Shown: positions 1 to 64,000 of the stretch, in pieces
Layout: each line of letters starts with the position of its first letter
Numbering within the stretch: the first letter of the stretch is position 1
NCBI RefSeq assembly: GCF_000011185.1
Contig: NC_002689.2
Span: 186,001-250,000 of the forward strand
Length of the DNA stretch: 64,000 nucleotides
Origin: Thermoplasma volcanium GSS1
GTDB taxonomy: Archaea > Thermoplasmatota > Thermoplasmata > Thermoplasmatales > Thermoplasmataceae
Direction: 5' to 3'
The notes under the pieces: generated by a model
What the model saw: only the letters and a program-made list of their open reading frames with translations
What the model was told of the DNA's origin: nothing
The model's database searches: none
Position numbers and translations under genes: made by a program

Positions 1-386
1 TCTTTTTCCTCATCATCGTACGAGAGCAAGTCTAGCTTTTCACCTATCCTGTATATTATCCCTTCCACAGTTGTAATTTCTCCATTTGCATACTCCGCAG
101 AATCAATGGACGCTTCAATTTCTGGTATGTATATGTCTGCTTTTCTTGATCGATAGACTAGTGTTTTGAGATCCTCTGGGCTCTCAATCTTTAGGGTTAT
201 TCTAACAGGGTTTTTTTCTTCTTCTTGATAAACTTCAGTTTTCCTGTACATGCACTTCTTACACTGATAAGTATAAATGCTTATCCTACCTTCGTATGGT
301 ATATCCGTATCGTATGTCAACAAATAGAGCAGGGATCCGCAAACTGGGCATTCCATATTTGTCTCTATTTCTTGAGGCAAATCCAT
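1..386 (-). CDS. ZPR1-type zinc-finger protein (C-terminus outside window)
   Basis: The reading frame starts at the ATG at 386 and stays open to base 1, so only about the first 128 residues are visible. It has a four-cysteine zinc finger, C13-x2-C16 and C42-x2-C45, followed by a beta-rich segment with an SPEDL motif, which is the pattern of archaeal ZPR1 zinc-finger proteins. In eukaryotes ZPR1 binds elongation factor 1A; the archaeal role is not established. It begins 3 bases after the isopentenyl-diphosphate isomerase stop and is the fourth gene of a leftward operon (GNAT, IPK, isomerase, ZPR1). The family call rests on the finger spacing and is fairly firm. The function is unknown. Confidence 0.75.
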   Translation of the reverse strand, partial: MDLPQEIETNMECPVCGSLLYLLTYDTDIPYEGRISIYTYQCKKCMYRKTEVYQEEEKNPVRITLKIESPEDLKTLVYRSRKADIYIPEIEASIDSAEYANGEITTVEGIIYRIGEKLDLLSYDDEEK

Positions 387-389
387 CTC

Positions 390-1433
390 TTAAACCTCCA
401 TCCACTCTTTAAGTGGTTCGCCTATTACCTTTTTAGTCTTTCTTAGTTCATAAACGTTTTTATTTCCAGTAAGAAACATGGCAACCTTGAATTCACGCTC
501 TATCATCTCTACATTTCTGGATACGGCCTCCACAGATTGGTCTGCGTCCTTAAGTAGTGTTCTGGCAAATCCTCCAAGTGAAGCACCCAACGATATTGCC
601 TTTGCTAGGTCTAGCCCATTCCTCAAGCCGCCGCTCCCTATTACTGGAAGTACATCACTGCAATAGTAGACTGAAGCGGGAGATGGGATCCCCCAATTCC
701 AAAAAGTCTCGCCTATTCTCATTTTTTCTGCATTGCCTTCATTTTTCGCCCTGTAATATTCCACTGCAGCAAAGGTTGTGCCGCTTAACCCCGATACCTC
801 GATTGCCTTTACACCGGCATCCGCCAGTCTTTGGGCAGTTGCTTTGCTAAACCCACTGCCTGTCTCCTTTGCAATAATATTGAAGGACCCAGAAAGCTCC
901 TTTATCCTCTTTATGACACCTTCTGCGTTTCTGTCGCCTTCCGGCTGGACCATCTCTTGTAGAAAGTTGAAGTGCACTGCAAGAAAATCGGCCTTAATCA
1001 AGTCGTATATATAGGCTATGTCTTTTTCGTCTATTGCCTCTTTCCCCTGCGGTACAAGTTGCGGTGCACCAATATTCGCTATCTTTATGGGTACATTTCT
1101 TTCATTTATTACAGAGTAGGTATCAGAGAGGGACCTGTTGACTATAGCAGCCCTCATGCTTCCGACACCCATAGCAAGTTGATACTTCTCTGCCACTGTA
1201 GCCAAGTTATAATTTATCTTCTTGGCTATTTCAGCCCCGCCGGTCATCGACGAAATAACCATTGGAAAACCCAGATGTTTTCCTAGAAAATCTACTCCTG
1301 TGTCTATATCGTCATAGTTTACCTCAGGATCTGCTTCGTGCATTAGATACACGTCATCCCAATAGTTATGAAATGCTGAAACATTTTCATTTTCCGCAAT
1401 TCTTATGTGTTCTTCTTTCCTCTTTTCTATCAC
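390..1433 (-). CDS. fni: type 2 isopentenyl-diphosphate delta-isomerase (FMN-dependent)
   Basis: This 347-residue protein interconverts isopentenyl and dimethylallyl diphosphate using reduced FMN, providing the allylic primer for archaeal ether-lipid chains. Visible motifs are the N-terminal KEEHIRIA, the MTGGA segment, the TGSGFSK loop and the C-terminal FMN phosphate-binding stretch GSGGLRNGLDLAKA. The fold is a TIM barrel and the length is normal for the family. Its start codon overlaps the stop of the kinase gene by four bases (ATGA at 1430-1433), so the two are probably translationally coupled. The kinase product, IPP, is the substrate of this enzyme, so the pairing makes direct pathway sense. 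The call is very secure. Confidence 0.96.
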   Translation of the reverse strand: MIEKRKEEHIRIAENENVSAFHNYWDDVYLMHEADPEVNYDDIDTGVDFLGKHLGFPMVISSMTGGAEIAKKINYNLATVAEKYQLAMGVGSMRAAIVNRSLSDTYSVINERNVPIKIANIGAPQLVPQGKEAIDEKDIAYIYDLIKADFLAVHFNFLQEMVQPEGDRNAEGVIKRIKELSGSFNIIAKETGSGFSKATAQRLADAGVKAIEVSGLSGTTFAAVEYYRAKNEGNAEKMRIGETFWNWGIPSPASVYYCSDVLPVIGSGGLRNGLDLAKAISLGASLGGFARTLLKDADQSVEAVSRNVEMIEREFKVAMFLTGNKNVYELRKTKKVIGEPLKEWMEV

Positions 1434-2164
1434 TTTATCACCGTTCCCGTGAAGTTGTCATTCCCTATCATCTTCAACCTTTCTGGATAATAGCCATTGA
1501 TTAAATATACACTCTTTGTGTATTTTCTTATCAAAAACATGGTATTTAGCTTGTTTTCAATTCCACCAGTAACATCGTTTTCTGGTTTGGAAAATTCAAC
1601 CTTAGTATTTATTGTTCGGAGAAGTTTGGCATCTCTGTATTTCTTAGGATCTTTATCAAAAATTCCATCTACATCCGATAAGAAAGCAACAAAGTCCGGA
1701 TTGAAAATCTTTGATAAGTCTAGAACTATGTTATCTCCTGAGTATATCCCGTAAAAATTATTATTCTTAACGTAAACATCACCATATGATACTGGGACAA
1801 AACCAAGGTCGTGATACTTCTTCAGCATCGTGTAGTCGAAGTTCCCGTTGAAGATCATTGAACTTATTGGTACAGTCATGGGCTTCAAGCCCTCTGAAAT
1901 CATAATGGATACGACAAGATGGTTCAGGTAAGACATATCGTTGTGGACTACTGAGAAGCCGGCAGATGACAACTTATTTATTTCTCCTGGGAGCCCGTAT
2001 TCTTTTGCTTTTATATGGCCGAATGATCCCCCTCCATGTATTATAACAAAATCCTCAAAGTCATTAGCAATTTCACGTATAGCTTTCTTTGTTTCAGATT
2101 CTCTGAAAACTCTGTACGAATTCTTCTCTGTTATAAGGCTTCCACCTAGTTTGATTATTATCAT
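1430..2164 (-). CDS. ipk: isopentenyl phosphate kinase
   Basis: This 244-residue amino-acid-kinase-fold enzyme phosphorylates isopentenyl phosphate to IPP with ATP. The N-terminus carries the glycine-rich IIIKLGGSL loop with K5, then K14, and the HGGGSFGH segment ending at H50. The K5/K14/H50 set matches the catalytic residues described for the Thermoplasma acidophilum enzyme. In Thermoplasma, mevalonate is phosphorylated at the 3-OH and then the 5-OH and decarboxylated to isopentenyl phosphate, which makes this kinase essential to the route (established knowledge of the family). It overlaps the upstream acetyltransferase gene by 4 bases and the downstream isomerase by 4 bases. Uridylate kinase and glutamate 5-kinase share the fold but lack the His in this context. 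Confidence 0.95.
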   Translation of the reverse strand: MIIIKLGGSLITEKNSYRVFRESETKKAIREIANDFEDFVIIHGGGSFGHIKAKEYGLPGEINKLSSAGFSVVHNDMSYLNHLVVSIMISEGLKPMTVPISSMIFNGNFDYTMLKKYHDLGFVPVSYGDVYVKNNNFYGIYSGDNIVLDLSKIFNPDFVAFLSDVDGIFDKDPKKYRDAKLLRTINTKVEFSKPENDVTGGIENKLNTMFLIRKYTKSVYLINGYYPERLKMIGNDNFTGTVIK

Positions 2165-2691
2165 CTTATCAACTTTCCAAAATTTATAAAGTCATAATAC
2201 CTGTTGCCAATCCTTATCGAATCCTTTTCTACACCTTCTATGCTGAATCCATTTCTCATCAGGACGATCATTGATGGATAATTCCCCTCAATTACAGATG
2301 TATACAATCTATGAAATCCATCGTTTTTAGCATATTCTACTATAAGACGAAGGGATTCGGTGGCTATCCCTTTCCCTCGAAATTTCTTTCCGATCCAGTA
2401 ACCTACGTGAGCCTTCTTATCTGTCCTATCGATTTCGCTGAGCCCTATTATCCCTGCGGGGCCTCCTTTATATTTTATAAGAAAGTCAATTCTAAAAGCC
2501 TCTTTTCCATAGCCTCTCTCTGCTTCTATGAAAAATATTGCATCCTCTTTTGTATAGGGATACGGAAAGGAATGGCTGCCGATGTTACGTTTTATGGTAC
2601 GGTCATTTGCGAGCCTTGCGATATCATCTGCGTATTCTATTCCAATTGGACTTTCAAGCGTGACATCCATCCTTGACGAGGATACGATCAT
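2161..2691 (-). CDS. GNAT N-acetyltransferase, RimJ/RimL-like
   Basis: A 176-residue GNAT protein. The acetyl-CoA pyrophosphate loop is visible as RGKGIATES around residues 120-130, followed by the GFHRLYTSV strand and the typical C-terminal N-x-PS-x-x-x-x-x-RNGF motif. This places it with the RimJ/RimL group, which acetylates N-termini of proteins or small molecules; the substrate cannot be read here. The ATG at 2691 lies about 27 bases from a TATA-like TTTTAAATAA on the minus strand, consistent with a leaderless start of the GNAT-ipk-fni-zpr1 operon. A second ATG at 2670 is possible. Why an acetyltransferase leads an isoprenoid operon is not clear. Confidence 0.85.
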   Translation of the reverse strand: MIVSSSRMDVTLESPIGIEYADDIARLANDRTIKRNIGSHSFPYPYTKEDAIFFIEAERGYGKEAFRIDFLIKYKGGPAGIIGLSEIDRTDKKAHVGYWIGKKFRGKGIATESLRLIVEYAKNDGFHRLYTSVIEGNYPSMIVLMRNGFSIEGVEKDSIRIGNRYYDFINFGKLIR

Positions 2692-2776
2692 TGAGAGAGT
2701 ATGTTATGGTTATTTAAAATGTAATGCAACTTGCAGTACAGAAATAGTTATTGTCAATTACAGCATTACATTAAAC

Positions 2777-3568
2777 ATGAGCGATGACGTAGTGGTTAAA
2801 CTCTTGAACGATGGCTATTTTTCATTGGATGCAGGTGCTTATTTCGGTGTGGTCCCAAAGGCCATTTGGTCTCGAAAATTTCAGGAAATAGACAATACTG
2901 TTAGATTGGCCACAAATGTACTCTATATCACTGAAAGCGACGGAACGTCCATACTCGTTGACAGTGGTATAGGAAATAAATTCGATGATAAATTTAGGAA
3001 AATATACAGGGTTGAAAAACAGTCTGATATATATGAATATATAAGACTGCATGGAGATCCAAATTCCGTGAGGATGATAATTAATTCGCACCTTCACTTT
3101 GATCACGTTGGCCATAACGCTGATTTCAAGAACGCTTATGCATATGCACAGGCTGATGAATTTAAGGCAGCAAGGTATAGAAACTATATAACTAAAGCAA
3201 ATTATCGGTTATCAGCATCTCAAATAAAGAACAAGGTAGAAATTGGAGGGTCTAAGAGGATCAACGGTTTCATAAGGGTGATAAAAACGGATGGCCATAC
3301 GCCGGGGCACCAGGTAATACTTATCAACGCCGGAGGCAGAAAGATCATGTATTTCGGTGATATAGTACCTTCAACCTTCCATCTCAAGTTGCCTTACAGG
3401 ACGGCTATTGACCTTGATCCCCTGAAAACAATAGAGTTTAAGAAAAATCTTGTTAAAATGGCCATACGTGAAAACTACATATGCATATTCAACCATGATG
3501 TCGAAACACCTGCAGCAATTCTCAGCGGTGATTATAGCGATCCAAAATACGTTAAGGTCGATATTTGA
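2777..3568 (+). CDS. metallo-beta-lactamase-fold hydrolase
   Basis: A 263-residue protein with the binuclear metal motif HLHFDH (H105, H107, D109, H110). Further ligands are the His of GHTPGH, the Asp of YFGDIV and the His of FNHDVE, which completes an active MBL site. The overall pattern resembles the lactonase-like branch (AiiA/AttM-like), but the substrate is unknown. The frame is open upstream to 2582, but that extension crosses the divergent promoter region and overlaps the GNAT gene. The ATG at 2777 starts the conserved fold and has a TATA-like AT-rich stretch near 2744-2752, so it is preferred. The gene is monocistronic. Confidence 0.85.
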   Translation: MSDDVVVKLLNDGYFSLDAGAYFGVVPKAIWSRKFQEIDNTVRLATNVLYITESDGTSILVDSGIGNKFDDKFRKIYRVEKQSDIYEYIRLHGDPNSVRMIINSHLHFDHVGHNADFKNAYAYAQADEFKAARYRNYITKANYRLSASQIKNKVEIGGSKRINGFIRVIKTDGHTPGHQVILINAGGRKIMYFGDIVPSTFHLKLPYRTAIDLDPLKTIEFKKNLVKMAIRENYICIFNHDVETPAAILSGDYSDPKYVKVDI

Positions 3569-3620
3569 TCTAACAAATTTGTAAAAAGAAGTTAAAAGGC
3601 ATGTTCGCCTTACTTTTTAT

Positions 3621-4586
3621 CTATTGAACTGAGAACTCTAGCTTGTCTGAGAGTATAAGATCCATAGCAAGTTCCGCTATATCGGTTCCATAGAGCCCTA
3701 TTCTTGAAATCTCCTCAGCGATCGAACTAAGAACAACATCATAGCTTAAAATCTTTAAAAGCTTGAACTTCCTCTCATTTATCTCGCTCTTCTGATTTAT
3801 AATGCCGTCTAAGACTTTGAAATTCTTTGAGTAGAATGATTCGACAGCATGATTGTACACATCAAGTGAAAACTTCAGATTGTCGATCATCTCCATTCTT
3901 CCATTTACGGCTTTTCGGTCTTTCATGGCAATGCATATGTTTACTGTATGATCAGCCATTCTCTCTAGTATGCGTGAAAGCACAAGCATGAAAACGTTTG
4001 AATCTTCATATTGGCAGTGGTTTTTTACTTCTCTATATATGTACCACTGGTACCTGTCGACCTCGTCGTCTCTCTCTATTACATTTTGGAAGAGCTCCTC
4101 GTCATAGTCCTCAATAGCTTTTATTGTGTCCTCTATCATTGTCCCAACGTTCAGCGACATCCTCCTTATGGCCTTTGAGAGCGGGAATGTCTTAACATTT
4201 AATACGTTCTGAAGTACAACGCTTTTCGAAGTCTCCTCTATTATCTCAATGCCCATAACGACTTTTGAGAAACGCTTTATATCGTCTCTTAGCTCGCTCC
4301 CCATCTTTTCTTTCGATACAATGGAAAGAGTATCGAAACCAGATATATACGATGAAGTAAGCAGCCTTTGCAAGGGTTTGCCCGTGTAATTAGGAGGTAT
4401 TATTATTTTCTTTGATACCTCCGGCAAATCAGGGTTGGATGAAGATATCACTAGGTCATTTCCATCATCACTTATTGATATCTCGGAACCCTTAGTTATA
4501 CCGTTCCGTTTAACCCATTCGGGCGGAAGGGAAACTATAAACGTAGAGCCGCCTGTTATCTGTACTTTTCTAGTGGTTTTTCCCAT
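3621..4586 (-). CDS. AbrB-PhoU domain regulator (phosphate-uptake regulator type)
   Basis: A 321-residue two-domain protein. Residues 1-50 form a SpoVT/AbrB-type swapped-hairpin DNA-binding domain (KVQITGGSTFIVSLPPEWV, then KGSEISI). Residues about 110-320 form PhoU-like helical bundles with the acidic metal-cluster motifs ERDDEVDRYQW and ERMADH. In archaea this fusion is usually annotated as a phosphate uptake regulator. No Pst transporter lies beside it, so phosphate control is inferred from the family only. Its promoter region (4587-4620) is AT-rich. The domain call is secure; the regulon is unknown. Confidence 0.88.
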   Translation of the reverse strand: MGKTTRKVQITGGSTFIVSLPPEWVKRNGITKGSEISISDDGNDLVISSSNPDLPEVSKKIIIPPNYTGKPLQRLLTSSYISGFDTLSIVSKEKMGSELRDDIKRFSKVVMGIEIIEETSKSVVLQNVLNVKTFPLSKAIRRMSLNVGTMIEDTIKAIEDYDEELFQNVIERDDEVDRYQWYIYREVKNHCQYEDSNVFMLVLSRILERMADHTVNICIAMKDRKAVNGRMEMIDNLKFSLDVYNHAVESFYSKNFKVLDGIINQKSEINERKFKLLKILSYDVVLSSIAEEISRIGLYGTDIAELAMDLILSDKLEFSVQ

Positions 4587-4638
4587 GCTTATATATCATA
4601 TATAAAAATAAATAATTTTCTATCAGATATATAGGAAT

Positions 4639-5352
4639 TCATTTTTTGTTGTATGACCTCGAGTGATCTATTGATCTCATGAGAAAGATACCAGCAAGCA
4701 ATATTATTTCATAGTATATGAAATACAAAAAAGACACAGATATTACACTGTCTGCTATCCATGTCCCAAGGTTGGTATTTATCGGTCCGGGCCCTGTCAA
4801 AGTATAGTTTGCAAAATGGAATGAATAGTTATATATGCCTAGCGGCAAATGGCCAGCTGGCACATCGTAATATAGAGTTATATCGCTACCTTTAGCTATA
4901 CTATTAAGGGAGGTCTCATTTAGCGTGAATGTCGGTGAAGCTATTGTTAGGCTGAAGTTTTGCGAAGACAAATGTTCGTAATTTACTATTGTTATGCTGA
5001 AATTATACGATGGCATAATTCCAGAAAAGGGAGAAACAGTCGCAGTTGCTGATATTCCATTATCATAAGTTGCCGTGATGGGATGTTCACTAGAGTAATA
5101 AACTTGGGATTCGGCTGACGATATAAGAAGTGCAGCTAAAATTACAATGACCGTACCGTAAAGAAGCCTTTTACGGAGGCCGTAAAGACCAAAGTAATGC
5201 ATTAATACTAGGATAACTATTGGAACAAGGAACACAATAAGAAATAGAGAAGGAACGTATGATACCAGATATCCTATTAATATAGATAAAATAGCTCCGC
5301 CAAGCAGAGTAGAGGCAAAATTATGTTTCCTAACCTGTTCTTTAAATGGCAT
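4639..5352 (-). CDS. membrane protein with extracytoplasmic beta domain, function unknown
   Basis: A 237-residue protein I cannot assign to a family. It has two or three N-terminal membrane segments (about residues 15-65 and 72-92), then an Asn/Ser/Thr-rich beta-type domain with several N-x-S/T sequons, and one C-terminal membrane helix. A cell-envelope role is plausible because Thermoplasma has no cell wall and its surface proteins are glycosylated, but this is inference. The frame is open to 5370, but a TATA box CTATAAATA at 5376-5384 lies about 28 bases from the ATG at 5352. That makes 5352 the leaderless start and rules out the longer version, which would begin too close to the TATA box. 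Confidence 0.7.
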   Translation of the reverse strand: MPFKEQVRKHNFASTLLGGAILSILIGYLVSYVPSLFLIVFLVPIVILVLMHYFGLYGLRKRLLYGTVIVILAALLISSAESQVYYSSEHPITATYDNGISATATVSPFSGIMPSYNFSITIVNYEHLSSQNFSLTIASPTFTLNETSLNSIAKGSDITLYYDVPAGHLPLGIYNYSFHFANYTLTGPGPINTNLGTWIADSVISVSFLYFIYYEIILLAGIFLMRSIDHSRSYNKK

Positions 5353-5460
5353 GACGAAACTAAACCGCAATTCTCTATTTATAGTTGCTTAATATTAACG
5401 TGGTTAATGCAAAATTATTCTAATTACTGTAAGTAATTTTATTATAGTAAATAGAGATAT

Positions 5461-6051
5461 ATGCGTATGGAAATGATGCCCAACATTGACGAACTAAGAA
5501 AAATGAGAAAGAACCTCGGAATCAGCCAGAAGGACTTGGCAAGGGTAACGGGTGTCAGCCAGTCCTATATAGCAAGACTCGAAAAAGGCACGATTAACCC
5601 TACTTATTCAAAGATAAAGGCCATATACGAATACCTAACAAAATCCAGTGAAAAAGCAAATACCATTGCGCTTACCTGTGATAAGATAATGACAAGAAAT
5701 GTCGTAGTATGCCGGGCAGACGACTCTATTCTTAAGGCACTTAACCTTATGAGGGATCGCGGATACTCGCAACTGCCTGTTGTAAATGAAGAAAATAAGG
5801 TGATAGGCACTGTTACTGAAAGCAACATAAATGACATGCTGCTTAAGGGAATGAGTGTAGATTCGCTCAGAGGTCTAACGGTGCGCAGAGTTATGGGGGA
5901 TGTGTTGCCACAGGTTGATAAAAATACACCGATAAACGTCATATACCAACTCTTAAAATATTCGAACGCAGTACTAGTTTTGGACTCAGGAAACTTGACG
6001 GGTATAATAACAAAGGCCGACATATTGAAAACAGTTGCTGGCCTATCCTGA
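5461..6051 (+). CDS. HTH-CBS domain transcriptional regulator
   Basis: A 196-residue protein with an XRE-type helix-turn-helix at residues about 8-60 (recognition helix around SQSYIARLEKG) followed by two CBS domains (about 75-130 and 140-195), the first starting IMTRNVVVCRADDS. CBS pairs bind adenine nucleotides or S-adenosylmethionine, so this is probably a DNA-binding sensor of energy or methyl-donor state. The ligand is not visible. A TATA element near 5438-5446 lies about 25 bases upstream of the first ATG; in-frame ATGs at 5467, 5473 and 5476 are alternatives. The fusion is widespread in archaea. Confidence 0.88.
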   Translation: MRMEMMPNIDELRKMRKNLGISQKDLARVTGVSQSYIARLEKGTINPTYSKIKAIYEYLTKSSEKANTIALTCDKIMTRNVVVCRADDSILKALNLMRDRGYSQLPVVNEENKVIGTVTESNINDMLLKGMSVDSLRGLTVRRVMGDVLPQVDKNTPINVIYQLLKYSNAVLVLDSGNLTGIITKADILKTVAGLS

Positions 6052-6096
6052 AAACTACTTTTTCTGCAAAATAGCTCTGCAAACAGTTATATCCAG

Positions 6097-6666
6097 ATGA
6101 CTTATAACAGTGCATTGAATTACCCATTGCTTATGGCGCAGGCTATTATACTTTTCGTCCCTGCACTGATAGCTAATTCAGGTGCGGTACTAACTGGTGG
6201 ATACTTTGTACTAGATAGGGGGAAGAATTTTATTGACGGCAGGCGTATTCTGGGAGATGGAAAAACTCTTAGCGGTTATTTAGGAGGCTCCTTTATAGGT
6301 ATCGTATCAGGTGTCATAATATATTGGATATCATATGCTACGCACTTTATACTTGGTAACTATGGCTCTATTGCCTTATCTATTGAAATACCAGCTGTAA
6401 TGGCCTTTGGATCTCTAACTGGTGATATATTGGGCTCTTTCGTAAAGAGACGAATAGGGATAAAGAGCGGCGGAAAAGGCGGATTGCTTGATCAGTGGCC
6501 ATTTGCCCTTGTGGCATTCTTGTTTCTATTTTTGATGGAGAGGCCATTTTTCTTGCATTACTACTTCTTTGCCGGCATTATCGTGATACTTGCCATAGTA
6601 CCACCGCTTCACAGAGCTGTTAACATAATTGGGTATAAATTACACAAGAAGGATGTGCCATGGTAG
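6097..6666 (+). CDS. carS: CDP-2,3-bis-(O-geranylgeranyl)-sn-glycerol synthase (CDP-archaeol synthase)
   Basis: This 189-residue integral membrane enzyme transfers CMP from CTP to unsaturated archaetidic acid, giving CDP-archaeol, the activated intermediate of archaeal polar lipids. Signatures are the [10 protein letters not shown]-like N-terminus (here [15 protein letters not shown]), [11 protein letters not shown], the [17 protein letters not shown] stretch with basic cluster, and LLDQWPFAL. About five hydrophobic helices are apparent. The last codon and stop overlap the start of the next gene by seven bases, so carS and pth2 are co-transcribed. The call is secure. Confidence 0.95.
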
Positions 6667-7013
6667 TGAAGCTAGTTGTTGCAGTGAGAAAGGACCTTGA
6701 TATGGGCAAGGGAAAAATAGCAGCGCAAGTAGCCCATGCTGCAGTTAGCTGTGCCATAAAGGCTATGAAGGAAAAGAAGAAGATCTTTGATGAATGGATG
6801 GATGAAGGGCAAAAGAAGATAGTAGTTAAAGTTCCGAATGTAGATGAAATCTATATAATTAAGAAAAAAGCAGATTCAATGGGTATAATAAATGAAGTGA
6901 TACAGGATCGTGGATATACCCAAGTTGAACCTGGGACAGTCACCTGCATAGGGCTTGGCCCAGACTACGAAGTTTATCTGGACGATATAACTGGAAAATA
7001 CAAGCTTTTGTGA
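6660..7013 (+). CDS. pth2: peptidyl-tRNA hydrolase, archaeal/eukaryotic type (Pth2)
   Basis: This 117-residue enzyme releases peptides from peptidyl-tRNA that drops off the ribosome. The Pth2 signature is visible: [21 protein letters not shown] near the N-terminus, KIVVKV, then the [19 protein letters not shown] segment near the C-terminus containing conserved catalytic-area residues (Asp, Thr, Gly-Pro). The length is exactly that of the family. The start codon lies within the last codons of carS (ATGG at 6660), typical of coupled translation. Lipid and translation housekeeping genes sharing an operon probably reflects economy more than function. Confidence 0.95.
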
Positions 7014-7126
7014 AAGATGCGGGTGAAAGTATTGTTCTGGAACTCAACCTTAAGTAAAATTAACAAGCCAAAAGTATCTGCTGGATAAATTTAATATAAA
7101 TATTTAAACAGAAATTTAAGACTGCT

Positions 7127-7297
7127 TTACTCTCTTCTGTTCAATATTGCAAGTAACTGTTTTTTCCTTTCCGTTAAAACATCATATTCGTGTTTGTCAA
7201 AGCCCTGGGTTGATCGATTATCATGTATTTGCCTTAATCTCTCATTAATGTAAGATAATTCAGCCTGAGCTTTCATAATTGCTTGTAAATCAGCCAT
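7127..7297 (-). CDS. small coiled-coil protein (56 aa), unknown function
   Basis: A short open frame encodes a charged, Ala/Leu/Gln-rich 56-residue protein beginning MADLQAIMKAQAEL and ending LLAILNRRE. Hydrophobic residues recur at heptad-like spacing, suggesting two helices or a coiled coil around a central turn (about residues 28-36). A TATA-like TCTATTTAAC on the minus strand centred near 7327 lies about 27 bases from a GTG at 7303 and 30 from the ATG at 7297, which fits leaderless transcription. It occupies the otherwise empty gap between pth2 and the aconitase gene, divergent from the latter. I recognise no family. The amphipathic composition and the promoter argue for a real gene. Confidence 0.6.
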   Translation of the reverse strand: MADLQAIMKAQAELSYINERLRQIHDNRSTQGFDKHEYDVLTERKKQLLAILNRRE

Positions 7298-7468
7298 AGC
7301 CACACCATCTAGGTATTTGTTAAATAGATAAATAGCTTTGTAAATGCATTAATATGTGCCTGAACCTTTAAAATACACAGCATTTACGTCTTTATTTAAA
7401 AATAGGCGCTATGATTTGTACTTAATCATAATCAAGAAAACATATAATCCTTCTTGCTATATCATACT

Positions 7469-10114
7469 ATGGTTGAGATAAAGGAAGAAACTTTTGAAGT
7501 CGATGGAAGAAAGTACTACTACTATCCGCTCAACAAAATTTTAGATGGAAAACGGTTGGAAAAGCTACCTAGATCCCTAAGGATATTACTTGAATCGATG
7601 GTTAGGAACCTGGACGGGCGTTCTATAACCCAAGATGATATAGATGCAATAGTTAACTGGAATCCTTCGAACGTACCTGACAAAGAAATTAGGTTCAAGG
7701 TTTCACGTGTAGTGATGCAGGATTTCACCGGTGTCCCTGCTGTAGTAGACCTTGCATCTATGAGGGATACGGTAAAGAAACTTGGCAAAGACCCTGAACT
7801 TATAAACCCGCAGGTTCGTGTTGATCTTGTCATCGACCATTCCGTGCAGGTAGACTACTACGGCGAATCGTTTGCTATCGAAAAAAATGAGGAACTCGAA
7901 TTCAACAGGAACCTTGAAAGGTACAAGTTCCTAAAATGGGCCCAAAAGTCATTCAAGAACTTCAGAGTCATACCGCCCGGAACGGGAATAATACACCAGG
8001 TCAATCTTGAGTATCTAGCAGAAGTCATATTCGACTATGAAGAAAAAGGAAAGAGGTATGCATACTTCGATACGCTTGTAGGAACGGATTCTCATACCAC
8101 TATGATAAATGGTATTGGCGTGCTTGGCTGGGGTGTTGGTGGAATAGAAGCTGAGGCAGCGCTGCTAGGCCAGCCGATAACTATATCGCTTCCTGAAGTT
8201 ATAGGAGTAAGGTTGCATGGGGAATTAAACCCAGGTGTAACCGCAACGGATCTGGTATTGACAATAACCGAACTTCTCAGGAAAGTTAACGTTGTGGATA
8301 AGTTCGTTGAGTTTTTTGGGCCTTCAGTAAAGTATCTTTCAGTTCCGGAGAGGGCAACAGTTTCTAATATGTGTCCGGAATACGGGGCAACTCTAGCACT
8401 GTTCCCTATAGATGACCAGACCCTCGATTACCTGAGGACAACAGGAAGATCCGATCACAAAATAAAGCTTATAAAAAAATACCTAGAACTGCAGGGGATG
8501 TTCGGAGAAAGTGAGGGTGTAGAATACACAAAAGTCATAGATCTTGATCTGTCAACTGTCAAGCCAAGCGTAGCTGGGCCAAAGCTGCCGCAGCAGAGGC
8601 TAGATTTAGACCAGGTGCCATCGAGCTTCCTCTCCTCTGTAGAATCGAACAGCGACAGTCACCTAGTTTCTCTTAGGAAAGTCCCGCTCAAGTTGAAAGG
8701 GCAGGATGTAGAACTTTCTGATGGCGATATCGTCATAGCAGCTATAACAAGCTGTACTAACACCAGCAACCCCTATGTAATGCTGGCTGCAGGTTTAGTT
8801 GCGAAGAAGGCCGTAGAGCTTGGACTAAAGGTAAATCCAAAGGTAAAAACAAGCCTTGCGCCAGGGTCGAGAGTTGTTACAGACTATCTCACTGAATCTG
8901 GTTTAATCGATTACCTAGACAAGCTAGGGTTTTACCTAGTAGGATATGGATGTACAACATGCATAGGAAACAGCGGGCCGCTTGACAAGGATGTCGATGA
9001 GGCTATAATAAAAAACAATCTTAACGTCGTATCAGTATTATCAGGCAACAGGAATTTCGAGGCAAGGATACACAAGGACGTAAAGGCAAACTATCTTATG
9101 TCTCCTCCGCTAGTAGTTGCCTACGCAATAGCAGGAAACATAACTATAAACTTGGATAAAGACCCGTTAGGAGAAGTTAATGGGAAAAAGATATACCTTA
9201 AAGATATCTGGCCTTCAAACAATGAAATTAAGGATGCAGTCAATAAATACGTAAAGAAGGAGATGTACGAGAAGCGCTATGGAAACATAACGAATAAGAG
9301 ATGGGAAAGCATAGATGTACCTGAATCGCCTGTATACAACTGGGACGAATCAAGTACTTACATAAGGAATCCGCCATTTTTTGAGAACTTTAAACTCAAC
9401 GAGCTCATAAGCACTTTCTCTGTCAAAGGGGCTTATCCCCTGTTGATACTCGGTGATTCTGTTACGACAGATCATATATCGCCTGCTGGATCCATACCAA
9501 AGGATAGCCCTGCAGGAAAATATTTGATCGAACATGGCGTTAAACCAGAGGATTTCAATTCTTACGGTTCGAGGAGAGGAAACCACGAAGTCATGATGAG
9601 AGGCACATTCGCAAACGTTAGAATAAGAAACCTTATGGTGAACAAGGAGGGTGGCTACACGATATTTATTCCAGACAATAAAGAAATGTCAGTTTACGAT
9701 GCTGCAATGAAATACAGGTCTATGGGGATACCTCTTGTTGTAGTGGCCGGAAGGGAGTATGGTACAGGAAGCTCCAGGGATTGGGCTGCCAAAGGAACAT
9801 ACCTGCTTGGCGTCAGGGCAGTACTGGCGAAAAGCTATGAAAGGATACACAGGAGCAACTTGGTGGGAATGGGTGTTATTCCTATAGAATACGAAAGCCT
9901 CAATCCGCAGGACATCGACTTTACGAAAAAAATAGATATCGATATAGACGGCATCGACCCAGGATCAAAAGCAAGAATGACTTATACTGACAAGAATGGA
10001 GAGAGCCATACTGTACCTGTAACGTTAAGGGTAGATACCCCTGCTGAGGCCGATTATATAAGAAACGGCGGCATACTGCAGTATTCTCTCAGAAAGATAC
10101 TTTCTTCGAATTAA
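7469..10114 (+). CDS. acnA: aconitate hydratase (AcnA/IRP type)
   Basis: This 881-residue aconitase isomerises citrate to isocitrate in the TCA cycle. The three cluster-binding cysteines are present: C429 in TSCTNTSNPY and C495/C498 in GCTTCIGNSG. The DTLVGTDSHTTM motif and the C-terminal swivel-domain motifs GSRRGNHEVMMRGTF and REYGTGSSRDWAAKG are intact. The frame extends to a TTG at 7454, but a TATA element CATATAAT at 7441-7448 lies about 24 bases before the ATG at 7469, so the ATG is taken as a leaderless start. Isocitrate dehydrogenase is encoded about 4 kb downstream. A T7 run follows the stop. Confidence 0.96.
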   Translation: MVEIKEETFEVDGRKYYYYPLNKILDGKRLEKLPRSLRILLESMVRNLDGRSITQDDIDAIVNWNPSNVPDKEIRFKVSRVVMQDFTGVPAVVDLASMRDTVKKLGKDPELINPQVRVDLVIDHSVQVDYYGESFAIEKNEELEFNRNLERYKFLKWAQKSFKNFRVIPPGTGIIHQVNLEYLAEVIFDYEEKGKRYAYFDTLVGTDSHTTMINGIGVLGWGVGGIEAEAALLGQPITISLPEVIGVRLHGELNPGVTATDLVLTITELLRKVNVVDKFVEFFGPSVKYLSVPERATVSNMCPEYGATLALFPIDDQTLDYLRTTGRSDHKIKLIKKYLELQGMFGESEGVEYTKVIDLDLSTVKPSVAGPKLPQQRLDLDQVPSSFLSSVESNSDSHLVSLRKVPLKLKGQDVELSDGDIVIAAITSCTNTSNPYVMLAAGLVAKKAVELGLKVNPKVKTSLAPGSRVVTDYLTESGLIDYLDKLGFYLVGYGCTTCIGNSGPLDKDVDEAIIKNNLNVVSVLSGNRNFEARIHKDVKANYLMSPPLVVAYAIAGNITINLDKDPLGEVNGKKIYLKDIWPSNNEIKDAVNKYVKKEMYEKRYGNITNKRWESIDVPESPVYNWDESSTYIRNPPFFENFKLNELISTFSVKGAYPLLILGDSVTTDHISPAGSIPKDSPAGKYLIEHGVKPEDFNSYGSRRGNHEVMMRGTFANVRIRNLMVNKEGGYTIFIPDNKEMSVYDAAMKYRSMGIPLVVVAGREYGTGSSRDWAAKGTYLLGVRAVLAKSYERIHRSNLVGMGVIPIEYESLNPQDIDFTKKIDIDIDGIDPGSKARMTYTDKNGESHTVPVTLRVDTPAEADYIRNGGILQYSLRKILSSN

Positions 10115-10127
10115 ATTACATTTACCA

Positions 10128-10134
10128 TTTTTTT
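10128..10134 (+). terminator. oligo-T terminator after aconitase
   Basis: A run of seven T residues begins 13 bases after the aconitase stop codon. Archaeal RNA polymerase terminates at such U-tracts without needing a hairpin, and the next gene has its own AT-rich promoter. Confidence 0.45.
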
Positions 10135-10176
10135 AATAGCCAATCAGATTATTATCTATGTTAGGGATAGCCCTAT

Positions 10177-11397
10177 ATGGAAAACCTCGAAATACCTTCA
10201 TTTGATGAGATAATAGAGGCACAGAGATACCTCGAAGGCAAAGTCAACAGGACTCCTCTCATAAGATCGACTACTATCGGAAAAGAATATGGAGCAGATA
10301 TTTATTTCAAACTTGAAAATTTTCAGAAGACAGGTTCTTTTAAGTCGAGGGGTGCTATATTTAGGTTTTCAAAGCTATCTGAAGATGAAAAAAGGCATGG
10401 TGTAATAACTGCCAGTGCAGGAAACCATGCACAAGGGGTAGCCTACGCAGCTATGATAAACGGCATAGATGCCAAGATAGTTATGCCAGAATACACGATA
10501 CCGCAAAAAGTAAACGCAGTTATAAGCTACGGGGCCCACGTCATTTTAAAAGGATCCGATTATGATGAAGCGCATAGGTACGCGGACGAGATTGCAAAAC
10601 AGGAGGGTAGGATCTTCATAGAGGCATTCAACGACCGTTGGGTTATTTCAGGGCAAGGCACAATAGGCCTGGAGATAATGGAGGATTTGCCAGATGTTGA
10701 TATAATACTCGTTCCGGTAGGTGGCGGCGGCCTCATCTCCGGAATAGCACTGGCAGCAAAGCATGCAAGCAACAAGGTCAAAGTAATAGGAATAGAATCA
10801 GAGCTGTCCGATTCTATGAAAGCATCACTCCGGGAAGGAAAGATAGTGGCACATACTAGCGGAGTCAGCATATGCGACGGCATCTCCGTCAAGTATCCAG
10901 GAGTCCTCACATTTGACATAGCAAGAAAGTACGTTGATGACATAGTAACAGTAACTGAAGAATATGTTTCTAAGGCTATCTACAAACTCTTCGAGAGAAA
11001 CAAGATCGTAGCCGAGCCTTCAGGGGCAGTAGGTCTCGCCGCCATAATGGAGGGCAAGGTAGATGTTAAGGGAAAGAAGGTCGCTATAGTTGTTTCCGGA
11101 GGAAACATAAACCCGCTGCTCATGTCAAAGATAATATATAAAGAATTGGAAAACCTTGGCCAACTTGTACGCATAGAGTGTACTATACCAGATCGGCCTG
11201 GGAACCTTTACAGGATAGCTATGGCTATAGCAGAAAACGGCGGTAATATATACCATGCCGAAGTAGATAACCTTAGGAAGGAGACGCCGCCAGGATTCCA
11301 GTCAGTTACATTTACGGTAAATGTCAGAGGCCAAGATCACTTGGATCGTATAATAGGAAGCTTGAGGGAGATGGGCTATTTATTTAGGATAACATGA
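10177..11397 (+). CDS. ilvA: threonine ammonia-lyase with C-terminal ACT domain
   Basis: This 406-residue PLP enzyme deaminates threonine to 2-oxobutanoate for isoleucine synthesis or threonine catabolism. The PLP lysine is K56 in SFKSRGA, and the phosphate-binding loop is VPVGGGGLISG. Residues about 325-400 form a single ACT domain (ECTIPDRPGNLYRIAMAI). The single short ACT is the catabolic or short-IlvA arrangement rather than the biosynthetic enzyme with two regulatory repeats. The ATG at 10177 follows an AT-rich promoter region. The stop overlaps the next start by four bases (ATGA), so the pair forms an operon. The function is secure; biosynthetic versus catabolic use is not. Confidence 0.93.
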   Translation: MENLEIPSFDEIIEAQRYLEGKVNRTPLIRSTTIGKEYGADIYFKLENFQKTGSFKSRGAIFRFSKLSEDEKRHGVITASAGNHAQGVAYAAMINGIDAKIVMPEYTIPQKVNAVISYGAHVILKGSDYDEAHRYADEIAKQEGRIFIEAFNDRWVISGQGTIGLEIMEDLPDVDIILVPVGGGGLISGIALAAKHASNKVKVIGIESELSDSMKASLREGKIVAHTSGVSICDGISVKYPGVLTFDIARKYVDDIVTVTEEYVSKAIYKLFERNKIVAEPSGAVGLAAIMEGKVDVKGKKVAIVVSGGNINPLLMSKIIYKELENLGQLVRIECTIPDRPGNLYRIAMAIAENGGNIYHAEVDNLRKETPPGFQSVTFTVNVRGQDHLDRIIGSLREMGYLFRIT

Positions 11398-11945
11398 AGG
11401 AATATTTTGGGATCAGGATAGAGGAATGCGAATCGGTATATGAACCATCAGACGATACCTTCCTTCTTATGCAGTACGCTGAGTGCAAAGGCCGTGCTAT
11501 TGAGATTGGATGCGGGACGGGTTTAGTTTCGATCTATTTCAAAAAAAGAGGATGCAACATAGAGTGCGTAGATTTGAATCAAAGCGCGGTCGATTGTACG
11601 AAAAGAAATGCTGAAATAAACGGTGTCAGCCTTAATGTATATGCATCTGATCTATTCGAGGCAGCCAGAGGGGTCTATGATACAGTTCTGTTCAATGCCC
11701 CATACCTGCCGGTCTCAGATGAAGACATGGCTTGGTCTGGTGGGAAAAGCATGGAGTTAATATCTAGATTTCTAAGAGAATCAAAAAACCATATCAATAG
11801 ATCTTCGAATATATTTATTGTGCTCACAGACCTCACAGACAATGAATCCCTCTTCATGGATGAAGGGTTTCTCTATGAAGTAATTAAAAAATATTGCTTT
11901 GATTTTGAAGATATACTGCTTTACAAACTAAATATGAAGGTTTAA
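11394..11945 (+). CDS. HemK2/Mtq2-type protein (glutamine-N5) methyltransferase
   Basis: A 183-residue class I SAM methyltransferase. The N-terminal VYEPSDDTFLL is the signature of the archaeal/eukaryotic HemK2/Mtq2 branch, which methylates the GGQ glutamine of the class I release factor with the partner Trm112. Motif I is EIGCGTG (residues 37-43). The substrate-binding motif reads NAPY (101-104) instead of the usual NPPY; Asn and Tyr, which contact the glutamine amide, remain. It starts inside the ilvA stop codon. The Pro-to-Ala change is unusual but may still be active. RNA methyltransferases using NPPY are an alternative, made less likely by the YEPSDD motif. Confidence 0.82.
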   Translation: MKEYFGIRIEECESVYEPSDDTFLLMQYAECKGRAIEIGCGTGLVSIYFKKRGCNIECVDLNQSAVDCTKRNAEINGVSLNVYASDLFEAARGVYDTVLFNAPYLPVSDEDMAWSGGKSMELISRFLRESKNHINRSSNIFIVLTDLTDNESLFMDEGFLYEVIKKYCFDFEDILLYKLNMKV

Positions 11946-11952
11946 TTTTTTT
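11946..11952 (+). terminator. oligo-T terminator after ilvA-hemK2
   Basis: A run of seven T residues starts directly after the methyltransferase stop codon. It is a plausible U-tract terminator for the two-gene operon. Confidence 0.45.
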
Positions 11953-11990
11953 ATTTGATAAAACTTTACATATATTCATCGATGTGATTT

Positions 11991-12521
11991 ATGATCCATT
12001 GTGATCCGTTCTCAATTAATTGTTTTTGGGAAAACGTTATTAAATTCCTACAATATGATCATTCAATGTTTAAAATTGCCATAACATCGGTGCCGGCAAG
12101 GGTGGATGTTTCTGATCTTGATAGGAGCCTAGCTTACTTTCTTTCAGATATTGGGTATATACCAAAGATCAATCCATCAACCGATATGAATTCAATTAAA
12201 AATTCTGTATATTTTAGGCTCTTCAAGGAGTGTTTTCTGATGAACGGTGAAAGATTTTGGACACCTGAGGAATTGATGAGCTACCTTGGGACAAGCAGAT
12301 CTACACTGTACAGGCACCTTAATAAATTGAAATACATGGATTTGCTAGAAGAAGTAAAGGATGGTAAAATCAAGAAGTACAGGATAAGATCAGGAGACAT
12401 TTTGAAAGCCTGGTCATGGGTCGAAATAAACGTTAAGATGGCAATGGACAACTATAGGAGCAACGTTGAACACATTGTCGATCTCATAAGGTCAAATTCA
12501 AATAGCAACCTTAGGCCCTAG
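11991..12521 (+). CDS. winged-helix transcriptional regulator
   Basis: A 176-residue protein. Residues about 85-135 form a winged helix-turn-helix: a helix around ERFWTPEELMSYLG, recognition helix SRSTLYRHLNKLKYM, and a basic wing DGKIKKYRIR. The N-terminal 80 residues and the helical C-terminus match nothing I recognise. No ligand domain is apparent, so a DNA-binding regulator is all that can be claimed. The AT-rich region at 11955-11975 could hold the promoter. Its stop codon overlaps the stop of the convergent methyltransferase by three to four bases (12518-12521). Confidence 0.72.
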   Translation: MIHCDPFSINCFWENVIKFLQYDHSMFKIAITSVPARVDVSDLDRSLAYFLSDIGYIPKINPSTDMNSIKNSVYFRLFKECFLMNGERFWTPEELMSYLGTSRSTLYRHLNKLKYMDLLEEVKDGKIKKYRIRSGDILKAWSWVEINVKMAMDNYRSNVEHIVDLIRSNSNSNLRP

Positions 12522-13096
12522 TGACCTACGATAACCCTAAACCTATACCTCATACCTTCTGTTTCCAGGTCGGAATATATACTGTCGACAGCTTCAAGGC
12601 CAGCTTCACTGTAGAAGTCGAGCAACTCCCTTTCGCTATAAAAGTGGGCATAGGCGTAGAACCCTTCCTTTTTCTTCTCCAGAAAATCTGCGTACGAAGA
12701 CCCTTTTTCTATTATTGCAGAAAAAACGTCCTTGGATACACGCTTTGCCTCCTTCAAAGCTGAAACAGGATCTTCAAGAAAACAAAGAGTTACAACAAAC
12801 AAAGAAAAATCAAAATATTTGCTGATAAACGGTAGGCGATCTGCATATGCAAGTATGGGAAATATGCCTCTAGCAGCAGCGATTCTCAACATGCCTTCTG
12901 ACGGATCTACGCCAACCTTTATGCCAAGCTTCTGTGCGAACCTTCCAGTGCCAACGCCAATCTCAACGTCGTTCCCTTTTCTTATTGCATCCTTTATCAA
13001 TTTTATCTGCTCTTGGTACTCTCTTGGATGTTCGTCGTACCATCTATCGTACCTTGCTGCATTCTCGTCAAAAAACGAAACTACATCTTTTCCCAT
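12518..13096 (-). CDS. SAM-dependent methyltransferase, class I
   Basis: About 192 residues with the Rossmann motif I EIGVGTGRFAQ and an acidic GVDPSEGML at the end of strand 2, typical of the UbiE/Methyltransf_11 group. The substrate cannot be predicted. The frame extends to a TTG at 13111, but the first ATG is at 13096 (MGKDVVSFF), where the conserved N-terminal helix FFDENAARYDRWY begins, so the ATG is preferred. Upstream on the minus strand the sequence is TATA-rich (around 13117-13130), giving a promoter divergent from aroD. The gene converges on and overlaps the stop of the winged-helix regulator. Confidence 0.82.
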   Translation of the reverse strand: MGKDVVSFFDENAARYDRWYDEHPREYQEQIKLIKDAIRKGNDVEIGVGTGRFAQKLGIKVGVDPSEGMLRIAAARGIFPILAYADRLPFISKYFDFSLFVVTLCFLEDPVSALKEAKRVSKDVFSAIIEKGSSYADFLEKKKEGFYAYAHFYSERELLDFYSEAGLEAVDSIYSDLETEGMRYRFRVIVGH

Positions 13097-13180
13097 ATCG
13101 TACCATCTCAATGCATATAATTAATATAATGTATCCACGCATCCCTGAATTCACGTCAAAGTGCTTAAGTAAAATTAATT

Positions 13181-13190
13181 GAGGAGGTAG
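13181..13190 (+). promoter_or_regulatory. strong Shine-Dalgarno site ahead of a leader ORF
   Basis: GAGGAGGTAG is a near-perfect complement of the 16S rRNA 3' end. It sits 4-7 bases before the ATG at 13195 (leader ORF) and about 25 bases before the aroD ATG at 13215, so by spacing it serves the leader and not aroD. Confidence 0.6.
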
Positions 13191-13194
13191 TCAT

Positions 13195-13224
13195 ATGAGC
13201 TTAGTGCATAAGTCATGCCAATAA
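13195..13224 (+). CDS. 9-codon leader ORF overlapping the aroD start
   Basis: ATG at 13195 opens a frame MSLVHKSCQ ending with TAA at 13222-13224. It overlaps the first ten bases of aroD in another frame. It has the ideal Shine-Dalgarno site in this region, while aroD has none at normal spacing. A TATA-like CTTAAGTAA at 13164-13172 would place transcription start near 13190-13195. It may couple or attenuate aroD translation. The alternative is that the Shine-Dalgarno site is used for aroD at an unusually long distance. Confidence 0.4.
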   Translation: MSLVHKSCQ

Positions 13225-13907
13225 TAAAGTCTTCTAGGGTGAACATAGGCAGGTTCACAATAGGCGGCAGTATACCTATAGTTATCATTTCCATATTCGA
13301 TCATGATGCTAAGTCATTAACTGAAAAATTCGAGACAAAGAAGCTGTCTGATAAAAATCTTTACGAGATAAGATTTGATCTTTTCGACAAGGTAAACATA
13401 GACGAAGAGCTTGAAATTATAAGGGCCCTTGATGAAATGGATATCGACTACATATTTACATACAGAGGGCATGATCCAGAGAAGATATATGAAACAGCTA
13501 TAACGAAGATGGTTCCTGCAGTCGATATGGACTTATCCCTTTTGAATAAAGTCAATAGGAGATCCCCAGACACGAGAATAATGGTCTCATATCATACGGA
13601 CAGCAGCAAGGACATGATAGAAAAGCTGGATGAAATGCTTAAAGCAAATGCTGATATAGTAAAGGTAGCCTGCAACTACAAAGACGAAAAGAACTTTTTC
13701 AAAGATCTAATAGAAATTGCACAAAGAAAGGAGATATCAGGCAAACCTGTACTGTTTATACCAATGGGAAAGAGTTTCCTTCGGGTCATATCTGCGTACT
13801 ATGTATCTGACATGGTCTATGCTAAATACGACAAGGAAACCGCCATGGGCCAGCCAGATCCAGATTACTACAATAAAGCGTTTAGTCTTTTTAATTATAT
13901 TGGATAA
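13215..13907 (+). CDS. aroD: 3-dehydroquinate dehydratase, type I
   Basis: This 230-residue enzyme dehydrates 3-dehydroquinate to 3-dehydroshikimate in aromatic amino-acid synthesis through a Schiff base. The catalytic pair is visible: H127 in SYHTD and K150 in ADIVKVACNY. The substrate loop PMGKSFLRVIS and the C-terminal TAMGQPDPDYY are the family hallmarks. The first ATG, 13215, is the only possible start because an in-frame stop lies at 13209. Other shikimate genes are not in the window. A short upstream ORF overlaps its start. Confidence 0.95.
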   Translation: MPIIKSSRVNIGRFTIGGSIPIVIISIFDHDAKSLTEKFETKKLSDKNLYEIRFDLFDKVNIDEELEIIRALDEMDIDYIFTYRGHDPEKIYETAITKMVPAVDMDLSLLNKVNRRSPDTRIMVSYHTDSSKDMIEKLDEMLKANADIVKVACNYKDEKNFFKDLIEIAQRKEISGKPVLFIPMGKSFLRVISAYYVSDMVYAKYDKETAMGQPDPDYYNKAFSLFNYIG

Positions 13908-14000
13908 ACGATTAGTTCTTTTGCTCTCTTACACTTAGATGCATGACGATATCCTTCGTCCAATGATAAGTATAAATTAGATTGCAACGATATACGAACT

Positions 14001-15218
14001 ATGGCATACATACAGGTGAGAGAGGATGGAACACTTCTCGTTCCTGACAAAGTTACGATAGGCTACATTGAGGGGGATGGTATAGGCCCCGATATCACGA
14101 AGACCACGATAAATGTAATAAATGCTGCCCTTGAGGTCGCCTATGGTGGAAAGAGATCAATAGAATGGCACAAAGTCCTTGCGGGCGATGAAGCATATGA
14201 TAAGACTGGAAATAGGCTTCCAGATTCTTCGCTCGAAGAGCTTAAGAAGTGCGTTGTTTCAATAAAGGGCCCGCTCACTACTCCTATTGGCGAAGGGTTT
14301 AGGAGCCTCAACGTCACGCTCAGGCAGTACCTTGATCTGTATGCTAACATAAGGCCCGTCCGTTACTTCCCTGGAGTCCCATCTCCTGTTCTCCATCCGG
14401 AATACATGAACATGGTTGTCTTCAGAGAAAATACTGAGGATCTTTACGCTGGCATTGAGTGGAGGTATGATTCTGAGGACGCGGAAAAGGTTAGGGCTTT
14501 TCTATCATCTACATTCAACATAAATCTTACGCCAGATACGGGCATAGGCATAAAGCCTATAAGCAAGTTCAAGTCGACAAGGTTGGTGCGGAAGGCGATA
14601 CAGTATGCAATAGCTAACGGCAGGAAGAGTGTTACGCTAGTCCACAAAGGAAATATAATGAAGTACACAGAGGGTGCATTCAGGGACTGGGGCTATGAGG
14701 TAGCCAGAACTGAGTTTGGGGATTATACCGTAACGGAAGCCGAATACCTGAAAGACCCTGAGAAATACGCAAACAAGATAGTGATAAAGGACAGAATCAC
14801 GGACAATATGTTCCAGCAGGTCCTTACAAGAACCCAGGAATACGACGTTATTGCTACTCCGAACTTGAACGGAGACTACCTTTCCGATGCCCTCGCTGCC
14901 CAAGTTGGTGGAATAGGCCTTGCCCCAGGAGCAAACATAGGCGACCACTATGCTGTATTCGAAGCGGTTCACGGTACAGCTCCAAAGTATGCCGGCCTAG
15001 ACGTTGCAAATCCAACTTCCTTGATACTGTCAGCGGAGATGATGCTCGATCACATAGGCTGGAAGGAAGCATCCAAGATACTCGATGATGCTATAATGCA
15101 GACGTACCGCGACCAAAAATTGACACAGGATATAGCCAGGCTCCTTAATCTAAAGGCCCTAAAATGCTCTGAGTTTGGCGAAGAAATAATCAACAGGATG
15201 AAGCCTATAAAAAGCTAA
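14001..15218 (+). CDS. icd: isocitrate dehydrogenase, NADP-type
   Basis: This 405-residue enzyme oxidatively decarboxylates isocitrate to 2-oxoglutarate. The isocitrate-binding segment [20 protein letters not shown], the metal-binding stretch [14 protein letters not shown], and the coenzyme-specificity segment HGTAPKYAG are present. The Lys-Tyr in APKYAG corresponds to the NADP-selective residues of the Escherichia coli enzyme, so NADP preference is inferred. A TATA element GTATAAATTA near 13969-13978 lies about 26 bases before the ATG: a clear leaderless start. It converges on kptA, with stop codons overlapping by four bases. It completes the aconitase step encoded upstream. Confidence 0.96.
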
Positions 15219-15925
15219 TCCCTTCCAGAATTTTTTTCTCTAACCCTTTTTATATCATCCTTTTCTTCATCTGTAAGGACGACTTCTTCCTTTTCGGCTA
15301 TGGTTATGTACTCTGGCGGGACCTGCTTAGTCAGATAAATATCATCGTTCGACCTGAATATGTCAATGCCGTTTTCAATCATCGATCTGGCATTTACGGC
15401 GAGAACAAGAGGATCGTCTATATGGTAAAGGCCAGAGACAAAAGATTTTCTGTACGTTCCTGACAGGTGAATCCAACTCTTATCCGATGGGTATATGCCA
15501 GCTTCCTTTACGAGCGGAGCTTCTGCAGTAGAAGATTGGTAATATAGCGTATCAGGTATTCCATCAGTAGGCAGATCAGTTAAATCCACATCGATTGTGT
15601 GCCCGTAAACCGCCCTTATAAGAACACCAGATATTTGATATCTTTTCCTCGGATCCGTTTCCGCAAGGTAGACGAGGTGATCATCTGTCATCCACCTCAT
15701 CCCTTTCCTCTTCCTAAACATAGATACGAGGCTGCTGATCCTTGCATAACCGTGGCTGTCAAGCCTTATCCCATATCTGCCAGGATCATGCCTCAGTACG
15801 GCGGCGAGCGTCCTGCTTACTTCGTTTATCTCTGCTTCATTCATCATTATTTTGCCAGGCTTTCCGCACACAGGGCATTCTTTTCCCCTGTATGGGCCGT
15901 GGCAATATCTCAGCTCAGGCATCAA
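15215..15925 (-). CDS. kptA: RNA 2'-phosphotransferase (Tpt1/KptA family)
   Basis: A 236-residue KptA/Tpt1 enzyme, which moves a 2'-phosphate from RNA to NAD, releasing ADP-ribose 1'',2''-cyclic phosphate. Motifs are [19 protein letters not shown] (Arg-His pair of the N-lobe), RAVYGHTID and HLSGTYRKS of the NAD lobe. The N-terminus adds a small zinc-finger-like element (C8, C17-x2-C20), common in archaeal members. In archaea the substrate is uncertain because tRNA splicing there does not leave a 2'-phosphate. It overlaps the end of prs by 11 bases, so the two are co-transcribed. The first two codons are both ATG. Confidence 0.93.
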
Positions 15926-16775
15926 TATCCCTTATGTAATTGCAAACTTCTTGATAAACAGATATGTCTGAGAATTTGCTTTCAACCGTATCCGTGACAT
16001 GGATTTCGTCTGCATTTTGGAGTATTTTATTCTCGCTTCCGTTGACGAAAAGGCCGTGAACAGCCGACACATATATCTTTGATGCTCCCTTCTCCCTGAG
16101 AAGGCCGGACGACTTCGCTATAGTACCACCTGTAGATATTATATCGTCCACTATTAGCAACTTCTTTCCATTAACGTCTACATTCGGTACCTTCATCTCC
16201 ACTGTCCTATCATCTATCCTCTTTTTCTCAATGAAGAAATGTTTCTTTCCCAGCTTAGCTGAAATGTCTGCAACCCTGGCAAGACCCCCATCGTCTGGCG
16301 AAACGACGTAATCTACATCCACATTTTTGTAGTACCTGACTATTGCATCATTGGCATGCAGGTCTGAAAACTTAACTTTAGAATACGAAAGTGTCTTCTC
16401 ATCGTGTATATCCACAGTTGCTATCGAATTTGAATAGGATGAGTATATCTCGGTGAGTATCTGTGAAGATATTGGTTCTCCGTTTTTGTAGCGTTGATGC
16501 TGCCTGGCATACCCATAGTAAGGGGCTATTATGTTTACGCTCTTCGTTCGGTAGTCCTGTATAGCGCTCAAGGTTAGGATCATCTCCATTACCTCGGCAT
16601 CTGAGTGCGTATTCCCAATGATAAAAATGTTGTGGCCTGTAAGATCCTCATCGTACCTTAAGTACAATTCTCCATCTGGAAATCGCCTTTCATCAGGCAT
16701 TACTGGTTCGGTTTTTAGTTCTTCTGCTATCCGTGCAGCCAGCTTTAAAGATGATCGTAGAGCTATGATCTTCAT
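15915..16775 (-). CDS. prs: ribose-phosphate pyrophosphokinase (PRPP synthase)
   Basis: This 286-residue enzyme makes PRPP from ribose 5-phosphate and ATP for nucleotide, His and Trp synthesis. Visible motifs: the ATP region RRFPDGELYLRY, the flexible loop around YGYARQHQRYKNGEPIS, DIHDEKT, DDGGLARVADI, and the PRPP-binding loop LIVDDIISTGGTIAKS. The length is typical of the short archaeal class, and a Thermoplasma volcanium enzyme of this type has been studied structurally. It is the promoter-proximal gene of prs-kptA; the shared stop/start overlap suggests coupling. The call is secure. Confidence 0.96.
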   Translation of the reverse strand: MKIIALRSSLKLAARIAEELKTEPVMPDERRFPDGELYLRYDEDLTGHNIFIIGNTHSDAEVMEMILTLSAIQDYRTKSVNIIAPYYGYARQHQRYKNGEPISSQILTEIYSSYSNSIATVDIHDEKTLSYSKVKFSDLHANDAIVRYYKNVDVDYVVSPDDGGLARVADISAKLGKKHFFIEKKRIDDRTVEMKVPNVDVNGKKLLIVDDIISTGGTIAKSSGLLREKGASKIYVSAVHGLFVNGSENKILQNADEIHVTDTVESKFSDISVYQEVCNYIRDIDA

Positions 16776-16929
16776 AATGGTCAGGTATGATCAAGGATAT
16801 TAAAAAGTTGTCCGAATGAGTAACATATTCAAGCAGAACGCCCTAAGCAAGAGTATAATTGTAATTTTTCGCTTAAGGGGCCAGCGTTGCATCAGAAAAT
16901 CTGTTTATATATATTAACGTTTTATCATT

Positions 16930-17661
16930 ATGCTTGTTGAAATAGAGAGGAGAGGAGATGCCTCACTGATAGTATTGAGCAGGCCTGAAAAACTGAACGC
17001 TATAAACCTTGAAATGCTCGCTGATCTTGCTGATCAATTCAGCAAAGCTGAAAAAGAAGATACGAGGGTAATTGTTATAACAGGCTACGGAAAGAATTTT
17101 TCAGCAGGTGCAGATATAAACATGCTAGCATCATTCGACCCAGCCTCAGCTTACTCCTTCAGATTAAAGATGAACTCTATTGCACAAAGGATTCGTAAAT
17201 CAGATAAACCGGTCATAGCATTGCTAAAAGGGTATTCAATGGGAGGCGGGTTAGAACTTGCTGAATCAGCAGACATTAGGATAGCGATGTCAGATGCCGT
17301 TATAGGTCAGCCTGAATCATCCATTGGCATCAACGCTGGTGCAGGCGGAAACGTAATTCTTCCAAAGCTTGTTGGTAGGGGAAGTGCCGCATACCTCGCT
17401 ATGTCAGGTAAGAAGCTCAACGCTCAAGAAGCGATGGCACTTGGGCTTGTCGACGAAGTGGTAGATGACGAGGCGAAGGCATGGAAGATCATCGATGATA
17501 TATGCAAGAAACCAAAAAAGACGCTGCAGTTCATAAAGAGGGCGATAAACAGTTCGTACGATATGGGTTTAGAATCAGCTATGGATCAGGAGGCATTATA
17601 TTTCTCACTATTATTCACAGATCCTGAGGTATTAGATGCTCTATCCAAATGGAGGAAGTGA
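16930..17661 (+). CDS. enoyl-CoA hydratase/isomerase family protein (crotonase fold)
   Basis: A 243-residue crotonase. The oxyanion-hole segments [13 protein letters not shown] and [13 protein letters not shown] are intact. The first catalytic Glu is present in GQPESSIGI, but the second hydratase Glu position reads Tyr ([13 protein letters not shown]). A simple 2-enoyl-CoA hydratase role is therefore not assured, and isomerase or thioesterase chemistry is possible. A TATA-like GTTTATATATA at 16902-16912 precedes the ATG at 16930 by about 23 bases. The last 13 bases overlap the longest frame of the kinase gene. No other fatty-acid gene is nearby. Confidence 0.85.
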
Positions 17662-17666
17662 AAGCT

Positions 17667-18668
17667 ATGATTCTAGGCGTTGACGGAGGTTCGACAAAGA
17701 CTGTGGCTGTAGTATATGATGATGAATCAGGAAGGATAGCGGGTGTTGGCATATCCGGGCCGGCAAATTACACAAATTCACCCAGAGAAGAGGCTATGAA
17801 GAACATAAAGAATAGTGTTTATGAAGCAGTAGATGATGCAGATGTAAACATAGAGGATATCGGCTTTAAGGTATTCGGCCTTGCCGGCATAGGCGATAGC
17901 AAGGAGGCCACGGCTGAGGGAGAGGAGATAGTTCGATCCATCGCAGGGGAAGCAATTGTCGTGAATGATGGATACGCTGCTTACAAGTTTGCTAACCTAA
18001 ATGAAAATGGGCTTGTCTTCGCACCTGGTACAGGAAGCGTTGGCTTTACAATGATCGATGGAAAATTATCAAGGTTCGGTGGCTGGGGATGGTTTATTGG
18101 CGATGAAGCTTCTGCAAGCTGGATGGCAAAAGAAGCCTTGATATATGCTGAGAGAGAAAAAGATGGCATAATAGAAGCTGGCATTGCGGACAAAGCCGAA
18201 ACTTACTTTAATTTGGACCTTTATGAAGTAGTATACAAAATAATGAAAGGAACAATACCAAAAAGAACTGTAGCAGCCTTCTCGCCTATAATATCTGAAC
18301 TTGCAGTGGAAGGCAATAAATATGCCATATCCATATTCGAAGAAGCTTCAAATTATATAGCTGATCTTATAAATGCAAAATCGGGTATTTTCAGCGGCAA
18401 AGCAATATTTTCGGTACTTGGTGGTACAATGCTTGCGGGGCGATTCTATTGGGACATGATCAAGAAAAAAACAATGGTACCGGTGAATATCCACTTCGGA
18501 TACCAGGTTGTCATAGGTGATATTATAATAGGGTTAGAAAAGAAGCGTACTGTCGATTTCAATGAAAGGGATAAGTTGATACGCATGTTGAATGATAAAA
18601 TATCGGAAAAGAGAGATAAAATGAAAGAGTTCCTCTTTATGGATAAAATACCTGATTCAATACCCTAA
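17667..18668 (+). CDS. BadF/BadG-type sugar kinase, probable 2-keto-3-deoxygluconate kinase
   Basis: About 333 residues of the ASKHA fold. The phosphate-1 loop is [10 protein letters not shown], phosphate-2 [10 protein letters not shown], and an adenosine motif [11 protein letters not shown]. The BadF/BadG/BcrA/BcrD family includes N-acetylglucosamine kinases and, in Thermoplasma acidophilum, the 2-keto-3-deoxygluconate kinase reported for locus Ta0122. Orthology to that is likely but not tested. KDG kinase would feed the semi-phosphorylative Entner-Doudoroff branch. A longer frame starts at 17649, inside the crotonase gene, but GGAGG at 17651-17655 precedes the ATG at 17667, so that start is preferred. 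The 3' end overlaps the convergent pck gene by 12 bases. Confidence 0.8.
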
Positions 18669-20426
18669 CCTCTTTTTCTCTAATTCGAATTCCTTAAGTA
18701 TTTCTTCAGGCACATTTCCAAGTTCACTGAAGTACTTTTGGATTTCGTTCATCTCCTCCTTCCACCCCTCTTTATCTATCCTGAAAAGCTCCTTTACATC
18801 TTCCTCGCTTATGTTTAGTCCTGCAAGATTCAAGCTTTCAGGTATGTAACCTATAGGAGTTTCAACTGCGTTATCGTTGTGCGAGGTTCTATAGATGATC
18901 CATTCCAAAACTCTGAAATTTTCAGCAAAACCTGGCCATATAAAGGTGCCATCAGCTCTCCTTCTAAACCAGTTTACGTAAAATATCTTGGGTTTGTTCT
19001 TGGATCGCTCGCCTATCTCTATCCAGTGCCTGAAATATTCATTTATGTTGTAGCCGCAAAAAGGCCGCATGGCCATTGGGTCCCTCCTGAGGTCCCCAAC
19101 TTTGCCTTCTGAGGCAGCCGTCCTTTCAACACCCATTGTTGCCCCTAAGAAGACACCATGGTTCCAGTTGAATGCCTCGAATACTAGCGGGATGAGGGTA
19201 GCCCTTCTCCCTCCAAAGAGTATTGCTGATACAGGAACGCCTTCCGGATCTTCGTACAAATCTGACAGGTATGGATAGTTCGTTAAAGGTGATGTATACC
19301 TTGAATTAGGGTGTGCTATGGGCTCTCCGCCTATCTTCCTTTTATTGCCTTTCCAGTCGTACAGTTCATCATAAACAGGGTCGAGGCCCTCCCACCAGGG
19401 ATCGCCAGACATGGTAAGCCCAACATTGGTGAATATAGTATTTTTGGATAAAGTGGCCATGGCGTTCTTGTTCGTATTGTAATTTGTGCCTGGCACAACT
19501 GCAAAGAAGCCGTTTTCAGGGTTTGTAGCCATGAATTTTCCGTCCACGATCTTTATCCATGATATGTCATCGCTTATCAGTCTCGTAGACCATCCTGCAT
19601 CTCTGTAATCCTTTGGCGGAGATATCATGGCCAAATTAGTTTTCCCGCTTGCGCTTGGGAAAGCTCCTGTTATGAAATGGCTCTTTCCTTGTGGATCTTT
19701 TACTTCAAGAAGGAGCATATGTTCTGCAAGCCATCCCTCTTCCCTTGCTCTGACTGAAGCTATACGGAGAGCATGGCATTTCTTGCTCAGGAGAGCGTTT
19801 CCACCGTAGTTTGTGTTCACGCTCAGTATATCTGCATCAACTCCTTCTGGTTTTTCCCAGGGCATATGTATTATGAACTTGTTTCCTGGATCGAGGTTTC
19901 CAGTGGCATGAACTCCCTTGATGAACCTATCACCAATCTTTTCTATAACGCCCTTTCCCATCCTTGTTATGTAATGAAGGTTCAGTACCACGTACTTGCT
20001 GTCCGTGACTTCAATGCCAAAGTCTGCAAACTTGGATTCTGGAGATGAGAGAGCGTAAGGAATTACAAACATTGTTTTGCCGGTGTACGCGCCTTTAAAG
20101 AATTGATTCCATACCTGCTTAACTCGATCAAGGGGAAGGAAGTTGTTCAGAGGTCCTACGAAGCTCTTATCGCGTGCCGAAATAAAGGTCCTTTCTTCAG
20201 TTCTAGCTACGTCTGTTGCATTGCTTCTATATAAATAAGAATTTTTGAAGTTTTTCTCGTTCAGCTTTATCATTTCCCCATCTTTTACCATTGCAGATGC
20301 CAGATCATCGAACTCCTCCTTCGTCCCGTCGCAAACATATATTGATGAAGGGTTAAGGTGTTTTGCAATACTTACTATCCATCTCTTTGCACCATCATTT
20401 ATTTCTGTTTCATCCAGAGCGAGCAT
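18657..20426 (-). CDS. pckG: phosphoenolpyruvate carboxykinase, GTP-type
   Basis: This 589-residue enzyme converts oxaloacetate plus GTP to phosphoenolpyruvate and CO2 for gluconeogenesis. The kinase P-loop is PSASGKTN (257-264), and the metal and substrate region [22 protein letters not shown] and downstream [14 protein letters not shown] are present. The GTP-type family usually has a hyper-reactive Cys in PSACGKTN; here it is Ser (S260). The start is an ATG at 20426, with a minus-strand AT-rich promoter at 20430-20470. In a heterotroph growing on peptides this enzyme drives sugar synthesis. It is convergent with the KDG kinase gene. Confidence 0.96.
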
Positions 20427-20627
20427 ATAATATCGTATTGTTTCGAACCTATTTATAAGGATTGGGTACTATTTTTAAGCTGTTATTATCATGCAGAACC
20501 GGTTTTTTGTTTGTCTGGAATTAATATTAAGATTAAAATAGTTGTTGAATAATTAATATTTAATTAAAAGAAAAGAATATTTAAATTTAAATATTTCAGT
20601 TTAATACGAAAAATTAAAGCCAAGATA

Positions 20628-21356
20628 CTAATCAGGTGGGATTAACTGGAACTCTATTCTTTTATTCCGCTTTCCCTTATTCTCGATTTTTCTAACAAAT
20701 ATCGTACCGACTTCTTTAGTATTGGAGACATGAGTGCCTCCGTCTGATTGTTCATCTAAGCCCTCTATTACTATTATCCTGACTTCTGGGAGAGTTTCTA
20801 TTAGTTTCCTTCCAGGTTCAGTTCGGGCAAGATTTGGCCTTTTTATGGCCTCCTCTTTTGTGAGTATATCAGGATAAACTCTGTGCCCTTCCTTCATGAA
20901 TGAATTTGATTCCTCTATTATCTTGTCGACAAATTCCTTCGTGAAATTTTCAATGTTCATATCTATTCTTGCTCGATCTTCGTAAATTTGGCCGCCGGTC
21001 AACAACGCTTCTGATCCATGCATTACGTTAACCACTCCGTCTATAACGTGTATCGCAGTGTGGTACCTCATATGTGCGTATCTTCTATCCCAATCTATGG
21101 TTCCGTGTACTTTGGCCCCTGCTGACAGCCCTGTACTGTCATCGACTACGTGAATGACTTCATCTCCGTCCTTTGTAACGTCATTTACTCTGTATTCTTT
21201 ACCGCAGCAGAATATTACTCCAGTATCATTGGGCTGTCCTCCTCCTGTAGGATAGAACGCTGTGCGATCCAGTATTAAGCGGTTTTCTTTAACCTCGATA
21301 ACATTCCCGTCGAACTCTTTGATGTAAGAATCTGCATAGTATAGCTTCTCTGTCAC
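20628..21356 (-). CDS. alaX: alanyl-tRNA editing protein AlaX
   Basis: A 242-residue free-standing editing protein of medium AlaX size. It hydrolyses Ser- or Gly-tRNA(Ala). An N-terminal glycine-rich segment FYPTGGGQPNDTG (as in AlaRS) is followed by zinc-site H99-x3-H103 (HTAIH) and the DGGTHVSNTKE motif. In AlaRS-type sites the residue before GGTH is Cys; here it is Asp (D205), while H209 is retained. This changes the fourth zinc ligand, and some AlaX proteins tolerate such replacements. The start codon lies directly next to the divergent PDO gene region. Family assignment is secure. Confidence 0.93.
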   Translation of the reverse strand: MTEKLYYADSYIKEFDGNVIEVKENRLILDRTAFYPTGGGQPNDTGVIFCCGKEYRVNDVTKDGDEVIHVVDDSTGLSAGAKVHGTIDWDRRYAHMRYHTAIHVIDGVVNVMHGSEALLTGGQIYEDRARIDMNIENFTKEFVDKIIEESNSFMKEGHRVYPDILTKEEAIKRPNLARTEPGRKLIETLPEVRIIVIEGLDEQSDGGTHVSNTKEVGTIFVRKIENKGKRNKRIEFQLIPPD

Positions 21357-21458
21357 ATGATAGAAATTGTTTCATTATTTAAACAGCTTTCTACTTCAGA
21401 TTTTAGAATACACAAAGTTGTACAGGAATATTTAAATATTAAAAAATTATGTCTACCT

Positions 21459-22121
21459 ATGGCAACTTTAATAAGAAAGGAAGACAGAGAATATTTGAAG
21501 GGTGAGTTTGACAAATACCTGAAAAATGATGTGGATTTAGTAGTTTTCACATCTAACGATGAAAACTGCAGATACTGCAAAGAAACTGTACAGCTTGCTA
21601 CTGAAGTTTCTGAGATAAACCCGAAGATCCACCTCAAAGTATACAACTTCGATGAGGACAAGGATCAGGTAAAGGCATATGGTGTTGAGAAATATCCTGC
21701 AACTATCGTTTCTAAGGCTGGAGTCGAAGATGGAAGAATAGTCTATTACGGATTGCCTTCAGGATATGAATTCGGGTCTCTGATCGAAGACCTAAAGAAC
21801 GTTTCTGTTGGTGATGCTGATGTTTCTTCAAAGGCAGCAGAACTTATATCAAAGATCGATAAGCCTATAACGATAAAGGTCTACGTAACCCCTACATGCC
21901 CATATTGCCCAAGGGCTGTAGGTACCGCCCATAAGTTTGCATTAATGAATCCAAACATAAAGGGTGAAATGATCGAGGCCTTGGAGTTCGAAAATGAAGC
22001 AGAAGAAGTAGGGGTATCAAGCGTACCACATATAGTAATAAACAATGATGTGACGTTCATAGGCGCATATCCTGACGACCAGTTCGCTGAATACGTAATG
22101 GAAGCTTACGATCACCAGTAA
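21459..22121 (+). CDS. pdo: protein disulfide oxidoreductase (double thioredoxin fold)
   Basis: A 220-residue protein with two thioredoxin/glutaredoxin-like domains, each with an active CxxC: C37-R-Y-C40 and C147-P-Y-C150, with cis-Pro segments KYPAT and SVPHI. PDO proteins make and shuffle cytosolic disulfides in thermophilic archaea and can reduce peroxiredoxins. The frame is open to 21357, but a TATA element TATTTAAATATT around 21430-21440 lies about 25 bases before the ATG at 21459, and homologues start at MATL-like N-termini, so 21459 is chosen. A 2-Cys peroxiredoxin that could be a partner is encoded at 44.9 kb. Confidence 0.92.
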   Translation: MATLIRKEDREYLKGEFDKYLKNDVDLVVFTSNDENCRYCKETVQLATEVSEINPKIHLKVYNFDEDKDQVKAYGVEKYPATIVSKAGVEDGRIVYYGLPSGYEFGSLIEDLKNVSVGDADVSSKAAELISKIDKPITIKVYVTPTCPYCPRAVGTAHKFALMNPNIKGEMIEALEFENEAEEVGVSSVPHIVINNDVTFIGAYPDDQFAEYVMEAYDHQ

Positions 22122-22286
22122 TTTTGATTCAGTTATTCTTTTTTAATAATTAGATTTCTTTATGCACCGTGAAATGCTTGATTATTTAAAATTATTAGAA
22201 AACGATTGTATTGAGATCAATTAGAATAATTTCCATAGTTATTATAAATAATATTTTTCTATCCAATAAAACGTAAGAACAACTGC

Positions 22287-23075
22287 ATGGATTGGGAGAC
22301 TCTGAAAATTCTTATATATATTGAACACTGTGGTCCGGCAAAAATATTATTAGAGAGTTATGGAGAATATCCTTAAAATGATTGTTATTCTAATTATACA
22401 GAGCTTCCAAACCCTTTCGCGTAAATCGAAGAAGATCGATCTGCACTCAATAAATAAGAAGATAACACATCTTTATTCTTTAAAATCCATAGCAGCAGTT
22501 GATTAGTTCATGATGTACATGCAAGTACTCAGCTACAGAAAGGAGAAAAAAACAATAAATATAAGGGTCCTGATTCTAGATTGTCTAGTATAACTAAGGT
22601 ACAAACAATGGCAGGAAATGCCATGTTACCTTGGCCATGTATTCACTTTTTATAATGGAGTGAAAGGTCACTAAAAAACGCGCATGATTCGAAATATGCA
22701 AATAACATGATCGATTCAATTAGGTATTTCTCGTACTTGTTTGTAGATTCTTTGTACGATGCATCAGAGATATATGATTATGTACTGGAAAATACTCACG
22801 TAATTCCAATAATCGATGCGAGCGAGAGGAGAGGCATTGTGACAGAAAAATTGCCAGACAACAGCAGAATAGATATCAATTTAAGAAGGAAGTATCCCTC
22901 CTTATATTCCCTGAAGTTTGGGATAGAAAGAATGTTCACCATACTTGAAATATCGTATAAATTGAGCATATGGGATGTGAGGAATCGATCCTATAATACT
23001 GCAGTTGGCCTGAAGATAATTGTATATAATTTAATCATTATGTCAAACATGAAATTGGGAGAAAATATAAGATAG
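22287..23075 (+). pseudogene. decayed DDE transposase (IS4/IS5-like) remnant
   Basis: The last part, 22707-23075, is an open frame of 122 codons. It contains a DSLYD motif and, near its end, YSLKFGIERMFTILEI, the Y-(2)-R/K-(3)-E-(6)-type C-terminal block of DDE transposases, followed by an R-x-R segment and a hydrophobic tail. Upstream (22287-22700) short frame fragments such as MDWETLKIL and RKSKKIDLHS are separated by stops and frameshifts and suggest the N-terminal half. No terminal repeats could be placed. It lies immediately 5' of the sugar ABC operon. Bases 22122-22286 hold nothing recognisable beyond AT-rich spacer. Confidence 0.55.
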
Positions 23076-23199
23076 ATCACGAATATTCTTTCTTGCTAAA
23101 ATCGAGACATTCTAAAATTAAGCCATATTGAATAAATGGGGTTAATATTAGTCAATATAGTATATCCTTTGTATATGATACCAGATATAGTAGTAAAAA

Positions 23200-23208
23200 T
23201 TAAATATA
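23200..23208 (+). promoter_or_regulatory. TATA box of the sugar ABC operon
   Basis: TTAAATATA is centred about 26 bases before the ATG at 23230, giving a leaderless first gene. Just upstream, 23158-23185 holds an imperfect palindrome-like GTATATCC/GTATATGATAC stretch that could be an operator. Confidence 0.5.
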
Positions 23209-23229
23209 GTATTTTAATTTGTTATTACT

Positions 23230-24789
23230 ATGGAAAGCAGTAGTTCTGATATTAAACCTAAAAGAAAGATTTGGTCATATATAGTTATAGTGGTTGTTTT
23301 GGCTGCTGTAATCGGTGGTGTAGTCTATTACTACTCTACGCTCCCCCATCCAACAAAGCAAGTAACAATTACAGTCGCAGCTCCTGTTTATTCTTCATCC
23401 GCTACAGATTGGGAAAACTTTATAAATAATGCGACGAAAAGCTGGCAAGCTGAACATCCTAACGTTAAGGTAGAATTTATAGGTCCACTGGGGGCTAGTA
23501 GTGAAGGTCAATATTATACTAAGTTGGATTTGTTAACCTCATCATCATCAACTGCGCCTACTGTAATGTTAGAAGATATGTTTTATACAGCAACTTATCA
23601 GTCAGAAGGTATATTAGCACCTTTAAATTCATACATAAACTCAAGTTTCTTTAATAATATTTTTCCATCAGCTTTGGGTCAGATGACTATTGGTGGTATT
23701 CACTACGGCTTACCTGCCCAAGTTACGGATACATTGATATATTATAATATAACATTACTGCAAAAAGCAGGTGTGATACCATCAGATAGCACTACATGGC
23801 AGCCGACAAATTGGACTGAAATAATAAATGCTGCAAAGCAAATAAATAGCACTCTTGTACCTAATGATCCAGGTTTGATTCCACTGAATATATACGAGGG
23901 TGTTAAAGGAGATGAGGCATCTTCATTCACGGGATTTGAAGGGCTATTGTACGGCACTGGATATGGTTTATACAATTTTACAGATCATAAATGGTACGGT
24001 TATAGTCCAGGGTTAAACGAAACATTTGAATTCTATAAAACAGTCTTTGGAGAAGGTCTTGCAACGCCAGCACTGAGTGCGACTCCATACATAACAGCAG
24101 GACAGTATATGCAGGAAGGAAAATTAGCAATAGATATAGATGGGAGCTGGATGTATGGATATCAATGGGCACCTGGGGCACAACATCCTATAAGTAATTT
24201 CTCAAAATATATAGGAGTTGCTAAAATACCAACCTACAGTGGGCAAGCTCCAGGATTCAACACAATGGTTGGTGGATGGGGCTGGGCTATGTACAATGGT
24301 ACACCTTCATCTGAAAAACCACTAGTCGCCTCATTCATGATGGCCCTTGATAATACATCTAATCAGATATTGATAAATGAGCCGGGTCAAGCCCTAGCTG
24401 GCGGATTACCAACTGCAAAGAATGCCGTAAACAATCCGAATTTCAGTAAACTTATGCCGACAGACCCATCCCTAGATACATTCTTTACAAATATACTTAA
24501 ATATGGCAGTTACAGGCCTCCGGTAGCTACATATCCTAAAGTTTCATATGTGCTTCAGGAAGTAATGGGGTACATTGTGAGCGATGGTTATAGTGTTTCT
24601 AAAGCAGCATCAACGTATAATTCATTACTTACATCTGCAGTGGGAGCGTCTAATGTGATGTCAGCCATCACATCTTATACACCATCTTTCATTGCTGATC
24701 ACCGCAATTTCGAGAGCAGTCAATATAATTATCTACTTAGTCTATATTTAAATACTTCCTTATTATTTTTAAGCCAAATCTTCTGGTGA
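23230..24789 (+). CDS. sugar ABC transporter substrate-binding protein (family 1)
   Basis: A 519-residue extracytoplasmic solute-binding protein. A short basic cytoplasmic tail (KPKRKIW) precedes one membrane anchor (about residues 15-37), then a Ser/Thr/Asn-rich binding domain. Family-1 features include ASSEGQYYTKLDLL, the GIHYGLPAQVTDTLIYYN segment and a GSWMYGYQWAPG ligand-pocket region rich in Trp and Tyr. Many N-x-S/T sites would be exposed. It binds an oligosaccharide, probably an alpha-mannoside given the GH38 gene downstream (inference). Base use is markedly AT-richer than the core genes. First gene of a four-gene operon. Confidence 0.9.
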   Translation: MESSSSDIKPKRKIWSYIVIVVVLAAVIGGVVYYYSTLPHPTKQVTITVAAPVYSSSATDWENFINNATKSWQAEHPNVKVEFIGPLGASSEGQYYTKLDLLTSSSSTAPTVMLEDMFYTATYQSEGILAPLNSYINSSFFNNIFPSALGQMTIGGIHYGLPAQVTDTLIYYNITLLQKAGVIPSDSTTWQPTNWTEIINAAKQINSTLVPNDPGLIPLNIYEGVKGDEASSFTGFEGLLYGTGYGLYNFTDHKWYGYSPGLNETFEFYKTVFGEGLATPALSATPYITAGQYMQEGKLAIDIDGSWMYGYQWAPGAQHPISNFSKYIGVAKIPTYSGQAPGFNTMVGGWGWAMYNGTPSSEKPLVASFMMALDNTSNQILINEPGQALAGGLPTAKNAVNNPNFSKLMPTDPSLDTFFTNILKYGSYRPPVATYPKVSYVLQEVMGYIVSDGYSVSKAASTYNSLLTSAVGASNVMSAITSYTPSFIADHRNFESSQYNYLLSLYLNTSLLFLSQIFW

Positions 24790-24796
24790 AGTTAAA

Positions 24797-25687
24797 ATGC
24801 AACGTATTTCAGGAAGAAACTCAATATTGAAAAAAAACGCTATTTTTTTGATATTGATTCCGTCTTTTATTTATTTAATTATTTTTTTTATATACCCGAT
24901 ATTTTTGTCTTTTAAATATTCATTCACCAATTTATCATTATATGATATTAATAAGTATAGCTTTATTGGATTTACTAACTATGTAGATTTATTTAAGAGT
25001 GATCTATTTTTAAAATCAATATATATAACGATTATATTCTTGGTTGTTTCTGCAATAATAGGGCAGATGTTTTTAGGTTCTATACTTGCTTATCTACTAA
25101 CACTGACGCACAAGTATTTTAAAACGGTTGTAACTACAATTATACTTATTGCTTGGGCAACACCACAAGTTACGGCAGGCATAATGTGGTATAGTACGTT
25201 AAGTTATATACCAGAAGGAACTATAAATGTTATACTAAAGAATATGGGGTTTCATCCTATTGATTTCTTCTCCATTCATAATGCAATATATTCAATTATT
25301 ATAGCTAACATTTGGATAGGTTTAGGTTTCTCCGTGTTAATATTCCTAGGTGGAATACAGAGCATTGATCCTTCTATAATAAAAGCATCATATATTGATG
25401 GTGCAAAGCCTTTTAGAAGGTTCTTTTCTATAATATTCCCACTTCTAAAGACAAATATAATCACAGATTTGTTATTGATAACTTTATTCACGCTCGGAAC
25501 ATTTACATTAATATATGTACTTACTGCAGGTGGACCTGCGGGCAGTACCGAGTTGCTTACAATTTATCAATATGAAACTGGTTTCTCCCTATTCTCACTT
25601 GGTTTAGCAAATGCAATTGGTGTTATTATTATTATCATTGCTTTAGTGCTTTCACTAATATACCTTAGATTCATAAAGGTGAGTTGA
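24797..25687 (+). CDS. sugar ABC transporter permease, MalF/UgpA-like
   Basis: A 296-residue permease with six predicted membrane helices and the EAA loop as ASYIDGAKPFRRFFSIIFP in the cytoplasmic coupling region. It forms a heterodimer with the next permease and docks on the ATPase. A Shine-Dalgarno GGTGA overlapping the upstream stop lies about 8 bases before the ATG. Codon use is strongly AT-biased like its neighbours. Confidence 0.92.
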   Translation: MQRISGRNSILKKNAIFLILIPSFIYLIIFFIYPIFLSFKYSFTNLSLYDINKYSFIGFTNYVDLFKSDLFLKSIYITIIFLVVSAIIGQMFLGSILAYLLTLTHKYFKTVVTTIILIAWATPQVTAGIMWYSTLSYIPEGTINVILKNMGFHPIDFFSIHNAIYSIIIANIWIGLGFSVLIFLGGIQSIDPSIIKASYIDGAKPFRRFFSIIFPLLKTNIITDLLLITLFTLGTFTLIYVLTAGGPAGSTELLTIYQYETGFSLFSLGLANAIGVIIIIIALVLSLIYLRFIKVS

Positions 25688-25688
25688 A

Positions 25689-26495
25689 ATGGATATTAAA
25701 AAATTCGTAATATATATATTTTTATCATTGCTCGGCGTTTTGTTCTTAATACCATTCATTTGGCTAATTAATGAAGCTTTTAGTCCATTAAACGATATCG
25801 GCTTAAAATTTCCATCATATTATACTTTAGTTCCATTTTATAACGTTATGACAAATAAAATATTCGTAAACTCAATATATGAAGGTCTAATACAATCATT
25901 CGGGGCAACATTTTTATCAGTATTGTTTTCTGTTGGTCCAGCGTATATATTTTCTAGGAAAAGATTCAGATTTAGAATACCTCTGCTATTAGGTATATTG
26001 CTTCTAACTGGTTTTCCGGTGTTTTCGTTATTAATACCAGAATACGTATTTTATGTCAAAACGTCACTGTACAACAACTTAATTGGAGTCATTTTATTTC
26101 TGGGAGTATTAAATGTACCAATAGATATATGGATATTAAAGAATTCATTCGATCAAATTCCTTCTGCTATTGAAAACGCCTCATATATAGACGGAGCCTC
26201 TAGTTTTAAATCAATGCTTTATATTTTTTTACCACTTGCTACACCGGTTTTGGCAGTTTTGATAATATTGGATTTCGTGATCAATTGGGGAAACTTCTAC
26301 GTTCCTTACATTTTACTTTCTTCAGCACGTTTATTTCCAGTATCGGTTGAAATATACAGTTTCTTTGGGGCGTATAATGTGAAATATAATGAGTTAGCAG
26401 CATTTTCTATAATATACACTGTTCCTGCTGTAATTTTATACATATTCGCACAAAAATATATGATAAAAGCACTATCTGGAGGAATAAAAGGATGA
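25689..26495 (+). CDS. sugar ABC transporter permease, MalG/UgpE-like
   Basis: A 268-residue permease with six membrane helices and the EAA motif ASYIDGASSFKSMLYIFLPLATP. It starts one base after the previous stop, with AAGGTGAG five bases upstream. It completes the transmembrane channel of the importer. MalG-type partners are short and lack the extra N-terminal domain, as here. Confidence 0.92.
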   Translation: MDIKKFVIYIFLSLLGVLFLIPFIWLINEAFSPLNDIGLKFPSYYTLVPFYNVMTNKIFVNSIYEGLIQSFGATFLSVLFSVGPAYIFSRKRFRFRIPLLLGILLLTGFPVFSLLIPEYVFYVKTSLYNNLIGVILFLGVLNVPIDIWILKNSFDQIPSAIENASYIDGASSFKSMLYIFLPLATPVLAVLIILDFVINWGNFYVPYILLSSARLFPVSVEIYSFFGAYNVKYNELAAFSIIYTVPAVILYIFAQKYMIKALSGGIKG

Positions 26496-26537
26496 CATTT
26501 TTAACCTTTTGAATATAGGTATACTGAGGTGACCAAA

Positions 26538-27590
26538 ATGGTGAACGTAAGAGTAGTGGATGTATACAAATCATACGGTAAAGTACAAGTATTGAAAGGT
26601 ATAAATTTCAATATAGAAGACGGGGAATTTTTTGTATTGCTAGGGTCTTCCGGCGCTGGAAAATCAACTTTATTAAATATTCTCGCCGGTTTGGAAGCTG
26701 TAGACAGTGGAAGTATCTTCTTTGATGATAAGATTGTTAATGACTTGCCACCTGTAGAGAGGGGGGTAGCTATGGTTTTTCAAAATTATGCATTATATCC
26801 CCACATGACAGTATATAAAAATATGGCGTTTCCATTGAAAATGCTAAATTATAAAAAAGATAGTATAGATCGAATCGTCAAAAAAGTAGCTGAAACTTTA
26901 GATATAACATGGTTACTTAATAGATACCCGCGTGAATTATCTGGAGGGCAAGCACAACGAGTTGCACTTGGAAGAGCATTAGTACGTGATCCAAAGATAT
27001 TTTTATTGGATGAACCACTAAGTAATCTAGATGCGAATATAAGATCAAAGATAAGAAACGAATTAAAATTAATGCAAAAACAATTAAATAAAACATTTAT
27101 TTATGTAACACATGATCAAATGGAGGCAATGTCACTTGGAGACCACATAGGAATTTTACACAATGGCGTATTGGAACAATATGGAAGGCCAATAGATATA
27201 TATAATAACCCGATAAATGAATATATTGCAACCTTTCTTGGAGATCCAGAAATAAATATGCTATCATGCATAAAATATCGGGATGTATATGAATGCGATG
27301 GCTCCATAAAATTTAAATTGGATTTAGATGATAAAAAGATTACATTAGGAATAAGACCAGAAAATATATATCTTCATAGACAAAATGATAATGACATAGA
27401 AGGAAAAATAATACCTAAAGTCTCAGAATTGTTAGGTTCGCATACATTGATAATTGGATCTGTAGAAAATAAAGAAATAAGAATCGTTACTGAAGAAACA
27501 AATATAAGCATAGGGAAGGAAATTCCAATATACATTAATTTGAATAAATGTCTTATATTTAATGAAAAAGGAGAAAATATTAATAAATAA
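26538..27590 (+). CDS. sugar ABC transporter ATP-binding protein, MalK/MsmK-like
   Basis: A 350-residue ATPase. Walker A is GSSGAGKST (36-44), the Q-loop QNYALYPHM, signature LSGGQAQRVALGRA, Walker B FLLDEPLSNLD and the switch His in THDQ. The C-terminal third (about 235-350) is the OB/TOBE regulatory domain of the MalK/UgpC family, with GIRPENIYL. A GTG at 26529 also opens the frame, but GAGGTGA at 26526-26532 is correctly spaced for the ATG at 26538, which is chosen. The 3' end overlaps the convergent small secreted-protein gene by 11 bases. Confidence 0.93.
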   Translation: MVNVRVVDVYKSYGKVQVLKGINFNIEDGEFFVLLGSSGAGKSTLLNILAGLEAVDSGSIFFDDKIVNDLPPVERGVAMVFQNYALYPHMTVYKNMAFPLKMLNYKKDSIDRIVKKVAETLDITWLLNRYPRELSGGQAQRVALGRALVRDPKIFLLDEPLSNLDANIRSKIRNELKLMQKQLNKTFIYVTHDQMEAMSLGDHIGILHNGVLEQYGRPIDIYNNPINEYIATFLGDPEINMLSCIKYRDVYECDGSIKFKLDLDDKKITLGIRPENIYLHRQNDNDIEGKIIPKVSELLGSHTLIIGSVENKEIRIVTEETNISIGKEIPIYINLNKCLIFNEKGENINK

Positions 27591-28045
27591 CAGTCTCAGG
27601 TACACTGCCAACCAAATGTAACGAGATATAGCCATTATAGTAATAGTTAGGTGATTTGATAGTTATATTTAATATTCCTATATTTTCTTCAAGAGATCCA
27701 ATAAATTTGCCTTGACTAGTGCCGTATTTTATATACGTATTAAAATAGAATATCCACCCCAAAACACAGAATCCAGATGTTTGAGTATATACATAGTTTA
27801 TTGATATATTTGAATTGAAAAGTATTGTAATATTAAAGTCGGAACCGGAATTTATATGATGTGGAAAAATGATTTTCGTATAGCTTTGGTTAATATTGAC
27901 TTGTCCTATGTAAACATTACTTAGTATATCTTCCTCTGGTTGATCAGTACTTTTGCCCCAATGATAATAGACATAGCCTGACATTACGATTATTACTGAA
28001 AACGTAACAATAACAAATAAAGCAACTAATTTTTTGTAATTGAGC
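27580..28045 (-). CDS. small membrane-anchored extracytoplasmic protein, unknown
   Basis: A 155-residue protein. It has an N-terminal signal or anchor helix (about residues 8-28) and then an Asn/Tyr/Ser/Ile-rich beta-type domain with several N-x-S/T sequons. I recognise no family. The start is a GTG at 28047-28045, about 25 bases from a TATA-like TTTTTATATC on the minus strand, so it is probably leaderless. It converges on the ABC ATPase gene, overlapping its stop. Its AT-rich composition matches the island. It could be an accessory surface protein for sugar capture, but nothing in the sequence shows that. Confidence 0.6.
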
Positions 28046-28087
28046 ACTAGTAAAATAGCACATTTTGATATAAAAATATTCCTGCCT

Positions 28088-29243
28088 GGTGTCCAAATCT
28101 TGTATTTTTATAAAGGATGCCTCACATGGAACATGTCCATTTCTCGTACATGCATTTATATTATCCTTTTAGTGTTGTTGGATGATATTTATTCTCCTAC
28201 TTATCTTATGTTCGTTAATTCGATGGGATTAGTAGAATGTATCGATCTCCTTATTTATTCGGACAATAGTATTTTAGGAGTGAGTTTAAGTTCTTCCCCA
28301 TATTGTATATAGGCCTAGTATACTTCTCTGGCCATTTATTTTTGAATTCATCGAACATGCTTATTGCTTCTTCTTTAGTTCGTAATAGCAATATTTACTT
28401 AAGACCGGAATAGATTTTATTTATATTGTGATCTCTTACATTTGATTGGAAATTCCTTGATGCATGTATTGTACGTAAATAGAAATAAGCTCTAGGATAC
28501 AATTCTTTGATCTCTTCCCCTATTTCGGGCATGTCCACTATGAACAAAGCTGTTGGTTGAAGCCTCTCTTCATTAGATCGATCAATACATTTCCATATGC
28601 TGTATTATTTCCTATGGGATTCATGTAGAATCCTAGGATTTTTTATTATCCGTTATATCGTATCACCATTGCAAATATTACATGTCAGTTTGTACTATAT
28701 CCCTTCTCAACGAAAAGAACATTGAATACATGAAAATTCCAACTTATCTTTTATACAATTGCCGTTGTAAACATTTCTTATTTCCAGAACTGTTATGTCT
28801 GTTATTCGTGATATTATTGATCTGCTGTATCTATTGTGAAATGATTATTCTAGGATATCAGCAATCTTCCCTGTTGACATATCCTTTGAATACATTGATA
28901 TTATTCTGTGCGTACCAATATTCCTCTAATACTTGTCTAACAAAGCAGTATGGAATTCATTTCTACAATCCGTACGCACATGTATCATCGATATTTCCAT
29001 ACCTTGCTCCAAGATCTCTTTCACAATTTCTATGTCTATAGTTCTCTTCTATAAATATCCGAAGATCGCTTCATTGGAGATTCCATAAACTCTTTAAGAG
29101 CCGATCCCACTATCTCATATACCTCTCTATCCAGTCCTTCCACTAGATCTTGGTTCCTCTTGGAAAAGGTATTTTTTTGTTTTTCATGAAATTTTTCTCA
29201 TGATCATAGTACTATTTCTATAAATTACACAAAATTCAGGATT
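28088..29243 (-). mobile_element. decayed IS256-family (mutator-type) insertion sequence
   Basis: Reading the minus strand in shifting frames recovers ordered fragments of an IS256-type transposase. They are DREVYEIVGSALKEFMESP, then a TDCRNEFHTALLDKY block, ISMYSKDMSTGKIADILE, ILGFYMN, LIDLMKRGF, a LFIVDMPEIGEEIKELYPRA block, HASRNFQSNVRD and, near 28230, RRSIHSTNPIEL (the IRRxIYTTNxIE motif). At least eight stops or frameshifts interrupt it. The ends look like imperfect inverted repeats, about 28090-28113 (TCCAAATCTTGT then TTTTTATAAA) against 29215-29241 (TCCTGAATTTTGTG then TAATTTATA). The element cannot make transposase. Confidence 0.72.
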
Positions 29244-29258
29244 CTATATTAAATAATC

Positions 29259-29267
29259 TTAAATAAC
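29259..29267 (+). promoter_or_regulatory. TATA box of the alpha-mannosidase gene
   Basis: CTTAAATAA lies about 23-25 bases before the ATG at 29286, giving a separate leaderless transcript from the ABC operon. It sits just outside the IS256 right end. Confidence 0.5.
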
Positions 29268-29285
29268 ATGACAATATAATAACAT

Positions 29286-32200
29286 ATGCTCAAAATAAGT
29301 AAACGATCAATAATACTTAGAAAAATATATGAAATTATATCCTTAAGCATAATTGAAATAAAGGAAATAAGCAATATAAAATTAAACAATAACAATATAA
29401 AAATACCGTATTCAACTTTTCAAGATCCTAATGAAATTAAGGATTTCTCTTTCGAAGTAAATTTAGATCAACTTGATGATGGTTATAAGTATCTCTTATC
29501 AGTTGAATTATCTGGAAATGCAGAATTAATTATTGATGGTATGCTGGATCAATCAATAGATGCCGGTCATACTTATTCAATATTTGATGGTCCAAAACAT
29601 GAATTTGTCCTTAGAGTGGGTAGTAGGGAATTATTTGGAAAAAATTCTTGGTATTTAAATATAAAATCTATAAAAATAATAACGATAAATTATAAGTTAT
29701 TTAAACTTGGCTTGAATTTTTTACAATTATTTAAGTATGCAGATACTACAAGCAGGTCTAAGCTTAGGATTTACAATTATATGTTGAAATATCTGCTTAC
29801 ATTATATGAATCCCCGAATATAGAACAAATTATGGGAATAGGTTCAATATTTCTTAATAAAAACAAAGAAGAACTTGTAGATTTTTTATCTGATGTATAT
29901 GGTTATCCTATAATTAATCATATGATTAAAGATTATCCAAGGAAAGATATAAATCTCTATAAGTATACTAATGTATTAGAACATATAATTAAAACAATAG
30001 CGGCTAGTGATAATAAGTATAAAACCAATAAAGTTTTTGCCTTTGGTCATTGCCACATAGATGTTGCATGGTTATGGCCATATTCTGAGACCTTAAGAAA
30101 AATAGAACGATCATTTCTAAACGTTTTAAAACTTTACGAAATGGGTTTTAATTTTGTTTTTGCACAAAGTACAGCATTATATTATTATGAAATAGAAAAA
30201 AGAAATGTTTACATCTTCAATAAAATAAGAAGACTAGTTAATGATGGCAAATGGTTCATTGTTGGTGGTATGTGGGTTGAATCTGATACAAATTTGATTA
30301 GAGGAGAGTCACTAGCACGTCAATTGCTATACGGTCAAGGATATTTCAAAGAAGTTTTTAACAGATATTCGAGGATTGCGTGGTTACCAGACACTTTTGG
30401 TTTTTCCGGTCAGTTGCCGCAATTGTTTGTTAAATCCGGCATGGAGGTCTTTGTAACTCATAAACCAATGTGGAATGATACAACCGAATTTCCGTACCAT
30501 TGCTTTAAGTGGTTTGGGATAGATGGTACTCCAATTATTACTAGCATAGTCAATTTAAGCTATAACGAAAACCTTGATTTTGATTCAGTCGTAAATGCGT
30601 ATAAATCTAATAAAAATAAGAATTTACCAATTACATATCTGTACGGGTATGGTGATGGTGGCGGAGGGCCTGATATCGAAATGATGTTAAAACTAGAGCA
30701 GATAAAAGATTTGCAATTCATGCCGAATGTAAATGGGAGCTTTTCTGAACAAGAATATATAGATAGCTTTAAAGAATTTTACAAGGAAATGCCCAGTTAC
30801 TTCGGTGAAATTTATCTAGAAAATCACCGCGGAGTTTATACTACGAATCTTGAAATTAAAAAATACGTTGCAAATATCGAAGACAAATTGATTATGCTTG
30901 ACTTTATAAATTCAATGATTTATAACTCTAAATTGTATATAAGCAATACTAAAAAATTATGGTATGGCTTATTAAAGGCACAGTTCCATGATATATTACC
31001 AGGTTCAGCCTATTACTATGCATATGAGGAAGCGTTTGCTGAATTAGATGATATAATATTAGAGATAGATAAGATTACAGAATTTGCAATAAGGAAATTT
31101 ATAGAAGATAAAAATATTAAGAAGGGCTTAATTGCTATAAACAATAGTCAATACGAGTTTAACCATTTTGTGGAAATAGACAACTCATTAGCATCTGAAA
31201 TTCCCGCAGATAAAGTAGTTAATGTTGGCGATAAGAAATTTGTTTTAGTCAATGTACCGCCATTAGGTTTTTCTGTAATTAACACAAATACTGAAAATAA
31301 ATTTGAAAACGAGATTAAAATTAGGAAAATAAAAGGTAAGTATATAATAGAAAACAAAATAATAAAGTTAATAATTAATTCAGTAGGTATTATATCGTTC
31401 TTTTATAATAATAAAAGATATATCAAAAAAGGAAACATAGTGAAGATATATAATGATATACCCGCAAATTTCGATTCATGGAATATAAACGCACAAAATA
31501 TACGGAAAGATTTATTTATGGACGAAATAAAAACTGAGATAAGGGTAATCTCAAAAAATATAATAGGTATGGTCGAAATTAAAAAAATATTTGAAGATGG
31601 ATCTTCTATAATACAAAAAATTATAATTAGACCCGGTTCTAGTATAGTAGAGTTTGAAAACACGTTATTACTAAAAAATAGGGAAAAACTTGTTAAAGTA
31701 GTATTTCAACCATATTTTCATGCGGATTATATTAAGAGAGAAATCCCATTTGGATACATAATGACGAAATTAAATAGTAAAAATGAAAAAACTCGTCCTG
31801 AATTTCCTGCACTGCGGTACGTAGACTATAGTGACAATAGCCATGGGTTTTCAATATTGTCGAGAGAATCTCATGGATACAGTTTTATAAATGGGGAACT
31901 AGGAATAAGTATAGCTAAGGTTCCGTTATATCCTAATCCATTTTCAGATAGAAATGAAGTTAGAGAGAAATTTTATGTTTATTTGCACAATGAATATTAC
32001 AACATCTATAAAGATGCAAATTTTGTTTTTAATCCTATAAAATTGCACGTAAATGAATATGACGGGGATAACGTCAGAGAGAGTTTATTTAATTTTTCAG
32101 GAGAAAACATAATACTTGAAAATATAAAAGTGGCAGAAGACAATAGCGGTCTAGTTACAAGGTTTTATAATTGTTCCGATAAAATGTCTACACTCGAGTT

Positions 32201-32327
32201 AAATTTTCCAGGGGGTGATATTTATGAGACGGATATACTTGAAAATAAACAGGTAAAATATAATAAAAATATTATATTTAAACCATTCGAAATCAAGACA
32301 TTATTGATAGAAAAAAATAATTTGTGA
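29286..32327 (+). CDS. alpha-mannosidase, GH38
   Basis: A 1013-residue glycoside hydrolase of family 38. The zinc-site motif GHCHIDVAWLWPYSET and the nucleophile region WLPDTFGFSGQLPQ (Asp at about residue 369) are intact. GGMWVESDTNLIRGESL and DGGGGPD, further active-site strands, follow, then the long beta-sandwich C-terminus. No signal peptide is visible, so it is probably cytoplasmic and acts on alpha-mannosides imported by the ABC system upstream. AT-rich codon use matches the island. In eukaryotes GH38 trims glycans; in bacteria and archaea it usually serves catabolism. Substrate linkage is not predictable. About 450 bases follow without a gene. Confidence 0.93.
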   Translation: MLKISKRSIILRKIYEIISLSIIEIKEISNIKLNNNNIKIPYSTFQDPNEIKDFSFEVNLDQLDDGYKYLLSVELSGNAELIIDGMLDQSIDAGHTYSIFDGPKHEFVLRVGSRELFGKNSWYLNIKSIKIITINYKLFKLGLNFLQLFKYADTTSRSKLRIYNYMLKYLLTLYESPNIEQIMGIGSIFLNKNKEELVDFLSDVYGYPIINHMIKDYPRKDINLYKYTNVLEHIIKTIAASDNKYKTNKVFAFGHCHIDVAWLWPYSETLRKIERSFLNVLKLYEMGFNFVFAQSTALYYYEIEKRNVYIFNKIRRLVNDGKWFIVGGMWVESDTNLIRGESLARQLLYGQGYFKEVFNRYSRIAWLPDTFGFSGQLPQLFVKSGMEVFVTHKPMWNDTTEFPYHCFKWFGIDGTPIITSIVNLSYNENLDFDSVVNAYKSNKNKNLPITYLYGYGDGGGGPDIEMMLKLEQIKDLQFMPNVNGSFSEQEYIDSFKEFYKEMPSYFGEIYLENHRGVYTTNLEIKKYVANIEDKLIMLDFINSMIYNSKLYISNTKKLWYGLLKAQFHDILPGSAYYYAYEEAFAELDDIILEIDKITEFAIRKFIEDKNIKKGLIAINNSQYEFNHFVEIDNSLASEIPADKVVNVGDKKFVLVNVPPLGFSVINTNTENKFENEIKIRKIKGKYIIENKIIKLIINSVGIISFFYNNKRYIKKGNIVKIYNDIPANFDSWNINAQNIRKDLFMDEIKTEIRVISKNIIGMVEIKKIFEDGSSIIQKIIIRPGSSIVEFENTLLLKNREKLVKVVFQPYFHADYIKREIPFGYIMTKLNSKNEKTRPEFPALRYVDYSDNSHGFSILSRESHGYSFINGELGISIAKVPLYPNPFSDRNEVREKFYVYLHNEYYNIYKDANFVFNPIKLHVNEYDGDNVRESLFNFSGENIILENIKVAEDNSGLVTRFYNCSDKMSTLELNFPGGDIYETDILENKQVKYNKNIIFKPFEIKTLLIEKNNL

Positions 32328-32795
32328 TTGTAAATAACATGCTTCCTACATCTATTAACAGTCTATAATACAGGAGCGCGATCATGTGTGTTAATAAGAG
32401 TTAGATGAATAAGTAGCTCTGTATGCTTAAGTGAGTTTAAACAACGATAATACTCGCATAAGTATTCCTGTTTAGCAAAACATATACCTATTTTATTTAC
32501 AATGGATAATAGTGGTATCCAAGAAGCTCTAGTTTGCGGCAAGAGAGAACATAATAGTGTTATAATCAATAATAGATCATATATGTAATAGTGTTTTTAG
32601 ATATAATTGCGGAGCTAATTGTTTTATTTAGTTAATGAAAGTGCAAATATTTTTGGTTATATTCCATTTCAAAAAAATAAAAGATACCCAGAATACCCAT
32701 AATTATCTTGTAGTATTAATTACTATCCGCATATTGAAACAAATGATAAAATAGAATAAACACTACCTAGGTTATTTTAAATTATATATAGTTCA
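32328..32795. other. gene-poor AT-rich spacer at the island's right edge
   Basis: No supportable gene. A 68-codon frame on the minus strand (32363-32569) has irregular composition, no promoter or conserved pattern, and is probably chance. The base composition is as AT-rich as the island, while the HxlR gene beyond it returns toward core composition. Confidence 0.5.
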
Positions 32796-33164
32796 TTAAC
32801 TCTTAAGTCGATAATTTTCTGTATTAACTGCGCTTTGGCTTTCATTATTGAGAATCCATCTTTCTCCCCATTGCCCTAAGTCGTTTAGTACATTTCTAAG
32901 TTCCTGCCCTTTCTCGGTAAGTCTATATTTTACTCTAAAAGGCTGGGTCGAAACCACATCTCGATAAATAATCTTTTTTTCTGTAAGCCTTTTTAGCGTA
33001 ACGGAGAGCGTTTTAGGGCTCATCTTTCCAGCAAGTTTTAGGATTTGATTGAAACCTAGATCATTATCTGAAAGAAGCCTAATTACTAATAGATCATTCT
33101 CTTTCCCGACTTCCCTTATGGCCTCTATTATAGGGCACGTACTTTCATCCATGGATCCCACCAT
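32796..33164 (-). CDS. HxlR-family winged-helix regulator
   Basis: A 122-residue MarR-like HxlR protein: CPIIEAIREVGKEND at the N-terminus (the conserved redox-capable Cys position), helix-turn-helix FNQILKLAGKMSPKTLSVTLKRLTEK, and wing RVKYRLTEKGQELRNVL. HxlR proteins often sense aldehydes or oxidants through a conserved Cys near the N-terminus. It is divergent from yceI-pirin and has an inverted repeat TATCTAC...GTAGATA touching its start codon, a likely autoregulatory site. Two start ATGs (33164 and 33152) are possible. Confidence 0.88.
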   Translation of the reverse strand: MVGSMDESTCPIIEAIREVGKENDLLVIRLLSDNDLGFNQILKLAGKMSPKTLSVTLKRLTEKKIIYRDVVSTQPFRVKYRLTEKGQELRNVLNDLGQWGERWILNNESQSAVNTENYRLKS

Positions 33165-33187
33165 TATCTACACAAGGTAAGTAGATA
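33165..33187. promoter_or_regulatory. inverted repeat, candidate HxlR operator 1
   Basis: TATCTAC (33165-33171) and GTAGATA (33181-33187) form a perfect 7-base inverted repeat with a 9-base spacer, directly upstream of the hxlR start codon. Confidence 0.5.
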
Positions 33188-33226
33188 ACCAGTAAGTTAT
33201 TTAAAATATATAAATATATATTCTAT

Positions 33227-33251
33227 ACCTACTTCAAGTATTAAAGTAGGT
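33227..33251. promoter_or_regulatory. inverted repeat, candidate HxlR operator 2
   Basis: ACCTACTT (33227-33234) and AAGTAGGT (33244-33251) form a perfect 8-base inverted repeat around the probable transcription start of yceI. The TATA-like TATAAATATA at about 33209-33218 lies just upstream, and the right arm overlaps the Shine-Dalgarno AGGTGA. Both repeats share the CTAC/GTAG core. Confidence 0.55.
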
Positions 33252-33257
33252 GAAAAA

Positions 33258-33791
33258 ATGGAAGTACTAAAGAAATGGACCCCAGACAAGGCGCACTCAT
33301 CTATAGAGTTTGTAGTTAGGCATATGATGGTTTCCAAGGTGAGAGGCTCCTTTAATGACTTCGACATAGTCTTCATAGGCGACCCGGACGATTTGGCTCA
33401 AGGTAAAGCAGAGGCGACTGTACGTGTCGCAAGTATAACAACAGGCGAGGCAGACAGAGATCAGCACCTTAGATCTCAAGATTTCTTCTATGTGGAGAAA
33501 TTTCCGGAAATAAAATTTTCATCCACTGATATTATGAAAGCCGGGGACGGCTACAAAATAAATGGCAAACTGACGATAAAGGACGTCACTAAGGACGTAT
33601 CGTTCGAAGGCGAGTTAGAGGGAAAAATAAAAGATCCTTACGGAAAGCAGAGATTTGGGTTTACTGCTAGGACAGTAATAGATAGGAGGGACTTTGGGCT
33701 GATGTGGAATATGGCCTTAGATAACGGAGGTATACTTGTAGGTAATACAGTAAATGTCGAGATATCTTTAGAAATGGTGGAGGCGCAATAA
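33258..33791 (+). CDS. YceI-family polyisoprenoid-binding protein
   Basis: A 177-residue lipocalin-like barrel. Family features: WTPDKAHSSIEFVVRHMMVSKVRGSF at the start, SITTGEADRDQHLRSQDFFYVEKFPEI in the middle and GFTARTVIDRRDFGLMWN near the end. There is no signal peptide, so it is cytosolic here, unlike bacterial periplasmic YceI. YceI proteins bind long isoprenoids or fatty amides. The gene has an SD AGGTGA and is co-transcribed with the pirin gene three bases downstream, under a probable HxlR operator. Confidence 0.92.
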   Translation: MEVLKKWTPDKAHSSIEFVVRHMMVSKVRGSFNDFDIVFIGDPDDLAQGKAEATVRVASITTGEADRDQHLRSQDFFYVEKFPEIKFSSTDIMKAGDGYKINGKLTIKDVTKDVSFEGELEGKIKDPYGKQRFGFTARTVIDRRDFGLMWNMALDNGGILVGNTVNVEISLEMVEAQ

Positions 33792-33793
33792 AA

Positions 33794-34708
33794 TTGGACA
33801 TTAAAATTCCAGAACTCATAATAGAAGGAGTTTACACATCCGACGGGGCAGGCGTAAAACTCGAGAGGATATTTGGATCTCCTCGGACAGTTCAGATAAC
33901 AGATCCTTTTCTGCTTCTTGATTTTTTTGGCTCGTCTAAACTTTCTGACTATGAAAATGGGTTCCCCTGGCATCCACACAGAGGAATAGAGACAATTACT
34001 CTGCAGCTTAGAGGAAAAACTTACCATGAGGACAGCGAGGGGCATAAAGGGATCATCCTTCCTGGTGAACTGCAATGGATGACAGCTGGGAGCGGAATAT
34101 TCCATCAGGAGATGCCAAAACCGATATATTATGGAGATAAGGTTCCATCAATTAAGGATGATGCAAACGCAGGAATTCAACTATGGCTAAACATGCCCGC
34201 TGCAAACAAAATGGATGAACCAGCCTATCGATCAATAAGGGAAGAACAAGTGCCAGTTGAAGAAGACGATTACGGGAACAAGATCGGGGTTATAAGTGGA
34301 AATTTTAAGAAAGTTGCAGGTGCACTTAATGAATCGTTCCAGTATGAACTTGCCGAGAAGATAAACCCATACTATCTTAGGATTAAAACAATAGCAAAGG
34401 GGAAGTTCGAAACAAATATACCGGAAGGACATCGAGCTATTATTTTTGTTATAGGCGGCCTTATATCAGTAAACGATAAAGAACTGGTTAGCGAAGGTAG
34501 GGCAGTGATACTTTCAACAAAAGGGAAGTTACTATCTTTCTACGCGGATCAGCCATCGGATGTTATCATTATAGCAGGCAGGCCATTAAATGAGCCTATA
34601 TCATGGTATGGCCCAATAGTGATGAACACTCGGGAAGAGATAGCCCAAGCTATTAAAGAACTTAATGATGGAACATTTATCAAAGAAAATAATCCGCTAT
34701 GGCAATAA
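33794..34708 (+). CDS. pirin-family bicupin
   Basis: A 304-residue pirin. The N-terminal cupin has the metal-binding motifs PWHPHRGIET and GSGIFHQEMP (two His, one His, one Glu). The conserved WLNMPAANKM-type segment and the C-terminal cupin follow. The start is a TTG at 33794, two bases after the yceI stop; GGTGGAGG at 33777-33784 is its Shine-Dalgarno site, and no ATG lies between this and the conserved YTSDGAGVKL. Pirins are quercetinase-like or redox cofactors. Pairing with YceI under an HxlR switch suggests an oxidative or hydrophobic-compound response (inference). Confidence 0.9.
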   Translation: MDIKIPELIIEGVYTSDGAGVKLERIFGSPRTVQITDPFLLLDFFGSSKLSDYENGFPWHPHRGIETITLQLRGKTYHEDSEGHKGIILPGELQWMTAGSGIFHQEMPKPIYYGDKVPSIKDDANAGIQLWLNMPAANKMDEPAYRSIREEQVPVEEDDYGNKIGVISGNFKKVAGALNESFQYELAEKINPYYLRIKTIAKGKFETNIPEGHRAIIFVIGGLISVNDKELVSEGRAVILSTKGKLLSFYADQPSDVIIIAGRPLNEPISWYGPIVMNTREEIAQAIKELNDGTFIKENNPLWQ

Positions 34709-34713
34709 AAAAA

Positions 34714-35772
34714 TTAAACTTCGACGTTCTGTCCCAACTTTCCCCTCTCGCCAGGCGTCCATATATTAATCACTAAGTTTGTTAATTTTATGTCTTCCAT
34801 CCTTGCTGTTTTCCCACCAACAGAGTAGATTCTGTCTCCGTCCTTTATGAAGAACGTCTGCTTGAAGCCTGGAACAAGATCTGTTCCAGTGATAGTACCG
34901 TTTATCTTGACAGGCCCATTAAAGCCAATGCCTTCTAGGGATCCGGTTATACTGTATGATCTCTTAAGAAAGGAATTTATGGCTTCGCAGCTGAGCCATG
35001 CTGTGGTAAACTTCAGATCAGGTTTTTCTGGAAAATCATGGTATATCTCCGATGGCCCCCATATTGTGTGATAAAAGTAATAATTGAGTATATGTATTAA
35101 TTCGCTTTCATTGAAGTAAAGTGCATAACCTTCAGAATCTTCTTTGCTCTCCACATTGATTATACCATCATTCCTATCAGAAATTATAACTTGTGAAGCG
35201 CTACCTGGCCTTTTCTTTATTACTATGTCGTCAGGCAATGTCTTGAGGAAATCGCTCTCAGCGTCAGGGAATACAACTAAGACTACGGTTAAACCCTTCT
35301 TTACCGCATCAATAAAATATCGTTTCAAATATCTGAGATTTTCATAATTTAGTGAGGTAATAATTTCGTATTTAGAATTTGTTATAACGTCTTTCATTTT
35401 TTCGCGTATTTGGAAATTATTCTTTATCATCCATAAATACGGAGCTGTTTCTTTAAATTTTTTTTGCTTCTCTATATAAGATTGTATGCGTTGCTTGTAA
35501 TCCTTTATTTCTATTAGCTTTCTATCTATGAAGTTATCTACCGGTACGGCCCTGTAAATTTTCTTTTTTCCAGGGCTTACCTCAACAGCACCTTTTGATT
35601 CAAGACTTTCGAAAATATCGTATACTCTAGGCTGTGGAACTCTGGAAAGTTTGGCAGTTTCTGTGGCGCTCTTTGGGCCATAAATGAGCAGGGTCTTGTA
35701 TATTTTTATCTCATAAGGCGTAAGGCCAAGCTTTGATAGATACGAAAAAGCATCTTCTTCCTCATCGCTCAT
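34714..35772 (-). CDS. TrmB-family transcriptional regulator
   Basis: A 352-residue protein: N-terminal winged helix (about residues 8-75; SATETAKLSRVPQPRVYDIFESLESKGAVE), a helical linker, a phospholipase-D-like central fold, and the C-terminal TrmB effector domain (about 250-350) with IRYSVGGK-like GDRIYSVGGKTAR. TrmB proteins bind sugars and repress or activate sugar ABC transporters and glycolytic genes. It is not next to the mannoside transporter, but GH13 and the ABC system lie within 12 kb on either side. It could control one of them (inference). It is convergent with the pirin gene. Confidence 0.88.
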   Translation of the reverse strand: MSDEEEDAFSYLSKLGLTPYEIKIYKTLLIYGPKSATETAKLSRVPQPRVYDIFESLESKGAVEVSPGKKKIYRAVPVDNFIDRKLIEIKDYKQRIQSYIEKQKKFKETAPYLWMIKNNFQIREKMKDVITNSKYEIITSLNYENLRYLKRYFIDAVKKGLTVVLVVFPDAESDFLKTLPDDIVIKKRPGSASQVIISDRNDGIINVESKEDSEGYALYFNESELIHILNYYFYHTIWGPSEIYHDFPEKPDLKFTTAWLSCEAINSFLKRSYSITGSLEGIGFNGPVKINGTITGTDLVPGFKQTFFIKDGDRIYSVGGKTARMEDIKLTNLVINIWTPGERGKLGQNVEV

Positions 35773-35805
35773 GAATACATATTATTTCTACCAATTAATA
35801 TTTTC

Positions 35806-36171
35806 TTACTCGCCTAATAACACTTTGGCTGCCTTTATGGGGACGATACATATCATCCTTGTATCTTCCTCTGCATTCATTCCGTGTTCCACATTTGGCG
35901 GTATGAATATAAAATCATCTTGCCCAGCCATATACTCCTGTTCGCCTAGCTTTACTTTAACTTTCCCTGATATTATGAATATTTCGTGTTCGTAGTCGTG
36001 GTGATGGTGAGGCGTCGACTTTCCTTTTTGGACAGTTATGAGCCTCATTGAGTAATTTTTTGCACCGTTTTTATGCGTAATTAACCATTTAATAACTGCA
36101 CCACCATCCATAACGTCTCCTTTGACCTCTTCAGAAGATTTTACATAACCATTGGAAACTTCTGCATTCAT
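35806..36171 (-). CDS. cupin-domain protein
   Basis: A 121-residue single-domain cupin. Motif 1 is TPHHHHDYEHEIFIISG and motif 2 is FIFIPPNVEHGMNA, giving a 3-His/1-Glu metal site. The substrate is unknown; small cupins act as isomerases, dioxygenases or metal-binding regulators. It lies upstream of trmB, transcribed in the same direction but separated by 33 bases, and is divergent from the molybdopterin oxidoreductase gene. Confidence 0.88.
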   Translation of the reverse strand: MNAEVSNGYVKSSEEVKGDVMDGGAVIKWLITHKNGAKNYSMRLITVQKGKSTPHHHHDYEHEIFIISGKVKVKLGEQEYMAGQDDFIFIPPNVEHGMNAEEDTRMICIVPIKAAKVLLGE

Positions 36172-36255
36172 GCTTTTACATGCGGTCTTTTTATAAATAG
36201 ATTTTTCAGCCGAGATGTTAAAGTAACTCTATATATACTGTTTAAATGTTTCTCT

Positions 36256-36861
36256 ATGGATAGAATATCTGTTAAAAATCCTGGACAACGCTATATTAAG
36301 AATTTCATAATATACGATGCCTTAGGCGAACCTGACATAGATATAAGAAAATGGAAATTATGTGTGAATGGCTTGGTGGATAAGGTAAAATGTTATTCTT
36401 TTTCTGATTTACAGAGCATGAGACAGCTGGAGTACATATCTGACTTCAACTGCGTGACTAGGTGGTCTATAAAAGACATCGTCTGGAAAGGGCCATCGTT
36501 AAAGGAAATAATAGAAAATAGCGGGCCGAAGAGGGAAGCACGATGGGTTATGTTTTGGTCGGCGGATGGTTATTCAACGCCTGTACCGATTGAATATGCT
36601 ATGGATGAGAAGGCTATTATAGCCATATCGATGAACGGAGCTCCGTTAAAGAAAGAAAATGGATATCCTGCCAGGCCTTTTCTCCCCCAACTGTACGGAT
36701 GGAAGAGTGCAAAATGGATCACAGAAATTGAGCTTATTCCAGAGTATAAGGATGGATACTGGGAAGCCTATGGATATGCTGAAGTAGGCCGTATAGAGGA
36801 AGAAGAAAGATTTAAAGGAGATGAATGGAAAAGAATAAGAAGAAACTCAAAGATGGCATGA
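36256..36861 (+). CDS. molybdopterin-dependent oxidoreductase, sulfite oxidase/YedY-like
   Basis: A 201-residue protein consisting of only the molybdopterin-binding domain. The molybdenum-ligand Cys is in FNCVTRWS, followed by IVWKGPSLKEI, and the C-terminal RPFLPQLYGWKSAKWITEIEL motif of this family. No heme, dimerisation domain or Tat signal is visible, so it should act in the cytoplasm. That is unusual, because YedY is exported. A sulfite, sulfoxide or other reductase role is possible. Promoter AT-rich sequence at 36215-36250 is shared with the divergent cupin gene. Confidence 0.88.
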   Translation: MDRISVKNPGQRYIKNFIIYDALGEPDIDIRKWKLCVNGLVDKVKCYSFSDLQSMRQLEYISDFNCVTRWSIKDIVWKGPSLKEIIENSGPKREARWVMFWSADGYSTPVPIEYAMDEKAIIAISMNGAPLKKENGYPARPFLPQLYGWKSAKWITEIELIPEYKDGYWEAYGYAEVGRIEEEERFKGDEWKRIRRNSKMA

Positions 36862-36876
36862 ATATAAATAGTACGA

Positions 36877-38106
36877 TCATTTGTTGTTTAACCAGGAAGA
36901 TACAGCAGCAACCATAAGAATTGCAGACGATATTAAGAAGATATCAAGAATATTTTCGACCTTTACGTAAACTAGGTTCGCTATTATCGGGCCTACTGCC
37001 GTTGAAATGCTATTAAATAAAGTATAGAGCGAGGTTCTCTTTACTCTGCCTTCTCCACCAGAACCACTTACTACAAAGTTGAATCCAGATAATGAATACA
37101 CAGAAACGGGTATACTTGATAAGCTGAATAGTATCATAGCTTCGATAATATTCCTTACAAATATCCAAGCAAAAACAGTCATTGACAGAATAATAGAAGA
37201 AATAAGTAGCGATTTTCCATATCCATATCTAGAGATAAGGTTGTAACCAAGCTTCTGAGATGCAATGAAAACTAAGCTTCCGGCTATAAGTAAAAAGGTA
37301 TAAATAATAGAGCTAGAATTTAAATAATCCTTTCCTAATATAAAAAGTAAGATATAAGGTTGAGAGAAATTGTATCCGAGTGCAAAAATAGATACTGTAA
37401 ACAAAAGAATAAAAAATTTTTGGGAGGTGTAAGTTTTCTTCGATGTAATTTTAACATCATTGGTCTTTGCTTCTGGTATTTTTTTCATGATAGCTATTGA
37501 AGCTGAAGAAAATAGAAAGGAAACCGTAAATATGGTGAAGTAGTCGAACCCATGGAATTTTATAAATATAAATACTAGCATTGCTATAAAATAACCTATT
37601 AGGCCAGAAGCCCTCATAGCCATGTTTCTAACCGAAAAATATCGATCTCTTTTTTCCTCAGATATCAGCCCTGGAACCCAAAGAGTCCATGTGGTTCCTG
37701 ATAAAGATGCAAAAAATGCCCTAATTATAAGTAGTGCTATGAATATATAGAGGAAGTACGCCGGCCTGAACAGAATCAATATCGCAATTAAAAGCCATGG
37801 TAACCTATCAAGAAATGTAGTAATTATTGTTACAACTTTTAAGTTGTCTATCTTTTTGAGAATCCAATATGCTGAGAGCTGAGAAAACGGAACTGCAAGC
37901 AGAGGTATTCCAGTGATAAAGCCTACTGGAGCAACAGTACCGAATAAAAATATGGCAAGGGGTATAACATATTGCTGAGTTAGTGAACTGTATATTGCCC
38001 ATAATACTCCATCGCCTATTGAAAGATCCATTACTCTTTCTTCAGTCGTTCCACTTCCCAAGAATAACCGTATAATAACGTCCTTAATTGAAGAAGCAAA
38101 TACCAT
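36877..38106 (-). CDS. major facilitator superfamily transporter
   Basis: A 409-residue polytopic protein with about twelve hydrophobic helices and a loop 2-3 with positive residues (KKIDNLKVV). Charged MFS signatures are weak, so drug or metabolite export cannot be told apart. The start ATG at 38106 is preceded by an AT-rich stretch. It converges on the molybdopterin oxidoreductase gene and is divergent from the GH13 gene. Confidence 0.8.
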   Translation of the reverse strand: MVFASSIKDVIIRLFLGSGTTEERVMDLSIGDGVLWAIYSSLTQQYVIPLAIFLFGTVAPVGFITGIPLLAVPFSQLSAYWILKKIDNLKVVTIITTFLDRLPWLLIAILILFRPAYFLYIFIALLIIRAFFASLSGTTWTLWVPGLISEEKRDRYFSVRNMAMRASGLIGYFIAMLVFIFIKFHGFDYFTIFTVSFLFSSASIAIMKKIPEAKTNDVKITSKKTYTSQKFFILLFTVSIFALGYNFSQPYILLFILGKDYLNSSSIIYTFLLIAGSLVFIASQKLGYNLISRYGYGKSLLISSIILSMTVFAWIFVRNIIEAMILFSLSSIPVSVYSLSGFNFVVSGSGGEGRVKRTSLYTLFNSISTAVGPIIANLVYVKVENILDIFLISSAILMVAAVSSWLNNK

Positions 38107-38207
38107 TTCCCGTGGTGTATATTTTCAACAAATAAATCATTACTTGATAAATGCTTACAAAATTCAGAAACAAAGTGTTATAAAAGGTCATTTTCTATTT
38201 GTTATCA

Positions 38208-40058
38208 ATGGTAGAGGTAAAAATAATTAAATCAGATGGGTTCTTTAATGAAGTGCTTATTTCTTCGGACAAAAAAATTCACTTTGACACTGCTTATGCG
38301 GAAGGTGATTTTAATTGTTTTGGGGAAGGGAGTATTGTCTCCGAAACAACAGATGATTTAAAGTTTAAAATTGCAAATCTTATACCTGGAAAGTACCATT
38401 TCAAGATAGCTATCGATCAGTATAAAATCCTTAGAGAAGCTGAGAATAGATCCGGCTCATACTCGTTTTCAATATGGTTGGAAAAACCTTATCACAATCC
38501 AGATTATGCACAGTTTTGCGCGATTATTGACAAAAAACTTATGGACGTTCGAATAGCAGTACCAAAACACAGCATTTCCGTATCTATTTTTACGAAAGAT
38601 ACTTTAAAACCTGTATATTCCCGAAGAGCATCTTTTGATACTTTTGATGCAGTTGAGTATGTTTTTGATGGTATGTCAGATTATTATTTTGAAGTAGATA
38701 ATTCCAGGTTACCTAAGGAAGGATATTTCTCACCAAAAGTGCACATCGAACACGAAGGCGGATCAAAGATCATTTATCACATATTTCCAGATAGGTTTTT
38801 TAGAGTAGGCCCGCATCTGCCAACACTATCAAGATGGGGAGATAAACCTACTTTTTCAAGCTTCTTTGGAGGAAATTTGAGGGGGATAACCGAAAAAATA
38901 GGTTATATTAAGGCCCTCAATGTTGATACGATATACCTTAATCCAGTATATAAAAGCAAGTCGAATCATAGGTACGATGTTGACGATTACTTCTCTATAG
39001 ACGGATTGCTTGGCGGTGAACAGGATTTTATCGAGTTAGTCAACGAAGCTCATGAAAACGGTATTAAAATAGTTGCAGACATGGTGTTCAACCATACCTC
39101 AACGGATTTCCCCTATTTTTTGGATGCCCTTAAGAACGGAAAGAACTCTAAATACTGGAATTGGTACATATTTCATGGTGAAGGCGCAGCAGTATTTGAT
39201 GGTAGAGCAAAAGGAAAAACAAAACCATTATACGAAACTTTTATGGGAGTTGGGCGCATGCCTAAGTTAAATCACAAGAATGCAGAGGTAAGGAAGTTCT
39301 GCATAGACGTTATGAAATACTACAAGAACAAATTTGGAGTAGATGGCTTTAGATACGATGTTGCACACTCAATCTACCCTGAATTCTTTTTAGAAGCTGT
39401 CAAAGAATTTGGAAATGAGATGCTGCACATAGGGGAAGCATGGTGTCTTCCATCAATGTTCATGCTATCTGGATACTGGAATAGCTTTACAAATTATTAT
39501 CTAAGAAATGCGATTATAAAGTTTGTCCGTGAAGAAATAAATATAACCGAGTTTTATAATATGATTCAAAATATGATAATATCTTATGGTCCGCTTATTC
39601 AGCAGAATGTTATGAATATACTTGATTCACATGATACTGAAAGGATATTAAGGGCATTCAAGGGAAATAAAAAAAAGGTCAAGCTTGCCTATTCAATATT
39701 ATTTATGTTCGATGGATTTGCTACGATTTACTATGGGGATGAAGTTGGTCTTGACGGGGGCCGAGATCCTGATGACAGAAGATGTTTTCCTTGGGACAAT
39801 ATGGATGAAGATATGCTTCAATTCCTAAAAAAACTTGGAGAAATCAGAAGAATGTATCACACAGGTAGTGCCGGAATAATAACTGTAGAAGAGACTCAGG
39901 AATGCAAATATATAACTAGGTTAAGCGGTGAATCGATAATAAAGGTTGCAATTGCCAAGAAGCCAGTTACTTTAGAAGGTGAAATAATCTTGAGCAGTTG
40001 TGGAGAAAAGACAATTTATGAGGGAGATTTTGCTTTGTCTATAGCGAAATATGCATGA
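38208..40058 (+). CDS. GH13 alpha-amylase family enzyme (neopullulanase/cyclomaltodextrinase-like)
   Basis: A 616-residue enzyme. An N-terminal beta domain of about 180 residues resembles the CBM34-like module of neopullulanases. The barrel motifs are ADMVFNHTS, GFRYDVAHS with nucleophile D384, GEAW with acid/base E410, and LDSHDTER with stabiliser D476. No signal peptide is visible, so intracellular maltodextrin hydrolysis is likely. The longest frame opens with TTG at 38199, but TATA-like GTTATAAAAGG at 38177-38187 lies 26 bases before the ATG at 38208, which is chosen as a leaderless start. About 230 bases of AT-rich spacer follow before the tRNA. Confidence 0.92.
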   Translation: MVEVKIIKSDGFFNEVLISSDKKIHFDTAYAEGDFNCFGEGSIVSETTDDLKFKIANLIPGKYHFKIAIDQYKILREAENRSGSYSFSIWLEKPYHNPDYAQFCAIIDKKLMDVRIAVPKHSISVSIFTKDTLKPVYSRRASFDTFDAVEYVFDGMSDYYFEVDNSRLPKEGYFSPKVHIEHEGGSKIIYHIFPDRFFRVGPHLPTLSRWGDKPTFSSFFGGNLRGITEKIGYIKALNVDTIYLNPVYKSKSNHRYDVDDYFSIDGLLGGEQDFIELVNEAHENGIKIVADMVFNHTSTDFPYFLDALKNGKNSKYWNWYIFHGEGAAVFDGRAKGKTKPLYETFMGVGRMPKLNHKNAEVRKFCIDVMKYYKNKFGVDGFRYDVAHSIYPEFFLEAVKEFGNEMLHIGEAWCLPSMFMLSGYWNSFTNYYLRNAIIKFVREEINITEFYNMIQNMIISYGPLIQQNVMNILDSHDTERILRAFKGNKKKVKLAYSILFMFDGFATIYYGDEVGLDGGRDPDDRRCFPWDNMDEDMLQFLKKLGEIRRMYHTGSAGIITVEETQECKYITRLSGESIIKVAIAKKPVTLEGEIILSSCGEKTIYEGDFALSIAKYA

Positions 40059-40286
40059 ATTATATCTTATACTATTGAATGCAGTAAGTATAATTTATTA
40101 AAAACATGTATGTTAGTTCTGCCACAATAGTATGATATGAAGCATATTCAAAAGAGGCGATTTTTTCGATATGTAGGCATCAATGAACGAAAATATTTTT
40201 TCATAAAATACGATTTATATATCGTTATAACTATTTATGATACGTGAAAAACTTCATAATGAATCGCTTAAGATCAGATTTAAAGT

Positions 40287-40360
40287 GCTCCGGTCGGGAT
40301 TTGGACCCGAGTCGGGGGATTGAGAGTCCCTAATGCTTGGCCGGACTACACCACCGGAGC
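40287..40360 (-). tRNA. tRNA-Glu (CUC anticodon)
   Basis: A 74-base cloverleaf on the minus strand: acceptor GCTCCGG/CCGGAGC, D arm with GTGT and GCAT, anticodon loop CTCTCAA with CUC at positions 34-36, and a T arm TCGGG/CCCGA. Two oddities. The T loop reads TCCAAAT, so the universally conserved U55 is C. The anticodon stem has an A27:C43 mismatch. No CCA is encoded. Upstream on the minus strand (40375-40392) is AT-rich and could hold the promoter. Confidence 0.93.
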
Positions 40361-40398
40361 TTTAGGGGTAATTTCTTTTAATCATTTATTCTTTTTGC

Positions 40399-41640
40399 TT
40401 ATGGAATTTCTGCTATATCGTATTCTCCAGCCTGATGCATGAACTTAACTCCTGATCTGCGAGCCAGAATGAAAGTTATGGTAGATGATAGCAAATAGGC
40501 TCCAAGAAAAATGTATCCTGATACATAATGTTCATTGTATATAAATGACAAGATCGCTATCTCCATAACATAAATTATGAACCATAAGCCAGCCTTTACA
40601 TCTGCAATGACCCGATTTCCCCTTCCAGAGGATACAGCAAATAGCAGAAGAGATGGAACTAATAGCAGTGAAACTACCAGCACTTTCGAAAAAGAAGATA
40701 TCGATATGATTAGGCCGCTAAATACAAAAACTATCGCGGATACAATAACGATAAATGGCATCTTTATGCTGCTATACCTTTTTATCGATCCTATAACCCC
40801 TGAAGATACCGCTGACCCTATAAAAGATATCAGTAGGAGTATACCTAAAGTTTCGATTATCTGGTGCCAGCTCTTTAAGGTAACAAGAACAATCAATGAG
40901 ATAACAAAATTAAAAAGAAGCGCTCTTCGTGGGATCCCTGTGTTGTTATCTACTCTAAGAAAAAACGATGGAAGAGTCCCATTTTTTGAAAGTGCATAAA
41001 GGTTTCTTGAGTTTGATGCAACTGCAGCCATGGATGAGCCTGATGGCGAATAGATCGAATCGGCTATTATTAGTGTATATAGCCAGAACATATTAAATGA
41101 AACTGCAATGTCTGCAAATGGAGAAGGCAATGAAAGAAATGCCCATCCTTTGGATATATCGGACGCAGGTACGGAGCCTATAAAGGCTATTTGCAGAACA
41201 ACGTAGAACACAACGGAAAATATGATAACAAGGATCAGGGAAAGAGGCCCATCCCTCTTTGGGTTTCTGGATTCGCCAGCTAGGTTAATTACAGCCTGAA
41301 AACCAAGGTATGAGTAAACTATGCCTGAGGTTACAATAGCAGATACCACTGAAAACGGGCCATAAGGTGCAACTCCATATGCACTAAAGTTTCTAAGTTT
41401 AAATGAGACAAGGAAAAGAGTGACCATAGTTATAGTAGGAACAACCAGTTTCAGGGCAGTTATGGCATTTATTATCTTAGAAAATATTACAACACCAAAA
41501 TAATTTACCAGCACGAACAGTCCCATAAATGATATCGCAATTGCTAGGCCTACAGGAGTAAGAGCTCCATTGATATATAGGCCTGGCACGTAAGAAGACA
41601 TGTACTGGACCAAGCCGCTTGATTCACTTGGAGGGTTCAT
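40399..41640 (-). CDS. APC permease, C-terminal fragment (413 aa)
   Basis: This frame holds helices 3-12 of the broken amino-acid permease, ending at MHQAGEYDIAEIP. The first ATG at 41640 (MNPPSESSG) lies within the permease sequence rather than at a natural N-terminus; the same frame is open upstream to about 41726. Without repair of the frameshift, it lacks helices 1-2, which in this fold contribute to the substrate site. Confidence 0.8.
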   Translation of the reverse strand: MNPPSESSGLVQYMSSYVPGLYINGALTPVGLAIAISFMGLFVLVNYFGVVIFSKIINAITALKLVVPTITMVTLFLVSFKLRNFSAYGVAPYGPFSVVSAIVTSGIVYSYLGFQAVINLAGESRNPKRDGPLSLILVIIFSVVFYVVLQIAFIGSVPASDISKGWAFLSLPSPFADIAVSFNMFWLYTLIIADSIYSPSGSSMAAVASNSRNLYALSKNGTLPSFFLRVDNNTGIPRRALLFNFVISLIVLVTLKSWHQIIETLGILLLISFIGSAVSSGVIGSIKRYSSIKMPFIVIVSAIVFVFSGLIISISSFSKVLVVSLLLVPSLLLFAVSSGRGNRVIADVKAGLWFIIYVMEIAILSFIYNEHYVSGYIFLGAYLLSSTITFILARRSGVKFMHQAGEYDIAEIP

Positions 41641-41714
41641 TGAGTACGCCAGCCATAAAGTCCATCCGGTTATCGTTCCTGCTAAAGCTCCATTAGTATA
41701 GTAAGGATACCTAG

Positions 41715-41999
41715 TTATCCTCCGGCCTCGGACTTAAATCGCATTAATTGAGAGAACACTAGACCTACCATCAAGACAAGAGCCCCGCCTAACACCCAGG
41801 AAGCAATGGATGCTGGACCGGCTGCATTTGCAGCGTACAGCGGAGAAAAAAGCCAGCCAGATCCAATGACGCCTGTTATGCCTATCATGAATAGATCAAG
41901 AAGGCCAAGCTTTCTGCGGAACTTTCGCTCTTCGTTTTCTATTAAATTACTGTTGGTAATAGAATTTTCGAAACTAACGTTTTTTGTAGCGCCATTCAT
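41715..41999 (-). CDS. APC permease, N-terminal fragment (94 aa)
   Basis: The N-terminal 94 residues cover the cytoplasmic tail, helix 1 with the APC signature GLLDLFMIGITGVIGSGWLF, and helix 2 up to SEAGG, where a one-base deletion creates a TAA stop. It cannot transport alone. Confidence 0.75.
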   Translation of the reverse strand: MNGATKNVSFENSITNSNLIENEERKFRRKLGLLDLFMIGITGVIGSGWLFSPLYAANAAGPASIASWVLGGALVLMVGLVFSQLMRFKSEAGG

Positions 42000-42060
42000 T
42001 ATAGCAGGCTATATACATTATCTATAAAACTATTTCTGAATGTACGAATCAACAATTCAT

Positions 42061-43287
42061 CTAATTACTCTTGGTAATATACGATGTATTGGACGCTTTG
42101 TTCAACTTCGACCCTATCATGAGAGTTGCAATTGCAACTATAATACCAATCAAAAACACGGGGCCCCATAGGAACAACGAGTTAGATTCATACCTGTAGA
42201 GAAGTGATGTTCCGAGCACCGGAGCTATAGGTGAGATGAAGCCAACAAACAACGACATAGCTCCATAGTATTCCCCCCTTTTATCTGGAGGGGCCAGTTT
42301 TGCAACTATGGAGTTTGATACCGGCGATACTATGTTTTCGCCTATGGTAAGTACGACGACGTCTAGCGCTATTATCCAAAAAGAACTGAAGAAGGCGAGC
42401 GCAAAAAACCCAGACGCGTATACGATGCTTCCTATGGCTAGTTGTTGGAATCCATCCATTTTCCTTATGAGCCTTATGATAGGTATCTGCAATAATACTA
42501 CAGTTATGCCGTTTATTGAATACAAGATACCTACGCTTGAATTTGTGATCTTGTCAACTATCGATAGGAAAAGGGTTAGGGTTGTTCCCCATTGTCCAGA
42601 AACAAAATATGAAAGGCCTATTAAAGAGGCAACAAGCATAAAGGCTCTGTCGTTGAAAGGTATGCTGATTTTCCTATTCGTACGTGAGTATACTCCTGTT
42701 TCCGTTATCCATGCAAAATAAAGGATGAACTCTATAAGCGCCCCTATTGCACTGGCAAGAAATATGTAAGCGTAGGAATACTGTGCAATGAAGCCACCTA
42801 TCGCCGGTCCCACGGAAAAACCTATGTTTCCAGCTATCCTAAGTATGCCAAATCCATCGAGGCGCTCGTCCTCTGAAGTAACGTCCGCCATTATAACGCT
42901 GTCTGCTATCCACTGCACTACTGATAGCGGTTCTATGCTAAGGAATTCTATAATAATATAAATTGCCTGCATTCTGAGCATTATGGATATAGAAGTCAAG
43001 AAGAGGAGAATAGAAACTAAGAATGGTATTAAGACAGCGACTCTCCTTCTGCCTATTCTGTCTATAAGGTTTCCGCCGTAAACAGAGAAAGGCAGTGCTA
43101 TAACTGCCGTAAGGAAGAAAAGCACGCCCATAAAGTATACTGGTATGTGCCTTATCTCTGTCAAGTAAATTGGGACAAATATCCATATTTGCGACCTAGC
43201 AAGCACCCTTATGAATTGGGCGGATGAGACGACTATGACTGGCCTCTTTCTTGCTACCCTAAGAATGTGAGAGGAGGAAACGCTCAA
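42061..43287 (-). CDS. major facilitator superfamily transporter
   Basis: About 408-427 residues with twelve helices. Loop 2-3 carries GGNLIDRIGRRR, the MFS motif A, and RSQIWIFVPIYLTEI marks helix 1. The substrate is unknown, and a multidrug or metabolite exporter is plausible. The frame extends to a TTG at 43344; an in-frame TTG at 43287 begins closer to the first helix and is downstream of a TATA-like TTTAAAT near 43318, so the start is uncertain between these. It lies next to the broken permease, transcribed in the same direction. Confidence 0.8.
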   Translation of the reverse strand: MSVSSSHILRVARKRPVIVVSSAQFIRVLARSQIWIFVPIYLTEIRHIPVYFMGVLFFLTAVIALPFSVYGGNLIDRIGRRRVAVLIPFLVSILLFLTSISIMLRMQAIYIIIEFLSIEPLSVVQWIADSVIMADVTSEDERLDGFGILRIAGNIGFSVGPAIGGFIAQYSYAYIFLASAIGALIEFILYFAWITETGVYSRTNRKISIPFNDRAFMLVASLIGLSYFVSGQWGTTLTLFLSIVDKITNSSVGILYSINGITVVLLQIPIIRLIRKMDGFQQLAIGSIVYASGFFALAFFSSFWIIALDVVVLTIGENIVSPVSNSIVAKLAPPDKRGEYYGAMSLFVGFISPIAPVLGTSLLYRYESNSLFLWGPVFLIGIIVAIATLMIGSKLNKASNTSYITKSN

Positions 43288-43396
43288 AAGTATACCGTCA
43301 AGGCATCCTGTTGTGGATTTAAACTTATTTACGCATAGCTGCAATAATTAATTTAACGGCGATAAACGGGATTTTATTGATATAACCTTCTATATA

Positions 43397-43963
43397 TTAT
43401 GTCGTTCCGAAGTGATCTATGAACCAGTACCTGCTCTCTGCTGGGCAGAGAATCATCGTATTTGGGGTAACTCCAGTCATATCTATGTTTTCAAGTATCT
43501 CCTTGTGCTTCTTTTCCCATGTTTCCAGCTCCATTTCTGGAAACATAGCCGTCATGAGCCTGTGCTTGGCACGGAATAAGGAATCAGTCACCTCTGAGTT
43601 TACAGTTTCAGCGCTTTTCCAATAGCTTTCGAGGTAGGAGTTAACAGTAGTATTTATTATGTCAAGTACGTTTAGCTTAACAACAAATTCAGGTGAAGAT
43701 TTGTTTATATTTACATAATCTTCATAGAATTTTTTATATTTGCTTTCATCAGCGCCACAAAATGATACTCTCTCGGATAGTGATTCATCGGACATGATTA
43801 ATTTTATTTCTTCTCCATAGTTTCCAGAATCATAGTCTGAATGCGTCAAATAAGTTACGTATATTTTTGTTGGATTGAGTGACATTACATACCTGTAAAG
43901 AGTTCGGTAATCGTAACCAGCTATCTTACCGTGGAGCTTTCCTATGGTGGCAACAAAATACAT
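43397..43963 (-). CDS. conserved-looking protein of unknown function (188 aa)
   Basis: Not recognised. A 188-residue soluble protein starting MYFVATIGKLHG, with a hydrophobic strand KIYVTYLT after a helical stretch and a C-terminal strand TMILCPAESRYWFIDHF. This shape (VATIGKLHG at the start, a hydrophobic strand followed by a polar site at the end) weakly recalls the TraB/Tiki-like fold, but there is no convincing motif. The gene has its own AT-rich promoter region at 43965-44000 and lies divergent from the signal peptidase gene. Confidence 0.55.
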   Translation of the reverse strand: MYFVATIGKLHGKIAGYDYRTLYRYVMSLNPTKIYVTYLTHSDYDSGNYGEEIKLIMSDESLSERVSFCGADESKYKKFYEDYVNINKSSPEFVVKLNVLDIINTTVNSYLESYWKSAETVNSEVTDSLFRAKHRLMTAMFPEMELETWEKKHKEILENIDMTGVTPNTMILCPAESRYWFIDHFGTT

Positions 43964-44101
43964 AGTTGTATAAATCGAGGCATTATAATAAAGTTAGGGA
44001 TTCTTGCATATATAAATCCATTTGGTATAGAGCGAAAACAAGAAGGTATATTTGATGTTGATGCAAACAAGTAAAATACATTAGTTCATATTACCCCTTA
44101 A

Positions 44102-44905
44102 GTGTCCGCTCGTAATTTAATTAGGAAAAACATAGCGTATCTATTCGTAGTGGCAATAATAATATTCGTGTTAGCAGCAACCATTTATGGCGGGATATGG
44201 CCTCCATTTTCAGTTGTAGAATCTGAAAGCATGGAGCACGGCAGCTCATGGGAGCCGGGCGTTATTAACACTGGCGATATAGTATTGCTCAAAAAGGTTA
44301 ATGATCCACTAAATAACATAGTAACGTACGTTGATGGCAGATCCATTGGTTTCAAAACTTACGGCGAATATGGAGATGTAATATTGTATAATGCCCCGGA
44401 TGGCGAGATAATTATCCACCGCGCCATGTTTTACCTAACTTGGGATAATGGAAATCCTGTTGTATACGGATACCATGGCCAAAGCTGGATCAAGGTAACG
44501 AAGGAATACGTGATCATCTACAACTGCAGTTACAACGGAAGAAACCTCTTCGTCAGCCTGAAGGGCATGGAAAACGAGAGTGGCTTCATAACTGTCGGCG
44601 ATCACAACCTCGCTACTTCCAAAGAGTTTTTGTCGCAGTATGATGCATACATTGCTGCAGATCAGAATATATTCGGTTTTCCGCCTGTACCTCCATCAAA
44701 GGTAGTTGCGGTTGCTTATGGGCAGATACCCTGGCTCGGCCTTATAAAGCTAAATATAATGCGTCTCTACGGCGAATGGCCGTACTACAATGAAGTGCCG
44801 AAAAATGCCTATACTTACCTGCTCTCTCTCATAGCTTCTATTATAATTATTCCCTATGCATCTATTAATATATATAAGAAAATTAAAAAAAAGGTGAAGG
44901 TTTAA
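44102..44905 (+). CDS. signal peptidase I (archaeal type)
   Basis: A 267-residue membrane protease of family S26 that removes signal peptides. Helix 1 spans residues about 10-32, with a second C-terminal helix around 238-258. The catalytic Ser is S43 in ESESM, and the second catalytic residue is H106 in IIIHRAMFY; archaeal enzymes use His where bacteria use Lys. The start is a GTG at 44102, 26 bases from a TATA-like GTAAAATAC near 44070-44078, so leaderless initiation is likely. It exceeds minimal Sec11 length, with an insertion between Ser and His. Its end overlaps the convergent peroxiredoxin gene by 4 bases. Confidence 0.9.
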   Translation: MSARNLIRKNIAYLFVVAIIIFVLAATIYGGIWPPFSVVESESMEHGSSWEPGVINTGDIVLLKKVNDPLNNIVTYVDGRSIGFKTYGEYGDVILYNAPDGEIIIHRAMFYLTWDNGNPVVYGYHGQSWIKVTKEYVIIYNCSYNGRNLFVSLKGMENESGFITVGDHNLATSKEFLSQYDAYIAADQNIFGFPPVPPSKVVAVAYGQIPWLGLIKLNIMRLYGEWPYYNEVPKNAYTYLLSLIASIIIIPYASINIYKKIKKKVKV

Positions 44906-45426
44906 ACCTTCAGTGTTGGCTCTCCCTCGTGCCAGTTCACTGGGCATAGCCCTCCCGACTGCAGAGCTTCAAGAACCCTGAGGGTCTCGTCTGTGCTCCT
45001 GCCGACGTTGTCATCTGTTATCACAACGTATTTCACTATCCCGTCCGGGTTTATTATAAAGAGCCCTCTCTGGGCATTTCCAGTTTCTTCATTGTATACA
45101 TCGTAGGCCCTTGCTATTATTCCTTTCCTGTCCTCTACCATCGGGTACTTTGCCTTAGCCACCCTCTCATCGTACTGTACCCATGCCTTGTGCACATATA
45201 CGGTATCCTCACTAACTGATATCACTTCTGTGTTCTTCTTCTTGAATTTCTCGTAGTCTTCTGCGAATCCTTCAACCTCAGTCGGGCATACGAACGTAAA
45301 ATCTGCCGGGTAGAAGAACAGAACTACCCATTTCCCTCTATAGCTGCTCAGCCTTATCTTCTTTACTTCTCCATTAACGAAGGCATTAGCTTCGAAATCT
45401 GGAGCCGCTTTGTTTACAAGAGACAT
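44902..45426 (-). CDS. 2-Cys peroxiredoxin (AhpC/Prx1 type)
   Basis: A 174-residue thiol peroxidase: peroxidatic C47 in FTFVCPTE and resolving C161 in GGLCPVNW near the C-terminus, with the GLFIINPDG strand. It reduces hydrogen peroxide using thioredoxin, glutaredoxin or PDO. The double-thioredoxin PDO gene at 21.5 kb could be its reductant (inference). Minus-strand promoter region 45430-45460 contains a TATA-like TTATAAACT. Confidence 0.96.
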   Translation of the reverse strand: MSLVNKAAPDFEANAFVNGEVKKIRLSSYRGKWVVLFFYPADFTFVCPTEVEGFAEDYEKFKKKNTEVISVSEDTVYVHKAWVQYDERVAKAKYPMVEDRKGIIARAYDVYNEETGNAQRGLFIINPDGIVKYVVITDDNVGRSTDETLRVLEALQSGGLCPVNWHEGEPTLKV

Positions 45427-45587
45427 AATGGTATATCATTAACTAGTTTATAATGATTATCATGAAATCTTTTTTAAAAATAATTCCTATAAATTAATAT
45501 CACATAATAATATAGATACACCTAACATAACATACGCATAAATTATTATAATGGGTGGAGTATGCTTACCAAATTTAAGGTGCTTCG

Positions 45588-46268
45588 ATGTCGATCATTG
45601 AGGACAATAAGATAAGCTTTGTAATACCAACCATAAACGAAGAAAAAACTATAGGTTCTGTAATAGACGGCATACATGAAAATTTTCCCAATGCCGAGAT
45701 TATACTCGTAGATACAAACTCAACCGATAAGACGAAGGAGATAGCAAAGAGCAAGGGAGCCACGGTTATAGAGGAACCAAGGAAAGGCTATGGAAGGGCA
45801 TATCAGACAGGCATACCAGCTGCAAAGGGCGACATAATAGTATGCATGGACGGTGACGGTACGTATCCAACCGATATAGTAAAGCCGCTGATCGAAATAC
45901 TAATACTCGATAAAGTAGACTTCATCTCTTGCGACAGGATAACCTTTCGTACAAGCACAAACTATACTACATTACACTACGTTGGTAATATGGTGCTTAA
46001 TCTTACCATACGCATTCTTTTCAAGGTTAGAATGGTTGATTCACAGAGCGGGATGTGGATATTCCGATCGGAACTTTACAAAAAGATGAAGAATCTAGGA
46101 TACGGGATGTCTTTCTCCCAGAACATAAAAATCGAGGCTGTTCGGCATGGCGTATTCATTGAAATACCGATCAGGTACGGCGTCCGCATAACCAAGCCTA
46201 AATTAAAGACATGGCACGACGGCTTCCACAATTTATTCGCCTTATTTATAAAGCGTGTATCGGAATAA
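45588..46268 (+). CDS. glycosyltransferase family 2
   Basis: A 226-residue GT-A enzyme with no membrane anchor. VIPTINEEKTIGSVI at the N-terminus and the metal motif MDGDGTYP are those of dolichol-phosphate mannose/glucose synthases. Residues around FSQNIKIEAVRHG form the acceptor region. It could supply dolichol-linked sugar for surface glycoproteins. A Shine-Dalgarno-like AAGGTG at 45578-45583 precedes the ATG. It converges on the downstream MFS gene. Confidence 0.9.
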   Translation: MSIIEDNKISFVIPTINEEKTIGSVIDGIHENFPNAEIILVDTNSTDKTKEIAKSKGATVIEEPRKGYGRAYQTGIPAAKGDIIVCMDGDGTYPTDIVKPLIEILILDKVDFISCDRITFRTSTNYTTLHYVGNMVLNLTIRILFKVRMVDSQSGMWIFRSELYKKMKNLGYGMSFSQNIKIEAVRHGVFIEIPIRYGVRITKPKLKTWHDGFHNLFALFIKRVSE

Positions 46269-46272
46269 AATT

Positions 46273-47466
46273 TCATTTCGATACCTTAATAAAACCAAGT
46301 ACGGATAGAGAGAAGACAGGCAATGAAAACATCAATAGGCCTATAGGGAACCCTAGGGACGAAAGAACAGCCAATACGGCAAAAGAGAATATCCTTCCGG
46401 AAACGAGATAATACTCCCTATTTATCCAGTAAACAGCTGTCCTCTGCACGCCATCGAGGAAACCCATAAAGTTACTCATTGCGGAGTTATTTAGTGGAAC
46501 CATAAAATAGATTATCAAAGCGGAGGCTACGTACGCTGAAGCCACGTTATTCCAAACATGTATGAAGTAAAGCAGGGAAGAGAGCATAACTACAACGATA
46601 GATATCTGGCTTATGTTCGGTACGATCCTGCGCAGCGAGACCACAGTAGCGTTAGATATCAAATTAACAAGAGACAGGAATGTACCGAAAAAACCTATCA
46701 AAACGTAGCTTTTGGTGAGGGAGAAAATATAGAGGGGCACGATTGTAGATACGGTTATAGTTAGAATGTTTGATAGGAAAAAGTAAGTTTTAAACTTGGA
46801 GTATTTTTCGTCCCTCCCTATTATTGTATTCCTTGCCCTGTACTTCCATCTGCCTTCACCTTTCTCTCTAATGGCGATCGCAACTGTTCCAGCAATGATG
46901 AGCAGCAGGGCAGAAATTAGGAAATCCGTACTGTACCTTTCCAAGCCTCGGCCGTATGAAATTGAGATGATAAAGCCTGCAAGCAGAGGGGCAACAAGCC
47001 CTGCAGCGCCCGCTATCGTAGAATTTGTAGAAAGAAATCCGAATCTGTCCTTGCTCCTTGTTACTGCCTGGCTCAGTGTGTTATTTCCAGACCAAAATAT
47101 ACCGGAAGGGATGCCGTAGATAAGGCCGAAAATGATGGGGTTAAAGAGAGGGCCTTTGGCAAGTATCAGTGCAAATATTATCAATGAACGAGCATAGTTT
47201 CCAATGGAGTAAACGTACTTTGCATTGAGGATTCTGATCAGGTATCCGCTGAATACAAACATTAGAGTTTGCGTGCCCTGTATGGCGGCCTGGTATTCAA
47301 CAACACTAATTAAGTTGAACTTCGAGAAAAAGAATATATTTATAAATGTCCCAAAAAGGCCGTTGGAAAATGCGAAGAGGTTATACGAAATATAATAAAG
47401 AGATAGATCCGAGAAATTCGAAAGTATACGCGGCTTTCTGTGTACTGTTGGATGAACTACTGGCAA
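46273..47466 (-). CDS. major facilitator superfamily transporter
   Basis: A 397-residue transporter with about twelve helices. GIPSGIFWSGNNTLSQAVTR resembles the MFS loop between helices 4 and 5. Substrate unknown. It shows no close relation by eye to its MFS neighbours at 36.9, 42.1 and 47.9 kb beyond general fold, but all lie in one 12-kb region. The promoter is AT-rich at 47490-47520. Confidence 0.8.
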   Translation of the reverse strand: MPVVHPTVHRKPRILSNFSDLSLYYISYNLFAFSNGLFGTFINIFFFSKFNLISVVEYQAAIQGTQTLMFVFSGYLIRILNAKYVYSIGNYARSLIIFALILAKGPLFNPIIFGLIYGIPSGIFWSGNNTLSQAVTRSKDRFGFLSTNSTIAGAAGLVAPLLAGFIISISYGRGLERYSTDFLISALLLIIAGTVAIAIREKGEGRWKYRARNTIIGRDEKYSKFKTYFFLSNILTITVSTIVPLYIFSLTKSYVLIGFFGTFLSLVNLISNATVVSLRRIVPNISQISIVVVMLSSLLYFIHVWNNVASAYVASALIIYFMVPLNNSAMSNFMGFLDGVQRTAVYWINREYYLVSGRIFSFAVLAVLSSLGFPIGLLMFSLPVFSLSVLGFIKVSK

Positions 47467-47579
47467 AATTGATCAAAGTGCGGTTAGCCTATTGCTATAT
47501 TTAAATGTTCATTTATTAAATATTGTCGAGTAAAGCGCATCACTGGAAGAGATTAAATATAGACATAAGATCAATAATC

Positions 47580-47939
47580 ATGCTTTTCAAGAGAAAACAA
47601 GATCAGAAGAAGACTGATGCAAAGGTAAAGTACATCGATCTTGTTAGATTCCCGCCAGATGAGTCCTCAGAAGACCATAAAATAGTGAAGGTAGCAGAAG
47701 TATACAGTTACGAAGATCTTCTTGAGACGGTGAAATATCCATACTCCGGAAACATACTCATTGTGGACATATCTGGAGTTTCTGATGAGATGGCATCAAG
47801 GCGCATAATGGAAAAATGCGCTACTATTGGCAAGGAGATAAACGGAGATGTTGCAAGAGTATCAAAGAACATGATAATGATAACTCCTAACGGCATAAAA
47901 ATAGATAGGGAGAAGTTCCGTGGATCAATGGGCCTTTAG
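47580..47939 (+). CDS. sepF: SepF-like cell-division protein
   Basis: A 119-residue protein: MLFKRK amphipathic tail (membrane targeting), then the DUF552/SepF core with KYIDLVRFPPDESSEDHKIVKV and GNILIVDISGVSDEMASRRIMEKC, ending in VSKNMIMITPNGIKID. In archaea with FtsZ, SepF anchors the Z-ring. The frame is open back to 47523, but a TATA-like AGATTAAATATA near 47550-47561 lies about 26 bases from the ATG at 47580. The stop overlaps the convergent MFS gene by four bases. Confidence 0.9.
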   Translation: MLFKRKQDQKKTDAKVKYIDLVRFPPDESSEDHKIVKVAEVYSYEDLLETVKYPYSGNILIVDISGVSDEMASRRIMEKCATIGKEINGDVARVSKNMIMITPNGIKIDREKFRGSMGL

Positions 47940-49228
47940 CACTGTCCATATTTGTCTGGGCTTGCCTTAGAAAAAGAGAAGATCTTTTCTCCCCTGTATA
48001 TTTTCATCATTATCACTAGCCCAGCCATTATTATTAATGCTGATGTTATGTAATCGATCGAATATCCGTATAGAGTTGTTATTATCCCGGATGTCAATCC
48101 GCCAAGGATTTGGCCTACACCGAGTAGAGAGTTGTATAGGCCGATGGCCTTTCCACGTGCCTTTTGGCCTGAATTCCTTGATATGTAGTTCGTCTGGCTA
48201 ACGCTTATTATGCTCCAAATTCCACCAAGGACAGCGTAGACTGCAACTGCTGATACTAGTGCGTAGGTTCCGTATAGGAACATCGGTATGGCCGCAGCGG
48301 CAGAGAATATAATGACTCTTGAAAATACTGCAATGAATAGGGAAGTTTTTCCGCCAAGCCTCGTGACGATCCTTCCAGTGAACATGAAGGATATAGTTGA
48401 TAATAGGGAGTTTAAAGCGTACATTACGAATATAAGGATATTGTTGCCCCCAAATTTTATTACCATAACAGGGTAAGGCACAAAGAAAAGCTGAAAACCA
48501 AACATTAGAAATGCAGTCATTGTTATGAACAGGAAAACGTTTTTGTCAAGGTTCTCTCCATTTTTTCCAGAACTAAGGCTTAGGAAGTGGATTACCGAAG
48601 TAGGGAAATACCTGGCCCTTTCTACAACTCTAAAAGTATGCAGGGGCACATCATTCCTTGTGATGTGCCTTCCTGGCTCACTTATAAGTTTTATCGCAGT
48701 TACTCCTGCGATCAAATAAATGATAGATGACAAAATGTAAACCAGCGGTAAAGCCGACGGGCTATACTCAAGTGTTATGAAAACCGTGCCTATGACTAGC
48801 CCAATGACAGAACCAACGCCGGATATCATGCTGAAGTTTGAAATGACCTGCGGCCACTGAGACCTGTCGTTCTGTTCTAATATCATTACAGTTGAAACTG
48901 GTACACTGGCCATAGCCAAGACTTGGAATAATATAAGAATGGCCATATATTCATATATATTTCGCACAAAGAATATCGGGAGGAATGAGGCAAAAGCTCC
49001 GAAGAAACCAATGAGTATGAAGACTTTTCTTCTGGACAAACTATCTGAAAGGTTTCCCCAAAATATTAGTGCCGGTACAGAGGCGGCTGAAGAAACAGCT
49101 GATGCAACACCGACAAAGAAAACGTTTGAATGCAAATAAACGACTACGAAGAGAGGGATCATAGGATTTGTCAAGCCTGAGGCCATGCTCGACATAAGAT
49201 AGCTGATGAACCACTTATTGCTAGGCAT
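47936..49228 (-). CDS. major facilitator superfamily transporter
   Basis: A 430-residue twelve-helix protein with MFS motif A as WGNLSDSLSRRK between helices 2 and 3, and a second copy in GRIVTRLGGKTS in the C-terminal half, the classic internal duplication. Substrate unknown; a multidrug-efflux-like profile is most likely. It converges on sepF. Confidence 0.85.
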   Translation of the reverse strand: MPSNKWFISYLMSSMASGLTNPMIPLFVVVYLHSNVFFVGVASAVSSAASVPALIFWGNLSDSLSRRKVFILIGFFGAFASFLPIFFVRNIYEYMAILILFQVLAMASVPVSTVMILEQNDRSQWPQVISNFSMISGVGSVIGLVIGTVFITLEYSPSALPLVYILSSIIYLIAGVTAIKLISEPGRHITRNDVPLHTFRVVERARYFPTSVIHFLSLSSGKNGENLDKNVFLFITMTAFLMFGFQLFFVPYPVMVIKFGGNNILIFVMYALNSLLSTISFMFTGRIVTRLGGKTSLFIAVFSRVIIFSAAAAIPMFLYGTYALVSAVAVYAVLGGIWSIISVSQTNYISRNSGQKARGKAIGLYNSLLGVGQILGGLTSGIITTLYGYSIDYITSALIIMAGLVIMMKIYRGEKIFSFSKASPDKYGQC

Positions 49229-49330
49229 GCATGATAAGTGAACGGGATTTTAGCTTCGTATTTAAGTCTTCCAGTAGTCAGGAAGGAAAGTTTCGCATTA
49301 GTATTTTTCCTATTGCCGAATTATTTTTTG

Positions 49331-52027
49331 TCACCGTATGACATCGACTATCGAACTGCCGTTACGCTTCTTTACTTCCAAGGCTAAGTCTGAAGCAGAA
49401 AGCAGCTCCCTGTGATGGGATATCATTATAACCTGTGGTATGCCGCTGGAATCTTTAAGCGAATACTCTATTATGTTAGCAAGATCGCTCCTCCTGTCTT
49501 CGTCTAAAAAGGCAGTAGGCTCATCCATAACCAGCAGGCTAACGTCTTTATTTAGGAACTGAGCAATTGCAACTCTCAGCGCAAATGCGACTGCCATACG
49601 TTCTCCGCCGCTTAGGGAATCTATGCCTTCTGCTATGCCACCACGGAAGACAGTTATGTTGAAGTCCTGATCTACGTCAACATCATCTATGTCAAGTTCG
49701 AACCTCTGAATGTACTGCCTAGTCTGGTTTGTAATGAACTCAGATGCGCTCTTCCTAATTATGGCTGGTACGCCGTCCTTGCTAAAGGCCTCTCTAACCC
49801 TCTTAAGATCGGCTATTGCCTTGATTATTGTTTCTTTCTTTTCTAGTCTTTTTCGGATATCTGCCACTGCGATGTTCAGTTTTTCATTATCCTGCAAAAG
49901 AACTTTATGTAAACTCTTCCATTCATATTGATCTACATTTATTTTATCAAGCCTACTGGACAATTGTTTTAGATCATCGTTAATCTGCAAAAGTTGTGCG
50001 TTTACCTCTGCCTGGCTATCTTCTATCCCTTTTTTCTTTGATATCTCTTCCTTAAAGTGTTCGATTGTCTTTTGAATCTCATCCATTGCTGCTTTCTTTG
50101 CATACAACTCGTTCTTTTTGTTGCGAAGAGAATTAAGCTCTTCGTCAATTCTTTTGAGAGAATTTTCGTTATAACTCTCAACATCCGGTATATTAACTTC
50201 GATTTCGTTCATTCTTTTAATGATGTCGTTTAACTGCTTGTTCTTTTCTTCAAATCTCGATCTTATGTTCTCTATGTCTATGCTTGAAATAACTGCATTT
50301 GCCTTGAGCCATTCTTCGTTTTTAGCCTCAAGATCACCTAGATCAATGCTGTTGTATTGGGATATTGCAGCTTCGGCTTTTAAGTGTGCTTCCTTTAACC
50401 TTGCTTCATCATCCATAAACTTTTTCAGCTCAGCCCTTTTGGACGATAGCAGATTATAAGATGCGATCAATCTTTCAACGTCCTTCCCATTTATTCTATC
50501 TAGCAATTTCTTCTGGTGTTTTCTCTCCTCATCCAATTTTTTTATCTCATTTTCCGTTTTATTGATGTCTTCTTCAAGCCTAGACGCCTCTTCACCATAA
50601 TGCTTTACAAGGTCTTCTGATTTCTCTGTGCCTAGATGCGTCCCGCATACCGGGCAGACACCTCTTCCGCTTAACATTGCAGCATTTTCCTCTACCTCCA
50701 TCTTATGCGATCTCATCGCATCTATAGAGGCATTCAATGAGGCTATTTTTCCCTCGATCTGCATAAGAGAAGAATTTATCTCGGCCCTCCTGCTGTTTAT
50801 AATTTCAGGGGTAATTTCTTGAATTTTCAAGATTTCAGAAATGAATGCACTCATTCTTTCTATTTCTTTTTCCTCATTCTCTATCCATTTCTTTATATTT
50901 TCAATATTCCTTACAGCACTTTGGTAATTGTCTTCATCTTCTTTCAGGGAAGACCTCAACTTATCCAAATCCTCTTTCCTCTTCTTTTTTTCTAAAAATT
51001 CACTTCGGAAACTCTGCAGATCTTCTAATTTCCGATGAGCTTCATCATATTTACTCAAATCCGACTTTAATCCCTCTATGATTTCGCTGAGCGAACCGAG
51101 ATCCTTTTTTAAGTTGATATATTCTATTATCTCGTTCCGCTTAACTACAGCTGCATTATTCTCTAACCTTTTTAGTTCCTCCTCTATGGATGGCAGTTTC
51201 ACAACTTCCATCTCTATGCTTGCTTTCCTGCTTTGGCTCTCTGCAAGTTCCATTTCATATTTTTTTATCGTTTCAAGCTGCGCATTTAATCTGTGCAATT
51301 CCTCATTAAGATGATCCTTTTTGTTTTCCTTTATATTTATTTCCTCTTCTAGGGCCTTTATTTCAGGTTCGATTAACCTTAGCTTTGATTCAAGCTCTTC
51401 TATCTGCTTGTTGTTATTGTCGATCTCGTTTATTTTTGACTGAAGTTCGTTTTTAAGATAATCGTAATCAGAAACATTCGCGGTGAGATCATCTATCACT
51501 TCCTTTAGCAATAAATATCCGGCTTCGAGTCTATCTATATTTAGTATTTCATCTAATATTTTCTTCCGTTCGGCCGGGTCCTTAGATACTAAGGCATCCA
51601 TCTCACCCTGCCTTACAAATATTGAGGTCAAGAAAACATCCTTATTAATATTTAGGACATTTTTTTCTACATAATTTGAAACATCGCTTGCTCCTCTCGT
51701 TATTATAGATCCATCTCTTTCTATTTCAGCATCAGTTGAAATGCTTTTACCTCTCCTTTCTATTGTCCTGCGTATTCTATATGAGTGGCCTTCGCTTCTA
51801 AAATAAAGTTCTACCTCCATATATCTTTCTCCTTTCTTAATCATGTCCTCGGTTCTTCTTGTTCTTTTGTCTGAAAAGAGGGCAAACCTGATGGCGTCCA
51901 CGATACTAGATTTCCCTGCGCCGTTCTGCCCTATTATCATGTTAATTCCAGTATCGAAGTATATATCGGAATCACTGTGAGAAAGAAAATTTCTAAGGCG
52001 TATGCGCTCAATTATCAATGGCCTCAC
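49331..52027 (-). CDS. rad50: DNA double-strand break repair ATPase Rad50
   Basis: An 898-residue SMC-like ATPase that with Mre11 tethers and processes DNA ends. Walker A is [14 protein letters not shown] (about residues 31-44), coiled-coil arms run from about 150 to 720, and the zinc hook CPVCG sits near the middle (about 455). The signature [14 protein letters not shown] and Walker [14 protein letters not shown] are in the C-lobe. The start overlaps the end of mre11 by 20 bases. Last gene of nurA-herA-mre11-rad50. About 100 bases separate it from the divergent-end MFS gene. The call is secure. Confidence 0.97.
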
Positions 52028-53141
52028 CTGCAGCTTCCCTTATTATGGCTTCTTTATCCCCATCTGCAGTGTGCTGGAATACCTTCATAGCCAGATCTGT
52101 AAGCTTTTGATCCTTAAGAAATGCTTGAAAGTACTCCCTTAGTTCTGACGAACCACTGGGGACATTAGGCATATCAACGATCTTTAATATCTGCGGCCTG
52201 TTGAAAATCGCCCCATTTATTTTTTTGAGATCTTCGTAAACCTCTTCCATAGATATTTGCCCATTGATGATCAAGTTAACGATTGGCTTCTTTTCTCCAA
52301 TGGCATTCGCGTATTTATCCAGAATAGATTTTATTTCTTCTAAATAGTTCTCAGGATCGCTCTCAACCTTGAACTGATACCTTACCTTTTTCAGCTTCAC
52401 TCGATGAAGGCTTGCTACTCCATTATCGAGATCGATTACGTTAATGCCCTTTCCCATCTTTAATAGGCCATTTATCTCCCTATCGCTCTTCAGTTCCGTC
52501 GATCCTGGATACGAGAGCAGAGGGCCTATCTCACGCTCAACGAAATCATGCAGGTGGCCCATGGCTATGTAGGAATAGTTCATTGGAAGGTCGTTGACCT
52601 TAGCTTCGCACTGCTCTGGTATGAATATTGGATCGAGAGCCTGGTGCGATATAAGTATGGAATTTTTATAGCCGGTGGATGCTGATTCAGCCTTCTTATA
52701 CTCTTCCTTGAGCTGGTTCCTCAGGTATCCTTTCATATTTGATATGCCGCCTATGAATACCTTCATTCCGCTAAATTCCCTCTCGATACCTGCGAACTCA
52801 TCTCTCCCCAGTATATGCAATCCGAGGAAGTCGAATATGCCAGCGGCGCTCTCTGAGTTTCTCCGCGGGCGATCATGATCTCCGAAAACGTAGAAAACAG
52901 GTATTTGCCTATCGTTAAGCTTCATCATCGCATCTCTGAAAACCTTCATAGAACGGTTGCCGGGTATCCAGGTATCGAAGAGGTCGCCGGAATGTATGAT
53001 GAAATCAACCTTCTCATCAATTGCGATTTCTACAGCTTCTTGGAAAGTGTCGTAGTAATCCTGTTCCCTTTCCTCAATCGTAAGGGATTTAGCGCCTATA
53101 TGTGTATCGGACATGTGCAGAAACCTTACCACAAAGATCAC
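52008..53141 (-). CDS. mre11: DNA double-strand break repair nuclease Mre11
   Basis: A 377-residue calcineurin-like nuclease. Phosphoesterase motifs: HMSDTHIG (9-16), SGDLFDTW, the third motif FGDHDRPRR (87-90 is GDHD), ISHQALD and GHLHD. In most Mre11 proteins the third motif is GNHD; here Asn is replaced by Asp (D88), a residue that bridges the two manganese ions, while the catalytic His (H89) remains. It acts with Rad50, HerA and NurA in 5'-end resection. Overlaps both neighbours (4 and 20 bases). Confidence 0.95.
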
Positions 53142-54673
53142 TCCATTAATTTTTTGACGTTTTCAACTATTGCACGCGGGTCATTCCTTTTCTCAGCTTC
53201 CATCCTTGCCTTTTGAAGCATTTCAACTATGTCAACGTCTAAACCGCCCTCTTCTGTTTCTCTCTGCCTTATCTTTGCTATAACGGGCATTTTTACAATT
53301 TCGCCTACAATTATGGCTTCTCCTACATCTAGAGATGGCAGATCCGACATCAACGATTCGCTTATATTTTCGCTGCTCTCAAGTATAGCCTTTTGATCTG
53401 AAGGATTTGTTATCCTAAGTATGATTTGTGAATTGCATTGGCTGAGCACATCTTGATCGATCTTTCCAGGCCTCTGCGTAATTATTACAAGGAAAATTCC
53501 AAACTTTCTTCCCTCCGCAGCAATCTTCTTTATGGTATCGTATAACATTTGCGAGACGCCCGATCCTTTTACCTTCATTGGCGGGGCAAAGTTATGCGCC
53601 TCTTCTATAAAAAGGAATACCGGATACTCGAAGGAACCGGTTACCTTTGCATCGTAGGCCTGGCTTATTACCTTATAAGCAAAGTAATTTGCAAGGCTCT
53701 GATCCAGTCCGGACAGGTCGATAACGCTCATTCTTGAAGGTGCAAGGTACTCCGATACATCCGTAGTTTTGTCTCCAAATATAGCTTTTATCTTCTTTAG
53801 GTACTTGATCCTCGCAGCTATCCTTTTCTCTGTATCTATTTGCTCGCTCTTCTGTATAAATTCGTCTACATCCTTCCTACCGGTGAGTTTTTCCATTACG
53901 TCCTTTACTATCTTTGATTGGTTGACAAAGTTTTCGTGTATGCCCATTATTTCGCGTACCTCTTCATCGTTAAGGTCCTGAAACTTGATGGTGAACTCGT
54001 CCACCTTGCCTAGCTTTGCGGTATAGCGGCCTGTACTCATTGGCGTCCTAAAGACTTTTATATTGTCGCGGTAGATGGCCTTGTCGCTGTTTTTCATTAA
54101 CACGTAGTCAGCGTGCGGATCGAGAACTATGATAGAAGCACCCTTCTTTAGAAGCTCTTCCATCAGAACTCCAGCAGTGTGGCTCTTTCCAGCTCCAGTC
54201 TGGGCTATTATTGATAGATGCCTCCGCAAGCCGTTTATATTGGCAAATATTTTAACGTCTGGCTGGTCTGCTAAGTAACCTATCTCAAGTGATCGCTGGT
54301 CATCGAACTTAAATATTGATTCTAACATCTCTTTGGTAGCCCTGAAGACAGGTTGGCCTGGCCTAATGAGGTACCTCGATCTTGATATAATACCGTCTTT
54401 TACCGCGCCTATGATCTTAACCACGCAAATGTCAACGTTGTCTTTTATATTCGATGTAGTGTACTTCTTTACGCTTTCGTAATCCATCCTATCGTTCAGC
54501 AAATCGCTTTTTGATAGAAGATCCTCTATCCTGCCCAGCAGATTTGTTTCACCGGCCTTTATATAGACGTATTCCCACTTTCTAATTTGGCTTTCCGGTG
54601 AAATAACAAAAGTGAAAATATCCGACCTGTTATCCCCAACTGTAAGTCCTATCTCATATTCTTGTCCTTGCAC
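53138..54673 (-). CDS. herA: HerA bipolar DNA translocase/helicase
   Basis: A 511-residue hexameric FtsK-like ATPase. N-terminal HAS barrel domain, Walker A in [11 protein letters not shown], Walker [11 protein letters not shown] and the arginine-finger/sensor stretch [20 protein letters not shown] are visible. It pumps DNA for the NurA nuclease. The frame is open to an ATG at 54694, overlapping nurA by 41 bases. But GAGGTGA at 54680-54686 is followed six bases later by an in-frame GTG at 54673, so I prefer the GTG start. Mre11 begins four bases before its stop. Confidence 0.92.
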
Positions 54674-55661
54674 GCCTTTCACCTCTTGTTTCATAAAATG
54701 GGAGACCTATCTCCTTTTCAAATTCCTTCAGGTAAACAGTCTCAACTTCCCTCTTCCTGAACTTGACTAGGTTATCAACCTCTGATAGCCATATGTTATA
54801 GACCTTATAGCCGCCGTAACTCCAAAACATAAGATCAACTAGGTCTTCGAAACGATCGCGGTTTCCGATCATCTCAACTCTTATGGGAAGATCTTCTGAT
54901 CTAGGAAGTATATCTGTAACAAGAACGTGATCAGAGAAGTTTCCTATATTGATTGATGTTTCAAGAGGCTTCGTATACCCTGGCTTCTTAGCAAGTGACT
55001 TTACCAGGAAGTGATCGAAGTGGTTGCTATTCCTCTCCAAATTAGCTAGGGCTTTATCCTCTATTTGGTCGAGAATAGAATTCCTGATCAGTGTTGATCT
55101 TGAAGACTTTGATACGAATGCTATGGCAAAATTTGATTTCTTTCTCTGCTCAAGCAGCTCTCTTAACATTAAGCAGTAGTCATTTTCCCTGTCTAAGCTT
55201 GACTGGTATTTCTCACATCTCAAAATCCTTGAAAGTATGGAACCGTCTACGAGCATAAAATCAGGGTTTTCTTTCTTTAGGCACTCCAGCATAGAGAGGT
55301 GCTCAACGTTCTCCATCATAATCATGGTCTCCTTTTTGACATCCTCCGGACCTATTGAAAGAAAAGATACCTCCAGCTTATTGTAGATGGAATCTCCTAA
55401 CCTTGTGTATCCACGTACCAGAATGAAGAAGTTGCCGCTGTAGAGCTCCCTTGAAAATTCACTGCTGTCTGTAGCAGATATTTTTAAATTTTCAGGGCGA
55501 GAACGCGATCCTGAATATTCAACGTAGAGATCTGAAAATGGCCTATCGTAAATCCTCCGTAGTGGAGAATTCTCATCCATTAAGAGGCTATCCCTTATCT
55601 TTTTCTTATTTGCATCAAGGTAGGACGAAAACACCTTAAAGTCTTCCTCGTAAAAATTCAT
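54654..55661 (-). CDS. nurA: NurA 5'-3' nuclease
   Basis: About 335 residues with the RNase-H-like NurA fold. SATDSSEFSRELYSG carries the first metal-binding Asp and LVDGSIL the second. It degrades 5' strands at DNA ends with HerA. The frame opens at a TTG (55679), but the first ATG at 55661 (MNFYEEDF) precedes the conserved domain and is chosen. A TATA-like CTTAAATATC around 55690-55700 is the operon promoter. First gene of nurA-herA-mre11-rad50. Confidence 0.9.
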   Translation of the reverse strand: MNFYEEDFKVFSSYLDANKKKIRDSLLMDENSPLRRIYDRPFSDLYVEYSGSRSRPENLKISATDSSEFSRELYSGNFFILVRGYTRLGDSIYNKLEVSFLSIGPEDVKKETMIMMENVEHLSMLECLKKENPDFMLVDGSILSRILRCEKYQSSLDRENDYCLMLRELLEQRKKSNFAIAFVSKSSRSTLIRNSILDQIEDKALANLERNSNHFDHFLVKSLAKKPGYTKPLETSINIGNFSDHVLVTDILPRSEDLPIRVEMIGNRDRFEDLVDLMFWSYGGYKVYNIWLSEVDNLVKFRKREVETVYLKEFEKEIGLPFYETRGERRARTRI

Positions 55662-55855
55662 CTTTCTTCTTATACGCAAATTGATATTTAAGATATCCGC
55701 CAGAGGTATGCAGGTATGGTAGGAAAGCCAACAGAGAAATAATTTGTATTTTCATCATTTTCAGATTCATATTTTCTAATCTTAGGCCATATACTAGGAC
55801 AGTAAGTGAATGGATAGAAACCTGATAAATAAATAAAACGAAAGAATGATCAGGC

Positions 55856-56719
55856 ATGGAAAAGAAGGTAGTACTTATAGGTCTTGGCATAATGGGATAC
55901 AGAATTGCAGCCAATTTTAAGAAGGCCGGTATGCTCAACGGCGTATTTGACCGCAAGATAGAAAAAGCTGAGGCCTTTTCTAAGCAATTCGGTTCAGAAT
56001 TTTACAAAGACATAGAATCAGCTGTAAAATCAAACGACGTAATAGTTACTATGTTGTATGACGATTCATCTGTGATAGATGTTTACAGCAAGGCCATGGA
56101 TTATGCAGCCGGCAAAATCTTTGTGGATATGTCAACAATATCACCCGAAACATCTATAAGGGTCTCCAAGGACATCGAAAGTAAAGGGGGAGAGATGTAC
56201 GATGCACCAGTGATTGGTACTTCCGTTGTAGTTGAAAAGAAAGGCCTTACAGTTTTAATAGGTGGGCCGAGAGACAACGTAGGATTAATCGAAGAGTTAA
56301 TGGGAGCTACGGCAACAAGCGTGGTTTATGTTGGGCCAAATGGTAGCGGCCTATACGCTAAACTTGTCAACAACCTCTTTCTTGGATCATATATGGAGGC
56401 CCTTGCGGAGGCAGTTAGGTTCGGTAGATCTACAGGTCTAGATGATAATGTCATTTCAAGTGTACTTATCAAGTATTCAAGTGCAAGGTCGCCAACCTCA
56501 GAACTAAAAGTACCTAAGATGATGGCGGGCGATCACAGCACGCAGTTTTCAGTGAAGAATATGCTTAAGGATCTCGAGATAATAGAGGATACTGCAAGGC
56601 GCAAGAGCGTTCCTATACCTTCGGCCTCAATTGCCCTGCAGTTCTATAGGTATCTCGCCTCTTCAGGACACAGCGAAGAAGACATATCGTCTATATACAA
56701 AGTTTTGACTGGGAGCTGA
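55856..56719 (+). CDS. beta-hydroxyacid dehydrogenase (3-hydroxyisobutyrate dehydrogenase family)
   Basis: A 287-residue NAD(P) enzyme: Rossmann GLGIMGYRIAANFKKAGM at the N-terminus, substrate segment DAPVIGTSVVVEKKGLTVLIGG, and catalytic Lys in AKLVNN (about residue 170). It belongs with 3-hydroxyisobutyrate, tartronate-semialdehyde and glyoxylate reductases; substrate is not resolved. The usual DAPVSGG is DAPVIGT. Five bases separate it from the OYE-type gene, which begins with GTG, so the two probably form an operon. Confidence 0.88.
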   Translation: MEKKVVLIGLGIMGYRIAANFKKAGMLNGVFDRKIEKAEAFSKQFGSEFYKDIESAVKSNDVIVTMLYDDSSVIDVYSKAMDYAAGKIFVDMSTISPETSIRVSKDIESKGGEMYDAPVIGTSVVVEKKGLTVLIGGPRDNVGLIEELMGATATSVVYVGPNGSGLYAKLVNNLFLGSYMEALAEAVRFGRSTGLDDNVISSVLIKYSSARSPTSELKVPKMMAGDHSTQFSVKNMLKDLEIIEDTARRKSVPIPSASIALQFYRYLASSGHSEEDISSIYKVLTGS

Positions 56720-56724
56720 TAGAA

Positions 56725-58368
56725 GTGGTTAATCCTGGAGATAAAGGCAGAATAGGAAACGTGGAAATCAAAAATAGGATAGTAATGGCACCAATGATAT
56801 CCAACATTGCAAATTCAGACGGGTCTCCTAGTGAGCCCTATATTTCGTATATGCGTGAACGCGCTAGGGGTGGTATTGGCCTAATTATCACAGAGTATAC
56901 TTACGTAGATCCCGAATCTGGCAAGGGATCTAGAAATCAGCTTGGCATATACGACGATATATTTTTACCAAAATTTAGCAGATTGGCTGAAGCTGTTCAC
57001 GATTATGGATCGAAGATATTCGTTCAGCTAGTTCATGCGGGGGCCAAGGCTCTGCCCTCATCAAGTTACAAGATCGCACCATCTAAGACAAGTTTCGATA
57101 AAAACGCAAGGGAGATGGATTCCTCAGACATAGAAAGAGTTATTAGAAATTATGAGAGAGCTGCTTCAATAGCTAGGAGGGCCGGATTCGATGGAATTGA
57201 GATACACGGTGCCCATGGCTACCTTGTTGATGAGTTTATTTCACCGTACTGGAACAGAAGAACAGACAAATACGGCGGTTCGTTGGAGGGAAGGATCAAA
57301 TTCCCGCAAGAGGTAATAGATGCAGTGAAGTCTGAGGTCGATATTCCAGTTGGCATTAGGCTAAGCCTTTATGAAGATGAAGTTGGCGGCTACGGCCCAG
57401 ATTATGGCATAAAGGTTGCCAAGTCCCTTGTTAATATCGATTATGTGCACTTTTCAGCTGGAAACAACGATCCGCCAGGTTCATCAGCACCATTTTATTC
57501 CAATCATACACATATACTTTCAAAATTCCCAGGCGGATCCAATAAGCCAACGATTCTCGTAGGCTCGGTTACGACTGCAGAGGACGTAAGAAACGTTCTC
57601 AAAGTAGCAGATTTTGTCGCTGTCGGAAGGGCTGTACTTGCAGATCCGTACTTTGCGAGGAAGGTGATAGATAACTACGGGCATATAAGGCCATGCATAA
57701 GGTGCAACCAAGCATGCAGAAACCTAGCCTATGGCGAAGTGAGATGCACAGTTAATCCTTACTTTGCGTTTCCAAGGCAGTTAAGGAAGCTTAGCGGCGA
57801 TGTAGTCATCGTTGGTGGCGGTGTAAAGGGGCTTGAAGCTGCCAGATTTGCGGCTTTGAACGGCCTTAGCGTAACCTTGTATGAACAGGACGATAAAATA
57901 GGCGGCCAACTTAACACGATATATGATGAGGCAAAAAGGAAGGAGTTCAACAGGCTTATAGAATACTATAAGGAAGTGCTGGATCGACTTGGAGTAGAAA
58001 TTATAACTTCAGAAAAGTACAAAGGAAAAGGAATTTACTGTCTTCCAGACAAAACTTATCCAGATCTGCAGGAAAAACCTGAAATATTCATAGACTCGAA
58101 CGTATATATGTATCACGATATTGCCTTAAAGTACAGCTCAACCTCTAAGGTCTTCGTTACGTATAGGTCCCTATCCAGCCTAGATCGAGCAAGGAAGGCA
58201 GCTTTCTTGAAAATCGCGGAATCAAGAGGTATAAAGTTCATAGAGAAGGCCGATAACTACGATGTATCCATATACGAGGAAAAACAGTATGATATAGGCG
58301 AAGCAATGAAATCTGGAATAAATGAGGTAGAAAAATACATAGATGATAGGATCAACGAATTTCTATGA
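56725..58368 (+). CDS. Old Yellow Enzyme-type flavoprotein with 4Fe-4S and FAD domain, truncated C-terminal half
   Basis: A 547-residue relative of 2,4-dienoyl-CoA reductase. Residues 1-320 form the FMN TIM barrel (GAHGYLVDEFISPYWNRRTDKYGGSLEGR). A four-Cys cluster at C324, C327, C331 and C341 binds iron-sulfur. Then VVIVGGGVKGLEAARFAALNG starts an FAD domain. The family norm is 640-680 residues with an inserted NAD(P)H Rossmann motif; here the region after residue 440 has no second GxGxxG and is shortened. It may take electrons from another donor. Start GTG at 56725 with upstream GGGAG. Probable operon with the dehydrogenase. Confidence 0.85.
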   Translation: MVNPGDKGRIGNVEIKNRIVMAPMISNIANSDGSPSEPYISYMRERARGGIGLIITEYTYVDPESGKGSRNQLGIYDDIFLPKFSRLAEAVHDYGSKIFVQLVHAGAKALPSSSYKIAPSKTSFDKNAREMDSSDIERVIRNYERAASIARRAGFDGIEIHGAHGYLVDEFISPYWNRRTDKYGGSLEGRIKFPQEVIDAVKSEVDIPVGIRLSLYEDEVGGYGPDYGIKVAKSLVNIDYVHFSAGNNDPPGSSAPFYSNHTHILSKFPGGSNKPTILVGSVTTAEDVRNVLKVADFVAVGRAVLADPYFARKVIDNYGHIRPCIRCNQACRNLAYGEVRCTVNPYFAFPRQLRKLSGDVVIVGGGVKGLEAARFAALNGLSVTLYEQDDKIGGQLNTIYDEAKRKEFNRLIEYYKEVLDRLGVEIITSEKYKGKGIYCLPDKTYPDLQEKPEIFIDSNVYMYHDIALKYSSTSKVFVTYRSLSSLDRARKAAFLKIAESRGIKFIEKADNYDVSIYEEKQYDIGEAMKSGINEVEKYIDDRINEFL

Positions 58369-58990
58369 AAAAGTTCTCAATCAGACGTTGATTCCCGGTC
58401 ATTGCAATTTGATCATCGGCGGGCAGCCTGGCGGCAGGATAACGATATTCAATCCTATACAAGTGTCTAGCTTTGCACTTGCTCAGGCAGGGTCTTTCAG
58501 CATTCAAACCGGAACCCATATTTCTTCTCCGTAAAACTATTTATTCAATTTGGATAAACCTGCTGAAATAATTGATGCCTTTACAACAAGCGGCGGTATT
58601 TATTGTTATTTGTTATACTGATCAAATGGTTAGGGCATATCTAGCGGTTGCTATAAAGCTTCTGCTGGCCTTGCATTTTTAAAGTTCGGGTCTGCCCGGA
58701 TGCTTAGGTTTTTCCAGCTGGAAAATATACTTTGGCATTTAATGCGGGTATATTCTACATGAACCAGAAAATTGGGTTTTATTTATTTCTATGACTAATG
58801 GACTTAAACATAGCTAAATAATGCTTTATGATCTTTATATCATTAGGTCTTGGCAAGGGTTTGGAAGGTCGCATTCGCATTCTTGCCTACGGATATCTCA
58901 CTTCGACTGATCATAACATATAAAAGTCTAAGAAGTGATTATCGGATCCTTAGGCAATATGATATAGATTTTCACTGTTTGTATAAAGTA
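58369..58990. other. spacer with possible decayed coding sequence
   Basis: No supportable gene in about 620 bases. A higher-GC stretch (58380-58530) has short open frames on both strands, such as a 62-codon frame from 58343 on the plus strand that overlaps the preceding gene, and a minus-strand frame beginning near 58520. None has a promoter or a recognisable pattern. The texture (runs of sense fragments broken by stops through 58700) suggests remains of a gene. Confidence 0.35.
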
Positions 58991-59033
58991 ATTATTTAGA
59001 AAGTTGAATGAAAATAAAGCTTCATTCCATCAT

Positions 59034-59435
59034 TCAGACGATAATTGATGTTACAACTGCATGTTCGTGGATCATACTTGTATGTATCACTGGGAACAAG
59101 AATGCACCGAGTATTATATAAATCATTATAGCAATAAATATTGCGATAATAGTTAGTGCAAGTGAATCCACCCAGCCTATATTGTAAACTTTGCGGAATA
59201 CCCATAGGGCGCCTATGAAGCCAAATATACCGCCTATGAATGGTGTAAATATCGAGAAGACGAATAGAAGTATAAAAAATATTATTAGTGAAAGAAGGGT
59301 AGCTGCGACAGCCTGGCCGAAAGTCGATCTCTTAGCAACTATCTTCGCGGCGACCCATACCGGTACCGAAGCTATTATAAGCGTGACTAAAACGGATATT
59401 ACAAACGCTATTAAATCACCGATAATTATGAACAT
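59034..59435 (-). CDS. small polytopic membrane protein, unknown function
   Basis: A 133-residue hydrophobic protein with four predicted helices (residues about 5-27, 40-65, 67-83, 93-118). No family is recognised. An AT-rich minus-strand promoter region lies at 59450-59470, and GGTGA about 12 bases upstream could be its ribosome-binding site. Bases 59470-59888 downstream of its promoter contain no gene. Confidence 0.6.
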   Translation of the reverse strand: MFIIIGDLIAFVISVLVTLIIASVPVWVAAKIVAKRSTFGQAVAATLLSLIIFFILLFVFSIFTPFIGGIFGFIGALWVFRKVYNIGWVDSLALTIIAIFIAIMIYIILGAFLFPVIHTSMIHEHAVVTSIIV

Positions 59436-59469
59436 GTGTAAACGTCACCATTCAACAATAAGCATATAA

Positions 59470-59888
59470 TAGAGTATGATATCTTTTTATCTCTAAGCAA
59501 TAAACAAAGACATCTCGTAGTTTATTTTGCGGCTAATATAGCAAAAAAGCCTTGTTCTTCGAATAAAAAATAAATTGAGAATACTCGCCCATTGAATGCA
59601 GATATGTTTGCAAAGCCTCTCAAATGATGCAATTTCAACGTAGCGAAAAATATCGAAAAAATTCGCAACTGATCCTCGATAGCCATCATGATTAGAAACT
59701 ATGGTAAAGAAATAGAAATTGAAAACATCTAAAGCTTCGGGGCAAAACTACGCAATAATTATTAGTTCGTAATTTCAGGAAAACTAATGAACGCGGATTC
59801 TTTTCAACAGAAGTGTAGGTAAGGTAAAGGTATAAGTAGATAATACTATATTTTATTAGAATTCATGATCAATAAACTATTTTCATTT
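59470..59888. other. AT-rich intergenic region without a detected gene
   Basis: About 420 bases. I see only short out-of-frame fragments, A/T runs and no conserved signal. Confidence 0.45.
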
Positions 59889-60671
59889 TTAGTATTGTTG
59901 GCGCTCTCTACTTTTGCTACTTTCATATCTTTTTAAGAAAGACCTTACGACTGTTATGAAAATAGCAAGTATTATGACGTACGGTATCCACGTGATGAAG
60001 ATCGCGAATGGATTACTTGATGTCTCTAGATATATTGTCCATGACTCAAATATGCCTGCAGTTAAAAGTTCTATTCCGACTAGGAGCCATACGATAACGG
60101 CTCTCTTTATCTCTACCCTGAACTGTTTTCTAAATATAGATGCTATTAAAAACCCCCCTTCCGTTGCCGCTATAGCGTAGGAAGGCAGTTCAAGCCACGA
60201 ATACGGCAGGAGGAGAAGTGTAAAAAGAGCAATGGGACCAGGTACGCCCTGGCCTATTGCAAGCGCATCTAACACTATTGCTGTGCTATAAGTTGAAATA
60301 ACGAAAAAAATCTGCCCTATAACAGGTACGATTTCTATGCTTGCTATCTCGTAGTTGTGGGAAAATATGGATACCGATCTTGATAGTATTGGAAGGCTTC
60401 TTACCGCTTGAAGGCTTGGTTCGGTCTGCCCAGCAATAGCTTTCGCTTGGCTAAAAGACATCGGAATAGCGGTAATAACGAACATTAAGGCAATTTCGAA
60501 TATGAATACTAATACCATGGTAAGTATCCTTCTCCGTGCAAATATTGAAGCAAAGATGCCTCTCCAGCTATTATCAGTCGTTTTCTTCTTAAGCGTGTAG
60601 CCGCATATAGGGCAGACATCACTGCCAGCCGGTATGATTGTACCGCACTGTGGGCACTGTTCAACTTTCAT
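59889..60671 (-). CDS. zinc-ribbon SpoIIM-like membrane protein
   Basis: A 260-residue protein. N-terminal zinc ribbon C6-x2-C9 and C20-x2-C23 (QCPQCG...VCPICG), a basic linker, then about five helices with the SpoIIM-type LLPYSWLELPSYAIAATEGGFLIAS block. SpoIIM homologues in archaea have no assigned role; the family also covers transporters of small molecules. The ribbon suggests an added regulatory or interaction head. Minus-strand TATA ATTTAAAGATT near 60690-60700 precedes the ATG by about 26 bases. About 290 bases of AT-rich spacer lie upstream. Confidence 0.72.
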   Translation of the reverse strand: MKVEQCPQCGTIIPAGSDVCPICGYTLKKKTTDNSWRGIFASIFARRRILTMVLVFIFEIALMFVITAIPMSFSQAKAIAGQTEPSLQAVRSLPILSRSVSIFSHNYEIASIEIVPVIGQIFFVISTYSTAIVLDALAIGQGVPGPIALFTLLLLPYSWLELPSYAIAATEGGFLIASIFRKQFRVEIKRAVIVWLLVGIELLTAGIFESWTIYLETSSNPFAIFITWIPYVIILAIFITVVRSFLKRYESSKSRERQQY

Positions 60672-60962
60672 ATATAGGTAAACATTGAATCTTTAAATAT
60701 TAATCTTTTTGATAACATTTTGGAAATAGAATTGATCTGGGTGGCTGAACTTAACTCAAGAATGTCAGCTTTCTAGCAAATTTTGTTTGGCATCCATGGA
60801 TTTAATACGATGATTTACTCCAATCTCAACATTGTTTAAGGAAACGCCATTTTTTAAAATAATAGGATAAATATCATAAAAACACTATTTAAGGTCATCG
60901 AACATAGTTTTCTATGGCTTTACTTTTAAATATTTTTCATAAAAATAAATTATAAATTGTAC

Positions 60963-61223
60963 TTAGAGAAGTCTCTGGGCTTCAAATACTTCATGCTTTG
61001 TAGGCGGGTTAACCTTCTCCAACAGTGCTTTAAAGTCGTCAAGGCTAGGTGCATCCCACTCGCATACGGCCATTCGCTCGCTTCCTATTACATTTACGGA
61101 TTTCAGAGTGAAGCCCGCTGGAAGAGTACCGTTCTTCTGCATGTCTATTATACTGCCTACAACCTTAAAGGCAGCATCTTGGTTCTTTTCCTTCCATCTG
61201 TGTTCTACTACAATTGAAACCAT
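60963..61223 (-). CDS. small alpha/beta protein, DUF3303-like
   Basis: An 86-residue protein starting MVSIVVEHRW with a predicted beta-alpha-beta-beta-alpha-beta pattern (ferredoxin-like dimeric barrel). A central GSERMAVCEWDAPSLDDF segment and the C-terminal EVFEAQRLL fit the DUF3303 small-barrel type, but this is by general resemblance. TTAAGGTGA just upstream is its Shine-Dalgarno site. It is divergent from the Bat-type regulator, sharing the 60-base promoter region. Confidence 0.65.
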   Translation of the reverse strand: MVSIVVEHRWKEKNQDAAFKVVGSIIDMQKNGTLPAGFTLKSVNVIGSERMAVCEWDAPSLDDFKALLEKVNPPTKHEVFEAQRLL

Positions 61224-61262
61224 TTTTTCACCTTAACATATGATAATAGGTAAAGATAAATA

Positions 61263-61281
61263 GGTATAGCCGTTATATACC
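61263..61281. promoter_or_regulatory. inverted repeat at the regulator's transcription start
   Basis: GGTATA (61263-61268) and TATACC (61276-61281) form a perfect 6-base inverted repeat with a 7-base spacer, between the probable TATA element near 61254-61262 and the ATG at 61285. It could be an autoregulatory operator. Confidence 0.4.
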
Positions 61282-61284
61282 GGC

Positions 61285-61983
61285 ATGGATGAGATCGAAA
61301 TGGATCTTGAGAATGATCTTCCCTTTTGCAAGTTAAGCAAGGATTTTCCACAGGTTAGCTTCTATAGGTGGTGCAATTCAGCTATAGACTATCTAGAGTT
61401 TTATGGGAACAAAGAAGATCTTGACAGTTTAGAAAAGTACGTACCGGAGATAGAGAAAAGCCTTAACACAAACTCACTGTATCGATCAAGGTCTGGGGGT
61501 AGGCTCTCAGTGATACTGTCATGCAGATGCAATGTGTCAAACTCAACTATAAGAAAAGCCGAACACCATAACCTTATGTGGAAAGCGCCAGTCTTTTATA
61601 ATGGGGGCCACGAGAAGCTATCCGTAATATCACCCAGGAGCGAGGATTTCCTTGGTTTATTTAAAGACCTAGAGGATGTTGGGAAAGTTCGGATCACTAA
61701 AAAGATTGAAGTTGACCCGGATCTGGTACGTGATATTTACTCTATATCGCTCTCTGATCTTTTTTCTGATCTCACTGAAAAGCAGTTGAGATATCTTGTC
61801 TCAGCTTACCACAACGGCTATTTCGATGTGCCAAAGAGGACTAACATAGTGGAGTTGGCGAAGCAGTTTAACATATCCTATTCTACCCTTCAGGAACATC
61901 TTGAAAAAGCTGTAAATAAGATAATGAAAGGTATCGAACCATACCTTACAATTGCACTTCAAATGATGGGAGGAAAAGAATAG
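61285..61983 (+). CDS. Bat-type HTH_10 transcriptional regulator
   Basis: A 232-residue protein. The C-terminal about 60 residues are the HTH_10 (bacterio-opsin activator) domain: LTEKQLRYLVSAYHNGYFDVPKRTNIVELAKQ, then ISYSTLQEHLEKAVNKI. The N-terminal 160 residues match no domain I recognise and may be a ligand module. Promoter-proximal inverted repeat noted. The ATG at 61285 lies about 27 bases from a TATA-like element. It is divergent from the DUF3303-like gene and precedes the thermopsin gene. Confidence 0.88.
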   Translation: MDEIEMDLENDLPFCKLSKDFPQVSFYRWCNSAIDYLEFYGNKEDLDSLEKYVPEIEKSLNTNSLYRSRSGGRLSVILSCRCNVSNSTIRKAEHHNLMWKAPVFYNGGHEKLSVISPRSEDFLGLFKDLEDVGKVRITKKIEVDPDLVRDIYSISLSDLFSDLTEKQLRYLVSAYHNGYFDVPKRTNIVELAKQFNISYSTLQEHLEKAVNKIMKGIEPYLTIALQMMGGKE

Positions 61984-62001
61984 CTGCTATTCTCGAAAAG
62001 C

Positions 62002-62010
62002 CTTAAATAA
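62002..62010 (+). promoter_or_regulatory. TATA box of the thermopsin gene
   Basis: CTTAAATAA is centred at 62006. The usual offset in this genome (about 26 bases) points to transcription start at about 62032, where the coding frame reads ACG TGG AAA. Confidence 0.55.
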
Positions 62011-62031
62011 AAATTTTGAAATCCCTAAGCT

Positions 62032-64000
62032 ACGTGGAAATATATTATTGTTGGAATTTTGGTAATATCTCTGATTACCGTTACGCCGTTTCAAACACAG
62101 GATTCGCATGATTACCGCCATTCAGCTATGCCTGCATCGCCTAACATTGGATATGTTAATAGTACTATACGAACACCGGTGGAAACAAATTATAGCATAC
62201 TGACTGCAAGCAAATCTATGCACTACTTTTACCCTCCAAACAGTGAGATCGGGAAAATGTACCATTACGATGGAATCATTACACCTACCAAGATTGCTTC
62301 ACCTTCGCCAATGGGTCTATCAGATATCGGTTTATACAACAACTCTGGCCACTTGTCTGCATACAATGTTACCTCATCAAGCGTAATGGGAGAAATCACT
62401 CTGAACTCATCTAATGAGTACTACCTTGACGATGATATGCCGAATAGCTTTAGTATACAGCTTAACGCTGTCCTGAACAATGTAACACTTCATGGAACGC
62501 CGAAATACGTATTTTGGACACAGAACGTTGTGGTTTATTCTGTCAGGACGCATGAATTAACATTTATTGACAACGTTTGGAATTTTTCAAGCAGGAGCAG
62601 TTTTGCACTTCCATTAAGTACTTTAGAGGGGAAAGGAAAAATTGTGTCAAACAAATATTATTACTATGTTGGCCCAACTCTGAATATATCTTTTCCGTTT
62701 ACCCTGAAACTATACCTTAACTATTCATTTGCAAACGGGAACGACTTAGTATATTTCAACTACTCTATCCTGAACCCTAGTTATTCGAAGTCAGGATCAT
62801 ATGATATGGTTACCTTCAATTCTAATTCTTCAGAGAGCGGGGCCTACTACTTTGTCAGCGGTTACGTAACTTCTCCATCAGGGCTCCTTAATGATGCAGA
62901 ACTGGTCATTGGCGGCCCAGGAGGCGGAAGTAATGCAAACTTCTACTCAATCAATGGAACTATGTCCCTATACTTGTTCAATGAAACTGCTCATGCTTAT
63001 GAACCTGTAAAATCTGCGTATGATTATGGTTTTGATACCGGGGAAACTTCCTATGGCGTAAATGTTGGCTGGTCAAATCATACTGCAAAGCTCACTGGTG
63101 GACCAAGCCTTCTATATGGCATGTGGAATGTCTCAGCTTCAGAGAGGATAATTAAAATAGAAGCGCCTTCAGGATCCTTCGTATTTATTTCTCCCGGATC
63201 TGAATTCAATAATACTTCGGCTGTATGGGCGCCTTTAAATGGAATTAACACAACGTTTTATGCAGCTTCAGGTTCATATTCCGCTGCTGTGTTGAAAAAT
63301 TACTATAAGCAGACTTTCTATAATGATATTAATCCCTTAACCAATGCATCATTACTGCCGGACAAATATGCTGGAGTATATACGCCTATAATGATCTTTA
63401 ACAACAGCCAAATAGCAGCATATGGTGCTTTTGGGCTTGGGACTGCAAGCTCTCCATACGCCATATACTTAAATGGAAGCGCTAGCATTAGCCCACTGTT
63501 TGGTGCATTAAACGATTATTTCTTTCCTGTCTTCGCAGGCGTATCTATCGTAAATGTTACAAAGCATCTCATCATTTATTATAATTCCCCGATGTCCATT
63601 AATTATACCGGACATCCAGAATATCAACTCAAAGCCGCTAACCTGCCTCTTAACAACTACCTCACCCTCCAGGTATACGGTTCTTCAAACATATCTATAC
63701 TGAACGCTAGCCTAATATCAGGCTGGTTCCCATCTACTATGGCCGGTTTCATCGTAGGGGACCTTACAGTTTGGAATTCTACCAATGTTCTTGTAGCGTC
63801 AAATACGTTCGTTCCGTTTTCGTATTTCCCTGGTGAGCTGCAGTCTGCATATTTTTCTTCACTTCTTATTTATGGAGCTCCGGATACTCTAGAGAATGAT
63901 ACCATATGGGGAAACACATTCCCTGGCCCGATCATCGCTGGAGTAAACACGACAACTGGTCTCTTTATGGACGCCTCCGGAAACTTGGTCTACAACAACT
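62032..64000 (+). CDS. thermopsin-type acid protease (C-terminus outside window)
   Basis: An open frame runs to the window end (about 656 residues) encoding a secreted protein with the thermopsin (peptidase A5) layout: signal peptide, then PSPMGLSDIGLYNNSG, NVTSSSVMGEITLN, a TQNVVVY strand and many Asn-linked glycan sequons. Thermopsins are acid-stable proteases of thermoacidophiles. The likely signal peptide WKYIIVGILVISLITVTPF needs a start at 62032, where the codon is ACG. The only standard alternative nearby is TTG at 62059, giving a signal peptide without a basic head. A TAA lies at 62026, so no earlier start is possible. Promoter and reading frame are otherwise clear. Confidence 0.85.

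Follow-up and report, generated by a model that had tools for sequence, protein, structure and literature searches.

The window analysed here, a stretch of 64,000 nucleotides (bases 186001-250000) of the single-contig Thermoplasma volcanium GSS1 genome (1,584,804 bases), carries a sugar ABC transporter and an alpha-mannosidase in one A+T-rich block, and the question is where these genes came from and which sugar they would serve. The original prediction had been an acquired island for the import and hydrolysis of alpha-mannosides, and all the genes that it named were found where it had placed them, with open frames. We consider it fairly probable that the block is a saccharide-uptake cassette coming from a Ferroplasma-like archaeon, which would import a short alpha-linked, mannose-containing oligosaccharide for trimming by a cytosolic GH38 enzyme.

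The limits of the inserted DNA were defined against the genome of a congener (G100), in which the site is a 95-bp intergenic gap. DNA similarity to this empty site ends at position 22121 and restarts at 32865, and the end of the HxlR gene is at 32796. The inserted block, to which no strand is assigned, therefore covers about 22122-32795 and extends further than the limits of 23230 and 32327 that had been expected. It is missing from all four other Thermoplasma genomes, and the GH38 gene and any close copy of the binding-protein gene are likewise missing from the 4/4 genomes of the genus that were searched. At the very same site, three of them (G098, G099 and G101; loci L069, L070 and L071) have another cassette, formed by an ABC transporter and a giant secreted protein of 1632-1654 residues, whose G098 copy, the one that was scanned, contains GH57 and glucodextranase-C domains. 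Although this cassette shares the chromosomal site and the transporter superfamily with the island, both are non-orthologous (23-32% for the binding protein and permeases), and the cassette of the congeners has a host-like GC and a partner of the amylase type (GH57/glucodextranase). No ortholog of its binding protein exists in the genome of T. volcanium, where the search gave only a weak cross-match to the island binding protein, and therefore one sugar-import cassette sits in the place of the other, either by replacement in one step or by loss followed by insertion. G100 carries neither of the two cassettes at the site.

Downstream of the block, the region 34714-40055 encodes a TrmB-family sugar regulator, an MFS transporter and a GH13 amylase, and the first two adjoin the GH57 cassette in the congeners. 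The regulator (34714-35772, minus strand; PF11495, E 1e-61, and PF01978) shows 77-79% identity in the three congeners whose locus includes it and is part of the ancestral flank, outside the island. The earlier statement that there is no close sugar regulator inside the island is thus literally true, with this gene lying 2.4 kb downstream. Taken together, these neighbours suggest that the site had served sugar use in the genus before the island arrived.

The GC content across 22122-32795 is 0.311, compared with 0.394 ± 0.029 elsewhere (z -2.9) in a reference of 888 equal windows out of 464 kb of the same genome, the lowest of which reached 0.284. The GC3 values of all island genes were within the lowest 1-4% of 348 genes, and the gene of the binding protein was merely mildly A+T-rich. 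An alien codon usage was also considered and rejected, as synonymous-codon preference was in the normal range of the genome and nothing remained beyond GC3. Hence, of the contrast anticipated with the core genes, the part concerning base composition held and the part concerning codons shrank to A+T richness. Neither an integrase nor a tRNA target nor mobility machinery of its own was found for the island in the 64-kb window, whose sole tRNA gene is at 40285, and transposases are represented by dead remnants only. One of these remnants, a decayed IS256/Mutator-type insertion sequence at about 28090-29250 (minus strand), cuts the block as had been predicted. It was recognized by its translated match to a transposase of another locus (L135; PF00872, E 5e-87), its closest copy is a further dead element of T. 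volcanium itself (L157 12450-13584, 80%, with 464 kb sampled) and an intact relative, a Transposase_mut gene, lies in the Ferroplasma-type genome G061. The second element, announced as a dead transposase at the border, was also seen (22707-23075, plus strand), but its identification as a probable dead DDE (IS4-like) transposase relies on a DDE_Tnp_1 match with E 0.0049, under the Pfam cut-off. This remnant has a 65% DNA match to a stretch of G061 lacking a corresponding ORF and partial matches elsewhere in its own genome.

The presence of a complete family-1 sugar ABC transporter was confirmed by Pfam for every component. A membrane-anchored solute-binding protein (23230-24789; SBP_bac_1, PF01547, E 1.2e-19) is followed on the same plus strand by permease 1, of the MalF/UgpA/GlcT type (24797-25687; BPD_transp_1, PF00528, E 1.5e-16), permease 2, of the MalG/GlcU type (25689-26495; PF00528, E 6e-12), and a MalK/UgpC-type ATPase (26529-27590; ABC_tran, PF00005, E 2e-34). 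One SBP_bac_1, two BPD_transp_1 and one ABC_tran protein in a single operon (23230-27590) constitute the CUT1 layout, as in MalEFGK, UgpABCE and the archaeal GlcSTUV. However, the scores of the island proteins stayed below the equivalog cut-offs for all named members that were shown; thus the ATPase obtained 385 bits against the NCBIfam UgpC model (cut-off 432). Its regulatory-domain scores were also below the cut-offs (OB_MalK, 17.3 bits against 27; TOBE_2, 17.8 against 21). The island further departs from these members in its membrane-anchored binding protein and in an additional anchored protein of 155 residues. The solved chain nearest to the binding protein is 1eu8, a trehalose/maltose binding protein (E 2e-11). 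With a pLDDT of 43, the AlphaFold prediction for the binding protein was too poor for comparing pockets and was set aside. When the regions upstream of the binding-protein genes of nine loci were inspected by eye, no convincing common operator was found.

The GH38 alpha-mannosidase (29286-32327, plus strand) has 1013 residues and is Ams1/MAN2C1-like (PF01074, PF09261, PF07748 and PF17677), with the N-terminal catalytic, middle and C-terminal domains in order and every Pfam score above the cut-off. Its core region matched Ams1 (6lz1) with E 2e-85 by phmmer. The residues H257, D259, W262, D369, Y426, D457, H568 and D569 correspond to active-site residues of Ams1 and did not vary among 8 relatives; the metal ligands H290, D292, D402 and H615 of Ams1 and its D493 align with H257, D259, D369, H568 and D457, respectively. 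By this intact active site, the predicted hydrolysis of alpha-mannosides is well supported. A function as mannosylglycerate hydrolase (MngB) was rejected since the PRK09819 score was 63.5 bits for a cut-off of 1138. Ams1 and MAN2C1, of GH38 class II subtype C, act on free oligosaccharides in the cytosol (PMC7609781), and the island enzyme shares with them the order of domains, the metal and catalytic residues and a long N-terminal region that precedes the catalytic part. This region, of 240 residues, has the right length for the N-terminal jelly-roll and four-helix bundle of the tetrameric Ams1/MAN2C1 subtype but is unmatched in sequence, with no match to Ams1 before residue 243, and the relationship is distant. 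As no signal peptide was evident on reading the N-terminus by eye, the enzyme is presumed to be cytosolic like both of them, although its substrate would arrive by import and not from the ER.

The transporter family, at E < 1e-20, was confined to one family among the 390 genomes of the phylum that were searched, and the nine loci carrying it were read. In all nine, the gene of the binding protein is followed by those of permease 1, permease 2 and the ATPase. GH38 adjoins the transporter in five (G000, G061, G066, G089 and G042 contig 51), on a side and in an orientation that vary between genomes, and according to the tree the copy of G042 contig 51 is a separate GH38 lineage, so that two lineages pair with the transporter. 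Six of the 9 genomes with the transporter have GH38, compared with 6/108 of the others (Fisher p 2e-5, a value in which kinship is ignored). GH31 is a more frequent neighbour (7/9 loci, all seven with the alpha-glucosidase-type motif WLDMNEP), and GH15 adjoins the transporter in the Ferroplasma-type loci of G061 and G066. T. volcanium lacks the cassette GH31 and keeps GH38 alone at the locus, while G095 has GH31 and no GH38.

The 155-residue protein is the least known element of the island. Its gene (27580-28047, minus strand) is convergent with the ATPase gene, whose end it overlaps, and the protein gave no Pfam or NCBIfam match. Nevertheless, 7 copies were found in 117 genomes, all of them convergent and directly beside the ATPase gene of this transporter (7/9 transporter loci), and no confident copy away from this ATPase was detected in the same 117 genomes. 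The relatives are at L041 4985-5455, L042 16001-16513, L043 5885-6340, L044 14213-14656, L045 3498-3977 and L048 12724-13170. The seven conserved copies indicate that the ORF is a real gene, and its strict linkage to the ATPase argues for a role in the transporter. The structure model (pLDDT 79) has a transmembrane helix at residues 4-30 followed by an eight-stranded beta domain, giving a membrane-anchored beta-sandwich. The best fold matches, to FimA-type pilins (TM 0.3, E 0.008), were not considered meaningful. The 155-residue protein probably assists the transporter as an accessory component exposed on the outside. As a more tentative idea, it may be a novel extracellular subunit dedicated to a family of sugar ABC transporters specific to acidophiles, for instance for presenting glycans or docking the binding protein, and the cassette a swappable unit of glycan uptake that displaced a non-homologous importer at one locus within the genus; this combined proposal is possible, yet we would not consider it the likely outcome.

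The acquisition of the block by T. volcanium is well supported, as the original prediction maintained. Absence from the congeners and an empty site in one of them, composition, excess identity to a Ferroplasma-type genome and placement in trees all point in this direction, and the same gene order with equal composition was not found throughout the relatives. It could be argued that the common ancestor of the whole family already had the cassette, that repeated losses followed and that T. volcanium acquired nothing, and the patchy presence of the cassette over several genera of one family, with absence outside, agrees with this. We regard such a history as most improbable, because it does not explain the identities to G061, which are 70.5% for GH38, about 78-79% for the binding protein, 80% for the ATPase and 83% and 85% for the two permeases. 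A baseline made of 400 kb of G061 together with its cassette region gave 106 reciprocal best pairs, whose identities have a median of 49% and reach 74% at the 95th percentile, and the core gene of PEPCK is 72% identical to those of the congeners and 50% to that of G061. Both trees also place T. volcanium among Ferroplasma genomes, and its sister species all hold the other cassette or nothing at the site. T. volcanium and G061 came out as sisters (support 100/100) in the tree built from the four transporter proteins, and an exclusive, Ferroplasma-only clade of G061 and G066 was rejected by the AU test (p 4e-10). In that of GH38, T. volcanium falls inside the Ferroplasma pair, the trio being supported by 100/100, but for GH38 alone the AU test did not reject a clade of only the two Ferroplasma genomes (p 0.07). 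In G061, too, the cassette has a low GC content (0.31 compared with 0.37), and therefore this composition is a property of the cassette and not of Ferroplasma. An independent survey reported that, in composition, the genomic islands of F. acidiphilum come closest to those of T. volcanium (PMC5473848).

Regarding the sugar, the import of alpha-mannosides was judged plausible because of the pairing with GH38 and still unproven, as GH31 is a commoner neighbour than GH38 and the closest binding protein of solved structure is the trehalose/maltose one. Judging from these gene neighbours, a substrate containing mannose and glucose is favoured: the pairing of two GH38 lineages with one transporter speaks for a mannoside, and the frequent vicinity of GH31 makes glucose likely in the same or related substrates. 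From the same data, the transporter could instead take alpha-glucosides of the maltodextrin or trehalose type, with GH38 as an unrelated passenger. GH31 in seven of nine loci, the closest solved binding protein, GH15 in two Ferroplasma-type loci and the GH57-linked sugar transporter that sister genomes hold at the very site would all fit this alternative. We think it rather unlikely, since two separate GH38 lineages ended beside one transporter clade, T. volcanium retains GH38 without the cassette GH31, and in G042 the cassette copies with and without GH38 (L043 and L044) are distinct paralogs, which suggests diverged cargo. Still less likely, in our opinion, is that the cassette recycles the glycans of the cell itself, by lipoglycan or N-glycan turnover, rather than feeding on those of others. 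Ams1 and MAN2C1 do process free oligosaccharides of the cytosol (PMC7609781) and a glucose-mannose lipoglycan has been reported for the order (PMC12448462), but the congeners, presumably with similar surfaces, do without the cassette, and accessory, mobile genes suit nutrition better than housekeeping turnover.

On the preferred reading, uptake of a mannose-containing oligosaccharide, the anchored binding protein would capture a short alpha-linked oligosaccharide bearing terminal mannose, and the two permeases with an ATPase dimer would carry it into the cytosol. There, the Ams1/MAN2C1-type GH38 enzyme would cleave alpha-mannose off the non-reducing end, with D369 as the putative nucleophile, D457 as the acid/base and the metal bound by H257, D259, D369 and H568. 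In the relatives, alpha-glucose may be taken off the same or similar oligosaccharides by GH31, joined in Ferroplasma by GH15. Surface glycans of archaea or fungi with mannose and glucose would be likely sources; an oligosaccharide of the glucose-mannose lipoglycan type would suit GH38 plus GH31, and yeast mannan would suit GH38. The earlier suggestion that lysed archaeal cells may supply the glycan would agree with the lipoglycan reported for the order (PMC12448462). Joint expression of transporter and GH38 is not assured in T. volcanium because the dead insertion sequence separates them, and the changing side of GH38 relative to the transporter among genomes also speaks against this reading.

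A comparable arrangement is that of the acidophilic archaeon Picrophilus torridus, of the same order, in which the genes of ManA (GH38, AAT42676) and AglA (GH31, AAT42677) are clustered and both enzymes have been characterised (Angelov et al. 2006, as cited in PMC7469102). By that description, these neighbouring genes for intracellular GH38 and GH31 enzymes resemble the Ferroplasma-type cassette and differ from T. volcanium in possessing the GH31. Since this cluster is known since 2006, the island is a new, well-documented case and not a new kind of system. Another intracellular archaeal GH38 enzyme, the alpha-mannosidase of Saccharolobus solfataricus, is also on record (Cobucci-Ponzano 2010, listed in PMC7469102). 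What the island adds is a documented exchange of sugar-uptake cassettes among wall-less acidophilic archaea, for which there are a vacant site in one congener, a different occupant of the site in three others and a genome that resembles the donor. In addition, it singles out a conserved protein without known family that travels with one transporter family, and it gives a concrete prediction, the import of a mannose-containing oligosaccharide, that can be checked on purified proteins.

Some further copies were observed in the relatives. The distant resemblance to GH38 seen in G060 (29% across 116 residues, interrupted by stops) was put down to chance. Contig 7 of G097 (L051) has a GC of 0.58 and a GH38 split into several frames, which may be assembly error or decay because the assembly is 50% complete. 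In G064 (L247), of the Ferroplasma group, which is without GH38 and its transporter, cassette-type GH31 and GH15 adjoin different ABC transporters. Finally, the two diverged cassettes of G042, one on contig 51 with GH38 and GH31 and the other on contig 6 with GH31 only, form a natural pair for the study of specificity.

Follow-up and report, generated by a model that had tools for sequence, protein, structure and literature searches.

The window analyzed here is a 64,000-nucleotide stretch of the Thermoplasma volcanium GSS1 genome (G000:C1:186001-250000, with window position 1 at G000:C1:186001). Between 23 and 33 kb of the window, four plus-strand genes for a substrate-binding protein, two permeases, and an ATPase are followed by a small minus-strand ORF, S, then by an apparent intergenic gap, and finally by a plus-strand GH38 mannosidase gene. 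Judging from its sequence, the gap is filled by the remains of an IS256-family insertion sequence (28086-29248), dead but almost full-length, with its transposase on the minus strand. The features of this region are as follows, where c1251, c933, and c1482 are sibling copies elsewhere in the same genome and L077 and L078 are intact relatives from another genome.

23230-27590, plus strand: sugar-type ABC transporter operon (substrate-binding protein, two permeases, ATPase)
27580-28047, minus strand: small ORF S, convergent with the operon and conserved in genomes G012 and G016
28086-29248, minus strand: decayed IS256-family insertion sequence, end to end; approximate limits, set by siblings c1251 and c933 and the intact relatives L077 and L078
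28086-28109, minus strand: worn right terminal inverted repeat; pattern match at G000:C1:214086-214105 with 3 mismatches, and aligned right ends
28105-28564, minus strand: 460-bp tract identical to c1482, with shared lesions and divergence on both sides (copy alignment)
28105-29011, minus strand: 907-bp tract with 17 differences to c1251 (copy alignment)
28111-29143, minus strand: transposase pseudogene (frameshift-aware alignment to L077; same lesions against L078)
29225-29248, minus strand: worn left terminal inverted repeat on the 5' side of the transposase; aligns with the left ends of c933, c1251, L077, and L078
29286-32327, plus strand: GH38 alpha-mannosidase gene, starting 38 bp beyond the element (Pfam Glyco_hydro_38N, 1.8e-70)

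A preliminary description of this DNA had proposed that a cryptic IS256-family element was hidden in the gap, and both searches bore this out. The Pfam Transposase_mut profile (PF00872) matches window positions 28263-28970 on the minus strand (G000:C1:214263-214970) with E=1.8e-13 and seven in-frame stops, and the frameshift-aware alignment, on which the proposal stood or fell, finds a mutator/IS256-type transposase. The references for that alignment were two intact IS256 loci from a genome of the same family (G014), L077 and L078 (i77 and i78), which encode 379-aa products and match the NCBIfam model transpos_IS256 (NF033543) at 3.8e-106 and 5.7e-104, respectively. Residues 2-379 of the L077 transposase align with window 29143-28111 with a score of 807 and 200 identities in 378 residues, whereas three shuffles scored 37, 40, and 48 and the opposite strand 62. 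With a 1236-base query, DNA identity to the window copy is 69% for L077 (160-1198) and 68% for L078 (133-1198). The landmark with which the preliminary description had closed its reading, RRSIHSTNPIEL, is present in the window copy and lies opposite RRSIHSTNLIER of the intact protein. By eye, both L077 and L078 also show a short overlapping frame, some 21 codons long, ahead of the transposase ATG, which may reflect translational coupling.

Against L077, the transposase frame of the window copy is broken by 5 stops and about 10 frameshifts; the alignment takes 11 frameshift steps, but two of these offset each other. Alignment to L078 gives the same picture, with a 25-residue deletion in the window transposase placed at residues 331-355 of L078, near window 28191. 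The earlier estimate of about eight stops or shifts was thus an undercount, as alignment to these two proteins yields about 15 lesions, and the window copy can no longer make a transposase. The aspartate of the L078 motif FMDAMFF, which we take to be the first catalytic (DDE) residue of the IS256 transposase, is replaced by tyrosine in the window copy (FMYSMFF) and likewise in c1251, whereas the window copy retains the D and E motifs further on.

Members of the IS256 family have terminal inverted repeats of about 24-41 bp and produce target-site duplications of 8-9 bp. The window element shares apparent terminal repeats of about 22-24 bp with its siblings and with the relatives L077 and L078. 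A repeat search of the window copy by itself returned only unrelated pairs, and the terminal repeats had to be located from the siblings; the ends of c933, L077, and L078 align with the ends of the window copy. In a shuffle test the terminal repeats reached p=0.0005, the floor of the test, in each of c933, L077, and L078, with p=0.06 for the window copy and p=0.14 for c1251. Seen together with these aligned ends, the inverted repeats suspected earlier at 28090-28113 and 29215-29241 appear real, if worn, though they do not stand out in the window copy by itself; their positions were off by a few bases. Inspection by eye at the window copy, c1251, and c933 showed no target-site duplication, including the 8-9 bases that had been suggested as a check at the window site; such a duplication may be lost if a copy is old or rearranged. 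By eye, a 7-bp direct repeat flanks L078, and none was seen at L077 or L081.

A DNA search of the T. volcanium genome returned the window copy and matches at four other places, all of them broken:

G000:C1:1251295-1252411: sibling c1251, 93% identity
G000:C1:1482403-1482987: sibling c1482, 93% identity, 3' half only
G000:C1:932450-933584: sibling c933, in pieces within this interval, 75-95% identity
G000:C1, 1548 kb: IS256 fragment

The expected siblings thus exist as copies or fragments at four other loci, but none is intact in this genome. The PF00872 profile matches the genome eight times, always partially; six of these matches contain stops and the two stop-free ones are fragments covering 58 and 39 profile positions, so that no intact IS256-family gene was found at the sensitivity of this profile search. 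Sibling c1482 is truncated on its 5' side, where it adjoins open frames (L017, about 2560-3600, minus strand) that may represent another broken transposase.

Alignment of the dead IS256 copies shows that they form mosaics, in which blocks of exact identity lie beside strongly diverged ones. Window copy and c1482 differ at 0/460 positions within their shared tract, compared to 32/111 upstream and 8/19 downstream in an ungapped count; when gapped by hand, the downstream 19 bases show about 4 substitutions and one gap. Window copy and c1251 differ at 17/907 positions inside their tract (98% identity) and at 59/219 beyond it on the left, upstream side (about 73% identity). This outer left part of c1251 is close to c933, with 17/272 differences over 28955-29248 against 96/320 further in. 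A permutation test modeled on that of Sawyer was applied to five sequences, whose alignment offered 487 polymorphic sites, treated as independent, among 1050 columns free of gaps; c1482, which spans only half of the element, was for that reason excluded. All three pairs of dead copies gave p<=0.0005 (the floor), the two intact relatives gave 0.003, and the six mixed pairs ranged from 0.06 to 0.89.

Every window lesion of residues 204-379 is found in c1482, the 25-residue deletion included, and most of them occur in c1251. Six of the 15 lesions are common to the window copy and c933, and the local identity around these averages 88.7%, compared to 75.8% around the other nine (one-sided p=0.008, with the shared and unshared classes assigned by hand). 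Exceptions are the shared lesion FS369, which falls in a stretch that is 70% identical between these two copies, and four of the unshared lesions, whose surroundings are 82-86% identical.

Such a pattern would arise if IS256 copies died and stretches of them were then copied from locus to locus by gene conversion, a form of homologous recombination in which sequence is copied while the element itself stays in place. Blocks of exact identity that share stops and deletions would then lie beside blocks that have diverged strongly, as is seen in the mosaic. We consider it probable that the window element is a dead, almost full-length IS256 copy whose stretches were later exchanged among dead copies in this manner, the mechanism being read from the mosaic; this reading draws on few copies in a single genome sequence and reconstructs conversion from its products rather than from direct observation. 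Shared lesions alone would be compatible with either conversion or transposition of dead copies in trans. Under the latter, the dead element spread non-autonomously, moved by an intact relative that has since been lost, and the shared lesions simply reflect descent. Terminal repeats are recognizable in three copies, and lesions common to three or four copies are what would be expected if a dead copy moved before extinction of the insertion sequence. However, transposition copies ends and interior alike, whereas here the interiors match and the ends differ, as seen between the window copy and c1482 (0/460 differences inside, 8/19, ungapped, at the right end) and between the window copy and c1251 (17/907 inside, 59/219 at the left). 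The lack of visible target duplications at the three copies inspected and of a detectable intact IS256 gene in the genome also count against it. Because the patches are interior, stop before the element ends, and change partner from block to block, conversion fits better than descent in trans, which is an unlikely explanation of the mosaic as a whole. Movement in trans may nevertheless explain the dispersal of the oldest dead ancestor, and the two routes may be combined, with early spread of a dead copy followed by later conversion.

The element also lies at a gene-order junction. In G012, the mannosidase (70% identical) is found beyond the opposite end of the operon, divergent from the substrate-binding-protein gene and with starts about 110 bp apart, and in G016 a third arrangement is found in which the mannosidase faces and adjoins S, with S oriented as the operon. 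As these arrangements and that of the window all differ from one another, they do not fix the ancestral order. The mannosidase and S were not found in the four congeners searched, and the cassette was therefore either gained in T. volcanium or lost in the congeners. The preliminary description had supposed that insertion of the element split or joined the operon and the mannosidase gene; it does lie between them at a junction, but with three differing arrangements and no visible target duplication, insertion is only a possible cause. A single insertion at this site that split a formerly continuous transporter-mannosidase unit would account for the operon, S, and the mannosidase flanking the element, and for the linkage of all three in G012 and G016. 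Such an event seems distinctly unlikely, since the G012 mannosidase is at the opposite end of the operon, its G016 counterpart is in a different orientation facing S, the window order without the element occurs in none of the relatives examined, and the window copy shows no target duplication. The position of the element at this junction weakly suggests that IS copies could also have served here as recombination points for gene order.

An empty-site search at the siblings, with c1251 and c933 plus their flanks, in 20 relatives each, never found the flanks side by side. In G001, some 260 kb separate the homologs of the genes on either side of c1251, so that c1251 would also be at a gene-order break, although gene order may be poorly kept at such a distance and little is proven by this. 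Adjoining c1251 is L090 (G000:C1:1250058-1251227), presumably an enolase-superfamily, sugar-acid dehydratase-like gene, whose homolog in G012 (1032192-1033445) is separated from the mannosidase of that genome by about 7 kb. Of the full-length copies, the two that match best, those of the window and c1251, thus each border one of two genes whose homologs lie at this short distance in G012. A second decayed transposase, X, borders the transporter operon on its left (window 22241-23108, plus strand, with an ORF at 22707-23075). It shows about 38% identity with a 305-aa transposase that is intact in G012 and which we take to be IS5-like, and its only other match in the genome is at G000:C1:1249128-1249838, about 1.4 kb from c1251. 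An inversion of about 1 Mb via the X copies would unite the operon, the mannosidase, and the dehydratase, but was judged unlikely, as the X copies are 63% identical in DNA. We tentatively raise the possibility that the dead IS copies have stayed active as recombination partners long since the loss of the last transposase, overwriting tracts of several hundred bases and marking or causing the breakup of a sugar-uptake and degradation cluster, although we would not call this probable.

Two further accounts of the identical tract can be set aside. Preservation for an acquired role, for example in encoding a small antisense protein or an RNA, might be proposed from the antisense ORFs of 119 and 90 aa open within the window tract and the similar frames in c1251 (129 and 71 aa) and c1482 (71 aa), but was rejected as very improbable: 6 of the 10 codons changed between the window and c1251 in the 119-aa ORF alter the residue, an Rfam search of the tract gave no match, and the identity has sharp edges and spans transposase debris. 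Repeats are places where assemblies fail, but an assembly artefact is equally improbable here, as the genome is one contig of 1,584,804 bases (99.91% complete) and both the edges and the flanks vary among the copies, with identity changing by block, which simple collapse would not give.

In conclusion, an apparent intergenic gap is now explained as a fossil insertion sequence. Taken overall it is an ordinary fossil with a mosaic history of moderate interest, the mosaic being the part that is new here. The dead copies provide a small set of presumably neutral sequences for measuring inter-locus gene conversion in a Thermoplasma-type archaeon; we found no archaeal example of gene conversion among dead IS elements in the open-access literature, with most subscription papers outside the scope of that search. 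Like members of the IS256 family, the window transposase aligns end to end with the intact transposases of G014. Unlike functional members, the window copy has a broken frame, worn repeats, and no visible target duplication, and it is classed as a decayed remnant of the family. The G014 elements share its terminal repeat but have intact frames of 379 aa. The closest precedent may be Wolbachia wBm, where non-functional IS copies are described as kept alike by gene conversion (Cordaux 2009, as cited in PMC3196728); recombination between the ends of IS elements has also been reported in Wolbachia (PMC3004938). As cited there, the wBm case likewise involves IS copies of high similarity that carry multiple stops and frameshifts and are alike via conversion rather than transposition, while the T. 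volcanium case differs in being archaeal, in belonging to the IS256 family, and in comprising few copies with sharp-edged mosaic tracts.
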